Under the pieces are notes generated by a model. The model was not told the origin of the DNA. It made no database searches and was given only the letters and a program-made list of their open reading frames with translations. DNA of 54,816 bases. Source: Chloroflexota bacterium. Lineage in GTDB: Bacteria > Chloroflexota > Dehalococcoidia > JACQUD01. Position numbers and translations under genes: made by a program. Below are positions 1-54,816 of the stretch, one piece after another; the first letter of the stretch is position 1; each line of letters begins with the position of its first letter. The stretch is taken from positions 1-54,816 of the forward strand of contig JACQUD010000032.1 in NCBI GenBank assembly GCA_016210485.1, in the 5' to 3' direction.

Positions 1-60
1 GTTTAGCGCGCAGCGTTCGGGACGCTGAGGTCGGTGGTTCAAATCCACTCGCCCCGACCA
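1..60 (+). tRNA. tRNA-Pro (anticodon CGG), 5' part cut off by the window edge
   Basis: The anticodon stem CAGCG/CGCTG encloses the loop TTCGGGA, which gives anticodon CGG and a G at position 37, as usual for proline tRNAs. It is followed by a five-base variable region, a T arm with loop TTCAAAT, the acceptor strand CGCCCCG, discriminator A and an encoded CCA. The acceptor 5' strand and most of the D arm lie outside the window. An 11-base copy of its 3' end recurs about 1 kb downstream. Confidence 0.9.
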
Positions 61-200
61 TCCTCTTGGCCGGCTCTCGGCAGTCCTACAGGCCGTCAGA
101 TCCTGTGCCATCAAATACGATTTAGTCCTTTTGTTCTGACCTCTGGGAGAGGTGTTCGTATCTGTAGTAACGTCTTGTCCTAGGGCGTGCTAAAGAGTTC

Positions 201-253
201 GTTAGCAGAATGTTAGCAAAACCTGGAAGCGGGGATTTGGGAATAAGTTAGCA
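201..253 (+). repeat. Three GTTAGCA direct repeats in the gap after tRNA-Pro
   Basis: The 350-base stretch between the tRNA and the next gene has no convincing ORF. It carries GTTAGCA at 201-207, 212-218 and 247-253, and an inverted partner GTGCTAA at 188-194. Closely spaced short repeats beside a tRNA 3' end can be binding sites for a recombinase or regulator, but no integrase gene is present. The function is unknown. Confidence 0.35.
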
Positions 254-414
254 CTTTGAGATTCAGGCAGGGTTGCAAGGAAAACTACGTGGCACGTTCT
301 TGCCTCATCGTCTGATAGGCGACCGCATCAGCCTGCGCGGGAGAATGCGCGTTTGCAAGTCGGAGAAGGATAATGTACGCTGTAAGCATATTGGTGCACC
401 GCAGGGGAGTGATG

Positions 415-882
415 ATGAAACGAGTTTTCGGCGATACAGACCGGATCAAGAAGATGGTGCGTGTTCCCGCGAAGAACACGCCGGGCGCTCAAGCGCAGGC
501 TGGGGCACCCGCAGGGCTCGTAGAGGCTATAAGAGGCTCACTGGCTGATGGCTTCCTGCCCTGTGCGGCGGCGTTCGGAATCGCCAAGAAGCTCAAGATC
601 CCTCTAGTTGTGGTCGGCGATGCCGCCGATGACATAGGCGTCAGGGTGGTCAATTGCCAACTCGGTTGCTTCAAGGTTGACAAGAGCGTCCACGATCTCG
701 TTGGAAAGACCGTCAGACCGGAACTGGCCGCAGCTGTCGAGTCCCATATCGCTAACGGTTCACTGACCTGCGCCGACGTATTCGGTCTAGCCAGGCGTCT
801 CAAAGTGCGCCCCATAGAAATCGCCGACGCTGCCAACCAGAGTCACACCAAGATCCACCACTGCCAGCTCGGCTGTTTCTAG
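415..882 (+). CDS. Tandem-repeat Cys protein with two CQLGCF motifs, function unknown
   Basis: The protein has 155 residues from the second of two adjacent ATGs (412 and 415), which places GGGGAG five bases upstream. It has a basic N-terminus of about 33 residues and then two homologous units, roughly 35-86 and 105-155. Each unit reads as two or three short helices with the pattern C-x30-C-x3-C: C50/C81/C85 and C119/C150/C154. Both end in CQLGCF, and the second is the very C-terminus. The helical, HTH-like pattern with an A-x2-L core and a three-Cys cluster suggests a metal-binding or redox-sensing small domain. I do not recognise a named family. The gene stands alone between a tRNA and a tiny membrane ORF, and a short copy of the tRNA end lies just beyond it. 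Coding is supported by the conserved internal duplication; function is not assigned. Confidence 0.75.
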   Translation: MKRVFGDTDRIKKMVRVPAKNTPGAQAQAGAPAGLVEAIRGSLADGFLPCAAAFGIAKKLKIPLVVVGDAADDIGVRVVNCQLGCFKVDKSVHDLVGKTVRPELAAAVESHIANGSLTCADVFGLARRLKVRPIEIADAANQSHTKIHHCQLGCF

Positions 883-1028
883 CCAATAATACTTTTTTTG
901 TAGGTTGAATTGAGCGCACCGTTCTCTACTCGTTTGTCAAACCCCACTGAGAGTGCAATGTTTCCTCCGCTCATCCCTTTCATCTTAGGCTCCTTGGGCG
1001 GTGTTCCCTGGGCCTGGGTGAGATGGCG

Positions 1029-1039
1029 CTCGCCCCGAC
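1029..1039 (+). repeat. 11-base copy of the tRNA-Pro 3' end
   Basis: CTCGCCCCGAC at 1029-1039 is identical to bases 48-58 of the tRNA-Pro gene, with partial similarity just upstream. Together they bracket the tandem-Cys gene. This is what a small tRNA-targeted insertion leaves behind, but no integrase is present and the match is short, so chance cannot be excluded. Confidence 0.3.
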
Positions 1040-1097
1040 ATTTCTCTGACCGAAGTCATTGGGCAGTAGACAAGAGTTAGAGAGGGAGAGACCCTAT

Positions 1098-1235
1098 ATG
1101 AGAGCACTCAAAGCAGCGTTGGCGCTGGTCATCACGTTTCTAATAACGGGAGGTATCCTCCTGCTCATCCTGGCTCTATTGCTCTTGGCTAGGCTGACCG
1201 AGTTCTTGCCCCGGAGGAAACTGGGGGCTGCCTGA
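1098..1235 (+). CDS. Possible 45-residue single-span membrane protein
   Basis: This short ORF starts with ATG about eight bases after AGAGGGAGAG, a fair ribosome binding site. The product begins with a short basic segment, has a strongly hydrophobic helix at about residues 7-31 rich in Leu and Ile, and ends with a basic tail. It converges on trmD and overlaps its last 60 bases. No homologue is recognised. The RBS and clean amphipathic layout argue for a gene; the small size and overlap argue for caution. Confidence 0.4.
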
Positions 1236-2009
1236 GCCCCCCGTTCCCGGCTGCCTGGCTCTCTTCGCCTCCGCCTGCCACCGCTCGATGAGGCGCCGCT
1301 CGTTGGAAGTGAGCTGGGCGAGGGATAGGAGGTCGGGGCGGCGCTCCCAGGTCCGTCGCAAGGACTGGAGGCGGCGCCACTTGGCCACCTCTTCGTGGTT
1401 GCCGGAGAGGAGTTCCGACGGCACTTCCCATCCCTGAAATATAGTGGGCCGGGTATACTGAGGGTGCTCCAGGATGCCGGCGACGAAGGAATCCTCCCCT
1501 GCCGCCGCCCCCACCACCTCGGGAAGCAGCCTGACTACGGCATCCACCACCACCATGGCTGCCGGTTCCCCGCCGGTGAGCACGTAGTCGCCTATGCTGA
1601 GCTCGTCGGTGGCCAGATGCTGCCTCACCCGCTCGTCCACCCCTTCGTAGTGGCCGCAGAGGAGCAGGAAGCCCGGGAGATGAGACAGCTCCTGGGCCAC
1701 CCGGTGGCTGAAGGGGCGGCCCTGGGGAGTGAGCAGGATGACAGGGATACGGGCCTCAGCCCCCAACTCCTCCGACATCTCTTTGAGGGCAGCCTCCGCC
1801 GCCGAGAAAAGGGGCTCTGGCTTGAGGACCATCCCCGGGCCTCCGCCGTAGGGGTAGTCGTCCACCATCCGGTGCCGGCCCAGGCCGTGCTCCCGTAAAT
1901 TGTGCAGCACAATCTTGACCTGGCCCTGGGCAACCGCTCTGGCCAGGATACTCTCCCGGAAGACCCCGGCGAACATTCCGGGGAATAGAGTGATTATATC
2001 AATTCGCAT
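1176..2009 (-). CDS. trmD: tRNA (guanine-N1-)-methyltransferase TrmD
   Basis: TrmD methylates G37 of tRNAs that read CNN codons, including proline tRNAs, using S-adenosylmethionine, and so prevents frameshifting. The 277-residue product starts [13 protein letters not shown]. It has the GGGPGMV loop, the HYEGVDERV motif and the [13 protein letters not shown] stretch of the trefoil-knot SAM site, followed by a helical C-terminal domain. The last 30 residues or so are Gly/Pro/Gln-rich and look like a non-conserved tail. Its start overlaps the end of the upstream MogA/MoaB gene by 11 bases, so the two are probably translationally coupled. It is not in the usual rpsP-rimM-trmD-rplS operon. Confidence 0.95.
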
Positions 2010-2511
2010 GGGGCTGGCTCGGCGGCGTCCCAGTGTGCTCCGTTACATCGCCTCGGAGGATCTCCAGCCCGTGGCCCAGGGCGGGGAGGATGGCCTCCAG
2101 GCTCTCCCTCACCCCTTTGGGGCTGCCCGGAAGATTCACGATGAGGGTCCGGCCCCGGACGCCGGCCACGCCCCGGCTGAGCATGGCCATGGGGGTCTTA
2201 CTCAGGCCCTGGGCGCGCATGGCCTCGGCCAAGCCCGGGACAGGCCTCTCGACGACCGACTGAGTGGCCTCGGGGGTGACATCCCGAGGCCCCAGGCCGG
2301 TGCCGCCGGTGGTCAGGATGAGGTCTAGCCCCTCCTTGGCCCAGCGCCGGAGGCGGCTGGCGATGGCGTCCCTCTCGTCGGGGACTACCTCGTAGCGGAC
2401 CTCCTGGAACCCCATGGGGAGGAGCATCTCCCGGATGACCTGGCCGCTGGTATCCTCCCGCTCCCCCCGGGAGCCTTTATCGCTGGCCGTCAGAATGCCC
2501 AGGGTGAACAT
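1999..2511 (-). CDS. MogA/MoaB-family molybdopterin protein
   Basis: This family (MoCF-binding fold) adenylylates molybdopterin before molybdenum insertion. The 170-residue product contains the signature [16 protein letters not shown], a conserved NLPGSPKGV loop and C-terminal helices. The ATG at 2511 is preferred over an upstream one because GGAGG lies six bases before it and the protein then begins at [13 protein letters not shown], as in homologues. Its length is typical of MogA or MoaB, and sequence alone does not separate the two. It overlaps trmD by 11 bases. No other molybdenum cofactor gene is in the window. Confidence 0.88.
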
Positions 2512-2535
2512 TATAGCCTCCGCTGGCTCCATCAT

Positions 2536-2565
2536 AGCATAGCTGGCAGAGGGGATGAAGGCCAA
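2536..2565 (-). promoter_or_regulatory. Candidate promoter for mogA/moaB-trmD
   Basis: On the minus strand, TTGGCC and TATGCT are separated by 18 bases, ending 24 bases before the mogA/moaB start codon. The -35 matches only in part, so this is a weak prediction. Confidence 0.3.
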
Positions 2566-2622
2566 AACACAAATTGTTCAGGGCGCTATATGCTATCTTA
2601 GAAGACTGAGAGTTAAGAAGAG

Positions 2623-3501
2623 ATGTCTCCAAGCCAGCTGACCCACATCCCTGTCCTCCTGAACGAGGTCCTGGCGGGTCTCCAGGTGCGCCCCGGGGGC
2701 CGCTACGTAGACGCCACGTTGGGGGCCGGGGGCCACGCCCAGGCCATCCTGGAGATCTGCTCGCCGGGGGGCAGGCTCCTAGGGCTGGACGCTGACCCCC
2801 AGGCCGTGGCCCTGGCTCAGGGGCGGCTGGAGAAGTTCGGCCCGGCGGCCACGCTGGTTTGCCGGAATTTTAGAGAACTGGCCGATGTCTGCCAGGAGCA
2901 TGGCTTCCACCCTGTGGATAGCATCCTCTTCGACCTGGGCCTCTCCTCCCTTCAACTGGAGGCCGAGGAGAGGGGTTTCAGCTTCCAGAGGGAAGGCCCC
3001 CTGGACATGCGCTTCGGCCCCGACCAGGAGCTCACTGCCGCCGACATCGTCAACACCTACTCTGAGCTGGAGCTGACCCGGCTCCTGGAAACCTACGGCG
3101 AGGAGCACCAGGCTCGCCTCATCGCCCGGCGCTTTGTCCGGTGCCGGCCCCTGAGGACCACCCTGGAGCTGGCGGAGGCCGTCGCTCAGGCCACAGGCGG
3201 TCGGCACGGGCGCATCCACCCTGCCACCAGGACCTTCCAGGCCCTGCGCATCGCCGTCAACAGCGAGCTGGAGAGCCTGGAGTTGGCTCTGAAGCAAGCG
3301 CCCGACTTGCTCAGAGAAGGGGGAAGGTTGGCCGTCATCGCTTACCACTCCCTGGAGGACCGTCCGGTGAAGCAGTTCCTGCGTCGGACGCACTCCCTGA
3401 GGCCCGTCAACAAAAAGGTGCTCCGGCCCTCTCGAGAGGAAGTGATGCGAAATCCTCGTAGTCGCAGCGCCCGGATGAGGGTGGCGGAGCGGGTTTTTTG
3501 A
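2623..3501 (+). CDS. rsmH: 16S rRNA (cytosine(1402)-N4)-methyltransferase RsmH
   Basis: RsmH (MraW) N4-methylates C1402 in the decoding centre of 16S rRNA. The 292-residue product has the SAM-binding motif [14 protein letters not shown] near residue 30, the DLGLSS motif, the MRFGP segment, and the conserved C-terminal [13 protein letters not shown] region. The ATG follows AAGAAGAG. In many bacteria rsmH begins the division and cell-wall cluster with ftsL and ftsI. Here it is followed by a BlaI/BlaR1-like pair instead, so that cluster is broken up or absent at this locus. Confidence 0.96.
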
Positions 3502-3528
3502 GTATTCGGCAATCCCTTGTTTGAAGTA

Positions 3529-3574
3529 TTGACACAGCCGAGTTTGTATGTTAGCGTTCTACTACACATGGTAG
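3529..3574 (+). promoter_or_regulatory. Candidate promoter and BlaI-type operator before the blaI-like gene
   Basis: A perfect -35 TTGACA lies at 3529-3534, with a poor -10 (TAGCGT) 17 bases later. Just downstream, 3559-3574 contains CTACTACACATGGTAG, an imperfect palindrome with the TAC/GTA half-site character of BlaI/MecI operators. Autoregulation by the adjacent repressor is the natural inference. Confidence 0.4.
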
Positions 3575-3605
3575 GAATCAGCAGGCAGAAGGGATCTTCG
3601 CCCAG

Positions 3606-4031
3606 GTGAGGCCCAGATTTCGATTCCGACCGCAGGCTAAGGGTTTGGCCACGGTGCTGGGTGGCCGGGAGGCTGAGATCATGGAGGCCCTGTGGCGGGA
3701 GTCGCCGGCCTCGGTGTCCCAGATGCATCAGGCGCTCAGCCGGCGTCAGAAGGTGGCCTATACCACTATCATGACCATCATGTCCCGGATGGCGCAAAAA
3801 GGGCTTCTGGCCCGCACCCGCTCGGGGAACGCCTACCTTTACTCGCCCGCTATCTCCAAAGAGGATTTCCAGCGCCAGGTGGTGGAGGGGGTGGTGGACA
3901 GCCTCATGGAAGGGTTCACCCAGCCGGCCATGTCCTACTTCATGGAGCGCCTGTCGCGCCAGGATGAGACCATCCTTGAGGAGTTGGAGCGCCTCATCCA
4001 AATGAGGCGGCCGCCAAAACAGGAGCCCTGA
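3606..4031 (+). CDS. BlaI/MecI/CopY-family transcriptional repressor
   Basis: The 141-residue protein (GTG start) has the family's winged-helix domain at about residues 18-90. This includes the LGGREAEIMEALWRE helix, the SVSQMHQAL segment, and the recognition helix region YTTIMTIMSRMAQKGLL, followed by a helical dimerisation tail. These repressors bind palindromic operators and are inactivated by the protease arm of a partner BlaR1/MecR1-type protein, which is encoded two bases downstream. No beta-lactamase gene is nearby. The pair may instead control its own expression or the cytochrome lipoprotein that follows. Confidence 0.85.
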   Translation: MRPRFRFRPQAKGLATVLGGREAEIMEALWRESPASVSQMHQALSRRQKVAYTTIMTIMSRMAQKGLLARTRSGNAYLYSPAISKEDFQRQVVEGVVDSLMEGFTQPAMSYFMERLSRQDETILEELERLIQMRRPPKQEP

Positions 4032-4033
4032 GA

Positions 4034-5014
4034 ATGTTCCACGCGGGGTCATGGCTGGAGTCGCTAAACATCTACATAGTGGAGAATATCGTCCACTCCG
4101 CTGTGGCCCTGGGGTTGGTCTGGTTGATCCTGGCCCTTTTCAAAATCAAGGAGCCGGCTCTAAGAATTAAGTTCCTCCTGCTACCCCTGGCGCTCCCCAT
4201 TTTCACCCCCATCCTGTTCTACCTGCTTTTCCCTCAGCGCCAGGGCATGTCGGTGCTCCCTGTAGATAAAATGCTAAACCTGAGAGCTGCCTTCCCTGAC
4301 CCGGCGCTCTGGAAAGCGGTTAGCTCCCTCCTGACCGCGGCCCTCCTGGTTGTAGCTGCCTTCCTCCTCCTGAAGGGGGCCCTCAGCCTTTTCTCTTTGC
4401 TGTGGCTGCCCAGGCGGTTCCGCCAGATAAAAAAGGGAGAGAATAGCCAGCTAGATGCCATCCTGGAGACCGATGGTGCCCGTGCCGGCAACAGAAGGCC
4501 GAAAGTCTTGCTCTCCCCCTCCTCGGAAGTGCTCTGCTGCTCTTTCGGGCTGGTCAAGCCCTATCTACTCATATCTTACGGCCTGCTCCTGCGCCTGAAC
4601 GACTCCCAGATAGAAGCGGTCGTGGCCCACGAGGTGGGACATATCCGGCGACGGGACGGGTGGCTGGGCTTCGCCCTGGTTACTCTGCGACACATCCTTT
4701 TCTTCAATCCGGTGGTCCACCTGGTCAGCCGACGCCTTCGACTGGAGTCGGAGATGGCCGCCGACGATGCGGCCCTGGGCCGCGGCCTGGACCGCTCAAC
4801 CTACGCTCAAACTCTGGTAGCGGTGTGCCGGCTCGCCGCCGCGCCCCAGGCCGCTCACCTTGGCTGGAGCGCCTTCTCCGCTGGAGCCTGGGCACTGAGG
4901 AGGCGAGTGGAACATGTCCTGGAGCCTGGCTCTATCTCCGGGTCGAGCTATCAGCGCTGGCTGCCCGTGCCCATGGCGGTCGGGCTTCTGGTCATCCTCT
5001 TCTTCCTGTGCTGA
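4034..5014 (+). CDS. M56-family membrane metallopeptidase (BlaR1-like, no sensor domain)
   Basis: The 326-residue protein has hydrophobic segments near residues 17-36, 46-66 and 97-122, a cytoplasmic zinc-protease domain with HEVGH at 199-203 and the downstream acidic motif ESEMAADD near 238-245, and a last transmembrane helix at the C-terminus. M56 proteases of the BlaR1/MecR1 type cleave their cognate BlaI repressor. True BlaR1 continues into an extracellular penicillin-binding sensor domain. Here the chain stops right after the final membrane span, so the signal cannot be sensed by a fused beta-lactam domain. It starts two bases after the repressor stop codon, so the two form one transcription unit. 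Confidence 0.88.
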   Translation: MFHAGSWLESLNIYIVENIVHSAVALGLVWLILALFKIKEPALRIKFLLLPLALPIFTPILFYLLFPQRQGMSVLPVDKMLNLRAAFPDPALWKAVSSLLTAALLVVAAFLLLKGALSLFSLLWLPRRFRQIKKGENSQLDAILETDGARAGNRRPKVLLSPSSEVLCCSFGLVKPYLLISYGLLLRLNDSQIEAVVAHEVGHIRRRDGWLGFALVTLRHILFFNPVVHLVSRRLRLESEMAADDAALGRGLDRSTYAQTLVAVCRLAAAPQAAHLGWSAFSAGAWALRRRVEHVLEPGSISGSSYQRWLPVPMAVGLLVILFFLC

Positions 5015-5160
5015 AATTTTTTGCCTCAAACTACTACATAGCGTAGCAAATTCGCTGGAAGAAAAAAGGAAAGGGAACAGAAACGAGGTGAAGAAAGATG
5101 GGCCCTTGACTTAAGTTAAGACAAACTTTCCCAGCACCAAAATATTTTATGAGGTGACAG

Positions 5161-6045
5161 ATGAGTAAGAAAGGATACCTATTGGCTGTTCTTGGAGTTC
5201 TGGTCCTGGTGGCAGGGGTGCTCATTTTGGGGGCATGCACCGGGGCCCAAGGTACTCAGGGACCCCAGGGAGAGCGCGGGCCTCAGGGTGAGCGGGGACT
5301 CCAGGGGTCTCCAGGGACTACCCCTTCCCAGGCAGAGCTCAAAGCCCTCATCGCTGAGGTCTTGAGAGGAACACCCTCAACGGTGGCCGCCATCGCCAGG
5401 GGAGGCCGGCTCTACGATAACTGGGTGGAGGAGACCAAGGCTACTGCCCCGGCGAGCAATCAGCCCCTGTGGGCGCTCCAGACCACTAATGCCAGGACCG
5501 GCATAGACACCTGGCGATGCAAGGAATGCCACGGCTGGGACTACAAAGGAAAGGGAGGCGCTTATAGCAAAGGCTCCCATTACACCGGGTTTGTCGGCGT
5601 CTACGATGCCGGCACCTCCAAGTCACAAGAGCAGCTCTTGGGCATTCTGAAGGGGGCTACCAACGCCCGGCATGACTTCTCCCAAGTGCTCGACGAGCAA
5701 TCCCTCAACGAGTTGGCTGCCTTCCTTAGCCAGGGCCTGATAAACGAGACGGCGTATATAGATTACGCCACCAAGAAGCCTATCGGGGGGACCGCCACTA
5801 ATGGTGCTCAGCTTTATAGCGGTGTCTGCGCTGCCTGCCACGGCGCCGATGGCAAGCAGATAAACTTCGGCAGCGCCGAGGAGCCAGAATACGTGGGCAC
5901 CGTTGCCGCAGATAACCCCTGGGAGTTCCTGAACAAGGTGCGCTATGGCCAGCCAGGCACTACCATGCCATCTGGTTTGGTAAGTGGCTGGAATCTACAG
6001 AACGTTATGGATGTGCTGGCCTACGCTCAAACGCTATCCCAATAG
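5161..6045 (+). CDS. Dihaem cytochrome c lipoprotein with a collagen-like linker
   Basis: The 294-residue precursor has a lipoprotein signal with lipobox LGAC (Cys26), then a Gly-x-y collagen-like stretch at about residues 31-52, then two class I cytochrome c haem sites: CKECH at 120-124 and CAACH at 223-227. TTMPSG around Met269 is a plausible axial Met ligand for the second haem. The protein should be anchored outside the membrane and act in electron transfer. GAGGTG lies four bases before the ATG. A strong hairpin terminator follows. Co-transcription with the upstream BlaI/M56 pair is possible (146-base gap). The redox partner is unknown. Confidence 0.88.
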   Translation: MSKKGYLLAVLGVLVLVAGVLILGACTGAQGTQGPQGERGPQGERGLQGSPGTTPSQAELKALIAEVLRGTPSTVAAIARGGRLYDNWVEETKATAPASNQPLWALQTTNARTGIDTWRCKECHGWDYKGKGGAYSKGSHYTGFVGVYDAGTSKSQEQLLGILKGATNARHDFSQVLDEQSLNELAAFLSQGLINETAYIDYATKKPIGGTATNGAQLYSGVCAACHGADGKQINFGSAEEPEYVGTVAADNPWEFLNKVRYGQPGTTMPSGLVSGWNLQNVMDVLAYAQTLSQ

Positions 6046-6072
6046 TAAGAACGCCTCTTAGTGGCGTAATCC

Positions 6073-6110
6073 GAGAGGCCTGGCCAATAGGCCAGGCCTC
6101 TCACTTTCTT
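6073..6110 (+). terminator. Hairpin terminator after the cytochrome gene
   Basis: A perfect 13-bp stem (6073-6085 with 6090-6102) with an AATA loop is followed by ACTTTCTT. It separates the cytochrome gene from aroH. Confidence 0.8.
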
Positions 6111-6127
6111 CCAGAGGCGGTGTTGCC

Positions 6128-6156
6128 TTGACCCAGCGCCCATGCTAATATACATT
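6128..6156 (+). promoter_or_regulatory. Candidate promoter for aroH-aroF
   Basis: TTGACC and TACATT are separated by 17 bases, beginning 18 bases after the terminator and ending 39 bases before the aroH start. Position and spacing fit a housekeeping sigma-factor promoter. Confidence 0.55.
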
Positions 6157-6195
6157 CAATTCCACTAAAACATCGGATTGGCATCGAGGCGTAAG

Positions 6196-6564
6196 ATGAA
6201 GTGCCGAGGCATTCGTGGGGCCACTACGGTGGAAAGCAACACCAAAGAAGCCCTGGCCGCCGCCACCAAGGAGTTGCTGGGAAAGCTGGAGGAGGCCAAT
6301 CAGGTCCGTAGAGAGGACGTGGCCTTCATCTACTTCACCACTACCCATGACCTGAACGCCTCTTTCCCGGCGGCCACTGCCCGGGAGATGGGCTGGACCG
6401 ATGTCGCCCTCCTCTGTGGCCACGAAATGAATGTACCAGGCAGTCTGGCCCGATGCCTACGCATTTTGCTTCTGGTCAATACCGAGAAGCGACCGGAGGA
6501 ACTGGTGCACATTTATATCCGGGGGGCGAAGAACCTCAGAAGCTGGGAGCGCCCCCCAGGATAG
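6196..6564 (+). CDS. aroH: Chorismate mutase, AroH type
   Basis: AroH converts chorismate to prephenate, the first step towards phenylalanine and tyrosine. The 122-residue product begins [15 protein letters not shown], the hallmark N-terminus of the trimeric AroH fold, and keeps the [13 protein letters not shown] and HEMNVPGSL regions. The ATG at 6196 has GAGG seven bases upstream and matches family starts; an upstream in-frame TTG at 6178 is less likely. It is followed after 23 bases by DAHP synthase, giving a small aromatic-amino-acid operon. Confidence 0.93.
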
Positions 6565-6587
6565 CGAGGGCAGAACGGAGAAAGAGA

Positions 6588-7646
6588 ATGATTGTCGTCA
6601 TGAAAGTAGGCCACACCACGGAGGAGCTGGACGGGGTGGTGGCTCGGATAACCGAAGCCGGCTTCAGAAGCAACCTTTCTCGCGGTGTTGAGCACACCGT
6701 GGTGGGCGTGGTGGGCCAGCCCCCTCCGGACCTCAAGGATGACCTGGAGGTCCTGGCCGGGGTGGAGGACGTCATCCCCATCACCAAGCCCTATAAGCTA
6801 GCCAGCCGCGACTTCCAACCTGTGGACACCCTAATCCAGATGAAAGATGTGGTCATCGGCGGACCGGAGTTAGTGGTCATGGCCGGGCCCTGCGCCGTGG
6901 AGACGGAGGAGCAGGTGATGGCCACAGCCAAGGCAGTGAAGGCCGCCGGGGCCCACATCCTCAGAGGTGGCGCCTACAAGCCCCGCACCTCACCCTACCA
7001 GTTCCGGGGCCTGGGGGAGGCGGGCCTCAGAATCCTGGCCCTGGCCCGCCAGGAGACGGGTCTGCCCATCATCACCGAGGTGATGGCTCCCGAGGACGTG
7101 GAACTGGTGAGCCGCTACACCGACATCCTCCAGGTCGGGGCGCGCAATATCCAGAATTTCCCTCTGCTGGACGAGGTGGGCAAGGCCCATAAGCCGGTGA
7201 TGCTCAAGAGGGGCATGTCCACCACCTATCAGGAGTGGCTCCTCTCCGCGGAATACATCCTGGCCCAGGGCAACAAGCAGGTCATGCTCTGCGAACGAGG
7301 CATCCGCACCTTCGAGACCTACACCCGGAACACCCTGGATGTCAATGCCATCCCCGTCATCCAGAAGCTCTCCCACCTGCCGGTCATCGCCGACCCCTCC
7401 CACGGGACGGGGAAATGGTATCTGGTAACGCCGGCAGCCCTGGCGGCGGTGGCCGCGGGGGCCGACGGCCTGCTCATCGAGGTCCACCCCTCCCCGGACC
7501 ACGCCCTGGCCGACGGCGCCCAGTCCCTTACCTTTGAGAACTTCCAAGCCTTGATGGAGAAAGTGGCCCAGGTGGCCCAAGCAGTAGGCAAACCCCTGGC
7601 CAAAACCTCGGCCAACGCAATCCAATCCCAGAGAAAGCGTGCCTGA
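6588..7646 (+). CDS. aroF: 3-deoxy-7-phosphoheptulonate synthase, type I with N-terminal ferredoxin-like domain
   Basis: This enzyme condenses phosphoenolpyruvate and erythrose-4-phosphate to DAHP, the entry to the shikimate pathway. The 352-residue protein has an N-terminal regulatory ferredoxin-like domain (about 1-70) and a TIM barrel with GPCAVE at 100-105, [12 protein letters not shown] at 126-137, the LKRGM loop and DPSHGTG, all parts of the active site. The ATG at 6588 follows GGAG by seven bases. The fused regulatory domain implies feedback inhibition by an aromatic product. Its last codons overlap the next gene by eight bases. Confidence 0.95.
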
Positions 7647-8487
7647 GACCGGCGGCCTCCTCTTCGGCCCGGCCGGCATCCCTCTGAGCGCCAAAGGGGG
7701 CACCACCCAGGACGGGATAGAGCGGGTGGCCGAGCTGGGCCTGGGCTGCCTGGAGATAGAGTTCGTCCAGGGGGTGCGAATGGGCACCCAGACAGCTAAA
7801 GAGGTGGGCCAGGCGGCCCAGGAACATGGAGTGGCATTGAGCGCCCACGCCCCCTACTACATCAACCTCAACGCCCATGAGCCGGAGAAGCTCCTGGCCT
7901 CCCAGGAACGCATCCTCCAGACAGCCCGCATCGGCGCCCTCTGCGGAGCCGGGAACATCACCTTCCACCCCGCTTTCTACCTGGGCGACCCTCCATCCAT
8001 GGTCTTAGATAAGGTGAAAGTGGCCCTGGCCGAGGTAGTGGCCGCCCTCCGCGCCGAAGGAAATAAGGTGCGCCTCCGCCCCGAGGTCATGGGCAAGCCC
8101 TCCCAGTTCGGCACCATAGACGAGCTCCTGGAGCTCTCCGCAGGGCTGGATGGGGTGGAGCCGACCTACGATGTCTCCCACTGGCACGCCCGCACCGGGG
8201 CCTTCAACACCTATGGAGAGTTCCTGGCCTTCTTCCGAAAGGTGGAAGATAAGCTGGGCCGCAAGGCGGCCCTGGAGCATGTGCTCCTCCATGTGTCAGG
8301 CATAGACTACGGCATGAAAGGGGAGCGCAAACACCTGGTGCTGGCCAACGCCGACTTCAACTATCGAGACCTGCTCCGGGCGCTCAGGGATCTAAGAGTA
8401 CAGGGCCTCATCATCTGTGAGAGCCCCAACCTGGAGGAGGATGCCTTGCTGCTGAAGCAGACATACCAAGAGATGGGGCTGACCTAG
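7639..8487 (+). CDS. Endonuclease IV-like TIM-barrel protein (AP endonuclease 2 family)
   Basis: The 282-residue protein (GTG start) has the xylose-isomerase/endonuclease IV barrel. It keeps the [11 protein letters not shown] segment, a histidine in [10 protein letters not shown], a glutamate in LRPEVMGK, an Asp/His pair in YDVSHWHAR, and ICESPN at the last strand. These residues bind the trinuclear metal site in deoxyribonuclease IV, which cuts DNA at abasic sites. Overall similarity to classical Nfo looks remote, so an isomerase-like role is also possible. It overlaps aroF by eight bases and so is co-translated with it, though no aromatic-pathway role is evident. Confidence 0.75.
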
Positions 8488-8530
8488 AATTATCGGATAT
8501 TATGAAGAGGACTTAGTAGAACCTTATTTT

Positions 8531-8617
8531 ACCCACCCACTTTTAGAAGATCGGCTCCTATAAGCCCTGGGGGCTCGGGGGCACTGCCCCAGAACGTAAC
8601 TTGGGCGGGTGGGTGGG
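8531..8617 (+). promoter_or_regulatory. Leader with hairpins and a G-quadruplex motif upstream of pyrD (element 1 of 3)
   Basis: The leader contains CCCACCCAC at 8532-8540, a GGGG/CCCC hairpin around 8577-8590, and a perfect four-tract quadruplex motif GGGCGGGTGGGTGGG at 8603-8617. The C-rich arm can pair with GTGGGTGGG at 8609-8617, so hairpin and quadruplex are mutually exclusive. The motif ends 39 bases before the pyrD start codon. Two further copies of the same arrangement occur in the window. Confidence 0.6.
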
Positions 8618-8656
8618 AAAGGAAAACATCGCTTCAAAGCTTTTAAGGAGAGCAGC

Positions 8657-9595
8657 TTGGCCCTGGACCTCTCGGTGAATCTGGCCCCCAGGCATCCCCG
8701 GGGACTGCCTCTGAGGAACCCGGTGATGACCGCCTCGGGCACCTGCGGCTACGGCCTGGAGCTGGCCGAGGCCATGGATGTCCAGAGGCTAGGGGCTATT
8801 GTCTCCAAGGGAACTACGCTTCACCCCCGCTCTGGCAACCCTCAGCCACGCCTGGCCGAGACAGCCTCCGGCCTCCTCAACTCCATCGGGCTGGAAAACA
8901 TCGGGGTGGAGGCCGTAGTCCGGGACAAAGCCCCGGCCTGGGCCAAGTGGCAAGTTCCTGTAATAGTGAACATCGCCGGGGAGACGGTGGCGGAGTATGC
9001 GGCCATAGCCCGCCGCCTGGAGGGCGTGGCGGGGGTGGCCGCCCTGGAGGTCAACGTAAGCTGCCCCAACGTGGAGACGGGAGGCCTGGAATTCGGCACC
9101 AGCCCCAGCGCGTCGGCCCAGGTCACTGAGGCCGTGCGCCGGGCCACCACCCTTCCCATCATCGTCAAGCTCACCCCCAACGTAACGGACATCCTGGAGG
9201 TGGCCCGGGCGGCGGAGGAGGCCGGCGCCGACGCCCTCACCCTCGTCAACACCCTGCGCGGCATGGCCATAGACAGGGCCAATCGGCGGCCTTTCCTGGG
9301 GGCCATCACCGGGGGCCTCTCCGGCCCGGCCATAAAGCCCGTGGCACTCTACATGGTCTACCGGGTGGCCGGGGCGCTGGATATACCCGTCATCGGCTGC
9401 GGTGGCATCGCCTCCGCCGAGGACGCCCTGGAGTTCTTTATGGCCGGCGCTCGGGCCATCCAGGTGGGGACGGCCACCCTGATTAACCCCGGAGCGCCCC
9501 TGGAAGTGCTGGAGGGCATCGAGCATCTCCTGGAGGCCCAGGGTCTCTCCAGCCTCTCTGAAATCACAGGAGCTGCCCTGCCCAAGAGAGGCTGA
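8657..9595 (+). CDS. pyrD: Dihydroorotate dehydrogenase, class 1B
   Basis: PyrD oxidises dihydroorotate to orotate in pyrimidine synthesis. The product (about 312 residues, TTG start) shows the FMN barrel with NPVMTASGTCGYG, the SKGTT loop, NVSCPN carrying the class 1 catalytic Cys, IVKLTPNVTD, and GCGGIASAEDALEFFMAGA at the phosphate-binding end. The TTG at 8657 is chosen because AAGGAG stands six bases before it; upstream in-frame GTG codons lie inside the G-rich motif and have no ribosome site. No pyrK electron-transfer partner is adjacent, so whether it works as type 1B is not shown here. A quadruplex leader precedes it. Confidence 0.92.
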   Translation: MALDLSVNLAPRHPRGLPLRNPVMTASGTCGYGLELAEAMDVQRLGAIVSKGTTLHPRSGNPQPRLAETASGLLNSIGLENIGVEAVVRDKAPAWAKWQVPVIVNIAGETVAEYAAIARRLEGVAGVAALEVNVSCPNVETGGLEFGTSPSASAQVTEAVRRATTLPIIVKLTPNVTDILEVARAAEEAGADALTLVNTLRGMAIDRANRRPFLGAITGGLSGPAIKPVALYMVYRVAGALDIPVIGCGGIASAEDALEFFMAGARAIQVGTATLINPGAPLEVLEGIEHLLEAQGLSSLSEITGAALPKRG

Positions 9596-9598
9596 CCA

Positions 9599-10972
9599 AT
9601 GAAACTCAATCCAAGCTTGCTCAGGCAATGGGATTGGGGCCTGTACTTGCTGATATTCCTGTACATGGGCCTACCCCAAATTTATCGTTCTTACAGCGTT
9701 TATTTGATAGGCAATGCCATCCCTGATACCAATGCCCTCGCAACCGTCGCTCAGTGGCAGTTCATGGAACTCCTGCTAGAGGTCGTCCAGGAGACCTTTG
9801 TGCTGGCAATATTTTTCTTTGTCGGGAGGTCTCTCCAGAACAGTATGAGCCCTGGGTATCCAATTAGAACCGCTTACACCATTATCTTCCTCTTTTCAAC
9901 ATTTATCGCAGCGATCATCTTCGCCCTATCCGGCAGCTTCGTGGACATTATCGGAACGCCGAAGACGATACAAGAAACTACCTCGCTATTTCTGAAGATA
10001 AAGTCTGCTGGCATTCCCATCGTGCTGTTAAGCACAGCCTCTGTGATCATGATCGAGACGATTAACCGGAAGAAGCTGATTCTGGCCACGGCTGTACTGA
10101 GTGTGCTGTACCGTGCGATTCTGGATAGCCTCTTCTACGGTGGCTATCCCTTCTCGCTGAATCTCGGGGTTTTAGGCGTTGCTTGGTCGGACACTATCGC
10201 CGCCCTAGCCTTACTCATAACTATATTCTTTCTAGTCCGGCCCATGATCAGGGAGACAATGGTAAGGTGGAGCGACTTCTTCTCATTCAAAGACTGGAAG
10301 ACCTATGTGAAAGTGGGTTTTGGATCAGGTCTGGATAGTCTGGTGAGAAACTTTGCCTACTTTTTCATGATCGTTCGGCTTCTTAATCTGCTGGGAGAGA
10401 ACGCTATTGGTGGCTACTACCTTGCGATGCACATTTTTTGGAGTTTCCTGCTTGTGCCTATCCTTGCCCTTTCTGAAAGCGCCAAGGTTTTGATAGCTAA
10501 TCACTGCGCAGATTTACACAAAGTGCGAACCCTGTGGGCTGCCTCAATGCTCATTGGAGTCATAATCGTTGTCGCCTGGTTAGTCCTTGTGCCCTTCTGG
10601 CGAGACTTCGCAGAGTTTCTGAATCCCAACGATGAATTTGTCAACTATTCTGTGCGGGCGATGCTAATTCTGCTCATTCCCTATGTCTTGCTTGCATTCA
10701 ACCTTATCACTGACAGCATCTTCTACGGCGTCGGAAGAACCAAGTACATGGCATACCAATCCATAATCACTAATGGAACGGTCTATGTCGCAGCATTCTC
10801 TGCCTACATAGCGGGAGTATGGACGCCAACTTTCAACTCCATCTTATGGCTATTCAGTATGGGAATCCTGGTTGACTCGGCTTTGACCTTGTACTTGGCC
10901 TTTCATGTCCTGTTCCCTAGAGATCAACTAAGAGGCGCAAAGAGAATCCCCGATTTGGCAACACTACCCTAG
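9599..10972 (+). CDS. MATE-family multidrug/polysaccharide-type exporter
   Basis: The 457-residue polytopic protein has about twelve hydrophobic segments and the two-fold layout of MATE/MOP transporters. Polar loops such as MIETINRKK and DSIFYGVGRTKYMAYQS lie at equivalent positions in each half. It begins three bases after pyrD with GAGAGG seven bases before ATG. Its AT content and codon choice are clearly higher in A/T than both neighbours, which suggests recent acquisition or strong membrane-protein bias. Substrate is unknown, probably a drug or lipid-linked compound driven by a cation gradient. Confidence 0.75.
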   Translation: MKLNPSLLRQWDWGLYLLIFLYMGLPQIYRSYSVYLIGNAIPDTNALATVAQWQFMELLLEVVQETFVLAIFFFVGRSLQNSMSPGYPIRTAYTIIFLFSTFIAAIIFALSGSFVDIIGTPKTIQETTSLFLKIKSAGIPIVLLSTASVIMIETINRKKLILATAVLSVLYRAILDSLFYGGYPFSLNLGVLGVAWSDTIAALALLITIFFLVRPMIRETMVRWSDFFSFKDWKTYVKVGFGSGLDSLVRNFAYFFMIVRLLNLLGENAIGGYYLAMHIFWSFLLVPILALSESAKVLIANHCADLHKVRTLWAASMLIGVIIVVAWLVLVPFWRDFAEFLNPNDEFVNYSVRAMLILLIPYVLLAFNLITDSIFYGVGRTKYMAYQSIITNGTVYVAAFSAYIAGVWTPTFNSILWLFSMGILVDSALTLYLAFHVLFPRDQLRGAKRIPDLATLP

Positions 10973-11119
10973 AGTCAACATTTGCCGGGCCTAGTGAGAC
11001 GCCAACCAGAGCCCAGAGAAGGCCGGTGCATAAGGGATGACCTCACCCTACTCACCTTGATTTATGCTGCCTCCTATGATAGCCTTACCGATAAGTGCTC
11101 GAATAAGGTTTCAATGTAA

Positions 11120-12358
11120 ATGCGCATCATCGTCCTAGGGGCGGGCTTCGGCGGGCTGATGGCAGCCCTGGAGTTGGAGAGGCGGCTGCGTCGCGAGCCC
11201 GAGATTGAGGTGGCCCTCATAGACCGTCACCCCTATCACCTGTTCACCCCCATGCTCTTCCAGGTGGTGGCTGGGGAGGTAGAGCCAGGGCACATCGCCT
11301 ATCCCCTGCGCTGGCTGATGCGGGGCAAGAAGCTGAAGTTTTACGAGCGTGAGATACGCCACATAGACTTGGCCAACAAGAAAGTGCTCCTGGATGACGC
11401 CGAGCTGGACTATGATTACCTGGTCATGGGACTGGGAAGCATCACCAATTTCTTCGGCGTGCCCAAGGCAGAAAGCAACGCCTTCCCGGTAAAAAGCCTC
11501 CGAGAGGCCATGGCCATCAAGCACCGCATCATTGACGCCTTCGGCCAGGCCGAGGCCGAGCCCCGTCCCGAGGTCCGTCGCAGGCTACTCAGCTTCAGCG
11601 TAGTGGGCGGGGGAGCCACCGGTGTAGAGTTGGTGGCATCATTGCACGATCTGTTTCATCAGGTCCTGTCCCGAGATTACCCCCGCATCAACCCCAACGA
11701 GGTGTCCCTCTTCCTGGCCGAGGCCTCCTTCTCTCTCCTGGCGGGGATGGACCCTGGCATGGGCCAAATAACTTTGAAGAAGCTCCGGGTCAAGGGCGTG
11801 GACATCCACATGGGATGCCGCATCGTGGGCATTGATGAGGGCGGCATACACACCGCGGACGCCGCTTTCTTCCCCTGCCACACAGTCATCTGGGCCACGG
11901 GCATCAGACCCAACCCCCTCACGGAGCCCCTCCCCGTGCTCAAGGCCAAGGACGGACGGATCATAGTCCAGGACACCCTGGAGGCCCCCCAATGGCCCGG
12001 GGTCTACATTGTAGGAGACATCGCCTGTTTCCTGAACAAGGCCACAGAGACCCCCCTCCCTTGCAAAGCGGCGGTGGCGGCCCAAGAAGGGAGGGCCGCA
12101 GCCCAAAACATACTGCGCTCCCTCCGTGGACTGGACACTCTACCTTTCCATTACCGATACGAGGGCGACCTGGTGGCTCTGGGTCGTAACGCCTCGGTGG
12201 CCAGGGTCGCCAGGAGGTGCTTCGATGGTTTCCCAGCCTGGTTCCTGTGGCGCATCGTCCACCTTCAGAAGCTGCCCGGGTTCCGCAACCGAGTGAGCGT
12301 GGCCCTGGACTGGACCTTCGATTATCTCCTCCGCCGAGACACCATGAGGCTTGAGTAG
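11120..12358 (+). CDS. ndh: Type II NADH dehydrogenase (NDH-2) family FAD oxidoreductase
   Basis: The enzyme would transfer electrons from NAD(P)H to quinone without pumping protons. The 412-residue product has an N-terminal FAD Rossmann motif GAGFGG (7-12), HPYHLFTPMLFQ typical of NDH-2, the second dinucleotide motif VVGGGATGVE, the ATGIRPN signature, and IVGDIACF for FAD. The C-terminal helical region with an amphipathic segment fits peripheral membrane attachment. The ATG is preceded by AAGG at some distance. It is transcribed independently of groES. A sulfide:quinone oxidoreductase is less likely, since the redox Cys pair is not seen. Confidence 0.85.
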   Translation: MRIIVLGAGFGGLMAALELERRLRREPEIEVALIDRHPYHLFTPMLFQVVAGEVEPGHIAYPLRWLMRGKKLKFYEREIRHIDLANKKVLLDDAELDYDYLVMGLGSITNFFGVPKAESNAFPVKSLREAMAIKHRIIDAFGQAEAEPRPEVRRRLLSFSVVGGGATGVELVASLHDLFHQVLSRDYPRINPNEVSLFLAEASFSLLAGMDPGMGQITLKKLRVKGVDIHMGCRIVGIDEGGIHTADAAFFPCHTVIWATGIRPNPLTEPLPVLKAKDGRIIVQDTLEAPQWPGVYIVGDIACFLNKATETPLPCKAAVAAQEGRAAAQNILRSLRGLDTLPFHYRYEGDLVALGRNASVARVARRCFDGFPAWFLWRIVHLQKLPGFRNRVSVALDWTFDYLLRRDTMRLE

Positions 12359-12385
12359 CCGGCCTAGATGCCCCAGCCTGGGGTC

Positions 12386-12414
12386 TTGACGAGAGCCCGA
12401 GAAAGATGTATAAA
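12386..12414 (+). promoter_or_regulatory. Promoter of groES-groEL
   Basis: TTGACG (12386-12391) and TATAAA (12409-12414) with exactly 17 bases between form a near-consensus vegetative promoter. The transcript would start within the CIRCE operator just downstream. Confidence 0.85.
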
Positions 12415-12419
12415 TTAGG

Positions 12420-12446
12420 TTAGCACTCTCAGGGACGGAGTGCTAA
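12420..12446 (+). promoter_or_regulatory. CIRCE operator (HrcA-binding site)
   Basis: TTAGCACTC, nine spacer bases and GAGTGCTAA form a perfect match to the CIRCE inverted repeat bound by the HrcA heat-shock repressor. It sits between the promoter and groES. hrcA itself is not in the window. Confidence 0.97.
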
Positions 12447-12477
12447 CCAAGTTGAATTCCGAGGGAGGAGGTGTTAT

Positions 12478-12771
12478 ATGGCTATCAATCTGGAGCCATT
12501 GGCCGACCGGGTGGTGGTGCGGCCCCTGAAGAAAGAAGAGGTAACCAAAGGGGGCATCCTCATCCCTGACACAGCCAAAGAGAGGCCCCAAGAGGGCGAG
12601 GTCATCGCCGTGGGCCCGGGCCGGCTGGACGACAAGGGCAAACGCATCACCCTGGAGGTGAAGGCGGGCGACAAAATCCTCTTCGCCAAGTTCGCCGGAA
12701 CAGAGTTCAAAGCCGACGAAGACGAGCTAATCGTCCTCAGGGAGAGCGACATCCTGGCTCGGATAACCTAG
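12478..12771 (+). CDS. groES: Co-chaperonin GroES
   Basis: The 97-residue protein has the GroES signature LADRVVVRPL near the N-terminus, the mobile loop around GGILIPDTA, and the ILFAKFAGTEFK and LIVLRESDILARI strands. It forms the heptameric lid on GroEL and is needed for ATP-driven folding. A strong GGAGGAGG site precedes the ATG. The CIRCE operator upstream implies heat-shock control through HrcA. Confidence 0.98.
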   Translation: MAINLEPLADRVVVRPLKKEEVTKGGILIPDTAKERPQEGEVIAVGPGRLDDKGKRITLEVKAGDKILFAKFAGTEFKADEDELIVLRESDILARIT

Positions 12772-12810
12772 CCGGGACAGAACTGATAGAGATAATAGAG
12801 ATAGTAGTAG

Positions 12811-14445
<1,635 letters not shown>

Positions 14446-14464
14446 GCCGTAACCTCGTAGCAAA

Positions 14465-14500
14465 AGAAGAGGGGCCTCCCCTTCGGGGAGGCCCTCTTCT
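14465..14500 (+). terminator. Bidirectional terminator between groEL and the convergent crotonase
   Basis: A long stem (about 16 bp with one bulged G) capped by a TTCG tetraloop lies 19 bases after groEL. The flanks are A-rich on the left and T-containing on the right, so it can stop transcription from both sides. Confidence 0.85.
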
Positions 14501-14706
14501 TAACTATCTCTCCCAGGCATCCCTTAGGGGGATTGCTGACCCTGTTGCCGCTGTCCCCCGTAGGAGCCCCCACCGAAGAAACCAGCCCCCTCAGACATGA
14601 TGAGGATAGACCTGGCTATAACGGCGCCGTCCTCACCACGTTGGCCAACCACCGTTGCCCTCAGGCCTCAGGATACCTACCTACAATCCTCAAAGAAAGA
14701 GGATTG

Positions 14707-15489
14707 CTACCGCTGGAAATGAGGAGGACGCCCCTCCAGGACGGACTGGACACCCTCCCGGGCATCCTGAGAAGTGAGAGCCTGGGCCAGGAGACGGCTT
14801 TCCAGAGCCAGCCCCGCCTCCAGGCTCAAGTCCAACCCCCGCACCACCGCCGCCTTGGCCAGCCGCACCGCCACGGGGCTCAGGGACAGGATTCTGCTAG
14901 CCATCTCCTGAGCTGTCGGCAGGAGCCGGGGGCGGGGAACCACCCGATTCACCAGCCCAAGGCGCAGCGCCTCTCCAGCACCGATGCGATCCCCCAAGAG
15001 GACCATCTCCATGGCCTTGCCCAAGGGTATGTGGCGGGGCAGAGTCTGAGTGCCTCCGGCGGTGGGCACCATCCCCAACCCCACCTCGGGCAGGCCGAAC
15101 TGGGCCTCCTCCGAAGCCACCCTGAGGTCGCAGCACAGGGCCATCTCTACCCCCGCCCCCAGGGCGTAGCCATGAATGGCAGCGATGAGGGGTTTCTCCT
15201 GAGCCAGGAACAACCCCCATAGATCCCGCTGCCAGCGCACCCGGCGGGCGATGGCCCGAGAGGGGGCAGTGCCAAACTCAGATATATCGGCGCCAGCACA
15301 GAAGGCGCGCTCCCCAACCCCCTGGAGTATGACGGCCTGGACATCAGGGTCCTCAGCCACGGACCCCAAGACCGCGTAAAGCTCGTCCCGCATTTGGATG
15401 CTGACGGCATTCAGTGCCTGGGGCCGATTCAAAGTTATATAAGCAAGGGGTCCTTCCTTGGAGTAGAGGATAGTCTGAAAAGGAGGCAT
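14707..15489 (-). CDS. Enoyl-CoA hydratase/isomerase family protein (both catalytic Glu kept)
   Basis: The 260-residue crotonase has the CoA-binding/oxyanion segments AFCAGADI and AAIHGYALGAGVEMALCCD. Both catalytic acids of the enoyl-CoA hydratase type are present: Glu115 and Glu135 (FGLPEVGLG). It probably hydrates 2-enoyl-CoA in fatty or aromatic acid oxidation. It starts four bases after the PHP-domain gene and belongs to a three-gene minus-strand unit with that gene and another crotonase. Substrate chain length cannot be told. Confidence 0.88.
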   Translation of the reverse strand: MPPFQTILYSKEGPLAYITLNRPQALNAVSIQMRDELYAVLGSVAEDPDVQAVILQGVGERAFCAGADISEFGTAPSRAIARRVRWQRDLWGLFLAQEKPLIAAIHGYALGAGVEMALCCDLRVASEEAQFGLPEVGLGMVPTAGGTQTLPRHIPLGKAMEMVLLGDRIGAGEALRLGLVNRVVPRPRLLPTAQEMASRILSLSPVAVRLAKAAVVRGLDLSLEAGLALESRLLAQALTSQDAREGVQSVLEGRPPHFQR

Positions 15490-15493
15490 GGCC

Positions 15494-16051
15494 TTAGGGG
15501 TCTACGGCCCGATCCATGAGCTCTCGCAAAGATACGACGTTATGCCTGGAACCTATCCTGTTAAGCGCATGGGCATCGCTATTGGTCAGCATGAGCAGCC
15601 CTTTCTCCCGGGCATACTCGCGGGCCTTCTCTTTAGCTATCTCGTACCCGTGGAGGGCGTTATCCACCTCAATGCCCTGCACCTCCCCCACCTCGTGGAA
15701 AGAGCGCTCTACCAGTTCCCTGGGGTGAACCCAGAACCGAAAGACTTTGTTATTGGGCAAATAGAGCTCCACCTGCTCCTCCCTCACACCCCTGGCCCAC
15801 TCCCTGCCAGGGAGGATAAGGATATCATCATCGAAATGGGCCTTGGCCATCTCCATGAAACGGTAGCCATACTCCCGGTCCCAGTGCTCGGTGTCGGCGA
15901 TGCCGTCCAGGCCTGCCTCTTTGATGCGGTCCAGTACCTTCCGCACCACATCTGGGCTGGGCTGATAGTATCCCAGACACTCATAGACGTGGCAGTGCAA
16001 ATCCAACTTCAGCTTCTTATCCAAGTTCTCCGGAGCAAAGAAATCTTTCAC
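15494..16051 (-). CDS. PHP-domain metal-dependent phosphoesterase
   Basis: The 185-residue protein (GTG start, no clear ribosome site) has the PHP metal motifs in order: DLHCH (about 17-21), ADTEH, GREWARG, the histidine in WVHPRE, and NSDAH near the end. PHP proteins hydrolyse phosphoesters such as histidinol phosphate, nucleotides or oligonucleotides. It sits nine bases after one crotonase and four bases before another, so it is probably co-translated with them, though a link to acyl-CoA chemistry is not obvious. Confidence 0.85.
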   Translation of the reverse strand: MKDFFAPENLDKKLKLDLHCHVYECLGYYQPSPDVVRKVLDRIKEAGLDGIADTEHWDREYGYRFMEMAKAHFDDDILILPGREWARGVREEQVELYLPNNKVFRFWVHPRELVERSFHEVGEVQGIEVDNALHGYEIAKEKAREYAREKGLLMLTNSDAHALNRIGSRHNVVSLRELMDRAVDP

Positions 16052-16060
16052 TGCTGAGAC

Positions 16061-16843
16061 TCATCCCCCCTTGAAACGCGGAGACCTTTTCTCTAGAAAG
16101 GCGCGGATGCCCTCATCCCGGTCGGCAGTGGTCTGAAGTATAATAGAGAGGTCTGCCTCCAGGCGCAGCCCTTGATCCAGAGGGGCATCCATCCCCTTAG
16201 CCACTGATTCTTTGGCGTAAGTTACAGCGATGGGGGCCCGCTCCAGTATGCGCCTGGCCATCTCCTCGGCCCCTGCCAGGGCGTCACCACGGGGAGTCAA
16301 ACGGTTGACCAATCCCAAGCTCAAGGCTTGGGCGGCATCCAGGGTCTCAGCGATGAGCAACATCTCCAGGGCTTTGCCCCGTCCCACCAGTCGAGGCAGG
16401 CGTTGGGTGCCGCCTCCCGCAGGGATGAGGCCCATGGCTACCTGGGGGAGAGAGAAGCGAGCCTCCTGAGAGGCCACCCTCAGATCGCAACACAGAGCCA
16501 GCTCCAAGCCAGCGCCTATAGCATCCCCCTCTATGGCAGCGATGATGGGCAGCCGCAGGCCGGCCAGCGCAACAGTAGCCTGCCGGGCCGGCGGCCATCG
16601 CCGCTGCTCCATAGCCCCCCCCCAACCACGCCGATACTCCTCCAGGTCCTCTCCACAGCAGAAGATTCCCCCCGCTCCAGCCAGCAAAACGAGGCGCGCC
16701 TCATCGTCATCGGTTATCTGCTGACAGGCCTCGGCTATCTCCTCAGCCATTGCCATATCCAGGAGATTGCCTCGCTGAGGGCGGTTCAGGATAAGATAGC
16801 AAACTGCATCTCGTTTCTCTACGAGAATAGCCTGATAACGCAA
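16061..16843 (-). CDS. Enoyl-CoA hydratase/isomerase family protein (one catalytic Glu replaced by Gln)
   Basis: This crotonase of about 260 residues is placed at a TTG start (16843) because AGGAG lies four bases upstream and the protein then begins RYQAILVEKRDAV like its paralogues; a TTG at 16909 is an alternative. It has FCCGEDLEEY and EGDAIGAGLELALCCDLR. The first catalytic acid is present (Glu114), but the second position is Gln134 (FSLPQVAMG). Such variants often act as isomerases, thioesterases or lyases rather than hydratases. It is first in the crotonase-PHP-crotonase unit and is divergent from the MFS gene. Confidence 0.85.
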   Translation of the reverse strand: MRYQAILVEKRDAVCYLILNRPQRGNLLDMAMAEEIAEACQQITDDDEARLVLLAGAGGIFCCGEDLEEYRRGWGGAMEQRRWPPARQATVALAGLRLPIIAAIEGDAIGAGLELALCCDLRVASQEARFSLPQVAMGLIPAGGGTQRLPRLVGRGKALEMLLIAETLDAAQALSLGLVNRLTPRGDALAGAEEMARRILERAPIAVTYAKESVAKGMDAPLDQGLRLEADLSIILQTTADRDEGIRAFLEKRSPRFKGG

Positions 16844-17035
16844 TCCGCTCCTAAAACTTGAGTTGGAAGATTTGCTCCCATGATAAGGCGAGATAGCTTT
16901 AAGTGTCAAGGGAGATAGGTTGTTTCCCCCAGTTGACTTCCTGATTGCCTTAACTTACTATCTAGCTATCCACATAAAGCAGGAATGGGTCCGCGTAAAG
17001 CAGGCTCTTTTGTTTAAAGACTTACCTCTACGCAA

Positions 17036-18307
17036 GTGAAAACAAGCACTGAGACCCTCCCCAGGGTCAAAATCTTCTACGGTTGGTGGGTAGTCTTGGC
17101 GTGCTCTCTCCTCATGTTCTATAACGCGGGCACCTTCTTCTACGCCTTCAGTGCTTTCTTCAATCCTATCAGGGCGTCCCTGACTCTTTCCGCCACCGCA
17201 GTAGCAGCGGCTTTCTCTATGAGGAGCCTGGAGGGGGGCATAATGTCGCCGGCTGTCGGTTTCGTGGTGGACAGGGCCGGACCCCGAAAGATGATACTAT
17301 TCGGCTCACTGATTGCGGGCTTGAGCATGATGTGGCTCAGCCGTGCTGACTCTTTGCTCACCTTCTATACCCCTTTTATACTACTCTCGTTAGGCACCAG
17401 CTTCAGCTCCGGCATCGTAGGAATGGCCACTATATCCAGGTGGTTCGTGCGCCGACGGGGCCTGGCCCTGGGCGTTTATGCCTCTGGGGCGGGGTTAGGG
17501 GGCCTCTTGGTACCAGTGATGATCTGGCTCATCGACCGCTACGACTGGCGGAATACCTTGATAATAACCGGAGTAGGATTCTGTATCTTGGGTGTCCTGG
17601 TGGCCTTGGTGGTACGACAACGACCCGAGCAGATGGGCCTGCTGCCCGATGGGGACCATTCGGGGGAGGGTATCTCATCGACAAAGGCCCAAGGGACTGA
17701 AGAGGTCAATTTCAGCGTGTCCCAAGCCTTAAGGACGCGCACCTTCTGGCTTCTATCCATATCCATAATGGCGGCGGCCATGGCTCCCCAAGCCCTAGCC
17801 ACTGTTCAAATCCCCTATCTGGAAAGTGTAAAAATAGACGAGACTCTAGCAGGGTTCGTAATCTCGGCGATGACTGTTATCAGCGTCTTGGGAAGGATGG
17901 CCTTCGGCTGGCTAGCAGACTTCAAGGATAAAAGCTATATCATGGCGGTAGCCTTGGGCCTTGAGGCCTTGGGGCTATTCCTCCTGGCTAGCATCGTAGC
18001 GCCGTGGATGCTCTTTCTCTTCTTAGCGACCTACGCCCCGGCCTATGGGGGCGTCATCTCCATGAGGCCGGCCATCGTGGCCGATTACTACGGGAGAAAG
18101 GCTGTGGGTTCCATCCAGGGCACTTTGTGGAGCATCATGACGGTAGGGGGTGTGGTAAGTCCTCTCCTTGTAGCTTGGATATTCGAGAATTGGGGCAGCT
18201 ACCGGCCCGCCTTCTATATCCTGGCTATTCTGACTGCCCTGGCCACGCCGCTTATGTTCCTCGCCCGGCGGCCACCCCGACCCAGCTCCAGAGTTGCTTC
18301 AGCATAG
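17036..18307 (+). CDS. MFS transporter, monocarboxylate/OxlT-like
   Basis: The 423-residue protein (GTG start) begins VKIFYGWWVVLACSLL, the FYGW motif of oxalate/formate and monocarboxylate MFS carriers. It has twelve hydrophobic spans, the DRAGPRK loop between helices 2 and 3, a polar central loop near residues 195-225 and a second-half WLADFKDKS loop. It probably moves an organic acid, in line with nearby crotonases for acid degradation. It converges on corA with a 26-base gap. Confidence 0.82.
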   Translation: MKTSTETLPRVKIFYGWWVVLACSLLMFYNAGTFFYAFSAFFNPIRASLTLSATAVAAAFSMRSLEGGIMSPAVGFVVDRAGPRKMILFGSLIAGLSMMWLSRADSLLTFYTPFILLSLGTSFSSGIVGMATISRWFVRRRGLALGVYASGAGLGGLLVPVMIWLIDRYDWRNTLIITGVGFCILGVLVALVVRQRPEQMGLLPDGDHSGEGISSTKAQGTEEVNFSVSQALRTRTFWLLSISIMAAAMAPQALATVQIPYLESVKIDETLAGFVISAMTVISVLGRMAFGWLADFKDKSYIMAVALGLEALGLFLLASIVAPWMLFLFLATYAPAYGGVISMRPAIVADYYGRKAVGSIQGTLWSIMTVGGVVSPLLVAWIFENWGSYRPAFYILAILTALATPLMFLARRPPRPSSRVASA

Positions 18308-18333
18308 GCTGCTAAACACTGGAACCTCGGAGT

Positions 18334-19245
18334 TTAGAGCCAGTCGATCTTTCTGAAAATGATGATGCCGAGCCCGACAAGCACGACCTGGAACAAAATA
18401 ACCGCCGGGTAGGCCCACGCGAACTTCAACTCTGGCATATCTCTGAAGTTCATGCCGAAGTGGCTAGCTATCAGCGTGGGTATCATAAGGATGACAGTGA
18501 TGGCGGTGAGCTTCTTCATCACATCGGTCAGCTTCTCAATTCTCAGGTTGAGTTGGGTGGACATCTGTAGCTCCCGGTTCCGCGCCATCTCCCGAAGCGC
18601 GTCCAGCCGCCGACGGATGCGGCCCCCAAGGCTTTCGCCCTCGGCTGTGAGGACGCTATAGTCAAAGGAGATGAACTCGGCGTCCACCTGCTTTATTCCC
18701 CTCTCCTGGAGCTTGAGCAGCAGGTCACTGAACTCCTCCAATCGATCATCCAAGCGCTCCAGCTCCAGGGAGAGTTCCCTGTGTTGCTGAGGGTCGAAGC
18801 TCTGCTCCATCTCCCTGGCCTGGCTGATGATGGTCTCGAACTTGGCCCGATAGCTATCCAGCACCTTGTGAAGGGTCAGAAAGGTAAGGACGGTGCTCAG
18901 GCCATAGGGTCGGGCCAGCAGAGCCCGGAAGGGTTCGAAGGCATCGGCCTCGGGAGGTTCCCTGGAAAAGAGGAAGGCCTTTTGCTCGGTCAGGAAGAGC
19001 AGGTTGTCCGGGTTGCCGTTCTCCTCCTTGACGTTGAGGATCAGGTGCTGGGCCGAGCGTTCCAAAAAGTTACTTTGCAAGTTTATGACGGACTCGAAGT
19101 CAAAAACAATCCCCGTCTCCGCTTCCACAGCTTGGGAAAAGGCTGGCAGGTCATCGAACAGTTGAAGGCTCCCTCTTTGCAGAAAAGCCTTGATGGAGCT
19201 ATCGCCAGCAGGTGGGTAGCGCCGGGTTACATGGATATGACTCAC
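18334..19245 (-). CDS. corA: CorA-family divalent metal ion transporter
   Basis: The 303-residue protein (GTG start, GGGAG upstream) has a large cytoplasmic N-terminal domain ending in a long charged helix, then two C-terminal transmembrane helices. The pore signature GMN is at residues 264-266 (HFGMNF), which marks CorA magnesium/cobalt channels. The exit sequence is short and basic. It lies downstream of a crotonase, separated by 157 bases, and probably has its own promoter. Confidence 0.92.
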   Translation of the reverse strand: MSHIHVTRRYPPAGDSSIKAFLQRGSLQLFDDLPAFSQAVEAETGIVFDFESVINLQSNFLERSAQHLILNVKEENGNPDNLLFLTEQKAFLFSREPPEADAFEPFRALLARPYGLSTVLTFLTLHKVLDSYRAKFETIISQAREMEQSFDPQQHRELSLELERLDDRLEEFSDLLLKLQERGIKQVDAEFISFDYSVLTAEGESLGGRIRRRLDALREMARNRELQMSTQLNLRIEKLTDVMKKLTAITVILMIPTLIASHFGMNFRDMPELKFAWAYPAVILFQVVLVGLGIIIFRKIDWL

Positions 19246-19402
19246 AGCAATCTCCCAACATAGCTGCTTCCATTATATACTTCCTCACTAAAAGAGTCCG
19301 CCGAGCCAAATTAGGCATAGCTAGAGAAATAGAGCCAAAAGCGGCTCAGCTTTTCTTCCTAATGATCAGGGCTCCTTTCAAGACAGGGAATCAGGGAAAG
19401 CG

Positions 19403-20197
19403 TCACCGACCTTGAAAGATGGGGGGGCGTTTCTGAAAGAGGGCCCGCACCCCTTCAGCGTGATCCCGAGTCTGAAAGAGGCCTTGGATAGCCAGGGCCT
19501 CCGCCTCCACTTGTGAGGGGAGATCAGCGTAGAGGCCTTGATGCATGAGGCGCTTGATGATGGGAAGGGACAGGGGTGGCCCGGCAGCGATAGTGCGAGC
19601 CAGCTCGTAGGTGGCGGCATGGAGCCTGTCGTTAGGCACCACCGAGTTCACTAGCCCGATGCGTTCCGCCTCCCGGGCATCCCAGCTCCGGCCAGTGAGG
19701 GTCAGTTCTAATGCCCGGGACAGCCCGATTAGGCGGGGAAGGATGTAAGTAGAGCCACATTCTGAGCTGAGCCCAAGGCGGAGATGCCCGGTGCCGAATC
19801 TGGTATCCTCGGCGGCGATGCGCAGATCGCAGTTCAGGGCGATGCTGAAGCCCAGGCCCATGACAGCGCCGTGAAGAGAGGCAATAACGGGCTGAGGCAT
19901 GCCCCGCAAGATAAAAGGCACGCGCCGGCGAAAGTCAGGATGGAACACCCCAGCCTCACCCCTCTCTCGGGCCTCCACTAGGGCCATGAAGCCATCCAGG
20001 TCGCCCCCGGAGCAGAAAGCCTTCCCTGCCCCCCCCACCACTACCACCCTTACCTCCGAGTCGTGGCCCAGGGTCTCCATAGCCTCCATAAATTCGTGGC
20101 CCATGGCCTCGTGGACGGCGTTGAGCTTATCGGGCCGGTTCAAGGTAAGGGTAGCTATCCCAGCCTCTTTCTCCATCAGGATATACTCGTATTTCAA
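19403..20197 (-). CDS. Crotonase-fold protein lacking both catalytic glutamates
   Basis: The 264-residue protein (TTG start with AAGGAGG five to six bases upstream) has the crotonase fold with AFCSGGDLDGF and SLHGAVMGLGFSIALNCDLRIA. The two hydratase acids are replaced: Ser118 and His138 (FGTGHLRLG). It therefore cannot use the classical Glu-Glu hydration mechanism. Isomerase, hydrolase or polyketide-type activities are possible. It follows the VWA/AAA genes on the same strand after a 279-base gap. Confidence 0.84.
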   Translation of the reverse strand: MKYEYILMEKEAGIATLTLNRPDKLNAVHEAMGHEFMEAMETLGHDSEVRVVVVGGAGKAFCSGGDLDGFMALVEARERGEAGVFHPDFRRRVPFILRGMPQPVIASLHGAVMGLGFSIALNCDLRIAAEDTRFGTGHLRLGLSSECGSTYILPRLIGLSRALELTLTGRSWDAREAERIGLVNSVVPNDRLHAATYELARTIAAGPPLSLPIIKRLMHQGLYADLPSQVEAEALAIQGLFQTRDHAEGVRALFQKRPPIFQGR

Positions 20198-20311
20198 AGC
20201 AGCCTCCTTTTTTAACCTACTTTGGGCTCAAGCTTATTTAGCCGACCAAGAACTGGACGTTTAATTAACGGCTCTTGAAGAGCGTGTCCGATCCTTCATA
20301 TTGGGGCATTC

Positions 20312-20476
20312 TCACAATACAGATGGGTTCAGAATAGTAATATCTCTTTGAGCATGTAAAGTTCTCAGCGCAAGGACCTCTCTCGGTTCCCCATTATAGG
20401 CTACTACCAACTTCTTATCAATCCAGGCTTTGCTTTTGCCCACACTTGTTAGAAAGAGGGCCCTAACGAACCACAT
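20312..20476 (-). CDS. Possible 54-residue ORF directly after the VWA gene
   Basis: The ATG immediately follows the TGA of the VWA protein gene on the same strand, and the frame stays open for 54 codons. The product has a hydrophobic start, then a mixed charged segment with the look of a folded domain (KAWIDKKLVVAYNGE) and no low complexity. No family is recognised and only a weak AGG lies upstream. It could be a real translationally coupled small protein or a decayed gene remnant. Confidence 0.3.
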   Translation of the reverse strand: MWFVRALFLTSVGKSKAWIDKKLVVAYNGEPREVLALRTLHAQRDITILNPSVL

Positions 20477-23400
20477 TCAAGTGGTCAGCCTGCGATAGAG
20501 AGCGGGCAAGCGCTTGGGCAGAGTATGGATGTCGTCCACAATCTCGTAGCCCATATCGCTACACATGGTCTTCAGATAGTCGTGCCCCGCTCGGTCCACG
20601 GTGAGACAGAAGGGGACAATACCTTTCCTTCGGGCCTCCACCAGGGCCATGCGGGTGTCATGGACGGCATAGTCTTTCTCCACTCCATCCCGGCTGTAGC
20701 CGTGGTCCTGAGGGCGACCATCGCTGAGAAGGAAGAGAATCTTGGTCTTAGCTTCCTGGACATCCAGCTTGGCGGTGGCATGGCGGATAGCGGGGCCCAT
20801 GCGAGTGGCCTGGAGGGGAGCGATTTTATCCAAGCGGCGTTTCACCTGCTCAGAGAAAGGCTCCCCCAGGTCCTTGATTATATAGAATTCTACATTCTCC
20901 CGGCTGTAGCCGGAGAAGCCATATATGCTGTAGGTATCTCCAATAGTCTCCAGGGCCTGGATGAACAGGACGGCGCTTTCCTTCTCCACATCGATGATGC
21001 GCTTGTCGATGGGCCGGCTCCCCGGGAGGGCGTGGTAGAGCGGGGGCTCGGCCCGGGATAGCCATTGGCTGGAGTAGATATCCATCTCACTCACAGCCTC
21101 AGCGGTAGAGGCGCTCATATCCAGTAGGAAGGCCACAGCCACATCCCGCTCTATCTTGTTGCGCCGCCAATATATCTTTTCGGAAGGGGTCTGGCCAGCG
21201 CGCCGGTCCACCATGGCCTCGATGACTGCGTCCAACTCATATTCCTCCCCATCAGGCAGCTTCTTCATCTTCCGCTGAAACTCAGGGTTTATGAGTTCAA
21301 ATTGTTTCTTCACCTGGATGGCCAGATGGTGATATTCCCTCAACGTCCTCTCGAAGAAATCCGCCGAGCCCTCCTCCATGACCTTCTGCTCCACCCGGCA
21401 CCATCGAGGCTTGAAATCGCCGGCCCGGAAGTCCCACTCGTCATATAGGAAGCTCAGGACATCGTCGCGTTCCAGGGATTCCTGGCTGGGATCCAGCCCA
21501 TTCCGCTTTTGGGAGCTGGAGGCTCTCTCGCGGCGAGCGGCCTCTTTCACCAAATTGGAGATTAGCTGATCCCGAGGACGTTCCAGGTCTTTATCCTTTA
21601 ACTGGGGCTCGGTGCTATTATCCATAGCCTCCTGAAGAGCCGGCGCTGATATTTGTGTTCGCTCCCGTTCCAGGCGGCTCAGGATCTGCACCAACTCCGG
21701 CTTGAGCTCTCCCCGGAATTCCACCGTTTGGGGCGGCGTGAATTCCAGGGCATGCGCTTCCCTGTCCAAAGGCGGTTCAGCAGGATTCTGGTCCCCCATA
21801 TCCTCCAGGGTTTCGGCATCCAGCAAGGCATCCAGGTCCATGTCTTGCCATGCCTCCGAGGGCGCGACTATGTTGGGTATGGAGACCAGCAGTCGATAGA
21901 GGCGGATGGTGGCCTCGGCAGAGTCCTCCACAGTAGCGCCTGGAGACCTGGATTGGGCCTGGAGATGGACGGCTCGTTTCATAATGGACTGGAGTCCGTT
22001 GGACACCGCCAGGCCTCGGGTCTGACCCAGGCTTATCCTGACCAGATTCTCCAGGATCGCCTCTCTGAGAGGAAGGGTGATGATATCGGGGCGGGCCTCC
22101 AAGGAGTCCCTCTGGATACCTTCGTATAGAGGCTTTATCCCTTTGTATTCCTCCTTGACCTGATGATCGATGCGGCTATCCTCCACCACGGTAAAGGTTT
22201 CGGAGGCCAACTTGCGTTCTGGGAAAAAGTTAAAGAAGCGCTGGAAATCGGTGATAGACTTCTCCCCCGCGGCCTCCTTGGGCTCCAGGCTTGGGCGAAG
22301 GTCGGGGAAATGGTGGGCAGGTCGATCGAAGCTGAAGTCGAAGGTGCCCAGCTCGATATGGCCAGTCTGATGGGTGGCCGCCACCTTGGCCCAGCGGAAG
22401 TTCTCATCCTTATGAGGATATCTGTTGATTACGGGCGGCAGGAAAATGGCGTTACCTTCTGTGGTAGGACTGTCGGGAGAGGCCCAGCCCAGGTTCTTCT
22501 CGGTGAGCTTCATAGTGGGCAGAATGAGGATGGAGCGCCCAGTGAGGGCACAGCAATACATCTGGAGCACATCGGAGACTCGACTCAGCTCCATGCTGGA
22601 GGCCAGGCGCTCTATGACCTCCAGGGAGCGTCTGGCCTCCAGGCGGAAGTAGTCCACGCCTGCCTCCGGGCTATCCCTCAGCAGGATCTGCCCCTCTCGA
22701 AGCCAGGGCTCCAGATCACTAGAGCGAACGCGCGCCAGCACCGCCGGGCAGTTCTTGAGAAACTCCAGGCCAGCCAGAGGGGAGTCCACCACCAGCTCTT
22801 CCGCCAAGGACAGAAGCTTGGGGTGAAGTGCCCAGTCCAGGGTGCCCAGGGAGCGTGCTCCCTCATGGAAGAATAAGAAGGGGATAGATTCCTGAGCCCC
22901 AGACTGGGCGACCAGGGCCACTAGGGACAGGAAGTGGCGCCGCTCGTCGCGACAGATGCGATTTAAGGCCTTGGGGGCAACCTCGAAGCAGAGTTTGGCA
23001 TCTCGAGGGGTGATCTCCGCCAGGAGGCAAGCCAGTTCGTAGAGGGCATCTCTATCCCCCTTCTCCAGCTCGGCCAGGACGCCGGGGGCCAGATTCAGAG
23101 CCTCCAGGGCCAAGTCATAGGATCGGTTGGCCAGGCGGTCCAAAAAGAGGGATAGCTTCTTCATCTCGTCTAAACTGACCTGAATCAAAAGCTGGGGGCT
23201 TAAATCAAAGAGGCGACAGGCCAGGGAACTGGAGCGCCAGGTACCTTTGTAGAGGGACCGCCCCAGGAGAGCCCAATCGACAAGGCGGTCAGGCGAGAGA
23301 TGGTGTAGGGTCTCGGCGCTAGCACGAAAGAAGGCGCAGGCCAAAGCCGAGGACTCCTGGGCCAGGGCCTTGCCTCCCTGAGTCCAGGGAGACAAGTGAG

Positions 23401-23632
23401 AGAAATCCAGCTGGCGCAGTACCACCAGGGTAGCTCGGAAGTATTCCACCGTAGCCTCCCAGGAGCGGAAGGAGTGCTCGGCCAGCGCGATGCCTTCCTT
23501 TCCCCAAAGGTAAAAGTCTGCGCTGCTCAGCCGGCGCTGCACCGCCGGGGCTGTGCTGCGGAACTCCTGGAGGACAGCCGGGGGGAACTTCTGAAGGCCC
23601 GCTTCTATATTTTCAATGCTGTCATAAAGCAT
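20477..23632 (-). CDS. CbbO/NorD-like VWA protein, unusually long (1051 residues)
   Basis: CbbO and NorD work with a MoxR-type ATPase to activate a metalloenzyme (Rubisco or nitric oxide reductase). Residues about 1-350 form helical repeats of a HEAT-like or TPR-like kind. The middle domain carries HQTGH (421-425) and EDSRID (484-489), which resembles a gluzincin zinc site with Gln in place of the catalytic Glu. A charged linker (about 650-720) leads to a C-terminal VWA domain with the MIDAS residues D838, S840, S842, a Thr near 943 and LSDG at 969-972. Family members are usually 600-800 residues, so the N-terminal repeats are extra. The gene lies 36 bases after its ATPase partner. No Rubisco or NO reductase gene is in the window, so the client is unknown. 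Confidence 0.82.
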   Translation of the reverse strand: MLYDSIENIEAGLQKFPPAVLQEFRSTAPAVQRRLSSADFYLWGKEGIALAEHSFRSWEATVEYFRATLVVLRQLDFSHLSPWTQGGKALAQESSALACAFFRASAETLHHLSPDRLVDWALLGRSLYKGTWRSSSLACRLFDLSPQLLIQVSLDEMKKLSLFLDRLANRSYDLALEALNLAPGVLAELEKGDRDALYELACLLAEITPRDAKLCFEVAPKALNRICRDERRHFLSLVALVAQSGAQESIPFLFFHEGARSLGTLDWALHPKLLSLAEELVVDSPLAGLEFLKNCPAVLARVRSSDLEPWLREGQILLRDSPEAGVDYFRLEARRSLEVIERLASSMELSRVSDVLQMYCCALTGRSILILPTMKLTEKNLGWASPDSPTTEGNAIFLPPVINRYPHKDENFRWAKVAATHQTGHIELGTFDFSFDRPAHHFPDLRPSLEPKEAAGEKSITDFQRFFNFFPERKLASETFTVVEDSRIDHQVKEEYKGIKPLYEGIQRDSLEARPDIITLPLREAILENLVRISLGQTRGLAVSNGLQSIMKRAVHLQAQSRSPGATVEDSAEATIRLYRLLVSIPNIVAPSEAWQDMDLDALLDAETLEDMGDQNPAEPPLDREAHALEFTPPQTVEFRGELKPELVQILSRLERERTQISAPALQEAMDNSTEPQLKDKDLERPRDQLISNLVKEAARRERASSSQKRNGLDPSQESLERDDVLSFLYDEWDFRAGDFKPRWCRVEQKVMEEGSADFFERTLREYHHLAIQVKKQFELINPEFQRKMKKLPDGEEYELDAVIEAMVDRRAGQTPSEKIYWRRNKIERDVAVAFLLDMSASTAEAVSEMDIYSSQWLSRAEPPLYHALPGSRPIDKRIIDVEKESAVLFIQALETIGDTYSIYGFSGYSRENVEFYIIKDLGEPFSEQVKRRLDKIAPLQATRMGPAIRHATAKLDVQEAKTKILFLLSDGRPQDHGYSRDGVEKDYAVHDTRMALVEARRKGIVPFCLTVDRAGHDYLKTMCSDMGYEIVDDIHTLPKRLPALYRRLTT

Positions 23633-23668
23633 GGGACGCCTCGACCAATCGGAGGACTCGGCCTTCTT

Positions 23669-24565
23669 TTAGGGAAAGATAGCGGAGACAACTTCCTCCA
23701 CGCTTTTCTGAACCTCTGAGTCGTCGGTGAGAGCCCAGACCACAGCCACCTCGCAGGCCCTCCTGGGAGCTATGCCTTGCCGGATGAGCTCGCCGGCGTA
23801 GATGAGGAGGCGGGTGCTCACCCCTTCCTGGAGGCCATGTTCCTTGAGATGGCGCACCTTCTCCCCCAGCTTGGCTAGCTCCATGGCAGTGGCCTCATCC
23901 ACTCCGCTCTCATGCTGGATGATAGCCTTCTCCACATCCCGGGGAGGGTAGCCGAACTCCATAGCGATGAAGCGCTGCCGGGTAGAGTGCTTGAGGTCCT
24001 TCAGAGCGCTCTGGTAGCCGGGGTTATAAGAGATAACCAGAAGGAAACCGTCGCTGGCCTCCAGAACCTGTCCTTTCTTCTCTACTGGCAGGATGCGACG
24101 GTGGTCGGTAAGGGGATGGATGAGGACAGTAGTATCTTTACGGGCCTCTACGATTTCGTCTAAGTAGCAGATGGCCCCTGCCTTGACCGCCCGGGTCAAG
24201 GGGCCATCTATCCACCGGGTGGACTCCCCCTCCAGGAGGTAGCGCCCTACCAGGTCCGAGGCAGTGAGATCCTCGTGGCAGGCCACGGTGACCAGGGGCA
24301 GGCCCTGATGCTCTGACCCCTTATCCTTGCCCTTGATGACAGTGAGGGGCCTCCCGAGCTTCCATGCCATGTATTGAACAAAGCGGGTCTTGCCGCACCC
24401 GGTGGGCCCTTTGAGGAGGACCGGGATCTTCTGAGTGTAGGCCGCGGTGAAGATCTCTTCCTCGTCGTGCACTGGGATATAGAAAGGCTCCTCCACCGAG
24501 GCATATTCCTCGATCATGTGTTCCTTGTATAAGGTTCTAATCCCTTCCGCACACATTGCTATCAC
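23669..24565 (-). CDS. MoxR/CbbQ/NorQ-type AAA+ ATPase
   Basis: The 298-residue protein has Walker A GPTGCGKT (about residue 55), pore region [15 protein letters not shown], Walker B AICYLDEI, sensor ISYNPGY and the C-terminal helical lid with [12 protein letters not shown]. This matches CbbQ/NirQ/NorQ, which use ATP and a VWA partner to remodel target enzymes. The GTG at 24565 overlaps the coaE stop as GTGA, suggesting coupled translation; an ATG at 24556 is an alternative start. The VWA partner follows directly. Confidence 0.9.
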
Positions 24566-25215
24566 CGCCTATTTTTTCGAGGAGAGGGGGCCAGGCTCAG
24601 AGCTTTAGGGGTCCCTGGATGGTCTGCGTCAAGCCTCTGCCACGGCTCGTCAACCCTTGCCCTGACCTCCTCCAGGGAGCAATCAGTATTGATCACCACA
24701 TCGGCATATCGGATTCGCTCTTCGTTGGAGACCTGGGAGCGGAGGCGCGCCCTGGCCTGTTCCTCAGTGAAGCCTCCCCGGAAACGAACTCGCTGAAGCA
24801 CCGCCTCTTCAGAGGCCACCACAACCCATATTTGATTCACCATCTCCCACCACGGGATATCCAAAAGAACTGCTGCCTCAACCACGGCCACCCGAGTCCC
24901 CTTTTGGCGCAGGTCCACCAACCTGTCCATTATGGCCTGGAATATGCGAGGATACATGATCTCATTGAGCTTCTTCAGGGCCTCAGGGTTGCTGAAGACA
25001 ATAGCCCCCAGTTTTTTGCGATCGACCTCGCCGCTCTCTTGCAAAATGTCGCTGCCCCAGGTAGCCACCACCTCTTCCCAAGCGGGCATGCCAGGCACGT
25101 AAACCTGGTGCCCCACTTTGTCGGCATCGATGATGACTGCCCCTTTCTCCTGAAGCATCTGGCTGACAGTCGTCTTGCCGGAAAGAATACCCCCAGTAAG
25201 ACCAATAACTATCAC
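24562..25215 (-). CDS. coaE: Dephospho-CoA kinase
   Basis: CoaE phosphorylates dephospho-CoA at the 3'-hydroxyl, the last step of coenzyme A synthesis. The 217-residue product (GTG start after AGAGG) has an N-terminal P-loop, here GGILSGKTT instead of the common GGIGSGKS, the DADKVGHQV substrate segment, [14 protein letters not shown] and the [22 protein letters not shown] lid region. The tail is about 15 residues longer than usual. It leads the operon with the AAA+ and VWA genes, overlapping the first by four bases. Confidence 0.94.
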
Positions 25216-25242
25216 AATCCTCTGCCACCTGTTGATAGCTTC

Positions 25243-25272
25243 ATTCTAACAACTTGCTTCACAATACGTCAA
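25243..25272 (-). promoter_or_regulatory. Candidate promoter for coaE operon
   Basis: On the minus strand TTGACG and TAGAAT are spaced by 18 bases, ending 28 bases before the coaE start. It is divergent from the DUF4389 promoter. Confidence 0.5.
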
Positions 25273-25338
25273 GGCGTAGCGCTTGTTTGCTACATATGAA
25301 GCGGGCCCTGGACTATCTCTGGGGCGCTCGTAATCGAG

Positions 25339-25367
25339 TTGACAAAGGAATTGGGCAATGCTATACA
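25339..25367 (+). promoter_or_regulatory. Promoter of the DUF4389 gene
   Basis: TTGACA (25339-25344) and TATACA (25362-25367) are separated by 17 bases, a near-perfect housekeeping promoter, followed by a ribosome site GGAGGTG at 25386-25392. Confidence 0.75.
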
Positions 25368-25397
25368 AGTGTTGGCACTAGCTTCGGAGGTGCACTG

Positions 25398-26033
25398 ATG
25401 GCCCAACAACAAGAGGCTTATCCCGTCCAGTTCTCCGTTGACTACCCTGACCGGCCCCTCGACCGACTCTCTACCTTCTTTCGGCTTATTGCTATCATTC
25501 CTATCGCTATCATACTTATACTAGTGAGTTCAGGTTCCTTGAACACAAGAGCTGGGGACACAGAGGTAACAGGGGGACTTGTAGGGGGTGCGGTATTTCT
25601 CGCCCCTGTGCTTATGCTCCTCTTTCGTCACAAGTACCCCAAGTGGTGGTTCGACTGGAACCTGGGGCTCATGAAGTTCGGCGCGCGCGTAGCCGCCTAC
25701 CTTTTCCTTCTGAGAGATGAGTACCCCTCGACGGACGAAGAGCAAGCCGTCCATCTGGAGGTGCCGTATCCTGAGGTGAAGAGAGACCTGAGCCGCTGGC
25801 TTCCCTTGCTGAAGTGGCTGTTGGCCATACCGCACTACATCGTCCTGGCGGTGCTAATTGTCCTCACGATAGCAGCCGCCATTATTGCCTGGTTTAGCAT
25901 TCTCTTCAGCGGTCGTTATCCTCGGTCCCTCTTCAACTTTGTGGTGGGCACACTCCGTTGGACCAACAGGGTCACAGCCTACGCCTTTCTTTTAGCTACT
26001 GATAAATATCCACCATTTGGGCTCAACCCCTAG
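25398..26033 (+). CDS. DUF4389-family membrane protein
   Basis: The 211-residue protein starts at an ATG six bases after GGAGGTG. It opens with YPVQFSVDYPDRPLDRL, then has membrane spans at about 30-45, 58-75 and 140-170 and the family's paired SGRYPRSLFNFVVGTLRWTNRVTAYAFLLAT and KWWFDWNLGLMKFGARVAAYLFLL segments, which look like two copies of one motif. The function of DUF4389 is unknown. It has its own strong promoter. Confidence 0.8.
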   Translation: MAQQQEAYPVQFSVDYPDRPLDRLSTFFRLIAIIPIAIILILVSSGSLNTRAGDTEVTGGLVGGAVFLAPVLMLLFRHKYPKWWFDWNLGLMKFGARVAAYLFLLRDEYPSTDEEQAVHLEVPYPEVKRDLSRWLPLLKWLLAIPHYIVLAVLIVLTIAAAIIAWFSILFSGRYPRSLFNFVVGTLRWTNRVTAYAFLLATDKYPPFGLNP

Positions 26034-26060
26034 CTGAGCAAGGTCTAAACTTCGTATTCC

Positions 26061-26097
26061 AGGGGTTCGGGCGCGAATCCCCCGCGGGATGCCGGGG
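26061..26097 (+). promoter_or_regulatory. Two mutually exclusive hairpins between the DUF4389 and cyclodeaminase-family genes
   Basis: GGGGTTCG (26061-26068) can pair with CGAA-T-CCCC (26073-26081). Alternatively CCCCCG (26078-26083) pairs with CGGGGG (26092-26097). Both use the same C tract, as in attenuators. No uridine run follows either hairpin, so a simple intrinsic terminator is not evident. Confidence 0.35.
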
Positions 26098-26203
26098 GCT
26101 GGATGAGAACATTCCTTTGACACCAGAAAGGGGGAGCCTAGATTTGGTCGCTGGGGGGGACGACGAGGAGGAGGCATGATAAATCTCGAGAAGGAGGCAC
26201 GCC

Positions 26204-27316
26204 GTGCTCCTGCTTAACAACGAAGATGTGAAGAGGCTTCTGACCATGGAGGTAACCCTGGAGGCCCTGGAGGAAGCCTACCAGCAACTGGCCCGAGGCG
26301 AGGCCGTTTGCCGCCCTCGGATGGACATACAAATCCCCACCAAGGACCCCAACAAAGTTTATGTATGGGGGACTATGGATGGCGGGTCGAGTGTCTCCGG
26401 CTACTGCGCCATCAGAATGAAGTCCGACATCGTGTATGAGCAGGAATATGCGGGGGTCAGGACCCGTGAGAAGTACTGTGTAAAGCCGGGGCTTTTCTGT
26501 GGCCTAATTCTGCTCCTGGCGGTGGAGAACGGAGAGCCCCTGGCCCTCCTCAACGATGGCTACCTTCAACACATGCGCGTGGGGGGCGACGCCGGCATTG
26601 GCGTTAAATACATGGCCCGGGAGGACTCCAGGGTAATCGGGATGTTCGGCTCCGGAGGCATGGCTCGAACCTATGCCGAGGCCATCTGCCTGGTAAGGAA
26701 GATCGAAAGGATCCAGGTCTTCAGCCCCACCCAAGCCCACCGAGAGGAGTATTCCCGAGAGATGTCCCATAAGCTAGGCTTGGAGGTCGTCCCTGTAGAC
26801 CATCCGGAAGAGGTCTATGCCGGGGCTGACCTCATCGCTGGATGCACCGATTCCAACCTCCCGCTCATCCAGGGGAAATGGCTCCGACCAGGCATGCACA
26901 TCGTCTATGTGGGTGGAGGCCTGGACGAAGCGGGCCTGAGGAGGGTAGACGTATCTCTCAAGCTAGGCACCGCCCAGGCCCCAGCGGGACACCCGGAGCT
27001 CCGGCTGCCGGACCTATCCCTGGCTTATGTCGCCCTCCCCCAGAGCGAACCCAGGAGGCACCAGCGCTCCCTCCAGCAAAGTAGAGAGCGAAACCACGGG
27101 GTCATCGCCGAGGATAGAGTGGTCTATTTGGAGGATCTGCTGGCCGGCCGGGCCCAGGGAAGGAGATCCCCTCGGGACATCACATACTCCGCTCGGGGGA
27201 ATATCCAAGGAGCCCAGTTCTTCTCAGTGGCAGGGAAGGTCTATGAGCTAGCCAAAGCACAAGGTCTGGGCAGGGAGATCCCCACCGAGTGGTTTCTCCA
27301 GGATATAAGGGACTGA
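26204..27316 (+). CDS. Ornithine cyclodeaminase/mu-crystallin family protein
   Basis: The 370-residue protein starts at GTG with AAGGAGG seven bases upstream. It has the family's substrate domain and an NAD(P) Rossmann fold with GMFGSGGMARTYAEAI, the ADLIAGCTDSNLPL loop and the GMHIVYVGG strand. Relatives include ornithine cyclodeaminase, alanine dehydrogenases and imine reductases, and the exact substrate cannot be read from sequence. Around residues 285-330 there is a basic, poorly conserved insertion. No partner enzyme lies next to it; it follows the DUF4389 gene after 170 bases. Confidence 0.82.
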   Translation: MLLLNNEDVKRLLTMEVTLEALEEAYQQLARGEAVCRPRMDIQIPTKDPNKVYVWGTMDGGSSVSGYCAIRMKSDIVYEQEYAGVRTREKYCVKPGLFCGLILLLAVENGEPLALLNDGYLQHMRVGGDAGIGVKYMAREDSRVIGMFGSGGMARTYAEAICLVRKIERIQVFSPTQAHREEYSREMSHKLGLEVVPVDHPEEVYAGADLIAGCTDSNLPLIQGKWLRPGMHIVYVGGGLDEAGLRRVDVSLKLGTAQAPAGHPELRLPDLSLAYVALPQSEPRRHQRSLQQSRERNHGVIAEDRVVYLEDLLAGRAQGRRSPRDITYSARGNIQGAQFFSVAGKVYELAKAQGLGREIPTEWFLQDIRD

Positions 27317-27570
27317 ACCCCTCCCGGCGGGCGGGCTTGGCCCCAGGGCTCTCCTCCCCAACAAGAAAAACAGCGAGGGTGCCGAAAAGGAGAGTTAAGG
27401 CCTCCAAGTTAAAGGCCCGGTAGTAGCTCACGCTTACATCTTCGATGTCAGCCCGGCAGGTAAGTCCTCAGAGAAGACCTTAGGCGGATCGAGGCTAATA
27501 GTTCAAGGAATAGCCTCCAGAGCAGGGGAGAGGGGGAATAAAACGGTAGTAAAGGCTTGTCAGAAAAACC

Positions 27571-27599
27571 TTGAGGTATAGCCTCGGTTCTGCTATACT
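27571..27599 (+). promoter_or_regulatory. Candidate promoter for the second MFS gene
   Basis: TTGAGG and TATACT are spaced by 17 bases, ending 59 bases before the MFS start. The rest of the 342-base gap from 27317 shows no coding potential on the plus strand and no repeat I could identify. Confidence 0.6.
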
Positions 27600-27658
27600 A
27601 GGCTGGGTGGCCTAAGGGCCGCCCTTCTTGATGTCGGTGCCCTTGAGAAAAGCCACGC

Positions 27659-28882
27659 ATGAAAGAACTTACTAGCAGCCCTTATCGCTTCGTCATCCTG
27701 GGCTTGATTCTCTTGGCCCAAGGCGCTTTCGCCATCAACTTTATGTCCGCCCCGCCACTTTTTCCCATTATCATGGAGGACTATGGCCTGGCCCGTGCCT
27801 CGGCCAGCCTGATGGTGAGCATGCCGGTCCTCATGATGAGTCTGTTCAGCATCCCCGTAGGTCTCCTGGCCTCCCATATCGGCCTGAAGCGCACCTACGC
27901 CCTGGGAGCTTTCCTGGCCTCCGCTGGGACACTAACGCCTCTTGTCCCTGCCTTCCCTGTGCTCCTAGCACTGAGGGTATCGCTGGGGATGGGGATGATC
28001 ACGATACTTTCTCTCAGCGGGGCTATCATCATGGCCTGGTTCCGTGCCGAGCGGTTCCCTTTGATCAATACCTTCACCTCGGCGTGGCAGAGCCTGGCTT
28101 TTACACTGGCCTTCTTTCTATCTGTGCCCTTGGCCCAGGCCCTGGGCTGGCAGAACGCCCTGGGAGTTTTCGGCGCTGTGGCTCTGTTGGGAGCTGTGGC
28201 GTGGCTCTTTCTGGGCAAGGTGAGGCCATCCCCGAGGGCGACCACGGCAATGTCCCTCAGGGAGATGGTAACAGTGGCCCGGGACCGGAACGCTCTGCTC
28301 CTGGGCCTGGGCCTGGCCGGTGCCTTCAGCTTCAATACCGCCATGACATCCTGGCTCCCCACTTACTTCAGCGAGGTTCGAGGGATGAGCCAGGAACAGG
28401 CGAGCCGTATCACAGCTCTCCTACCCTTTATCGGCATCGTGGGCACCTTCGTCGGCGGAGCCCTGGCTTTGCGGGTAGGGAAGCACCGACCTTTCCTCAT
28501 GGTGGCCGGGGTGGCCATGCTGGTTACAGGCGTGGTCAACTACCTGGCCGGGATGCCTTGGCTCTATCTTACGGTGACCCTCATGGGGTTCTTCTCCTGG
28601 GTATACCTGCCCTCAGCCTTCACCATCCCTATGGAGCTGCCGGGGATGACCCCGGAAAAGCTGGGAGTGACCATGGCTACAGCCCTGGCCATAGGCAATT
28701 TGGCCAACTTTTTCTCTCCCCTGATGGTAGGAGCCATCACCGATGCTACAGGGTCTTACGCTCCGGGCTTCGTCATCATCTCCGTTATGGCCCTATCTTT
28801 AACCCTGGCTGGCTATCTCCTGCCGGAGACGGGGTCTAAGGCCAAGGAAACAGCACCCCAAGAAGTCCTCGCTCCGAAGTAG
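27659..28882 (+). CDS. MFS transporter, CynX/NimT-like
   Basis: The 407-residue protein has twelve hydrophobic spans, a HIGLKRTYALG loop between helices 2 and 3 and LRVGKHRPFL at the equivalent place in the second half. Its closest feel is the cyanate/nitroimidazole or organic-anion branch of the MFS. The ATG follows only a weak purine-rich stretch. It converges on the small unknown gene at 28919. Substrate unknown. Confidence 0.8.
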   Translation: MKELTSSPYRFVILGLILLAQGAFAINFMSAPPLFPIIMEDYGLARASASLMVSMPVLMMSLFSIPVGLLASHIGLKRTYALGAFLASAGTLTPLVPAFPVLLALRVSLGMGMITILSLSGAIIMAWFRAERFPLINTFTSAWQSLAFTLAFFLSVPLAQALGWQNALGVFGAVALLGAVAWLFLGKVRPSPRATTAMSLREMVTVARDRNALLLGLGLAGAFSFNTAMTSWLPTYFSEVRGMSQEQASRITALLPFIGIVGTFVGGALALRVGKHRPFLMVAGVAMLVTGVVNYLAGMPWLYLTVTLMGFFSWVYLPSAFTIPMELPGMTPEKLGVTMATALAIGNLANFFSPLMVGAITDATGSYAPGFVIISVMALSLTLAGYLLPETGSKAKETAPQEVLAPK

Positions 28883-28918
28883 GCTGCCTCCTCGACGCTG
28901 GCAACCTGGCGGACGCTT

Positions 28919-29299
28919 TCAGGGGTTGCCTTTCTCTTCAGCCACTATGTCCGTTATATCGAAGCTCATCTTGCCCAGGCCCTGCACCACGAAGCCGATG
29001 CCAACTTTATGGGGGCCGGAGGCCAGCTTCATGCCCTTCGCAAGAAGTGTGGAGGTCTTGTTCATGGCCAGGGTGAAGGGCGCCTCTTTGCTCACGGCAG
29101 TGAAAGGGACCTCCTTGTCGTCCTGGAGGAAGAAGGAGCCCTCCAGGGGTAGCTCCTGGCCATCCACGGAGAGAGGGAGCATCTCCCGAGCGTAGCCTGA
29201 GCCCAGGGTGTTCTTGAGCTGGAGCTGGAAGCCCCCCTGGTTATTCCTGAGGCTCCCCTTGACGTAAAGCCTCCTGAGGATGAAGGAGGGGACTAGCAC
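28919..29299 (-). CDS. Small conserved-looking protein of unknown function
   Basis: The 126-residue protein starts at GTG (29299), chosen because GGGAGGTG lies four bases upstream. It is predicted mostly beta-strand, with evenly spaced strands (VKGSLRNNQGGFQLQLKN, ELPLEGSFFLQDD, HKVGIGFVVQGLG, KMSFDITDIV), no signal peptide and no membrane span. It looks like a compact soluble beta-sandwich. It is the last gene of the long minus-strand run that includes the aldolase. Its leader carries the second quadruplex element. I do not recognise the family. Confidence 0.7.
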   Translation of the reverse strand: MLVPSFILRRLYVKGSLRNNQGGFQLQLKNTLGSGYAREMLPLSVDGQELPLEGSFFLQDDKEVPFTAVSKEAPFTLAMNKTSTLLAKGMKLASGPHKVGIGFVVQGLGKMSFDITDIVAEEKGNP

Positions 29300-29333
29300 C
29301 TTACACCTCCCACAGTTTAGGATGTTTTTCGTA

Positions 29334-29371
29334 CCCACCCGCCCGCCCAGTATGCTTGGAGGGCTTTGCCC
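29334..29371 (-). promoter_or_regulatory. Hairpin plus G-quadruplex leader (element 2 of 3)
   Basis: On the minus strand a GGGCAAAGCCC hairpin (29371-29361) is followed by GGGCGGGCGGGTGGG (29348-29334), a perfect four-tract quadruplex motif, and then by a segment reading AAAAACATC. The motif ends 34 bases before the GTG start of the downstream gene, within the gap after the aldolase gene. Confidence 0.55.
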
Positions 29372-29389
29372 ACAGCTCAGCGTTCTGTC

Positions 29390-30049
29390 TCATTCCTGCT
29401 CCTGGAGCATCCGGAAGAAGGCCTGCCCCACCTCCACGATATCCGGAGGCAGGAGGTTCACCTGGCCCAGGGAGGCGGCCATGACATAGACCTGGGACGC
29501 CTTCTCCAGGAGCTCGGCGGCGGTGAGGGCCCGCCGCAGATCCCGGCCCACAGCCACGGCCCCATGATTGGCCAGGATGACGGCGTTGTGCCCTCCCAGA
29601 GCCGAGACCACGTTAGTCGAGAGCTCCTCGGAGGCAGGGAGACCGTAGGGAGCTACCGAGATGCCGCCCCCCAGGAACACCACCTGGTCATCCAGAATAG
29701 CGGGAAGCTCCCTCCCGGCCACAGCCAGGGCGCTGGCATAGACGGAGTGAGTATGGAACACAGCTCCTACGTCAGTTCGGGCGCGGTAGATGGCAGCATG
29801 GAGCAGGGTCTCCGCAGAAGGAACCAGGTCCCCCTCCACCGGCTCCGCCTCAAAGTCCACCACCACAATGTCCTCGGCAGACAGGGTGTCGTAGTAGCGG
29901 CGAGAGGGGGTGATGGCCATGAGGTCGCGGCCTTCGGCGGCGGACAGGCGACGGCTGACGTTGCCCGAGGTGCCCACCACCAGCCCCTTCTTTTCCATGA
30001 GGAGGCTAGCCTCCAGCACCTGCTGCCGCTCCTCCAACCAGCGAGTCAT
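29390..30049 (-). CDS. Class II aldolase/adducin-family protein
   Basis: The 219-residue protein has the fuculose-1-phosphate aldolase fold: GTSGNVSRR near residue 27, HTHSVYASALA with metal-binding histidines, and ILANHGAVAVG. Members cleave or epimerise phosphorylated sugars and sugar acids using zinc. The second of two overlapping ATGs (30049) is spaced best from GGAGGTG; the first (30052) overlaps the kinase stop. It follows an FGGY kinase, so the pair probably phosphorylates and then cleaves one sugar. Confidence 0.87.
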   Translation of the reverse strand: MTRWLEERQQVLEASLLMEKKGLVVGTSGNVSRRLSAAEGRDLMAITPSRRYYDTLSAEDIVVVDFEAEPVEGDLVPSAETLLHAAIYRARTDVGAVFHTHSVYASALAVAGRELPAILDDQVVFLGGGISVAPYGLPASEELSTNVVSALGGHNAVILANHGAVAVGRDLRRALTAAELLEKASQVYVMAASLGQVNLLPPDIVEVGQAFFRMLQEQE

Positions 30050-31563
30050 CATAGCACCTCCGGGCCCAATTGCTCCAGGCCCTGGGCCAGCTTTTGCCAA
30101 CGGCCGTAGCACTCCTGGTACTCGGCAGCTATGAGCGCCTCCGGCTCGTATGTTTGGAATGGGGGGAGCATGGCCTGGCAGGCCTCCTCCAGGCTGGAGT
30201 AGACGGTGGCTGCGCCAGCGGCCATGGCTGCTCCCAGGGTGGAGACGTGGGGCTGGGCCGACACCTTCACCGGCCGGTAGAGGACGTGGGCCAAGATGTG
30301 GCCCAGGAGGTGGCTGCGTGAAAGCCCCCCACCCACGTGCATACCCGATACCTCTATCCCAGAGATAGCCTCCAGCTGTGCACAGTTGGCCCTGAGGGCG
30401 AAGGCCAGGTTCTCCAGAAAGGCCCGGGCCAGATGGCCTCGGCTCACCGCGCCCAGGGAGCGAGGGACGGGAAAGAGGAAGCCACCCAGTCGCAACCCCA
30501 GGCGGCCCATATCCATGAGTTGGGGCCCCAGGAGAGCCAGGGTGCCCTCGGCCCCCAAGGGCGACGCCTGGGCCGCCGCCTCCAGAGAAACGTAGCCCTC
30601 AGACCCGTCGCCGGGGAACAGGATGTCCTTGAGCCAGCGATAGACGCTGCCAACCTCCCCGGCGTTGCCCTCCACCACCCAGCGTCCGGGGAAGGCATGG
30701 CAGCCCGTCCAGATGCGAGACTCCTTATCTATCAGAGGTCTCTCCAGGGGAAGCTGGAGGCTGGCGCTCCAGCCTGCCACTATCCCCCCCTGGCCCTCAG
30801 CGTAGACGCCCATACCCAGGAGACCACACTGGGTGTCAGCCCCACCCAGGGCCACCGGGGTGCCGGGGGCCAGGCCCGTCTCCTGAGCGGCGCGAGGCGT
30901 CACCACGCCCACCCGCGCTCCCGCCGAACCCAGGGGCGGGTAGATCCCCGAGGGCAGGTCCAGGAGCTTCCTGAGGCGCTCCGACCAGTCCCCCTGGCTT
31001 ATGTCTAGGAGGCCCACCTCCCCGACGCTGGAGACGGCGACTGCGGCCTCCCCGCACAGCCTATAAGTTACCCAGCCATCTAAGGGCAGCGCGCAGGCGA
31101 TTCTCTCGAAGTCCTTCGGCCTCTGGCTACAGAACCAGCGCAGCTTGGCCGGGGCGAAGAGGAAGGAGGGGCGGTGCCCGGTGATGGCGTATATCTCCTG
31201 TCCGAACTCCTCGTCCAGAGCCATGCCCTCCATGAAGGCGCGCAGGTCTACGTTGGGGCCGGCATATATCTCCTGCCCCTGGGCGTCCAGGAAGACCAGA
31301 CCCTCCCTCTGGCTGGTGGCGCTCACCGCCAGGATGTCTTTAGGAGAGGCCCCGCTGGCGGCCAGAGCATCCTGAATGGTCTGGGCTATAGCCCGCCAGA
31401 AGGTCCTGGGATCGAACTCGCGGCCCAGGGGAGCCAGGTCTCCGGGGGTCTCGTAGCTCCAGGAACGAGAGGCGAAGGCCACGGCCTGGCCTTGAAGGTC
31501 GACGATGAGACAGCGGCAACCTTCGGAGCCGGCGTCCAGGCCCATGAGGTATTTAGTGGCCAT
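30049..31563 (-). CDS. FGGY-family carbohydrate kinase
   Basis: The 504-residue protein has the two-domain actin-like kinase fold: N-terminal phosphate loop GLDAGSEGCRCLI, the ATSQREG segment, and a C-terminal HVGGGLSRSHLLGHILA adenosine-binding region. Relatives phosphorylate xylulose, fuculose, ribulose or autoinducer-2. The gene overlaps the end of the upstream dehydrogenase-like gene by 11 bases and the following aldolase by a few bases, so the three are one translationally coupled cassette. The sugar substrate is unknown. Confidence 0.9.
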   Translation of the reverse strand: MATKYLMGLDAGSEGCRCLIVDLQGQAVAFASRSWSYETPGDLAPLGREFDPRTFWRAIAQTIQDALAASGASPKDILAVSATSQREGLVFLDAQGQEIYAGPNVDLRAFMEGMALDEEFGQEIYAITGHRPSFLFAPAKLRWFCSQRPKDFERIACALPLDGWVTYRLCGEAAVAVSSVGEVGLLDISQGDWSERLRKLLDLPSGIYPPLGSAGARVGVVTPRAAQETGLAPGTPVALGGADTQCGLLGMGVYAEGQGGIVAGWSASLQLPLERPLIDKESRIWTGCHAFPGRWVVEGNAGEVGSVYRWLKDILFPGDGSEGYVSLEAAAQASPLGAEGTLALLGPQLMDMGRLGLRLGGFLFPVPRSLGAVSRGHLARAFLENLAFALRANCAQLEAISGIEVSGMHVGGGLSRSHLLGHILAHVLYRPVKVSAQPHVSTLGAAMAAGAATVYSSLEEACQAMLPPFQTYEPEALIAAEYQECYGRWQKLAQGLEQLGPEVL

Positions 31564-32551
31564 GCTGCCCCCAGGCCTGGGGATTGAGGAGATGCGCAGG
31601 TCGCTCTCCGCGCAAGAAGTGCAGGATGTCCTCAGCTATCATCTCCGAGTGCCGGGCGATGGTCTCTTGGGTAGCGCCGCCGATGTGTGGGGTGAGCACC
31701 ACGTTGTCCAAGCCCAGCAGGGGATTGTCCGGGGCCACGGGGTGGCTGGGGAATACGTCCAGGCCGGCCCCGGCCAGCCGTCCTTTTTTCAAGAAATCGG
31801 CCAGAGCCTCTTCATCGATAAGGGCGGCATCGGCGGTGTTTATGAGGTAAGCCGAAGGCTTCATCAAGGCCAGGCGCTCCTTATCGATGAGCCCCCGGGT
31901 GACATCAGTGGCCGGGCAATGGAGGCTGAGGAAGTCGGACTGGCGGAGCAGGGTCTCCATGTCCACCAAGGCAACCCCTGTGCCTTGGGCCTGAGCTGGC
32001 TGGACATAAGGATCGTGGGCCAGAACCTTCATGCCCAGGGCCGAGGCACGGCGGGCCAGCTCAGCGCCGATGGCCCCCAGTCCCACCAACCCCAGGGTCT
32101 TGCCCCCTAGCTCCAGCCCCCGCAAGGAGATGTAAGGTTCGGTAGGGTCTTCCCAGGCCCCCGAGGCCACCATCTGGTGGGCGGGAGGGATACGGCGGGC
32201 CAGACACAGCATGAGGGCCAGGGCCATCTCGGCCACGGCGGGAGCATTGCGCCCCGGGGTGTGCGCCACAAGGACGCCGTGCCGGGTGGCGGCATCCACG
32301 TCCACATTATTGGGGTTGCCTCGGCAGACTCCTAAAAATTTGAGACGGGGCGCTTGCTCGAAAGTCTCCTCGAAGACGAAATCGGCCTCCACTACCAGGA
32401 TAGCTATGTCCTCGCCGCTCAATCTCTCCGCCAGTTCCTCAGGAGAGTATAATCTCCGGCTATCCAGCCAGCTTTCGTAGGCGACTTCCAACTCGGCCCG
32501 GAGCTTTTCCAGAGCCGGGGAGGAGAAGGGGGCCAGGATAAGGGCTTTCAT
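31553..32551 (-). CDS. D-isomer 2-hydroxyacid dehydrogenase-like protein with altered catalytic site
   Basis: The 332-residue protein has the family's two-lobe layout and NAD motif GLGAIG (157-162). Its catalytic triad is abnormal: the usual Arg of the N-x-ARG motif is Asp241 (NTADAALID), and the usual Glu is His270 (DVFPSHPV), while His289 (TPHIGG) is kept. Normal members reduce 2-keto acids using Arg to hold the carboxylate and Glu to tune His. Loss of both suggests a different substrate, or a regulatory role. The ATG at 32551 follows AAGG. It is coupled to the FGGY kinase and aldolase. Confidence 0.85.
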   Translation of the reverse strand: MKALILAPFSSPALEKLRAELEVAYESWLDSRRLYSPEELAERLSGEDIAILVVEADFVFEETFEQAPRLKFLGVCRGNPNNVDVDAATRHGVLVAHTPGRNAPAVAEMALALMLCLARRIPPAHQMVASGAWEDPTEPYISLRGLELGGKTLGLVGLGAIGAELARRASALGMKVLAHDPYVQPAQAQGTGVALVDMETLLRQSDFLSLHCPATDVTRGLIDKERLALMKPSAYLINTADAALIDEEALADFLKKGRLAGAGLDVFPSHPVAPDNPLLGLDNVVLTPHIGGATQETIARHSEMIAEDILHFLRGERPAHLLNPQAWGQHGH

Positions 32552-32638
32552 AGTCGAACCTTGGCATATGATACCACAAAGCTGGCCTGCTCTAAAATTA
32601 AGATTGAGAGCGGCCAGCCATGCTCGGCGCTCCCGGCG

Positions 32639-32667
32639 CTGGGTTCGACAGGCTCGGGGTGAGCGGC
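32639..32667 (-). repeat. Short GC-rich intergenic repeat (TTCGACAGGCTCGGGG type)
   Basis: The 130-base gap before the dehydrogenase-like gene contains GGTTCGACAGGCTCGGGGTG, close to a dispersed extragenic sequence (TTCGACAGGCTCAGG type) that I recall from several bacterial phyla. Only one copy lies in the window. Confidence 0.4.
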
Positions 32668-32681
32668 CCAGATCGGTTCGG

Positions 32682-33170
32682 CTATCGGATGAGGAAGTCC
32701 GCCACCTTCCGAAAGTTCTCCGGCACCAGACGGAGGACAAAGGGGAAGTAGTCCAGGAGCCGGGAGGCCAGGGCCGAGTCTTTCAGCGTTGGCTCCAGAT
32801 CGATGTAGTGGGAGGCCAGGAGGATGAGCACCAGGCTGACCAACGTCCCCAGGACCAGCCCGATAGCACCTCCGGCCAGACGGTTCAGCCATCCCAGCAT
32901 TATAAGAGAGAGGGCCTTACTGATGAGAGAAGCGATAATGGCCGAGGCCACCAGCGCCGCCACCAGGATTATGGCGAAGGCAGCGAACCGGGCCAGGCTA
33001 CTCTCCGAGGAGAGGACGTTGCTAGCCAGGGGCTGGTAGTAGCGCATGGCCGCCACCACCCCCACGGCCGTCCCTACGAGGGGCAGGACCAGCTTCACCG
33101 CCCCCATGAGCAACCCCGTTACTCCCAGGGCTATGGCAGCGACCAGGACAAACATATCTAGCCAGTTCAT
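32682..33170 (-). CDS. CvpA-family membrane protein
   Basis: The 162-residue protein has four hydrophobic segments (about 4-24, 27-43, 62-86 and 92-120) and the N-terminal MNWLDMFVLVAAIALGVTGLLMGAVK, which matches the CvpA/colicin V production family start. Members are linked to cell envelope and biofilm functions, without a defined activity. It ends the hopanoid-side gene run and is separated from the sugar cassette by 130 bases. Confidence 0.8.
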   Translation of the reverse strand: MNWLDMFVLVAAIALGVTGLLMGAVKLVLPLVGTAVGVVAAMRYYQPLASNVLSSESSLARFAAFAIILVAALVASAIIASLISKALSLIMLGWLNRLAGGAIGLVLGTLVSLVLILLASHYIDLEPTLKDSALASRLLDYFPFVLRLVPENFRKVADFLIR

Positions 33171-33215
33171 GACATCTCCCTATATCTAGTGTTATTCAGT
33201 ATATCAGATATTATA

Positions 33216-33650
33216 TTACTTCGGCATCAGATTGATGGTGCGCAGCACCTCTTGAGCATCCACTTCGGTGTCGATACAGCCGTCCTTGTGGAGAGGGATA
33301 ATGATAATGGCAGGGTCCAGCCCTTCCTGGCTCATCTGCTTCACCCCCTCCACCCCCAGAGCCAGTTCCTGAGCACAGGCCACGGCCACGATGCCCCGGG
33401 GCTGATGCTGCTTCACAAAGCGGAGAGCCATGGCCCCGCCAGCGGCGACGCAGACCCCGGCGTAGCCCAGGCGCAAGGCCTCCTGGCGGAAACGGTGGAT
33501 GACGCACTTCTCCAAGCAGTCCTCGGGGCACTGAAGACCTTCTTTGGTGTATTTGCCGAGGCAAGTCTCGCTGGGGCGGAGACAATGGGGAAGGAGGAGA
33601 ACCCTCCGATTAGGAGCCACCTGGGTCAAGTCCTGACCTACAGCTTCCAT
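33216..33650 (-). CDS. DUF116-family protein
   Basis: The 144-residue protein contains the family's RVLLLPHCLRPSETCLGKY segment, a Cys-rich LQCPEDCLEKCVIHRFR cluster, and AAGGAMALRFV and VACAQEL. The cysteines could hold a metal or an iron-sulfur cluster. The family's function is unknown. AGGAGGT lies five bases before the ATG. It follows shc by 22 bases and is likely in the hopanoid transcript. Confidence 0.86.
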   Translation of the reverse strand: MEAVGQDLTQVAPNRRVLLLPHCLRPSETCLGKYTKEGLQCPEDCLEKCVIHRFRQEALRLGYAGVCVAAGGAMALRFVKQHQPRGIVAVACAQELALGVEGVKQMSQEGLDPAIIIIPLHKDGCIDTEVDAQEVLRTINLMPK

Positions 33651-33672
33651 CTGTTACCTCCTATCCTCTAAT

Positions 33673-35583
33673 CTAAGGTAAGGCCCTCTGGAACTGGCCC
33701 AGGGCCATCAGGGGGAAATAGTTTCGATACAGATGATAGTTGATCATGAAGTCGCCAGGGAAGCCAGTGCCGGTGAAGTAGGGTTCCTCCCAGGTGCCGT
33801 CCTCCCTTTGGGTATCCATAAGATATCGGATGCCGCGGAGCACCTCAGGGCTGGGCCCTTCGGCAGCCAGGAGACCCATGATGGCCCAGGCCGTCTGGGA
33901 GGCGGTGGAGGGGCCTTGGCCACGAAGGGAGGGATTCTTATAGGAGTCGCAGGACTCCCCCCAGCCCCCATCCGGGTTATGGCGAGCCTTGAGCCAGGCG
34001 GCAGCCCGCCGAATGTATTCCTGCCCCATATCCTCCCCAGCAGCCTTGAGGGCCAGCATAGCCGACCAGGTGCCGTAGATATAGTTTACCCCCCAGCGCC
34101 CGAACCAAGCGCCATCGGCCTCCTGTTCCTTCTTCAGATAGGACAGGCCCCGGGCCGATGGACGATAGGTGAGGGGGTAGCCCAGCCGCCCCAGCATCTC
34201 CAACATGTGGGCAGTGACATCGGCGGAGGGAGGGTCCAGGAACTCGCCGAAGTCGGCGAAGGGGATCTGGGCCAGAGGCCCCTTGTTGTTGTCCATGTCG
34301 AAAGCGCCCCAACCCCCGTTGCGGCTCTGCATGCTCACCGACCAGACGACGCCCCTCTCTATGGCCTCTTCCAGGGCTTCTCTTTCAGGCAAGGAGACCT
34401 TCTTCAGGGCTATCACTACCTCGGCCACGTCGTCCACGTCGGGATAGAGGTCGTTCTCGAACTCGAAGGCCCAACCCCCGGGGGGCGTCCTGGGGTTCTT
34501 CACCTGCCAGTCGCCCCCGGCCATTATCTGCTCCTGGAGAAGCCAGCGGGCCGACCTCTGGAGGGCGGGGTGGTCGGGAGAGAGGCCGGAGTCAGCCAGG
34601 GCAATGACAGCCAGAGCAGTGTCCCACACCGGGGAGACGCAGGACTGGTGGTGCCAGGAGTCCCCCTCATCTATGGCGAAGGCCTCGAACCCTTGAAGCC
34701 CTTTGACCATTACTGGATGGTCCATAGGATAGCCCCGGAGCTTGAGGGCCAGGAGGGAGTAGACCCAGGGGGGCTGGATGCCACCCCAGGAGCCATCGGC
34801 CTCCTGGTGCTCCACGATCCAGCCCTCGGCCCGGCGCAGGGCGGCGCTCCGGCCCGGCTTCCAGGGAAGCTTATCGTAGGCCCGGAAGGCCCGGTCCAGG
34901 GCCAGGAAGAAGGACTTCCAGCTCGCCCAGCGCTGTCTCCGAGGCATGGCAAAGGCATCATGAGGTAGAGGCTGGGGGTAAAGCTCCTGGATGTCCATGG
35001 GCAGGGTGCAGCGAGGCTTCTTGTGGAGGATGACGAGCATGGGGACTACGGTTCCCCGTGCCCAGCAGGCGAACTCGTAGATATTTAGATAAAACCAGTT
35101 GGGCAATAGCACGACCTCCGGAGGCATGGCCGGCACTCCCTTCCAGGGGAACTGACCGAATAGGGCCAGCCATATCTTGGTGAAGACCCTGGCCCTGGGG
35201 ATGCCCCCCCTGGCCAGGATGAACTCTCGGGCCTTCCTCATGAAATCGGCCTCGGGAGAGATGCCCGCCACCTTGAGAGCGAGGTAGGCCTCGATGGTGG
35301 TGCTCAGGTCGCCGGGGCCACCATACCATATGGCCCAGGTGCCATCGGGGCGCTGGTGGCTCCGGATGTAGTTGGCTATCTGCCTCTCCCGCTCGGGCAG
35401 GGGGACGCCCAGGAAGCGACGCAGTAGGAGGTATTCCGCGGTTATGGTCACGTTGGACTCCAGCTCCCCGGCCCAGTAGCCCTGGGGGGCCTGAGTGCGC
35501 ATGAAGTAGCCCTGGGAGCGCTGGAGGGCCAAGGACAGGCGCTCCTGGAGTCCCCTATCTTTAGTCAGCGTTTCAATCTCCAT
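33673..35583 (-). CDS. shc: Squalene-hopene cyclase
   Basis: Shc cyclises squalene to hopene or hopanol at the membrane. The product (about 636 residues; the ATG at 35583 follows an adjacent GTG) has the catalytic DVDD motif at about residues 382-385 inside DLYPDVDDVAEV, and repeated QW motifs such as QEADGSWGG, QSRNGGWGAFD and QREDGTWEE. Its length is normal for the family. It is 15 bases from hpnA. Hopanoids are sterol-like membrane lipids; squalene synthesis genes are not in this window. Confidence 0.96.
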   Translation of the reverse strand: MEIETLTKDRGLQERLSLALQRSQGYFMRTQAPQGYWAGELESNVTITAEYLLLRRFLGVPLPERERQIANYIRSHQRPDGTWAIWYGGPGDLSTTIEAYLALKVAGISPEADFMRKAREFILARGGIPRARVFTKIWLALFGQFPWKGVPAMPPEVVLLPNWFYLNIYEFACWARGTVVPMLVILHKKPRCTLPMDIQELYPQPLPHDAFAMPRRQRWASWKSFFLALDRAFRAYDKLPWKPGRSAALRRAEGWIVEHQEADGSWGGIQPPWVYSLLALKLRGYPMDHPVMVKGLQGFEAFAIDEGDSWHHQSCVSPVWDTALAVIALADSGLSPDHPALQRSARWLLQEQIMAGGDWQVKNPRTPPGGWAFEFENDLYPDVDDVAEVVIALKKVSLPEREALEEAIERGVVWSVSMQSRNGGWGAFDMDNNKGPLAQIPFADFGEFLDPPSADVTAHMLEMLGRLGYPLTYRPSARGLSYLKKEQEADGAWFGRWGVNYIYGTWSAMLALKAAGEDMGQEYIRRAAAWLKARHNPDGGWGESCDSYKNPSLRGQGPSTASQTAWAIMGLLAAEGPSPEVLRGIRYLMDTQREDGTWEEPYFTGTGFPGDFMINYHLYRNYFPLMALGQFQRALP

Positions 35584-35598
35584 CACCTAATTCGCCCT

Positions 35599-36642
35599 TC
35601 ACCCAGGGCCTGCCTGTCCCCCCGCTTTCAGGGGCGTCGAGCGGGCCTGGGGAGTCTTCTTCACGTATCCGTGGTCCAGAAACCAGCGGGCGGCGTCCAC
35701 CAGAGCATGCCCAATGGGAGTCTGGGGGAGGCCCAGCTCCCGGACGGCCTTGGAGGCATCGTAATACATGGGCTTGCGGGCCATCCTCACCCCCTCCAGA
35801 GGGATGCGCGGCTCCCTCCGGAGAAGCTTGCCCTCGATAGCATAGTCGATGTAGCCCAAGGCCAGGGCCAGCCCCCAGGGGAGGCGATGCCGGGGGGCTG
35901 GCAGCCCCGTCACCTCAGCCAGCTTCTGAAGGAGGTCCTTCATAGTCAAATTCAAGTGGCCCAGGATGTAGCGACAGCCAGTTTTTCCCCTCTCCAGGGC
36001 CAGAATGTGTCCCCGGGCCACATCCCGGACATGGACGACGTTGAGGCCGGTGTCGATATAGGCCGGCATGCGGCCGTTGAGGAAGTCCAGCACTATGCGC
36101 CCGGTAGGGGTGGGCTTGGCATCCCAAGGGCCGATAGGGGTGGAGGGGTTGACAATGACCACGGGCAGGCCCTCGGCGGCGAATCTCAGGGCCACCTTCT
36201 CCGCCAGATATTTGGACCTCTTGTAGTGGCCCACCAGGCCCCGGGAGTCCAGTAGCGTATCCTCGGTGCCGGAGCCGTGGGGGAGCCGACCCACAGCGGC
36301 GACGCTGCTGGTGTAAACAACCTTCTCTATCCCTATTTTCTGGGCTGCGGCCAGGATATTCTCGGTGCCCTGGACGTTAGCCCGATATATGGCCTGGGGA
36401 TGGCGATGCCAGAGGGTGTAGGCGGCGGCGGCGTGGAAGAGGGCCTGGCAACCCTCCAGGGCCAGACCCAGGGAGGCTGTCTCCGTTATGTCCCCCTGGG
36501 CCAGCTCCACATCCAGCCCCTTCAGGCTAGCGGTGTTGCTGGTAGGGCGAACCAAGGCTCTCACCTGGTAGCCAGAGGCCAGGAGCTCTCGCACCAGGTT
36601 AGCCCCGATGAAGCCGGTGGCGCCGGTGACCAGGACTCTCAT
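35599..36642 (-). CDS. hpnA: Hopanoid-associated sugar epimerase HpnA
   Basis: The 347-residue NAD-dependent SDR-type protein starts MRVLVTGATGFIGANLVRELL, with the Rossmann GxxGxxG and a catalytic YxxxK (YKRSK). HpnA sits in hopanoid clusters and is thought to act on a sugar or side-chain intermediate; its exact reaction is not settled. The start ATG overlaps the TGA of hpnG (ATGA). The C-terminal tail after about residue 325 is Gly/Pro-rich. The third quadruplex element lies 36 bases before its start, inside the end of hpnG. Confidence 0.9.
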   Translation of the reverse strand: MRVLVTGATGFIGANLVRELLASGYQVRALVRPTSNTASLKGLDVELAQGDITETASLGLALEGCQALFHAAAAYTLWHRHPQAIYRANVQGTENILAAAQKIGIEKVVYTSSVAAVGRLPHGSGTEDTLLDSRGLVGHYKRSKYLAEKVALRFAAEGLPVVIVNPSTPIGPWDAKPTPTGRIVLDFLNGRMPAYIDTGLNVVHVRDVARGHILALERGKTGCRYILGHLNLTMKDLLQKLAEVTGLPAPRHRLPWGLALALGYIDYAIEGKLLRREPRIPLEGVRMARKPMYYDASKAVRELGLPQTPIGHALVDAARWFLDHGYVKKTPQARSTPLKAGGQAGPG

Positions 36643-37445
36643 ATGTCTCCCTGCCCCGCTTTGAAGACGTTCTCTCTTCCCACCCGCCCACCCAGAGGCG
36701 GGGCTGCACCCCCTGCCCAGTCCACTCCAGTAAAATGGCTTTCCTCCTGGTAAGCGGACGAGCGGATAAGCTCCCGGGTGAAAGCGATGGCCCAGGCCCC
36801 CAGGGCACGCGAGGCCCGACGGGAGCGGAGGCCCAGGCAAAGGAATCCATGCCAATGCTGGGGTCTCAGGACAAAATATCTTATGGCTTTTCCAGCCAGC
36901 AAACGCCCGTCGGCATTGATGAAAGGGTTGAGGTCGGGCACGAACTCCTCCTGGGGGTCAAGGACGGCCCGAACTGAGAGGAAGGGGAGGCCCTTTTCTT
37001 GGGCGGCCCACCCCACCCAGAAGCTCTCCATATCCACCACCTGCACCCCTAGGCCCCGGCCCAGAGCCTCCTTTTCCTTAGGGGAGGTAGCCACGCAGTT
37101 TTGGGTAAGGCCCTCGCCTTCCCTCCAAGGGAAAGATGTAGCCTCGATGGCCCGCCGGGCGACCTCCAGGAGGGCAGGATGACACACCACGCTCCTCGGC
37201 TCTTCTTTCTCTCCATGCCAGTGCACCCGACGGCATAGCACCAACTCCCCCGGCCTCAGACCAGGCTGAGTCCCCCCGGAGAAGCCCAGGGAGACCAGGG
37301 CGCAGTGGGGATGGGCCGCCAGCGCTTTAGCGACCCCCACCTCCGTAGCCCACCGCCCCATCCCTGTGGCCAGGGCCAGGGCGTCTGTTCCCAGGCCTCG
37401 AATCCTCGCTATCTCCTGGGGCATGGCGCTGAGAAAGACTATCAT
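36639..37445 (-). CDS. hpnG: Hopanoid-associated phosphorylase HpnG
   Basis: HpnG removes adenine from adenosylhopane to give ribosyl-hopane on the way to bacteriohopanetetrol. The 268-residue protein begins MIVFLSAMPQEIARI and has LVSLGFSGGTQPGLRPGELVL and VVDMESFWVGWAA, the purine nucleosidase-like core. The last 28 residues or so are encoded by the quadruplex repeat, including APPLGGRVG, and are probably not native. It overlaps hpnH by four bases and hpnA by four bases. Confidence 0.9.
   Translation of the reverse strand: MIVFLSAMPQEIARIRGLGTDALALATGMGRWATEVGVAKALAAHPHCALVSLGFSGGTQPGLRPGELVLCRRVHWHGEKEEPRSVVCHPALLEVARRAIEATSFPWREGEGLTQNCVATSPKEKEALGRGLGVQVVDMESFWVGWAAQEKGLPFLSVRAVLDPQEEFVPDLNPFINADGRLLAGKAIRYFVLRPQHWHGFLCLGLRSRRASRALGAWAIAFTRELIRSSAYQEESHFTGVDWAGGAAPPLGGRVGRENVFKAGQGDI
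36679..36713 (-). repeat. Hairpin plus G-quadruplex sequence inside the 3' end of hpnG (element 3 of 3)
   Basis: On the minus strand a GGGG-TGCAG-CCCC hairpin (36712-36700) is followed by GGGTGGGCGGGTGGG (36693-36679), then GAACGTCTTCAAAGC. The last nine bases CTTCAAAGC also follow element 1. It ends 36 bases before the hpnA ATG but lies inside the hpnG reading frame, so it has been built into coding sequence. Confidence 0.6.
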
Positions 37446-38479
37446 CCCGGCCTCCGCCCGTTGATGGAGCCGGCCCTGGGGGCAGTGAGGTTCCACTTCA
37501 GCATCTGCCACATCGCCCTGGGGCTGCGGGTGGCCAGAAGCACCGCCGAGGCCTCGAAGCCGGAGTGCACCATGCAGTTCTGGCAGCGAGGGTCCCGCCC
37601 AGTGCCGTAGTTCTCCCAGGGCGTCTCCTTCATGAGCTGGGCAAAAGATGTAGCGTGTCCATCGGTGATGAGATAGCAGGGCCGCTTCCATCCCTTGACA
37701 TTCCGGGTTGGGTTACCCCACGGGGTGCAAGAAAGCTGCCGCTGTCCGGCCAGGAACTGAAGGTATAGGGGCGAGTTATAGAAAGACACCCATCCCTTCA
37801 TCCCATAGATGGTCTGAAACAGGCCATGGACATCCTTCCGGGTGAGGAAGAGATCATCCCGCACCTCCTGATAGCTGAAGGCGGGGGAGACCATGACCCC
37901 GTCCACCCCCACCCTGCCCAGCATTCGAAACAGCTCTTCTATCTCTCGGAGGTCGGTCCCCTTGTAGATGGTAGTGTTGGTGTAAACCCTGAAACCGGCT
38001 GACTTGGCCGCCTCGATGCTCTCCAGAGCCTTGCCAAAGACCCCGGGGCGGCAGGCGATGGCATCGTGGGTGGCCTCCAGGCCATCCAGGTGGATGCCGA
38101 AGCTCAGATATGGGCTGGGCTGGAACTTGTGCAGCGACTGCTTCACCAGTAGCCCGTTGCTGCACAGTATTACGAAGCGCCGCCGCTGGATTATCTCAGC
38201 CACTATTCGGTCCATATCCGGCAGGACAAGAGGTTCCCCACCGGTGATGGCCACCACCGGTGCTCCAGACTCCTCCACCGCCTCCAGACACTCCTCCCGA
38301 GAGAGGCGCTGTCCCAGGGTATCGGCATATTCCCGGATGCGGCCACAGCCGGCGCAGCTCAGGTTGCACTGGAAAGTGGGCTCCAGCATGAGAACCAGGG
38401 GGAAACGACGGCTGAGAGTCAGACGCCGCCCCAGCAAGTAGCGGGCCAGGCTCAAGCTCAGCCTTAGGGGATAAGCCAT
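37442..38479 (-). CDS. hpnH: Radical SAM hopanoid C-5' transferase HpnH
   Basis: HpnH uses a 5'-deoxyadenosyl radical to add adenosine to hopene, giving adenosylhopane. The 345-residue protein has the radical SAM motif C38-x3-C42-x2-C45, the GGEPLV loop and a C-terminal Cys-containing segment (PRCQNCMVHSGFEAS) in an extended domain. It leads the hpnH-hpnG-hpnA-shc group and overlaps hpnG by ATGA. It is the best evidence that this organism makes extended C35 hopanoids. Confidence 0.94.
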   Translation of the reverse strand: MAYPLRLSLSLARYLLGRRLTLSRRFPLVLMLEPTFQCNLSCAGCGRIREYADTLGQRLSREECLEAVEESGAPVVAITGGEPLVLPDMDRIVAEIIQRRRFVILCSNGLLVKQSLHKFQPSPYLSFGIHLDGLEATHDAIACRPGVFGKALESIEAAKSAGFRVYTNTTIYKGTDLREIEELFRMLGRVGVDGVMVSPAFSYQEVRDDLFLTRKDVHGLFQTIYGMKGWVSFYNSPLYLQFLAGQRQLSCTPWGNPTRNVKGWKRPCYLITDGHATSFAQLMKETPWENYGTGRDPRCQNCMVHSGFEASAVLLATRSPRAMWQMLKWNLTAPRAGSINGRRPG

Positions 38480-38491
38480 GATTTCCTCAAA

Positions 38492-39517
38492 CTAATAATC
38501 CCGCTCCACCAGGAAGGTGGCCATATCCTGGAGCTCGGCATCCCAGGGTGGGCAGAGCTGGCCTCCCAGGGCAATCAGCGCCTCTTCTTTCAGCGCCCTG
38601 GCTTTGTCCTGGGCCTGCTCCCTGACTCTCAATTCCTCCAGCAATTGAAGGACACAGCCTATCTCCGTCTCCTCCAGGGGGCTGCCACTGGCATAGAGAG
38701 AGAGGAGCTCGTCCCGGGCCGTGCCTGTGGCCTTCTCCAGGGCCAGGACTACAGGGTAGGACTTCTTGCGGCGACGGAGATCGCCGCCCAGAGGCTTGCC
38801 TGTAGACTCCTCCCGACCCCATATGCCCAGGATGTCGTCTCTGATCTGGAAGGCCAGACCCAGCTTTCGCCCGGCGTTGCAGAAGGCCTCCGCGGTGGTC
38901 CCATCCCCGCCACCAAGGAGTGCCCCAAGGTGCAGGGAGCAGCCGATGAGGGCCGCCGTCTTCCTCTCCACCATCTCCAAATAGGCCTGAGTGGCTATAT
39001 CCAGGCGGCTCTCATAGCTGAGGTCCAAGTATTGCCCCTCTATCATCTCAAGAATGCTCCGGTCCAGGAGACGAGAGGCCTGGAGCCTTTTCGGGATAGG
39101 CACTCCCTGGCCTTCCAAACGCTCCAGGGCTCGGCCCGCCAGGATGCGCAGGGCGTTGCCGGCGTTGAGGGCTTGAGCTTTGCCCCAAAGATACCACAGG
39201 GTGGGGCGATGGCGGCGCTGGCTGTCCCCGTCCTGGATGTCGTCGTGAACCAGGGAGAAGTTATGCGCCAGCTCCAGGGCGGCGGCAGCGGGCAGGGCCT
39301 GTTCCATATCTCCCCCCACGGCCTGGCAGGCCAGAAGGCAGAGGGTGGGGCGCAGGGCCTTTCCCCCGAATCCAGGGCCGGGGTTCCCATGCTCATCCAT
39401 CCAGCCCAGGTGGTAATGGAGGAGCTGTCGGCAGGGGATATCCTCCGGGGCCAGGATTTCCCTCAGCTCCCTCTCGATGCAGGAGCGATAGCGTAAGAAA
39501 GCCATAGGTAGCTCCAT
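38492..39517 (-). CDS. Polyprenyl diphosphate synthase
   Basis: This trans-prenyltransferase adds isopentenyl units to allylic diphosphates. The 341-residue protein has the first aspartate-rich motif DDIQD at 92-96 and the second RDDILGIWG region, a GGKALRPTL arginine loop, and a long helical bundle. The start is set at the ATG 39517 because GAGGAG then lies seven bases upstream; this leaves a 13-base gap after dxs. Chain length (C15 to C20 or longer) cannot be read with certainty. Its position after dxs and before hpnH suggests it supplies farnesyl diphosphate for squalene or quinone tails. Confidence 0.9.
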   Translation of the reverse strand: MELPMAFLRYRSCIERELREILAPEDIPCRQLLHYHLGWMDEHGNPGPGFGGKALRPTLCLLACQAVGGDMEQALPAAAALELAHNFSLVHDDIQDGDSQRRHRPTLWYLWGKAQALNAGNALRILAGRALERLEGQGVPIPKRLQASRLLDRSILEMIEGQYLDLSYESRLDIATQAYLEMVERKTAALIGCSLHLGALLGGGDGTTAEAFCNAGRKLGLAFQIRDDILGIWGREESTGKPLGGDLRRRKKSYPVVLALEKATGTARDELLSLYASGSPLEETEIGCVLQLLEELRVREQAQDKARALKEEALIALGGQLCPPWDAELQDMATFLVERDY

Positions 39518-39530
39518 AGACATCTCCTCT

Positions 39531-41417
39531 TCAGGCTCGTAGAGAAGAGGCCTGAGCGATCTCCGGGAAGCTGGCCAGAGCCTGGTGGGCGATGCCGGAG
39601 GCGTCGATGCCGTAGAGGGAGCGCAGGAGGGTTTGGGGGCCATGCTCGATGAAGTCATCAGGAAGGGCCAGGGTTAACAAGCGAGCCTGGCTCTGGGCCG
39701 TAGCCAGAAGATGGGCCACCTGGCTGCCGAAACCCCCGCTCAGGGTGTTCTCCTCCACCGTCACCAACCGACTCGTCTCTTCGGCGGCCTGGAGGATGAG
39801 GTCTCTGTCCAGGGGCTTGGCGAAGCGGGCGTTGATGACCCGGGCCGAGACGCCTTGCTTCTCCAGCATCTGTGCCGCCTCGAGGGCCGGGTGGACGGAG
39901 TTGCCCAGGGCTATCAGGGTCAGGTTCCGGCCCTCGCGGAGCACTTCGCCTTTGCCTATGGGCAGCTCATTCAAAGATGGAGATAGGGGCACTCCCAGGC
40001 CACCCCCCCGAGGATAGCGCACCGCCATGGGCTGTCCACAGCGCAAAGCTGTGTAAAGCAGGTGGCGCAGCTCGTCCTCATCCTTAGGAGCAGCCACTAT
40101 CATATTGGGCACAGCGCAAAGATAAGAGATGTCGAAGGTGCCCTGGTGGGTCTTGCCGTCATCGCCTACTATGCCAGCTCGATCTATAGCGAAGGTGACG
40201 GGGAGGTTCTGGATGCAGACGTCATGGATGATCTGGTCATAGGCCCTTTGCAGAAAGGTGGAATACACAGCGACGATGGGTGTGAAGCCCTGGGAGGCCA
40301 GACCCGCGGCCATGGTAACGGCGTGCTGCTCACAGATTCCCACATCGAAGACACGGTCGGGATAGTGCTCCTTGGCCAGGGCCAGGCCGGTGCCATCCAG
40401 CATGGCGGCGGAGATGGCCACTGCCTTGGGGTTGTCCTGAAGGAGCTGGCAGACCGTCTGGCCGAAGACGCTGCTGTAGGATGGGGTGGAGTCCTTGGAT
40501 TCCTTCGGGGGTACGCCGTGATAGGCCACGGCATCCTCCTCTGCCGGCGGGTATCCCTCGCCCTTTTGGGTCAGCACATGGACCAGGACTGGCCCTCGAC
40601 CCCGCTCTCGCGCCCAGAGGAGAGCCCTCTCCAGTTGCGCCAAATCGTGGCCAGGGATGGGACCCAGATACTCGAAGCCCATCTCCCTCCAGAAAGTAGT
40701 CGGGGCCATCAGACCGAGGATGAAGTTCTTAAGGCGTTCCCCCAAAGCCCATATTCGAGCGCCCAGGGGCAGACGGCGGACCACGATCCAAGCGTCTCTT
40801 TTGGCCCTCCGATAGCCGGGGCTGGCCCGGACACGGCTAAGACGTTTAGCCAAAGCGCCCACGCTGGGCGATATGGCCATCCCATTATCGTTGAGGACCA
40901 CGGTGAGGCGAGTTCCCAGGTGTCCAGCGTGGTTCAGAGCTTCGAAGGCCATACCCCCGCCCAGAGCTCCATCGCCTATAATGGCCACTACATGGTAAGA
41001 CTCCCCTGAGAGATCTCGGGCCAAGGCCATACCCGTGGCCGCGGAAATGGATGTGGAAGCGTGGCCGGCGCCGAAGGCGTCGTGGCAACTCTCCTCCGGG
41101 CTGGTGTAGCCGGATAGCCCGCCATACTGCCGCAAGCTGGTAAACTTGTCCCTCCGGCCCGTTATGAGCTTGTGAGGATAGCTCTGGTGCCCCACATCCC
41201 AGACTATTTTATCGTTGGGGCTGTGAAAGACCCGGTGCAAGGCCAGGGTGAGCTCCACCACCCCCAAATTGGAGGCCAAATGTCCCCCATTCAGGCTTAC
41301 GGTGGCGATGAGCCTCTCCCGAATCTCCCCGGCCAGTTCTTCCAATTGGGGAAGGCTAAGGGTCTGGAGCTGCCCCGGCTCGTCGATGGTGTTCAAGATG
41401 TCTAGCTTGGTGCCCAT
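39531..41417 (-). CDS. dxs: 1-deoxy-D-xylulose-5-phosphate synthase
   Basis: Dxs condenses pyruvate and glyceraldehyde-3-phosphate using thiamine diphosphate, the first and often rate-limiting step of the MEP isoprenoid pathway. The 628-residue protein begins at the ATG 41417, six bases after GAGGT. It has GHQSYPHKL, the ThDP site IIGDGALGGGMAFEALN, DRAGIVGDDGKTHQG and the transketolase-type C-terminal domain. It heads the operon leading to hopanoids, under a near-consensus promoter. Confidence 0.97.
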   Translation of the reverse strand: MGTKLDILNTIDEPGQLQTLSLPQLEELAGEIRERLIATVSLNGGHLASNLGVVELTLALHRVFHSPNDKIVWDVGHQSYPHKLITGRRDKFTSLRQYGGLSGYTSPEESCHDAFGAGHASTSISAATGMALARDLSGESYHVVAIIGDGALGGGMAFEALNHAGHLGTRLTVVLNDNGMAISPSVGALAKRLSRVRASPGYRRAKRDAWIVVRRLPLGARIWALGERLKNFILGLMAPTTFWREMGFEYLGPIPGHDLAQLERALLWARERGRGPVLVHVLTQKGEGYPPAEEDAVAYHGVPPKESKDSTPSYSSVFGQTVCQLLQDNPKAVAISAAMLDGTGLALAKEHYPDRVFDVGICEQHAVTMAAGLASQGFTPIVAVYSTFLQRAYDQIIHDVCIQNLPVTFAIDRAGIVGDDGKTHQGTFDISYLCAVPNMIVAAPKDEDELRHLLYTALRCGQPMAVRYPRGGGLGVPLSPSLNELPIGKGEVLREGRNLTLIALGNSVHPALEAAQMLEKQGVSARVINARFAKPLDRDLILQAAEETSRLVTVEENTLSGGFGSQVAHLLATAQSQARLLTLALPDDFIEHGPQTLLRSLYGIDASGIAHQALASFPEIAQASSLRA

Positions 41418-41443
41418 ATGGATACCTCGTATACCGATGCTCC

Positions 41444-41473
41444 ATTTTACCAATCGGGCAGCCCCTTTGTCAA
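41444..41473 (-). promoter_or_regulatory. Promoter of the dxs-hopanoid operon
   Basis: On the minus strand TTGACA (41473-41468) and TAAAAT (41449-41444) are separated by 18 bases, ending 27 bases before the dxs start. Confidence 0.8.
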
Positions 41474-41536
41474 CCGAGCGCTATGAGATCGTTTACTAAA
41501 AACTCATTATCCCCCCCGCTCAGGTTACCCCCTTTC

Positions 41537-41559
41537 GGGCTGAGCCCCAGAACAAAACT
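41537..41559 (+). repeat. Partial copy of the leader repeat, without the G-quadruplex
   Basis: GGGCTGAGCCCCAGAAC followed by AAAACT matches the stem and following bases of element 1 (GGCACTGCCCCAGAAC, then GTAACT). No G-tract block follows. It sits in the divergent dxs/solute-binding protein spacer. Confidence 0.35.
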
Positions 41560-41644
41560 ATGACAGGTCATCTCCCCAAAAAGCCCCTGGGCCGATGGAT
41601 TTAGGAGCTTGAAATGCACCTCTACGCAACCTGCGGCCAAAAGA

Positions 41645-41674
41645 TTGCGGGATAATCTAGCTTCGTCATATAAT
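41645..41674 (+). promoter_or_regulatory. Promoter of the solute-binding protein gene
   Basis: TTGCGG (41645-41650) and a perfect TATAAT (41669-41674) are 18 bases apart, ending 37 bases before the GTG start. Confidence 0.7.
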
Positions 41675-41711
41675 TGGCACAGTGTCCCTTCAGCGTTAAG
41701 GAGGTTAACCT

Positions 41712-42947
41712 GTGGACAATGTGGACAAGAAGAAGGTCTGGCTCATCATAGCGCTCCCTATCCTGGCAGCCATCCTGCTGATTTTAGCCGCCTGTGGCGC
41801 GAAGACCACCCCTACCCCAGTGGTAAAGACCGTCACCGTCGGTTGCGTTGGCCCCTTCTCCGGCTCCGCCGCCGCCTGGGGGGAGGGCCTCAAGCGAGGC
41901 TTAACCCAGTTCGCCGATGAGGTCAACGCCCGTGGGGGGATTGAGGTTAGCGATGCCCTCTATACAATTGACATCGAATGCTTCAACGGTGAGTTCACGT
42001 CCCAGGGCGGCGTGGCTGCCGGGAACCGCCTCATCCTGGAGAAAGGCGTCCAGTGGGTGGTGGGGCCGATTACCTCTCCGGAGTGTCTGGGTTGGCAGCA
42101 GGTGGCTGAGCCCCTCAAGGCCATCTCCATCATCCCCGTAGGCTGCTGGGGCAATGGTATCATCTCTCCGGAGCACCCGGGCACCTTCCGCCTGGGCCTA
42201 TCCTTCCGGGAGCAAGGGCCAGTCCATGCCGCCTGGGTGCAGCAGAACTTGCCCCAGGTGCAGACAGTGGCCTATGTAGCCCCGGACAACGCCACGGGGC
42301 GGGACTCCACCGCTCAAATGCGCACAGCCTTCGAGGCCGCCGGGCTCCAGACCGTGGACGCCCAGTTCTATCGCCCTGACGCCGTGGACTTCTACCCCAT
42401 CCTGACCAGGATGCTGAGATTAAAGCCGGACCTCATCTACGCCATCGTCATGCCGGACGCCGACCAGGGCCTGCTCTGGAAACAGGCCTGGGAGCTGGAC
42501 TACCAGGGCGCCAAGATGGGCTCCCTGGTGAACTTGCCCGAGGGGTTGAAAGCTTCCGATGGCCCCCAGCCCTGGGAGGGTGTCTATGTGCTGGGGGGCG
42601 TCCCTTACTGCAACCCCGGGGCATCCCTGCCCAGCGAGCTGGCGCTCTGCCAAACACTGAAAGAAAAGTATGGCGAGGAGCCCTCAATATATGCCTTCAC
42701 CGGCTATGCGGCGATGGAGATCATATCTAAGATATGGCAGGCGGTGGGCTCCGTGGACGACCTGCAGGCCGCCATAGATTGGTGGGAGGCGAATCCGAAC
42801 ATAGAGACCATCAGCGGGCTTCAGCGGCTGGGTGGCATGAGCCGCTACAGCATCCAGCGCGTAACCTTCGGGGATATCGGGGCTGTGGTGATCCAAAATG
42901 GCGAGGTAGTGCCCTTCTTCCGTGGCCCGGCAGCCTACGAGCCTTAG
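41712..42947 (+). CDS. ABC-type branched-chain-amino-acid-like solute-binding lipoprotein
   Basis: The 411-residue precursor (GTG start, AAGGAGG seven bases upstream) has a hydrophobic signal and lipobox LAAC with Cys at about residue 28. It then has a type I periplasmic-binding fold (LivJ-like), with TVGCVGPFSGSAAAWGEGLKRG near the start, VVGPITSPECLG and AFTGYAAMEII. It would capture a small amphiphilic compound such as an amino acid or urea/amide. No permease or ATPase gene is next to it, so its transporter is elsewhere. It has its own promoter. Confidence 0.87.
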   Translation: MDNVDKKKVWLIIALPILAAILLILAACGAKTTPTPVVKTVTVGCVGPFSGSAAAWGEGLKRGLTQFADEVNARGGIEVSDALYTIDIECFNGEFTSQGGVAAGNRLILEKGVQWVVGPITSPECLGWQQVAEPLKAISIIPVGCWGNGIISPEHPGTFRLGLSFREQGPVHAAWVQQNLPQVQTVAYVAPDNATGRDSTAQMRTAFEAAGLQTVDAQFYRPDAVDFYPILTRMLRLKPDLIYAIVMPDADQGLLWKQAWELDYQGAKMGSLVNLPEGLKASDGPQPWEGVYVLGGVPYCNPGASLPSELALCQTLKEKYGEEPSIYAFTGYAAMEIISKIWQAVGSVDDLQAAIDWWEANPNIETISGLQRLGGMSRYSIQRVTFGDIGAVVIQNGEVVPFFRGPAAYEP

Positions 42948-42997
42948 CTTATCCCAAATGTGCTGAGGAGGGGCACGCCCCTTTATGTCCCCTATCC

Positions 42998-43026
42998 TTG
43001 ACACCCTGGCGTGCAGGGTTTAACTT
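42998..43026 (+). promoter_or_regulatory. Promoter of comEA with a palindrome in the spacer
   Basis: TTGACA (42998-43003) and TAACTT (43021-43026) are exactly 17 bases apart. The spacer holds CCCTG-GCGTG-CAGGG (43004-43018), a possible operator. Transcription would start near 43033, only about three bases before the comEA ATG, so the mRNA may be leaderless. Confidence 0.65.
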
Positions 43027-43035
43027 TCAATTGCC

Positions 43036-43416
43036 ATGTCAGCCCTGGGGGCTTTGAAGGGATGGCTGAGGCGCTACGGCGGGGCCGTGGCCCTGGCCCT
43101 TGTGGCCCTGGCCATCGTCGCCGGGGGGATTGCCTTTCTCACCCGATTCCCGGATAGCCACCTGATGGCGATAGTAAACCCCACCTCGCCCCAGGAATCC
43201 ACCCTTACCCCTTCCAAAGCTGGGGTCAACATCAACACCGCCTCGGCCCGAGAGCTGGAGACCCTGCCCGACATCGGCCCGGTGCTGGCAGGTCGCATCG
43301 TCCAGTACCGAGATGAGCACGGCCCCTTCCAGCGCATCGAGGACATATTAGATGTGCAGGGCATAGGCCCAGCCACCTTTAATAAGCTCAAGGACTCCAT
43401 CACGGTAGGCCCCTAA
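43036..43416 (+). CDS. comEA: Competence protein ComEA, helix-hairpin-helix DNA-binding
   Basis: ComEA binds DNA outside the membrane during natural transformation. The 126-residue protein has one N-terminal membrane anchor (about 16-36), a linker, and a C-terminal pair of helix-hairpin-helix motifs (NINTASARELETLPDIGPVLAGRI and GPFQRIEDILDVQGIGPATF). No ribosome site precedes the ATG, which fits the leaderless start implied by the promoter. comEC starts at the very next base. Confidence 0.92.
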   Translation: MSALGALKGWLRRYGGAVALALVALAIVAGGIAFLTRFPDSHLMAIVNPTSPQESTLTPSKAGVNINTASARELETLPDIGPVLAGRIVQYRDEHGPFQRIEDILDVQGIGPATFNKLKDSITVGP

Positions 43417-45879
43417 GTGCGTCTCATCTATCTCAGCGTCGCCTGGCTCCTGGGCCTCATCCTGGGACAGTGGCTCCGCCTGCCCTGGCCCATTCTCATA
43501 GGTATGGCCATCCCCCTGCTCCTGGTCGGTCTGCCCCTGAGCCGGAGGTGGAAGCCCGGCCTGGCCGGAATTTATCTAGCCGTCCTGCTCTTCGGCCTGC
43601 TCCGCTTCTCGGCCCATGTCTCCGCAGTGGGTGAGAGCTCCCTCCAGCTCTACAACGACTCCCTACCGGTGACGGTGCGGGGCATGGTGGCTGACGACCC
43701 GGACCCCCGGGGTTGGGCCACCTACCTCCGCCTGGAAGCGAGGGAGATAAAAACGGGCAATGAGTGGCGAAAAGTAGAGGGCCAGGCCCTGGTCTACGCC
43801 CCGCCCTATCCGGCCTTCGAGATAAAACGGGATTACCCTTACTACCGCTACGGCGACCTCCTGGAGATGGAAGGGGAACTGGAGACCCCTCCCACCTTCC
43901 CCGATTTCGACTATCGAGACTACCTGGCCCGCCAGGGCATCGGCTTTCTCATCCGCCAGCCTCAGAGCGTAGTGCTTTTGCAAACGGGGCAGGGTCTCAA
44001 ACCCCTGGAATGGGTTTATTCCATGAGGCAGGCCCTGTCCCGCTCCCTGGCCCAGGCCCTCCCCGAGCCCCAGGCCGCCTTGGCCCAGGGCATCCTCCTG
44101 GGGCAGAGGAGCTCCATTCCGGACGCCACCTACAAAGATTTCATCCGGACCGGCACCATCCATATCGTGGCCATCTCGGGGCAGAACCTGACCATCGTCC
44201 TGGCGCTCCTGGCAGGAGCCATGGTCTGGGCATTGGGGAGGCATCGACCTTATTATTTCTTCCTGGCCCTGGCAGTGGTCTGGGGCTACAGCCTCCTGGT
44301 GGGGATGCCGCCCTCGGTGGTGCGCGCCGCCATCATGGGCAGCCTCTGGCTCCTGGCCGGTTTTTTGGGCAGGCCCGGCGCTGCGGGGACAGCCCTGGCC
44401 TTCTCCGCCGCCGTCATGGCTGGCCTCAACCCCTCCATCCTTAGAGATGCCTCCTTTCAGCTCAGCTTCGCCGCCATGGCCGGGATTGTTTACCTCTGTC
44501 CCCCAATTCAGACTGTTGGGGAACGGCTCTGGAAAGGGGAAGGCTCTCGTTGGAAGCCCTTGGTCCTCAACACATTTGCCGTAACCCTGGCCGCCACCCT
44601 GGCCACGGCCCCCATCATAGCCTATAGCTTCCATCGGGTCTCCCTGGTGGGGTTGCCCGCCACCTTCCTGGCCTTGCCCGCCCTACCGGGAATCATAATA
44701 ACGACGGCCCTCACCGCCGGGCTGGGGCTGGCCTCCCCCTGGGCCGGCCACCTGGCTAGCTGGGTAGCCTGGTTCTATCTCACCTGGCTGATCAAAGTGG
44801 CTGAGACATTCTCAGCGGTGCCTGGAGCATCCCTGGGCCTCTGGGTATCCCTCCCCGGCGTAGCCCTCTACTACGCTGCCCTGAGCGGCCTCACCTGGCT
44901 GGCGGGCAAGAGGCGTCTTCCCCACCTCGGCACGCTCTCTTGGGAATGGCTCACCCGGCTGCCCCTGGGCAGGATAGCCATAGCCCTCCTGCCCCTAGCT
45001 GCTCTGACCTGGATAGCCGTCTTCTCCCTGCCCGATGGCAAGACCCACGTCTACTTCCTGGACGTGGGCCAGGGGGATGCCGCCCTGGTTACCACGCCCT
45101 CTGGCCAGAACATCCTCATAGACGGAGGCCCCCGGGACAGCGGGCTGATGGAGGGTCTGGGGAAGCGGCTCCCCTTCTGGCGGCGCGACCTGGACCTGGT
45201 GGTGATAACTCACTATCATGAGGACCACGCCGGAGGCCTGGCGGAGGTGTTGCGTCGGTATCGGGTGGGCCAGGTCCTGGACGTGGGCTGGAGCGAGGCA
45301 GAAACCAGCTCCAGCTACTCCGAGGTTCTGAGCCTGGCCAAGGAGAAGGGCATCGCTCTCATACAGGCCCAGGCTGGGCAAGCGGTGGAGCTGGGGGATG
45401 GCCTGAGGCTGGAGGTGCTCCATCCCCCCGAGCCCCGGCTCAAAATCACCAACAGCTATGTGGACGATAACTCCACCGTCCTGCGCCTGGTGGCAGGAGA
45501 GGTGAGCTTTCTCTTCACCGGAGACCTGCAACAGGAAGGGGAGGCCTATCTGTTAGAAAAAGGCGTGAACCTGAGGAGCACTGTCCTCAAGGTGGCCCGC
45601 CACGGGTCTCGGACCTCCACCACACCAGCCTTTCTTCAGGCCGTGTCCCCTCAGGTGGCAGTCATCTCAGTGGGAGCCAACAACCCCTTCGGCCACCCCA
45701 GCCCCGAGGTGGTGGACAGGCTGAACGCCACAGTGATCGAGGGCAAGCTCTACCTCACGTGTCAGCAGGGAACGGTGGAGCTGATAACCGATGGCCAGAG
45801 GCTATGGGTCAAAACGGAGCGCCAGGCGTCATTTGCCTCTCCTTGTCCCGCAAAGCCCATTGCCGTCCCAGGGTTTTGA
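43417..45879 (+). CDS. comEC: ComEC/Rec2 DNA internalisation channel with metallo-beta-lactamase domain
   Basis: ComEC forms the membrane channel for single-stranded DNA uptake. The 820-residue protein (GTG start, adjacent to the comEA stop) has an N-terminal DUF4131-type region, the competence channel with many membrane spans at about 215-510 including the HIVAISGQNLTIVLALLAG segment, and a C-terminal metallo-beta-lactamase domain with HYHEDH at about residues 599-604. All three domains are present, so the DNA uptake module is probably functional. Pilus genes are not in the window. Confidence 0.94.
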   Translation: MRLIYLSVAWLLGLILGQWLRLPWPILIGMAIPLLLVGLPLSRRWKPGLAGIYLAVLLFGLLRFSAHVSAVGESSLQLYNDSLPVTVRGMVADDPDPRGWATYLRLEAREIKTGNEWRKVEGQALVYAPPYPAFEIKRDYPYYRYGDLLEMEGELETPPTFPDFDYRDYLARQGIGFLIRQPQSVVLLQTGQGLKPLEWVYSMRQALSRSLAQALPEPQAALAQGILLGQRSSIPDATYKDFIRTGTIHIVAISGQNLTIVLALLAGAMVWALGRHRPYYFFLALAVVWGYSLLVGMPPSVVRAAIMGSLWLLAGFLGRPGAAGTALAFSAAVMAGLNPSILRDASFQLSFAAMAGIVYLCPPIQTVGERLWKGEGSRWKPLVLNTFAVTLAATLATAPIIAYSFHRVSLVGLPATFLALPALPGIIITTALTAGLGLASPWAGHLASWVAWFYLTWLIKVAETFSAVPGASLGLWVSLPGVALYYAALSGLTWLAGKRRLPHLGTLSWEWLTRLPLGRIAIALLPLAALTWIAVFSLPDGKTHVYFLDVGQGDAALVTTPSGQNILIDGGPRDSGLMEGLGKRLPFWRRDLDLVVITHYHEDHAGGLAEVLRRYRVGQVLDVGWSEAETSSSYSEVLSLAKEKGIALIQAQAGQAVELGDGLRLEVLHPPEPRLKITNSYVDDNSTVLRLVAGEVSFLFTGDLQQEGEAYLLEKGVNLRSTVLKVARHGSRTSTTPAFLQAVSPQVAVISVGANNPFGHPSPEVVDRLNATVIEGKLYLTCQQGTVELITDGQRLWVKTERQASFASPCPAKPIAVPGF

Positions 45880-45897
45880 TGCTATACTGCCCAAGAT

Positions 45898-46644
45898 ATG
45901 TCGAGACGAAATGATGTGAGGCGCATCGACGGCCGGGCCCACAATGAGCTGAGGCCGGTGCGCATCGTCCCCGGCTACCAGACCTATCCGGAGGGCTCGG
46001 CCTTGATTGAGATGGGCCAGACCAGGGTACTCTGCGCCGCCAGCCTGGAGGAGCGGGTGCCCCCCTTCCTGAAGGGCCAGGGCACCGGGTGGGTGACCGC
46101 CGAATACTCCATGCTGCCTCGGTCCACCCTCACCCGCCACCCCCGAGAGGGCCGCGCCGGGCTAGGCGAGGGCCGGAGCCAGGAGATACAGCGTCTCATC
46201 GGGCGCTCCCTGCGCGCTGTGGTAGACCTATCTTCTCTGGGGGAGCGCACCGTCATCCTGGACTGCGATGTCCTTCAGGCCGATGGGGGAACCCGCACCG
46301 CGGCCATCACCGGGGCCTACGTAGCCCTGGCCCTAGCCCTGCGCACCTTGGAATCTCGGGGGGTGATCCGGGGCTCCCCCTTGAGAAGCGCAGTGGCCGC
46401 CGTGAGCACGGGCATCGTGGCCGGCCACTGCCTCCTGGACTTATGCTACGAAGAGGATTTCCGGGCCGCCGTGGATTTCAATGTGGTGATGACTCGGGAG
46501 GGCCAGTTCGTGGAGGTGCAGGGCACCGCCGAGGGCAGGCCTTTCACTAAGCAGACCCTGGACAACATCCTTGCCCTGGGAGAGAAGGGCATCCGAGAGC
46601 TGTTTGAGACTCAGGATGAGGCCCTGGCCAGCCTCAGGACGTAA
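45898..46644 (+). CDS. rph: Ribonuclease PH
   Basis: RNase PH trims the 3' end of tRNA precursors phosphorolytically. The 248-residue protein has [20 protein letters not shown], the [19 protein letters not shown] region and [16 protein letters not shown], with the catalytic [12 protein letters not shown] and [19 protein letters not shown]. It is 18 bases downstream of comEC and probably shares its transcript. The C-terminal extension is short. Confidence 0.96.
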
Positions 46645-46651
46645 AGCCAGC

Positions 46652-47290
46652 TTAAAGCGCTTGCTCCGAGACCTCGGTGCGCAGCTTCCCCAGGTGGCAG
46701 GTATCGTTGAGGAGCAGCAGGCGGGGGGCTGTGGAGCCAAACTCCATCAGGCTCACCGAGGCGTTGTCCATCCTCACCTTCCAGAAGCCATCCAGGGACA
46801 TCCCCAGGGCGTCGGCCAGGAGCACCTTGAGCACAGCATCGTGGGTGCAGAGAAGGAGGGTATCCTGAGGATGAGCCTCCAGGAGACGCTTCAGCGCTGC
46901 GTCGCTCCGGAGGCGCACATCCTCCAGACTCTCGCCCCCGGGCATCTTCACCTGGGACGGGCTCTCCAGCCATAGCTGCAGCATAGGCCCGTAGCGCTTC
47001 TCCACCTCATCTTTGAGGAGGCCACTCCAGGCCCCGTGGTCGATCTCGATGAGGTCTGGCTCCACTTTGACATCCTGGCCCTGGGCCAGGGCGATGGCCA
47101 GGGCAGTGTGAAAGGCCCGGCGCAGCGGACTGGAGTATATGGCCGCCAGGGGCATCGCAGAGAACCGCTGGGCCACCAGGCCAGCCTGGCGTTCCCCCAT
47201 ATCGGAGAGCTCGGTGTCTATGCGTCCTTGATAGCGCCCGGTGGAGTTCCAGGTGCTCTCGGCATGGCGCACCAGGAAGAGGCGAGTCAC
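46652..47290 (-). CDS. Histidine phosphatase (phosphoglycerate mutase superfamily), likely phosphoserine phosphatase
   Basis: The 212-residue protein begins MTRLFLVRHAESTWN, with the catalytic phosphohistidine in RHAE at position 9, a second Arg/His set at SSPLRRAFHTA and the late His in LLLCTHDAVLKVLL. Members include cofactor-dependent mutases and metal-independent phosphoserine phosphatases. It is 11 bases downstream of serA, behind a class V aminotransferase, so the serine pathway lacks only this phosphatase step and the gene fills it well. That role is inferred from context. It converges on rph. Confidence 0.85.
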   Translation of the reverse strand: MTRLFLVRHAESTWNSTGRYQGRIDTELSDMGERQAGLVAQRFSAMPLAAIYSSPLRRAFHTALAIALAQGQDVKVEPDLIEIDHGAWSGLLKDEVEKRYGPMLQLWLESPSQVKMPGGESLEDVRLRSDAALKRLLEAHPQDTLLLCTHDAVLKVLLADALGMSLDGFWKVRMDNASVSLMEFGSTAPRLLLLNDTCHLGKLRTEVSEQAL

Positions 47291-47301
47291 GACAAGTCTC
47301 C

Positions 47302-48882
47302 TTAGAGCTTGACTAGCCTGACGGCGTAGACGTCTGGGATGGCCAGGAGCTGCTTACGATGTTCTTCGCGAATAGGCCCGTCCAGACCCAGAACCATCAG
47401 GGCTCGGCCTCGGGGCTGGAGTCGCCCCACCTGCATAGAGCTGATATTGATATCGGCCTGGCCCAGTATATTTCCCACAGAGCCGATGAGCCCTGGCCGG
47501 TCCCGATGGTCGATGAACAGGAAGTAGCCTCCCGTAGGGACCACATCCATCCAGTAGTCGTTGAGCCGGACGATGTGAGTCTCTCCCCGCATCAAGGTGG
47601 CGGCAGCCAGGGACTTCCCCCGGCTGGCCTTCACCTCGGCGGTGAGGAGGGAGCTATAGTTTTCACAGGTGAGGTTGTGTTGTTCTGTAATTTTTAGCCC
47701 TCGGTGCGCCACCACGTGGTCAACATTGACCACATTCACTCGCTCATCGGTAACTGCCTCCAGGAGGCCGCTCAGAAGGGCAGCCTTGAGGGGGCGACTA
47801 TCGTGATTGGCTATCTCCCCCTCGTAAAGGATGGTAACCGCCTCCAGTTGCCCCTCCAGGAGCTGGTTGAGAAGGCGGCCTAGGTTAGCTGCTGCAGCGA
47901 TGTAAGGAAATAGCTGGGCATAGGCCTCGGGGGCGACCAGGGGCGCGTTCACCGCGTATCTGACGGGCTGTCCTCGGAGCACTGCCAGGACCTGTTCAGC
48001 GGTATCTACAGCCACGTTGGTCTGGGCCTCGGCGGTGGAGGCGCCCAGATGAGGGGTGACGATGATTTTGTCGCTGCCGAAGAGGGGGTTCTCGGTGGCC
48101 GGCTCCTGGGTGAAGACGTCAACTGCCGCCCCGGCCAGTCGTCCCTGGTCCACTGCCTGGCGCAGGGCCGCCTCGTCCACGATGCCACCTCGGGCGGCGT
48201 TGATGATATAGGCCGTAGGCTTGGCCAGGGACAGCTCCCGTGCCCCGATGAGGCCGTGGGTGGTAGAAGTGAGGGTAGTGTGGATGGTGATAAAATCGGA
48301 ACGTCTCACGAGGTCCTCCAGCGAGACCACCTCTGCCCCCAGGCGGGATGCCTGCTCCGCTGAGACGTATGGGTCGTAGACCAGGAGCTTCATCTCCATC
48401 CCCCGGGCCCTCTTGGCCACTTCGGAGCCTACTCGGCCCAACCCCACAATGCCCAGCACCTTCCCCCTCACCTCCACACCCATGTGCTCCTGACGCCGCC
48501 ATATCCCTTTCTGGAGCTGTTGATAGGCTTGGGGGATATGCCGGGCCACGGCTAGGAGGAGAGCCAAGGCGTGCTCGGCGGCGGAGATAGTGTTGCCCTC
48601 CGGGGCGTTGACCACGATGATGCCCCGGCGCGAGGCCGCCTCCACGTCGATATTGTCCACCCCCACCCCCGCCCTGCCTATGACCTGGAGCCTCTGTCCG
48701 GCCTCGATAACCTCCGCCGTCACCTTGGTCTCACTGCGCACCACCAGGGCATCGTAATCGCCGAGGCTGGCTATCAGCTTATCTTTAGGCAGCCCGAGAC
48801 GAACATCCACCTCGGCTCCGCCTTTCAGAATATCGATGCCCTCCTGGGCTATGGGATCGGTGACAAGAACTCTGAATGTCAT
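47302..48882 (-). CDS. serA: D-3-phosphoglycerate dehydrogenase
   Basis: SerA oxidises 3-phosphoglycerate to 3-phosphohydroxypyruvate with NAD. The 526-residue protein has the NAD motif GLGRVGSEVAKRA, the intact catalytic set INAARGGIVDEAAL (Arg), the Glu in FTQEPATENPL and His in TPHLGAST, followed by an intermediate ASB domain and a C-terminal ACT domain (about 450-526) that senses serine. It is the long form typical of Chloroflexota and actinobacteria. It lies between the aminotransferase and phosphatase genes. Confidence 0.96.
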   Translation of the reverse strand: MTFRVLVTDPIAQEGIDILKGGAEVDVRLGLPKDKLIASLGDYDALVVRSETKVTAEVIEAGQRLQVIGRAGVGVDNIDVEAASRRGIIVVNAPEGNTISAAEHALALLLAVARHIPQAYQQLQKGIWRRQEHMGVEVRGKVLGIVGLGRVGSEVAKRARGMEMKLLVYDPYVSAEQASRLGAEVVSLEDLVRRSDFITIHTTLTSTTHGLIGARELSLAKPTAYIINAARGGIVDEAALRQAVDQGRLAGAAVDVFTQEPATENPLFGSDKIIVTPHLGASTAEAQTNVAVDTAEQVLAVLRGQPVRYAVNAPLVAPEAYAQLFPYIAAAANLGRLLNQLLEGQLEAVTILYEGEIANHDSRPLKAALLSGLLEAVTDERVNVVNVDHVVAHRGLKITEQHNLTCENYSSLLTAEVKASRGKSLAAATLMRGETHIVRLNDYWMDVVPTGGYFLFIDHRDRPGLIGSVGNILGQADINISSMQVGRLQPRGRALMVLGLDGPIREEHRKQLLAIPDVYAVRLVKL

Positions 48883-48897
48883 AGGAGAATATCTATC

Positions 48898-49998
48898 TCA
48901 TCGCAGGCCCTGGGGGATGGCATAGCCAGCCCGGGGCAAAGCTTTGGCTATGGCCTTCAGGGTGAGGTCGATGTCGGCCTCGGTAACGTATCCCAGGTGT
49001 CCGATGCGGAATATCTTGCCCGAGAGCTTGCCCTGGCCTCCGGCCAGATCGGTGTCATATTCTTCCAGCAAGATTTTGACCAGGCGGGCTACATCCAGCC
49101 CTTCGGGGGCCCGGATGGCAGTAACGGTATTGGAGGCCACCGGCTCCGGCGGCAGCGGAGACAGCCCCAAGGCCTTGGCCCCCTCCCTGGCCCTCTGCCC
49201 CACCCGGCGGTGGCGCTCCCAGATGTTCTCCAGTCCCTCTCGAGCCATCAACTCCAGCCCCACCTCCAAGGCAAAGAAGGTGGACACAGCGGGAGTCCAG
49301 GAGGTCTGGCCCCGAGCCAGGTATTGCTTGGCGGTGCGGAAGTCCCAGTAGTGGCGGGGCATCTTGGCCTGCTCCACGGCCTTCCAGCCTCGCGAGCTGA
49401 TGCCCACCATGGCCAGGCCCGGCGGGGCCATCCATCCCTTCTGGGAGCAGGTCACCACTACGTCCAGCCCCCAGGCGTCCATGCAGCAGGGCAGAGAGCC
49501 CAGGCTGCTGACGGCGTCCACCAGGAAAAGCTTGTCATGCTCTCGGACGATTTCGGCGATGCCTTTCAGGTCGTTGGTGACGCCGGTGGAGGTCTCGTTG
49601 TGCACCAGCAGGACTGCCTTGTAGTTCGGATTCTTCTTCAAGGCCTGGCGCACCTCCCCAGGGTCGACCGGCTCGCCCCAGGGGAAATCCAGGCGGGTTA
49701 TCTTGGCCCCGAAGTCCTGGGCGATGGCAGCCAGGCGCTCTCCAAAGTAGCCGTTGGTCAGGCCCAGCACCTCGTCCCCCGGCGATAGGGTGTTGACCAC
49801 CATAGCCTCCAGCCCCCCCGTCCCCGAGCCGGTGAGCACCAGGACCTCACTCTGGGTCAGGAAAAGCTCCTTGAGCCGGGCGGTGACCTTCTCTATGATA
49901 CGGGCGAAGGCGGGGCCACGATGGTTTATCATCTCCCGGGACATGGCCTGGAGCACCTCGGGCGGGCAGGGGGTGGGGCCAGGGATGCGCAAGTTCAT
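48898..49998 (-). CDS. Class V aminotransferase, alanine-glyoxylate/phosphoserine type
   Basis: The 366-residue PLP enzyme has MNLRIPGPTPCPPEVLQAM, the PLP lysine K187 in CSQKGWMAPPG, the LVHNETSTGVTNDLKGI segment and an active-site histidine and arginines in the C-terminal half. The ATG at 49998 follows AAGGAG by six bases. Relatives act as serine-glyoxylate or alanine-glyoxylate aminotransferases, and in several lineages an equivalent replaces SerC. Directly upstream of serA (15 bases), it is best read as the serine-pathway transaminase. Confidence 0.88.
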   Translation of the reverse strand: MNLRIPGPTPCPPEVLQAMSREMINHRGPAFARIIEKVTARLKELFLTQSEVLVLTGSGTGGLEAMVVNTLSPGDEVLGLTNGYFGERLAAIAQDFGAKITRLDFPWGEPVDPGEVRQALKKNPNYKAVLLVHNETSTGVTNDLKGIAEIVREHDKLFLVDAVSSLGSLPCCMDAWGLDVVVTCSQKGWMAPPGLAMVGISSRGWKAVEQAKMPRHYWDFRTAKQYLARGQTSWTPAVSTFFALEVGLELMAREGLENIWERHRRVGQRAREGAKALGLSPLPPEPVASNTVTAIRAPEGLDVARLVKILLEEYDTDLAGGQGKLSGKIFRIGHLGYVTEADIDLTLKAIAKALPRAGYAIPQGLR

Positions 49999-50036
49999 GG
50001 AGGACTCCTTCCTTCCAACGAGGTTATTGTCCTTGA

Positions 50037-50066
50037 AATATAGCCGATGGACAGGCCCAGAGTCAA
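50037..50066 (-). promoter_or_regulatory. Promoter of the serine operon
   Basis: On the minus strand TTGACT (50066-50061) and TATATT (50042-50037) are 18 bases apart, ending 38 bases before the aminotransferase start. Confidence 0.65.
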
Positions 50067-50082
50067 CTGGTAAAAATAGCCT

Positions 50083-50111
50083 TTGGGGATAGCCCATGGC
50101 GATGATATAAT
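50083..50111 (+). promoter_or_regulatory. Candidate promoter for the tRNA-like sequence
   Basis: A perfect TATAAT (50106-50111) with a TTGGGG 17 bases upstream (3 of 6 consensus bases) lies six bases before the tRNA-like sequence. It overlaps the divergent serine operon promoter region. Confidence 0.4.
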
Positions 50112-50117
50112 TCCTGC

Positions 50118-50192
50118 GGAGGCCGAGGGTTGGCCTGGTAGAGGGCATCCCCGGGACGGAGGAGGTTAGGGGTTCGAATTCCCCTTCCCCCA
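50118..50192 (+). other. Degenerate tRNA-like sequence
   Basis: The segment keeps the linear marks of a tRNA: GGTAGAG of the D arm, a CC/GG-stemmed loop reading CCGGGAC (a GGG anticodon position), and GGGGTTCGAATTCCCC as a T arm, then TTCCCCCA. The details are wrong: the T loop is one base too long to close with the standard G53-C61 pair, position 33 is C, the D stem has a mismatch and the acceptor strands do not match over seven pairs. It is probably a pseudogene or att-type remnant, though it has its own -10 box. Confidence 0.35.
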
Positions 50193-50239
50193 ATAGGTAT
50201 AATCATGCTACAGATAGTCACGTTACCAAAGGTTAGACC

Positions 50240-51583
50240 TTGATTCTCACAGCAGAACAATACTCTAGAGGCTTTATAGACTTTGATGCAGTCTTAGCAA
50301 AGGGTTGCGTGGTTGAACTTTGGACGAGAACCGCTGACCGGCCTGAAGACGACACCGAGTGGACCGGTCCATACTCGACTCCGGAAGGCACCATAGTTCT
50401 TTCCCCGCCAAAACCATATATGCAGTTACGTGTAGAGCTAAAACGCGGTAGCGACCCAACGAAGACGCCAATCCTCACAAAAGTGCGATGGGAACGTGAC
50501 GGTAAAGCCTTCATCTGGCCAGGCCCTGTAGGTTTCAACGGGCCTCCGGGCCCACTGAGCTTGGGTAGAGATTATGGTGTTTCTTACCGCCTAGCGTTTC
50601 AACCCAAGAGAGCTGGCTGGGCTGAACCTTTTGTGGTTATTGGCCACAGGGCACGGATTAGGTTCTGGAAGAGCGGCATCAAAGGATACAACATATCTGG
50701 TTTTCGTGATGCAGAACCTACTCCTGAAGGCAACTTTTCAGTTGGAGGCAACATTGAGGAAGTTGAGGCGGATGGAGATGTAGTGGAGGTACTGGTAACT
50801 GTTTCGGGAAACAACGAGGAGCAGGTGAAGGAGGCAGCCAAGACTCAAGTTGAGTCCACTGTTGGACTGCTCGCTCTTTGTTTTGGTGAACAGATTTTAG
50901 GTAAACCTATTTTCGCTGATTACTATTTCAGCGACGCCAAAGGCGAGCAGGGACAAATCCATGTTCCTGTTAAACATCTTCCCGAGTTGTCTGTTGGTAT
51001 GAACTTTGTTCCTTTCGTTGATGAGGCGTTAGTTAGGCTAGACGAGTCACCAATTGGTGCCTCAGTTGGAATGGCACTGCGTTGGTACGTCGCAGGCCTA
51101 AATAGCGAATCGCCGATTGATGCATTTATCGCCTATTTCGTTGGCCTTGAGGCTCTTTCCGTTGGATACTTTGTCGGTATTCATCCCAAGCCCATTAGGA
51201 AAGAGTATGCGCAACTTGAAAAATACTTTGGAAGAGCGCAGCCGACTGTTGACAAGAGATTGAAAGATATAGTTCTGGACCGATTAGCAGACTTTCCTCT
51301 GAGCATGAAGTTCGAGAGATATTGGAGAGGTAAGTTTAACTATGAGACTCGCGAAAGTAAGGAATTCCCTGGCTTAAACCGCCTTAGGAATAACCTTTTC
51401 CATGGAAGCATACGAACTATCACCTCTCAGCAAGTAGATACCGCTAAAACTCTTCTCGAGAAGCTACTGGCAAAAGAGTGCGGGATCGAGAAACTTGTGA
51501 ATCGCCGCCAAGCTGGCCCAAAGCTTTTAGAATTTGCGTTAACTTACGCTACAATGCCTTCCAACAAAAGACCCCAACCATGA
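50240..51583 (+). CDS. HEPN-domain (Apea-like) protein with N-terminal beta-sandwich
   Basis: The 447-residue protein (TTG start; an in-frame stop lies just upstream, so the N-terminus may be truncated) has three parts. Residues about 20-95 look like a beta-sandwich carbohydrate-binding-type module (VVELWTRTAD and MQLRVEL motifs). Residues about 100-270 are of unknown fold. The C-terminal third is helical with RNNLFH at 383-388, the R-x4-H motif of HEPN domains, several of which are ribonucleases in toxin or abortive-infection systems. Its base composition is more A/T-rich than the housekeeping genes nearby, which suggests transfer. Its TGA overlaps the ATG of a truncated HAD copy. Confidence 0.65.
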   Translation: MILTAEQYSRGFIDFDAVLAKGCVVELWTRTADRPEDDTEWTGPYSTPEGTIVLSPPKPYMQLRVELKRGSDPTKTPILTKVRWERDGKAFIWPGPVGFNGPPGPLSLGRDYGVSYRLAFQPKRAGWAEPFVVIGHRARIRFWKSGIKGYNISGFRDAEPTPEGNFSVGGNIEEVEADGDVVEVLVTVSGNNEEQVKEAAKTQVESTVGLLALCFGEQILGKPIFADYYFSDAKGEQGQIHVPVKHLPELSVGMNFVPFVDEALVRLDESPIGASVGMALRWYVAGLNSESPIDAFIAYFVGLEALSVGYFVGIHPKPIRKEYAQLEKYFGRAQPTVDKRLKDIVLDRLADFPLSMKFERYWRGKFNYETRESKEFPGLNRLRNNLFHGSIRTITSQQVDTAKTLLEKLLAKECGIEKLVNRRQAGPKLLEFALTYATMPSNKRPQP

Positions 51584-51762
51584 TCAAAGCCGTCTTCTTC
51601 GACTGGTATAACACTCTGGCTCGCTTCTACCCGCCCCGGGAGGAGCAGCAGGTCGCGGCCTGCCGGCAGCTCGGGGTGGAGACCTCGCCCCAGGCCCTGA
51701 TATTCGATTTAAGATTCTCCCCCTCTCCTGAAAAGAGACGGGGAGGCCAGGGAGTGAGGTGA
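51580..51762 (+). pseudogene. Truncated 5' copy of the HAD hydrolase gene
   Basis: Codons 1-40 (51580-51699) match the intact HAD gene at 52948 with nine differences in 120 bases. Homology starts exactly at the ATG and stops abruptly after the codon for Leu40. The frame then runs on through unrelated bases, including a hairpin repeat, to a stop at 51762. Only motif I (DWYNT) of the HAD domain is present, so it cannot fold as an enzyme. The start overlaps the HEPN gene stop as ATGA. Confidence 0.85.
51717..51745 (+). repeat. Hairpin repeat at the breakpoint of the HAD copy
   Basis: CTCCCCCTCTC (51717-51727) pairs with GAGACGGGGAG (51735-51745) with one mismatch around a CTGAAAA loop. Such C/T-rich palindromes are common as dispersed extragenic elements, and this one lies about 17 bases after the point where HAD homology ends. 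Confidence 0.5.
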
Positions 51763-51791
51763 TGAGTTAATAAACACCCTCAAGGAAGCAG

Positions 51792-51818
51792 TTGACGGAG
51801 GAGAGTTAAGATTATAAT
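51792..51818 (+). promoter_or_regulatory. Candidate promoter for the BKACE gene
   Basis: TTGACG and a perfect TATAAT are separated by 15 bases, slightly short. The TATAAT sits in the palindrome GATTATAATC. Confidence 0.45.
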
Positions 51819-51902
51819 CTACTCTTGTCCTTCGGGCTGGCGATGGCCGGCCTTTTCGAGCGCCTTTTCCAAAAGAGCTTACAAGAGGAGGTCCCAAATA
51901 AT

Positions 51903-52874
51903 ATGATGACAGAAGCCGTAAGCAGGTGGCCCATCCACCTGGAACCCAAGAACCCTACAATGGACAAGAAGTTGGCTATTACGGTTTGTCCCAACGGGGC
52001 CCTCATCACCCGAAATCAGAACCCCAAGCAACCGTATACTCCTAAAGAGGTTGCCCAACAAGCGATAGAGGCATATAGGGAGGGAGCGGTTGAACTTCAT
52101 TTTCATGCCCGGGATGAGCTCGGCTACTCCCTTAACGACCCGAACCCCTACATCGAAACCATCGAACTGGTTCTAATGGAATGTCCCAACATGATCATGA
52201 GCCCTTCCCTCTCAGTTCCTCCCCAAAAGGCCGGGGGAGGCTTATACGAAGTTGAGACTACTCAAGACATGATCGAAGGGCTGCTGAAACGGGGCAAGAA
52301 CTATATGGAAACGTCGCTGCTTACTCCGGTGAGCTATGTCAGCACCAGAGCGCTCCGTCCCGGACAGTTCGAGGCACCCATCAACACAATCACGCCGGAA
52401 AGGCTCAGGGCTGAGGCCAAGTTCCTCCAGAGCAAGGGAATCAAACCCCATTTTCTGGCTCACGACTTCGAGGCTATTGACAACGTGCGGGAATATCTCA
52501 TAGAGCCGGGCGTTCTGCAGAAACCCTACCTTATCTGCCTGGGACCGGGCATGCATAAACCCAGCACCAAGACCTATCCCGACCCGTGGGGGATGATCAA
52601 CTTTATCAACATGATGGCTGTTCTGCCCAAGGATACAGTGGTTGGAGCCAGCATAGGAGGGCACAACTGGCTGTCGATCACTGTATTGGCTATTATGCTC
52701 GGGGTTGACTACATCCGGGTTGGAATGGAAGATGCCATGCACCTTTACCCCCACAAAGATAAGCTAATAGATTCATGCGCTCAGGTGACCAGAAAGATAG
52801 TTGCCATAGCCCGAGAGCTGGGTCGAGAAATAGCGACACCGGATGAGACACGGGCGATTTTTGGCATACAGTAA
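51903..52874 (+). CDS. Beta-keto acid cleavage enzyme (BKACE, DUF849 family)
   Basis: BKACE enzymes split a beta-keto acid plus acetyl-CoA into a CoA ester and acetoacetate, first described in lysine fermentation. The 323-residue product has the metal site H66-x-H68 in VELHFHARD, the GGHNW loop carrying the next metal ligand, and VGMED near the CoA-binding end. The start is uncertain: ATGs at 51903/51906 follow AGAGGAGG by 11-14 bases, while the conserved core begins at about 51960. It lies between the HAD fragment and the intact HAD gene, in sequence more A/T-rich than the older neighbours. Confidence 0.85.
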   Translation: MMTEAVSRWPIHLEPKNPTMDKKLAITVCPNGALITRNQNPKQPYTPKEVAQQAIEAYREGAVELHFHARDELGYSLNDPNPYIETIELVLMECPNMIMSPSLSVPPQKAGGGLYEVETTQDMIEGLLKRGKNYMETSLLTPVSYVSTRALRPGQFEAPINTITPERLRAEAKFLQSKGIKPHFLAHDFEAIDNVREYLIEPGVLQKPYLICLGPGMHKPSTKTYPDPWGMINFINMMAVLPKDTVVGASIGGHNWLSITVLAIMLGVDYIRVGMEDAMHLYPHKDKLIDSCAQVTRKIVAIARELGREIATPDETRAIFGIQ

Positions 52875-52947
52875 CAAAAGCAACAAATAGGAATAGGTGG
52901 TAAAGCCGAGACAACTACTTTGGTGGAGCTGCGTAGATGGTGTAAAT

Positions 52948-53643
52948 ATGATTAAGGCCGTCTTCTTCGACTGGTATAACACCATCGCCCGCTTCTACCC
53001 GCCCCGGGAGGAGCAGCAGGTCGCGGCCTGCCGCCAGCTCGGGGTGGAGGTCTCGCCCCAGGCCCTGCGCCGGGCCTACCCCGCCGCCGACGACTTCATG
53101 ACGCGGGAGAACGCCTTTTTCGCCCTCAGGGAACGGCCCGAATTGGAACAGCAGCGCTTCTGGGCGGAGTACGAGCGGATGCTCCTGCGGGAGGCTGGGG
53201 TAGAGGTCTCGGCGGAGCTGGCCTTGCAGATAATTCAGGAAGTCCGGCTCCATCCCTCGGAGTTCGCCCTCTTCGAGGATGCCCTGCCCACCTTGCAGGA
53301 GGTCAAGGCCCGGGGCCTGGTTCTGGGGCTGCTCTCCAATCTGAGGCGGGAGCTGGATGAGCTGTGCCAGCGCCTAGGGCTTACCCCCTATTTGGATTTC
53401 ACCCTGACCTCGGCGGAGGTGGGCTTCGAGAAACCCCACCCCGCCATCTTCTTCGAGGCTCTGAAGCGGGCCAATGTGAAGCCGGCGCAGGCCCTCCACG
53501 TGGGCGACCAGTATCACTCCGATATCCTGGGCGCCCGAGGGGTGGGCATCCGGCCCCTCCTTCTGGACAGGGACGGCTCCTGGGAGGAGGTCAAGGACTG
53601 CCCCCGCATCAAGACCCTGGCCGAGGTTCTGAACTATCTGTAG
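52948..53643 (+). CDS. HAD-superfamily hydrolase with DxY motif I
   Basis: The 231-residue protein (ATG with weak upstream site) has motif I FFDWYNT, motif II LLSNLRRELDE, the lysine in VGFEKPHPAIFFEALK and motif IV HVGDQYHSDILGARGVG. In HAD phosphatases the residue two after the nucleophile is Asp and acts as general acid; here it is Tyr, as in 2-haloacid dehalogenases (DxY). Motif IV is still phosphatase-like. Activity is therefore uncertain: a dehalogenase-like or atypical phosphatase. Its first 40 codons are duplicated upstream at 51580. Confidence 0.85.
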   Translation: MIKAVFFDWYNTIARFYPPREEQQVAACRQLGVEVSPQALRRAYPAADDFMTRENAFFALRERPELEQQRFWAEYERMLLREAGVEVSAELALQIIQEVRLHPSEFALFEDALPTLQEVKARGLVLGLLSNLRRELDELCQRLGLTPYLDFTLTSAEVGFEKPHPAIFFEALKRANVKPAQALHVGDQYHSDILGARGVGIRPLLLDRDGSWEEVKDCPRIKTLAEVLNYL

Positions 53644-53723
53644 CCGTGGCCAGGGCCGCTCGCGTTCATAAGCCGGGCTTCCAGTCCCTTACTCTCTCTA
53701 TGTTGGCCCGCCTGGGATGGCGA

Positions 53724-54149
53724 CTAGGCAGGCCAGGACTCGCCCTCGGCTTGCTCTGCCGCAGGGAAGGAGAAATGCGCCTGGGCCAGGAGCCACCGAG
53801 CGGCGCGCTGCTCCAGCACTGCGGTAGCTCGCAGCGGCAGGCTCATCTCCTGACCATCCACCTTGATCCGCGCGTCGCCCTCCGCCGCCAGCCAGGCCAC
53901 CGAGCCGGCCCGAGAGATGGAGCGCCATTCCCAGCGAAATGATGCCGCCTCGGATTGGGACCAGTCGCGTTCGACCTGCATCTTAATCTCATCCTGTCCA
54001 ATGCGCCTTTCGTCGGCTCCGGTGCCGATAACGACCGTATCCGGCAGGAAGAGAGCCAGGAGACCTGTCATATCCCGCCTGGCATAAGCTTCGTTGAACT
54101 TGTTCCACACGGACATGACCTCAGCTTCCGTCTTCTTATCGGCAGTCAT
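53724..54149 (-). CDS. SnoaL-like/NTF2-fold protein
   Basis: The 141-residue protein starts at ATG 54149 with AAGGAGG upstream. It begins with a long helix (VWNKFNEAYARRDMTGLLALFLPD), then beta strands such as VVIGTGADERRIG, SVAWLAAEGDARI and LRATAVLEQRAARWLLAQAHFSF, the usual curved cone of NTF2/SnoaL-like proteins. These proteins bind or isomerise small hydrophobic ligands, and the role here is unknown. It lies downstream of the cupin gene on the same strand. Confidence 0.85.
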   Translation of the reverse strand: MTADKKTEAEVMSVWNKFNEAYARRDMTGLLALFLPDTVVIGTGADERRIGQDEIKMQVERDWSQSEAASFRWEWRSISRAGSVAWLAAEGDARIKVDGQEMSLPLRATAVLEQRAARWLLAQAHFSFPAAEQAEGESWPA

Positions 54150-54166
54150 AGGATTTCCCTCCTTTC

Positions 54167-54226
54167 GGTAAGCTCCGCTTACCATCACCTTTGAAGGAAG
54201 GGGCCATCATCGGTGGCCCGTCTTCC
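54167..54226 (-). promoter_or_regulatory. Two hairpins between the cupin and SnoaL-like genes
   Basis: A GGAAG...CTTCC hairpin with an inner GGGCCA/TGGCCC stem (54196-54226) follows the cupin stop by 35 bases and could act as a partial terminator. A perfect 7-bp hairpin GGTAAGC/GCTTACC (54167-54183) lies just upstream of the SnoaL-like gene's ribosome site. Confidence 0.4.
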
Positions 54227-54261
54227 TAATATCTCTGTGATACCGCGTCTGGGACGCCCTG

Positions 54262-54633
54262 CTACTTTTTCAAGGCGGCCATGTTCCGCTCTACCACCTC
54301 CATGGTCTTCTTCAGGAGGTCTGCCGGGCTGAACTCTACGTACTCGGTGCCGGCCTCGACTATGGTGGTGTGGCCCGGAGGTGCGTAGTAGGCATCTCCG
54401 GCGCTGATGATCTCTTCCCGGCTACCGAACTTGAAGCGGATCCTGCCCTTGAAGACGTATCCCCAGTGGGGGCACTGATCCTGGTTGCCGGGCAAGCCCT
54501 TGAGCAGAGGAGTTATGTCGAACCTCTCCTTGAAGGCGCCCAGTTCCACATTCATGCCGCCCCACTCGGTCTCGTGGAGGGTGGCCCCTCCCGCCTCCAT
54601 CGCCACCGGTATATCCTTTATTGAGCCGCGCAT
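54262..54633 (-). CDS. Cupin-domain protein
   Basis: The 123-residue protein starts at ATG 54633 with AGGAGG six bases upstream. It has a single small beta-barrel: motif 1 around CPHWGYVFKGRIRFKFG and motif 2 DAYYAPPGHTTIVEAGTEYVEF. Only part of the usual metal-binding His/Glu set is visible (H in CPHWG, H in PPGHT). Small cupins bind ligands or act as dioxygenases and isomerases. It has an operator-like palindrome over its promoter, and the SnoaL-like gene follows. Confidence 0.85.
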   Translation of the reverse strand: MRGSIKDIPVAMEAGGATLHETEWGGMNVELGAFKERFDITPLLKGLPGNQDQCPHWGYVFKGRIRFKFGSREEIISAGDAYYAPPGHTTIVEAGTEYVEFSPADLLKKTMEVVERNMAALKK

Positions 54634-54687
54634 GTCATGCCTCCTTTTTTGTTCTCTAGCCTTCTCCCTCAAGGCTGTCTCTAAAAT

Positions 54688-54713
54688 ACGCAAATAACAC
54701 CTATTTGCGTCAA
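54688..54713 (-). promoter_or_regulatory. Promoter with a perfect palindromic operator before the cupin gene
   Basis: ACGCAAATA (54688-54696) and TATTTGCGT (54702-54710) form a perfect 9-bp inverted repeat with a five-base spacer. On the minus strand a -35 TTGACG (54713-54708) overlaps it, and a TATTTT or GTATTT -10 lies 18-19 bases on. A dimeric repressor such as TetR or GntR type could block the promoter here. The remaining bases to 54816 show nothing recognisable. Confidence 0.55.
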
Positions 54714-54816
54714 CATAGATTAACAAATTTTCCAGCCGAAGTCAAGGCCGTTTGAAGACCTCGCCCCGTGGTTACTGGTGGCCCTCCGAGACCCAGATCC
54801 CAGCGGGCTTCCCTCA

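Follow-up and report, generated by a model that had tools for sequence, protein, structure and literature searches.

The sulfur-relay proteins DsrC and TusE are small and partly helical and carry conserved cysteines in a C-terminal tail. ModE, a molybdate-sensing repressor, is composed of an N-terminal HTH domain and a molybdate-binding TOBE domain. Biosynthesis of the molybdenum cofactor (Moco) is regarded as solved in model aerobes. W/Mo formate dehydrogenases and aldehyde oxidoreductases (AORs) are central to acetogenesis and CO2 reduction, and the anaerobes that have them possess additional genes whose purpose is unknown, such as those for two MoeA proteins (PMC10102598). FdhD is a maturation factor of formate dehydrogenase, which binds sulfurated bis-MGD (PMC6239281), and riboswitches of the RF01055 class govern Moco and tungsten-cofactor genes (PMC2408646). 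Here we analyze a small cysteine-containing protein, hereafter Q, whose relatives are encoded next to genes of this pathway.

The window is an entire contig of 54,816 nucleotides (54.8 kb) belonging to a Dehalococcoidia MAG of 1.24 Mb with ~69% completeness. The Q gene lies close to the contig start (Table 1). Its reading frame has no internal stops, and its ATG is aligned in register with the start codons of relatives. Translation confirmed the description given in the earlier note: two tandem units with the same cysteine spacing (31, then 4) are offset by 69 residues, and each is closed by CQLGCF, that of unit 2 being the C-terminus of the protein. The N-terminal extension contains the motif M-R-D/V-F-x-E/D-x-D-K-x-K-K, which in the alignment is common to the tandem proteins of Dehalococcoidia. 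Q is a real two-unit protein and not a chance reading frame, because matches were found in 33 of the 294 sampled genomes of the class, the window's own genome aside, and at no fewer than 548 confirmed loci in a profile scan of GTDB genomes. A second match within the same genome (contig C76) was weak, did not follow the reading frame of the enoyl-CoA hydratase-like gene in which it lay, and was rejected.

Table 1. Coordinates of Q and of the neighboring features in the window
Feature	Position (nt)	Strand	Basis
tRNA gene, 3' part, cut by the contig start	1..57	+	Rfam RF00005, 33.6 bits, 5' truncated
Direct repeat copy 1 (tRNA 3' end)	48..66	+	repeat search
RBS-like AGGGGAG	403..409	+	sequence; 5 nt 5' of ATG 415
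Q (two-unit CQLGCF protein)	415..882	+	155 aa plus stop; translation, homologues, start by alignment
Q N-terminal extension, residues 1-34	415..516	+	alignment; low-confidence part of the model
Q unit 1, residues 35-86	517..672	+	profile match 517-675, E 2.4e-25
Unit 1 Cys codons	Cys50 562-564; Cys81 655-657; Cys85 667-669	+	
Q unit 2, residues 102-155	718..879	+	profile match 718-879, E 2.9e-23
Unit 2 Cys codons	Cys119 769-771; Cys150 862-864; Cys154 874-876	+	
Direct repeat copy 2	1029..1047	+	repeat search; 16/19 nt identical to copy 1
MogA/MoaB-type molybdopterin-binding domain protein	1999..2565	-	Pfam MoCF_biosynth 8.8e-35

Neither the whole protein nor its separate units matched Pfam-A or NCBIfam above curated cut-offs, the best values (E 0.003–0.05) being at chance level; matches to the profiles of glycerate kinase, RacA, IF2_N, and DUF7645 were of this kind and were rejected. 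Sequence searches of the PDB with the whole protein or single units gave no match, and Foldseek searches with Q models returned nothing at E<1. These results agree with the statement of the earlier note that no characterized function was known for such an arrangement. AlphaFold2 models of 58 single units had a mean pLDDT of 88.5 and a pTM of 0.70, with helices predicted at residues 2–12, 20–30, and 34–43, strands at 17–19 and 47–49, and a less certain C-terminal tail (pLDDT ~71). The AlphaFold2 model of the window protein (82.9) contained two such units behind a loose N-terminus, in agreement with the one-unit model. The unit is thus predicted to be a compact HTH-like fold assignable to no family, and the small HTH-like helical domain suspected from the sequence is borne out by the models. 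Foldseek gave weak likenesses, all with E of 1 or higher, to homeodomains and further HTH domains, plus NfnC/NuoE-type domains in the case of the two-unit model.

The earlier note had proposed to look for single-domain relatives and their gene neighbors; many one-unit proteins of ~57 aa were found among the relatives in the 294 class genomes, and the family proved to be tied to Mo/W-cofactor genes. Full-length two-unit relatives were found in the same search at identities of 58% down to 36%. The best 80 of the at least 548 GTDB loci belonged to Chloroflexota, Nitrospirota, Bacillota, several delta-proteobacterial lineages, Bipolaricaulota, and one archaeon of Thermoplasmatota. Ten carriers from other phyla had one clear copy per genome, with a second match (E=0.01) in a single genome, and no carriage of Q on plasmids was found. 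Three architectures were recognized: a single unit of ~57 aa, a tandem, and a C-terminal fusion to TrmO_N-FmdE. In a quick tree of the units, the second units of the window type formed one clade (SH-aLRT 99), most deep forks being unresolved.

Since the GTDB scan relied on the CQLGCF pattern, conservation was judged only on loci found by homology. The cysteines, on which the earlier note had based its idea of a metal or redox site, are retained in homologues: among 93 distinct units (single-unit numbering), C20 and C51 were present in 100% and C55 in 91%, along with G54 (100%), F56 (100%), and Q52 (95%) of the tail. Most losses of C55 concern tandem proteins, in which one of the units reads CQLGLF, CQLGFF, or CQLGAF. 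In 92 of 97 proteins, the motif ended 0–1 residues from the C-terminus. The window protein has all the marks of this family, namely a cysteine at the start of helix 2, the terminal C-Q-L-G-C-F, a unit of ~55 aa, and the order helix–strand–helix–helix–strand. A literature search for the string CQLGCF found no paper. Q represents a large family that appears undescribed in the profile libraries and literature searched, connected with a Mo/W cofactor pathway that is itself already known.

The genomic setting was clearest in Bacillota, where 62 of 150 sampled genomes carried 64 Q genes and 88 had none. In 53 of these 64 cases, Q was immediately followed by moeA in the same orientation, mostly after a gap of 15–135 nt, so the earlier view of Q as a gene standing alone does not hold for the family. 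At one Bacillota locus (L167), a MobB gene scoring above the cut-off preceded Q and a moeA-like frame followed it. MoeA was encoded in all 62 carriers versus 45 of 88 non-carriers (Fisher p=4e-13), FdhD in 58 versus 22 (p=3e-18), and AOR (the W-enzyme family AFOR) in 56 versus 33. The link between Q and FdhD persisted among MoeA-positive genomes (p=2e-8). The Moco riboswitch RF01055 was found directly upstream of Q, tens to ~270 nt from its start, in 15 of the 28 Q-moeA loci checked and also in Symbiobacterium. In an alignment of 10 of these riboswitches (loci L153, L154, L150, L158, L147, L148, L163, L165, L166, and L145), the P3 stem was retained in eight; its absence in L150 and L147 corresponds to the form proposed as a tungsten-cofactor sensor.

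As the first gene of the moeA operon in Bacillota, Q could be a redox- or metal-sensing HTH DNA-binding regulator of Mo/W and formate genes, in which oxidation of the cysteines or their binding of a metal would alter DNA binding and the tandem form would be a fused dimer. Consistent with this are the predicted HTH-like fold with its weak structural likenesses, the basic character of the proteins (median pI 8.9), and the tandem duplication of units. However, the best match to an HTH family was at chance level (0.02), conservation sits in the cysteine tail whereas helix 3 is variable at its exposed positions, which are often E or D, no shared palindrome was seen upstream of Q, and about half of these operons are already equipped with a Moco riboswitch. 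Q does not replace ModE either: ModE-like HTH proteins, all scoring below the family cut-off, were found in 40 of 62 Bacillota carriers versus 17 of 88 non-carriers, and because of this positive association, the idea of Q as a ModE substitute was rejected. We consider regulation rather unlikely, but it is the chief rival of a role in cofactor maturation. A candidate operator, GGAGA-N3-TCTCC, present at 5 of 23 loci, was located ~176–179 nt upstream of Q, apparently within the preceding gene, and was rejected.

The association with FdhD was also found in Dehalococcoidia, where it was encoded in 28 of 33 Q carriers versus 11 of 47 other genomes (p=6e-8) or, counted by family, in 14 of 17 versus 9 of 33 (p=3e-4). 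The presence of MoeA did not separate carriers from non-carriers in this class (p=0.07). The dependence of FdhD on Q is not strict and was rejected as such, since in one genus (g61) FdhD persists in three of four Q-negative genomes.

Several tandem relatives of the window protein are surrounded by molybdenum genes. The closest (58% identity, L178) follows genes for an MFS_MOT1 molybdate transporter and MobB; another (L171) is preceded by a molybdopterin oxidoreductase, a ferredoxin, FdhD, and MoaA; a third adjoins AOR and a nitrate-reductase-like enzyme. In Chloroflexota, Q also adjoins MoaD-like and MoaA genes (L086 and L106) or forms the TrmO_N-FmdE-Q fusions (L078:4909-6138, L114, and L115), the first of which is followed by MoaA and also has a 163-aa gene resembling MoaC or MogA next to it. 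In Nitrospirota, Q is flanked on one side by a MobB-like gene, whose Pfam match fell below the cut-off in the single case tested; on the other side come a cytochrome c assembly gene and then hemA. Independent phyla thus share a genomic link of Q to genes of Moco and formate dehydrogenase maturation. This tie was missing from the earlier note, as was the MogA/MoaB-type gene in the window. The latter, 1.1 kb from Q, is the nearest cofactor gene and lies on the opposite strand, so that the two share no operon. Elsewhere, the genome of the window carries MoeA, MobA, and MobB, as well as FdhD, the last of these in a cluster with an AOR; in this region (L182:2508-10227), FdhD has an HdrA-like flavoprotein and the AOR-family gene as its neighbors instead of a formate dehydrogenase.

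Most single units of Dehalococcoidia occur in a different setting, a Crp/Fnr-Q-YgbA_NO-ferredoxin group without cofactor genes. This setting would suit an ordinary small protein with an unrelated stress or electron-transfer role, co-regulated with anaerobic respiration genes. Such a role is very improbable given that Bacillota, Nitrospirota, and Chloroflexota have independently put Q together with MoeA, MobB, MoaA/MoaD, or the FmdE fusion. YgbA_NO, a nitrous-oxide-stimulated promoter family, recurs at or near Q together with Crp/Fnr and ferredoxin genes at loci L033, L036 (positions 1197-1568), L038, L039, L044, L057, and L058, a putative link to nitrosative stress.

We consider it about as probable as not (roughly 0.5) that Q is an accessory factor of Moco/Tuco maturation using thiolates for the handling of metal or sulfur. 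The genome context shows that Q is linked to cofactor genes, that a Moco riboswitch precedes it at about half of the loci checked in Bacillota, and that it co-occurs with FdhD; this context supports the pathway well, and the chemistry is inferred. Each unit would be a compact scaffold in which helix 2 begins with one cysteine and the fixed tail C-Q-L-G-C-F-COOH carries two. The resulting thiolate site may bind Mo/W, an Fe-S or Zn ion, or a persulfide; at the step of MoeA, FdhD, or the apo-enzyme, Q could either pass on the metal or sulfur or serve as a docking partner. It would serve mainly FdhD-requiring enzymes of the formate dehydrogenase type and W-dependent aldehyde oxidoreductases. Single units probably work in pairs, the tandem form being a putative fused pair. 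Against this role are the setting of the Dehalococcoidia single units, the occurrence of FdhD without Q, the lack of separation by MoeA in Dehalococcoidia, and the losses of the third cysteine. The co-occurrence of Q with cofactor genes also partly reflects a shared anaerobic lifestyle.

A specific version of the maturation role is a sulfur relay in the manner of DsrC/TusE, in which the C-terminal cysteine tail would pass persulfide sulfur to FdhD or the cofactor, forming the sulfido ligand of formate dehydrogenase. The invariant CQLGCF at the extreme end of the chain, the low model confidence of this tail, and the rank of FdhD as the strongest co-occurrence are consistent with it, as is the binding of bis-MGD with a sulfido ligand by FdhD-type proteins (PMC6239281). 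Nevertheless, it appears improbable: no match to the DsrC/TusE profile (PF04358) was found in Pfam, unit 1 of tandem proteins holds the motif internally, there are three cysteines rather than the two of a swinging arm, and Q is also linked to AOR and MoeA, for which such sulfuration is not needed.

The earlier note had placed Q beside a tRNA and between copies of the tRNA end. The tRNA is real; ARAGORN made no call for this part, and the truncation is a contig-end effect, because the MAG contig, which the window covers in full, starts there. The bracketing copy is real as well and goes beyond chance: its repeat score of 16 was reached in none of 60 shuffles, and the exact 11-mer match in 8 of 1,000. 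The ~1 kb between the copies, containing the Q gene, has a G+C content of 55% compared with 60% for the window. The pair may be an att-like scar of integration at the tRNA. The supposed functional relevance of the tRNA did not stand: no matching tRNA 3' end was seen beside relatives of Q, and since these are not so placed, the repeat tells how the gene may have arrived rather than what it does. The tRNA is incidental to the function of Q.

Other parts of the window contain genes of separate interest. A squalene-hopene cyclase is encoded at 33676-35586 (minus strand, Pfam 4.8e-153), with an apparent radical SAM gene and a DXP-synthase-like gene among the frames at 35602-41453 beside it; this is probably a hopanoid cluster in a Dehalococcoidia-like genome. 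A CbbQ/NirQ/NorQ-type AAA ATPase gene followed by that of a 1051-aa VWA-domain protein (20480-24565, minus strand) forms a NorQ/NorD-like chaperone pair, and a secreted protein encoded at 5161-6042 (plus strand) has collagen-like GPQGERG repeats preceding cytochrome c domains.

Conserved, placed first in the moeA operon behind a Moco riboswitch, and co-occurring with FdhD, Q is a direct and testable candidate for a hitherto unrecognized maturation or sensing step. We tentatively suggest, while regarding it as less than probable, that anaerobes might use Q as a component dedicated to the maturation of the Mo/W-bis-pterin cofactor and so far missing from the pathway. Q would then be a thiolate scaffold that loads metal or sulfur at a point between MoeA and the enzymes dependent on FdhD; its conservation would reach from Bacillota through Nitrospirota to archaea, and its size of ~57 residues would explain why it was overlooked. 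Cofactor insertion is often the bottleneck when CO2-reducing formate dehydrogenases are produced heterologously, and Q could help there as well.

Compared with known systems, Q shares with ModE an HTH-type fold, which for Q is predicted, and a molybdenum gene context, but it has no sequence match to ModE in Pfam or NCBIfam, carries three conserved cysteines, and lacks a TOBE domain. The structural likeness to the NuoE-type N-terminal helical domain / NfnC (9n5u_C; 43 aligned columns, 1.3 A rmsd, and 30% identity in Foldseek) is not significant, its E being 3.3, and there is no common Pfam family. FmdE (PF02663) and TrmO (PF01980) are fused to Q in some Chloroflexota, where Q forms a C-terminal domain of its own that neither Pfam match covers. 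DsrC/TusE proteins resemble Q in their small size, partly helical structure, and tail cysteines, whereas the CQLGCF tail and the third, upstream cysteine are specific to Q. The formate dehydrogenase chaperone FdhD/FdsC, which acts in bis-MGD delivery and sulfuration (PMC6239281), co-occurs with Q but is unrelated to it in sequence and size, and the two are members of different families sharing the same neighborhood.
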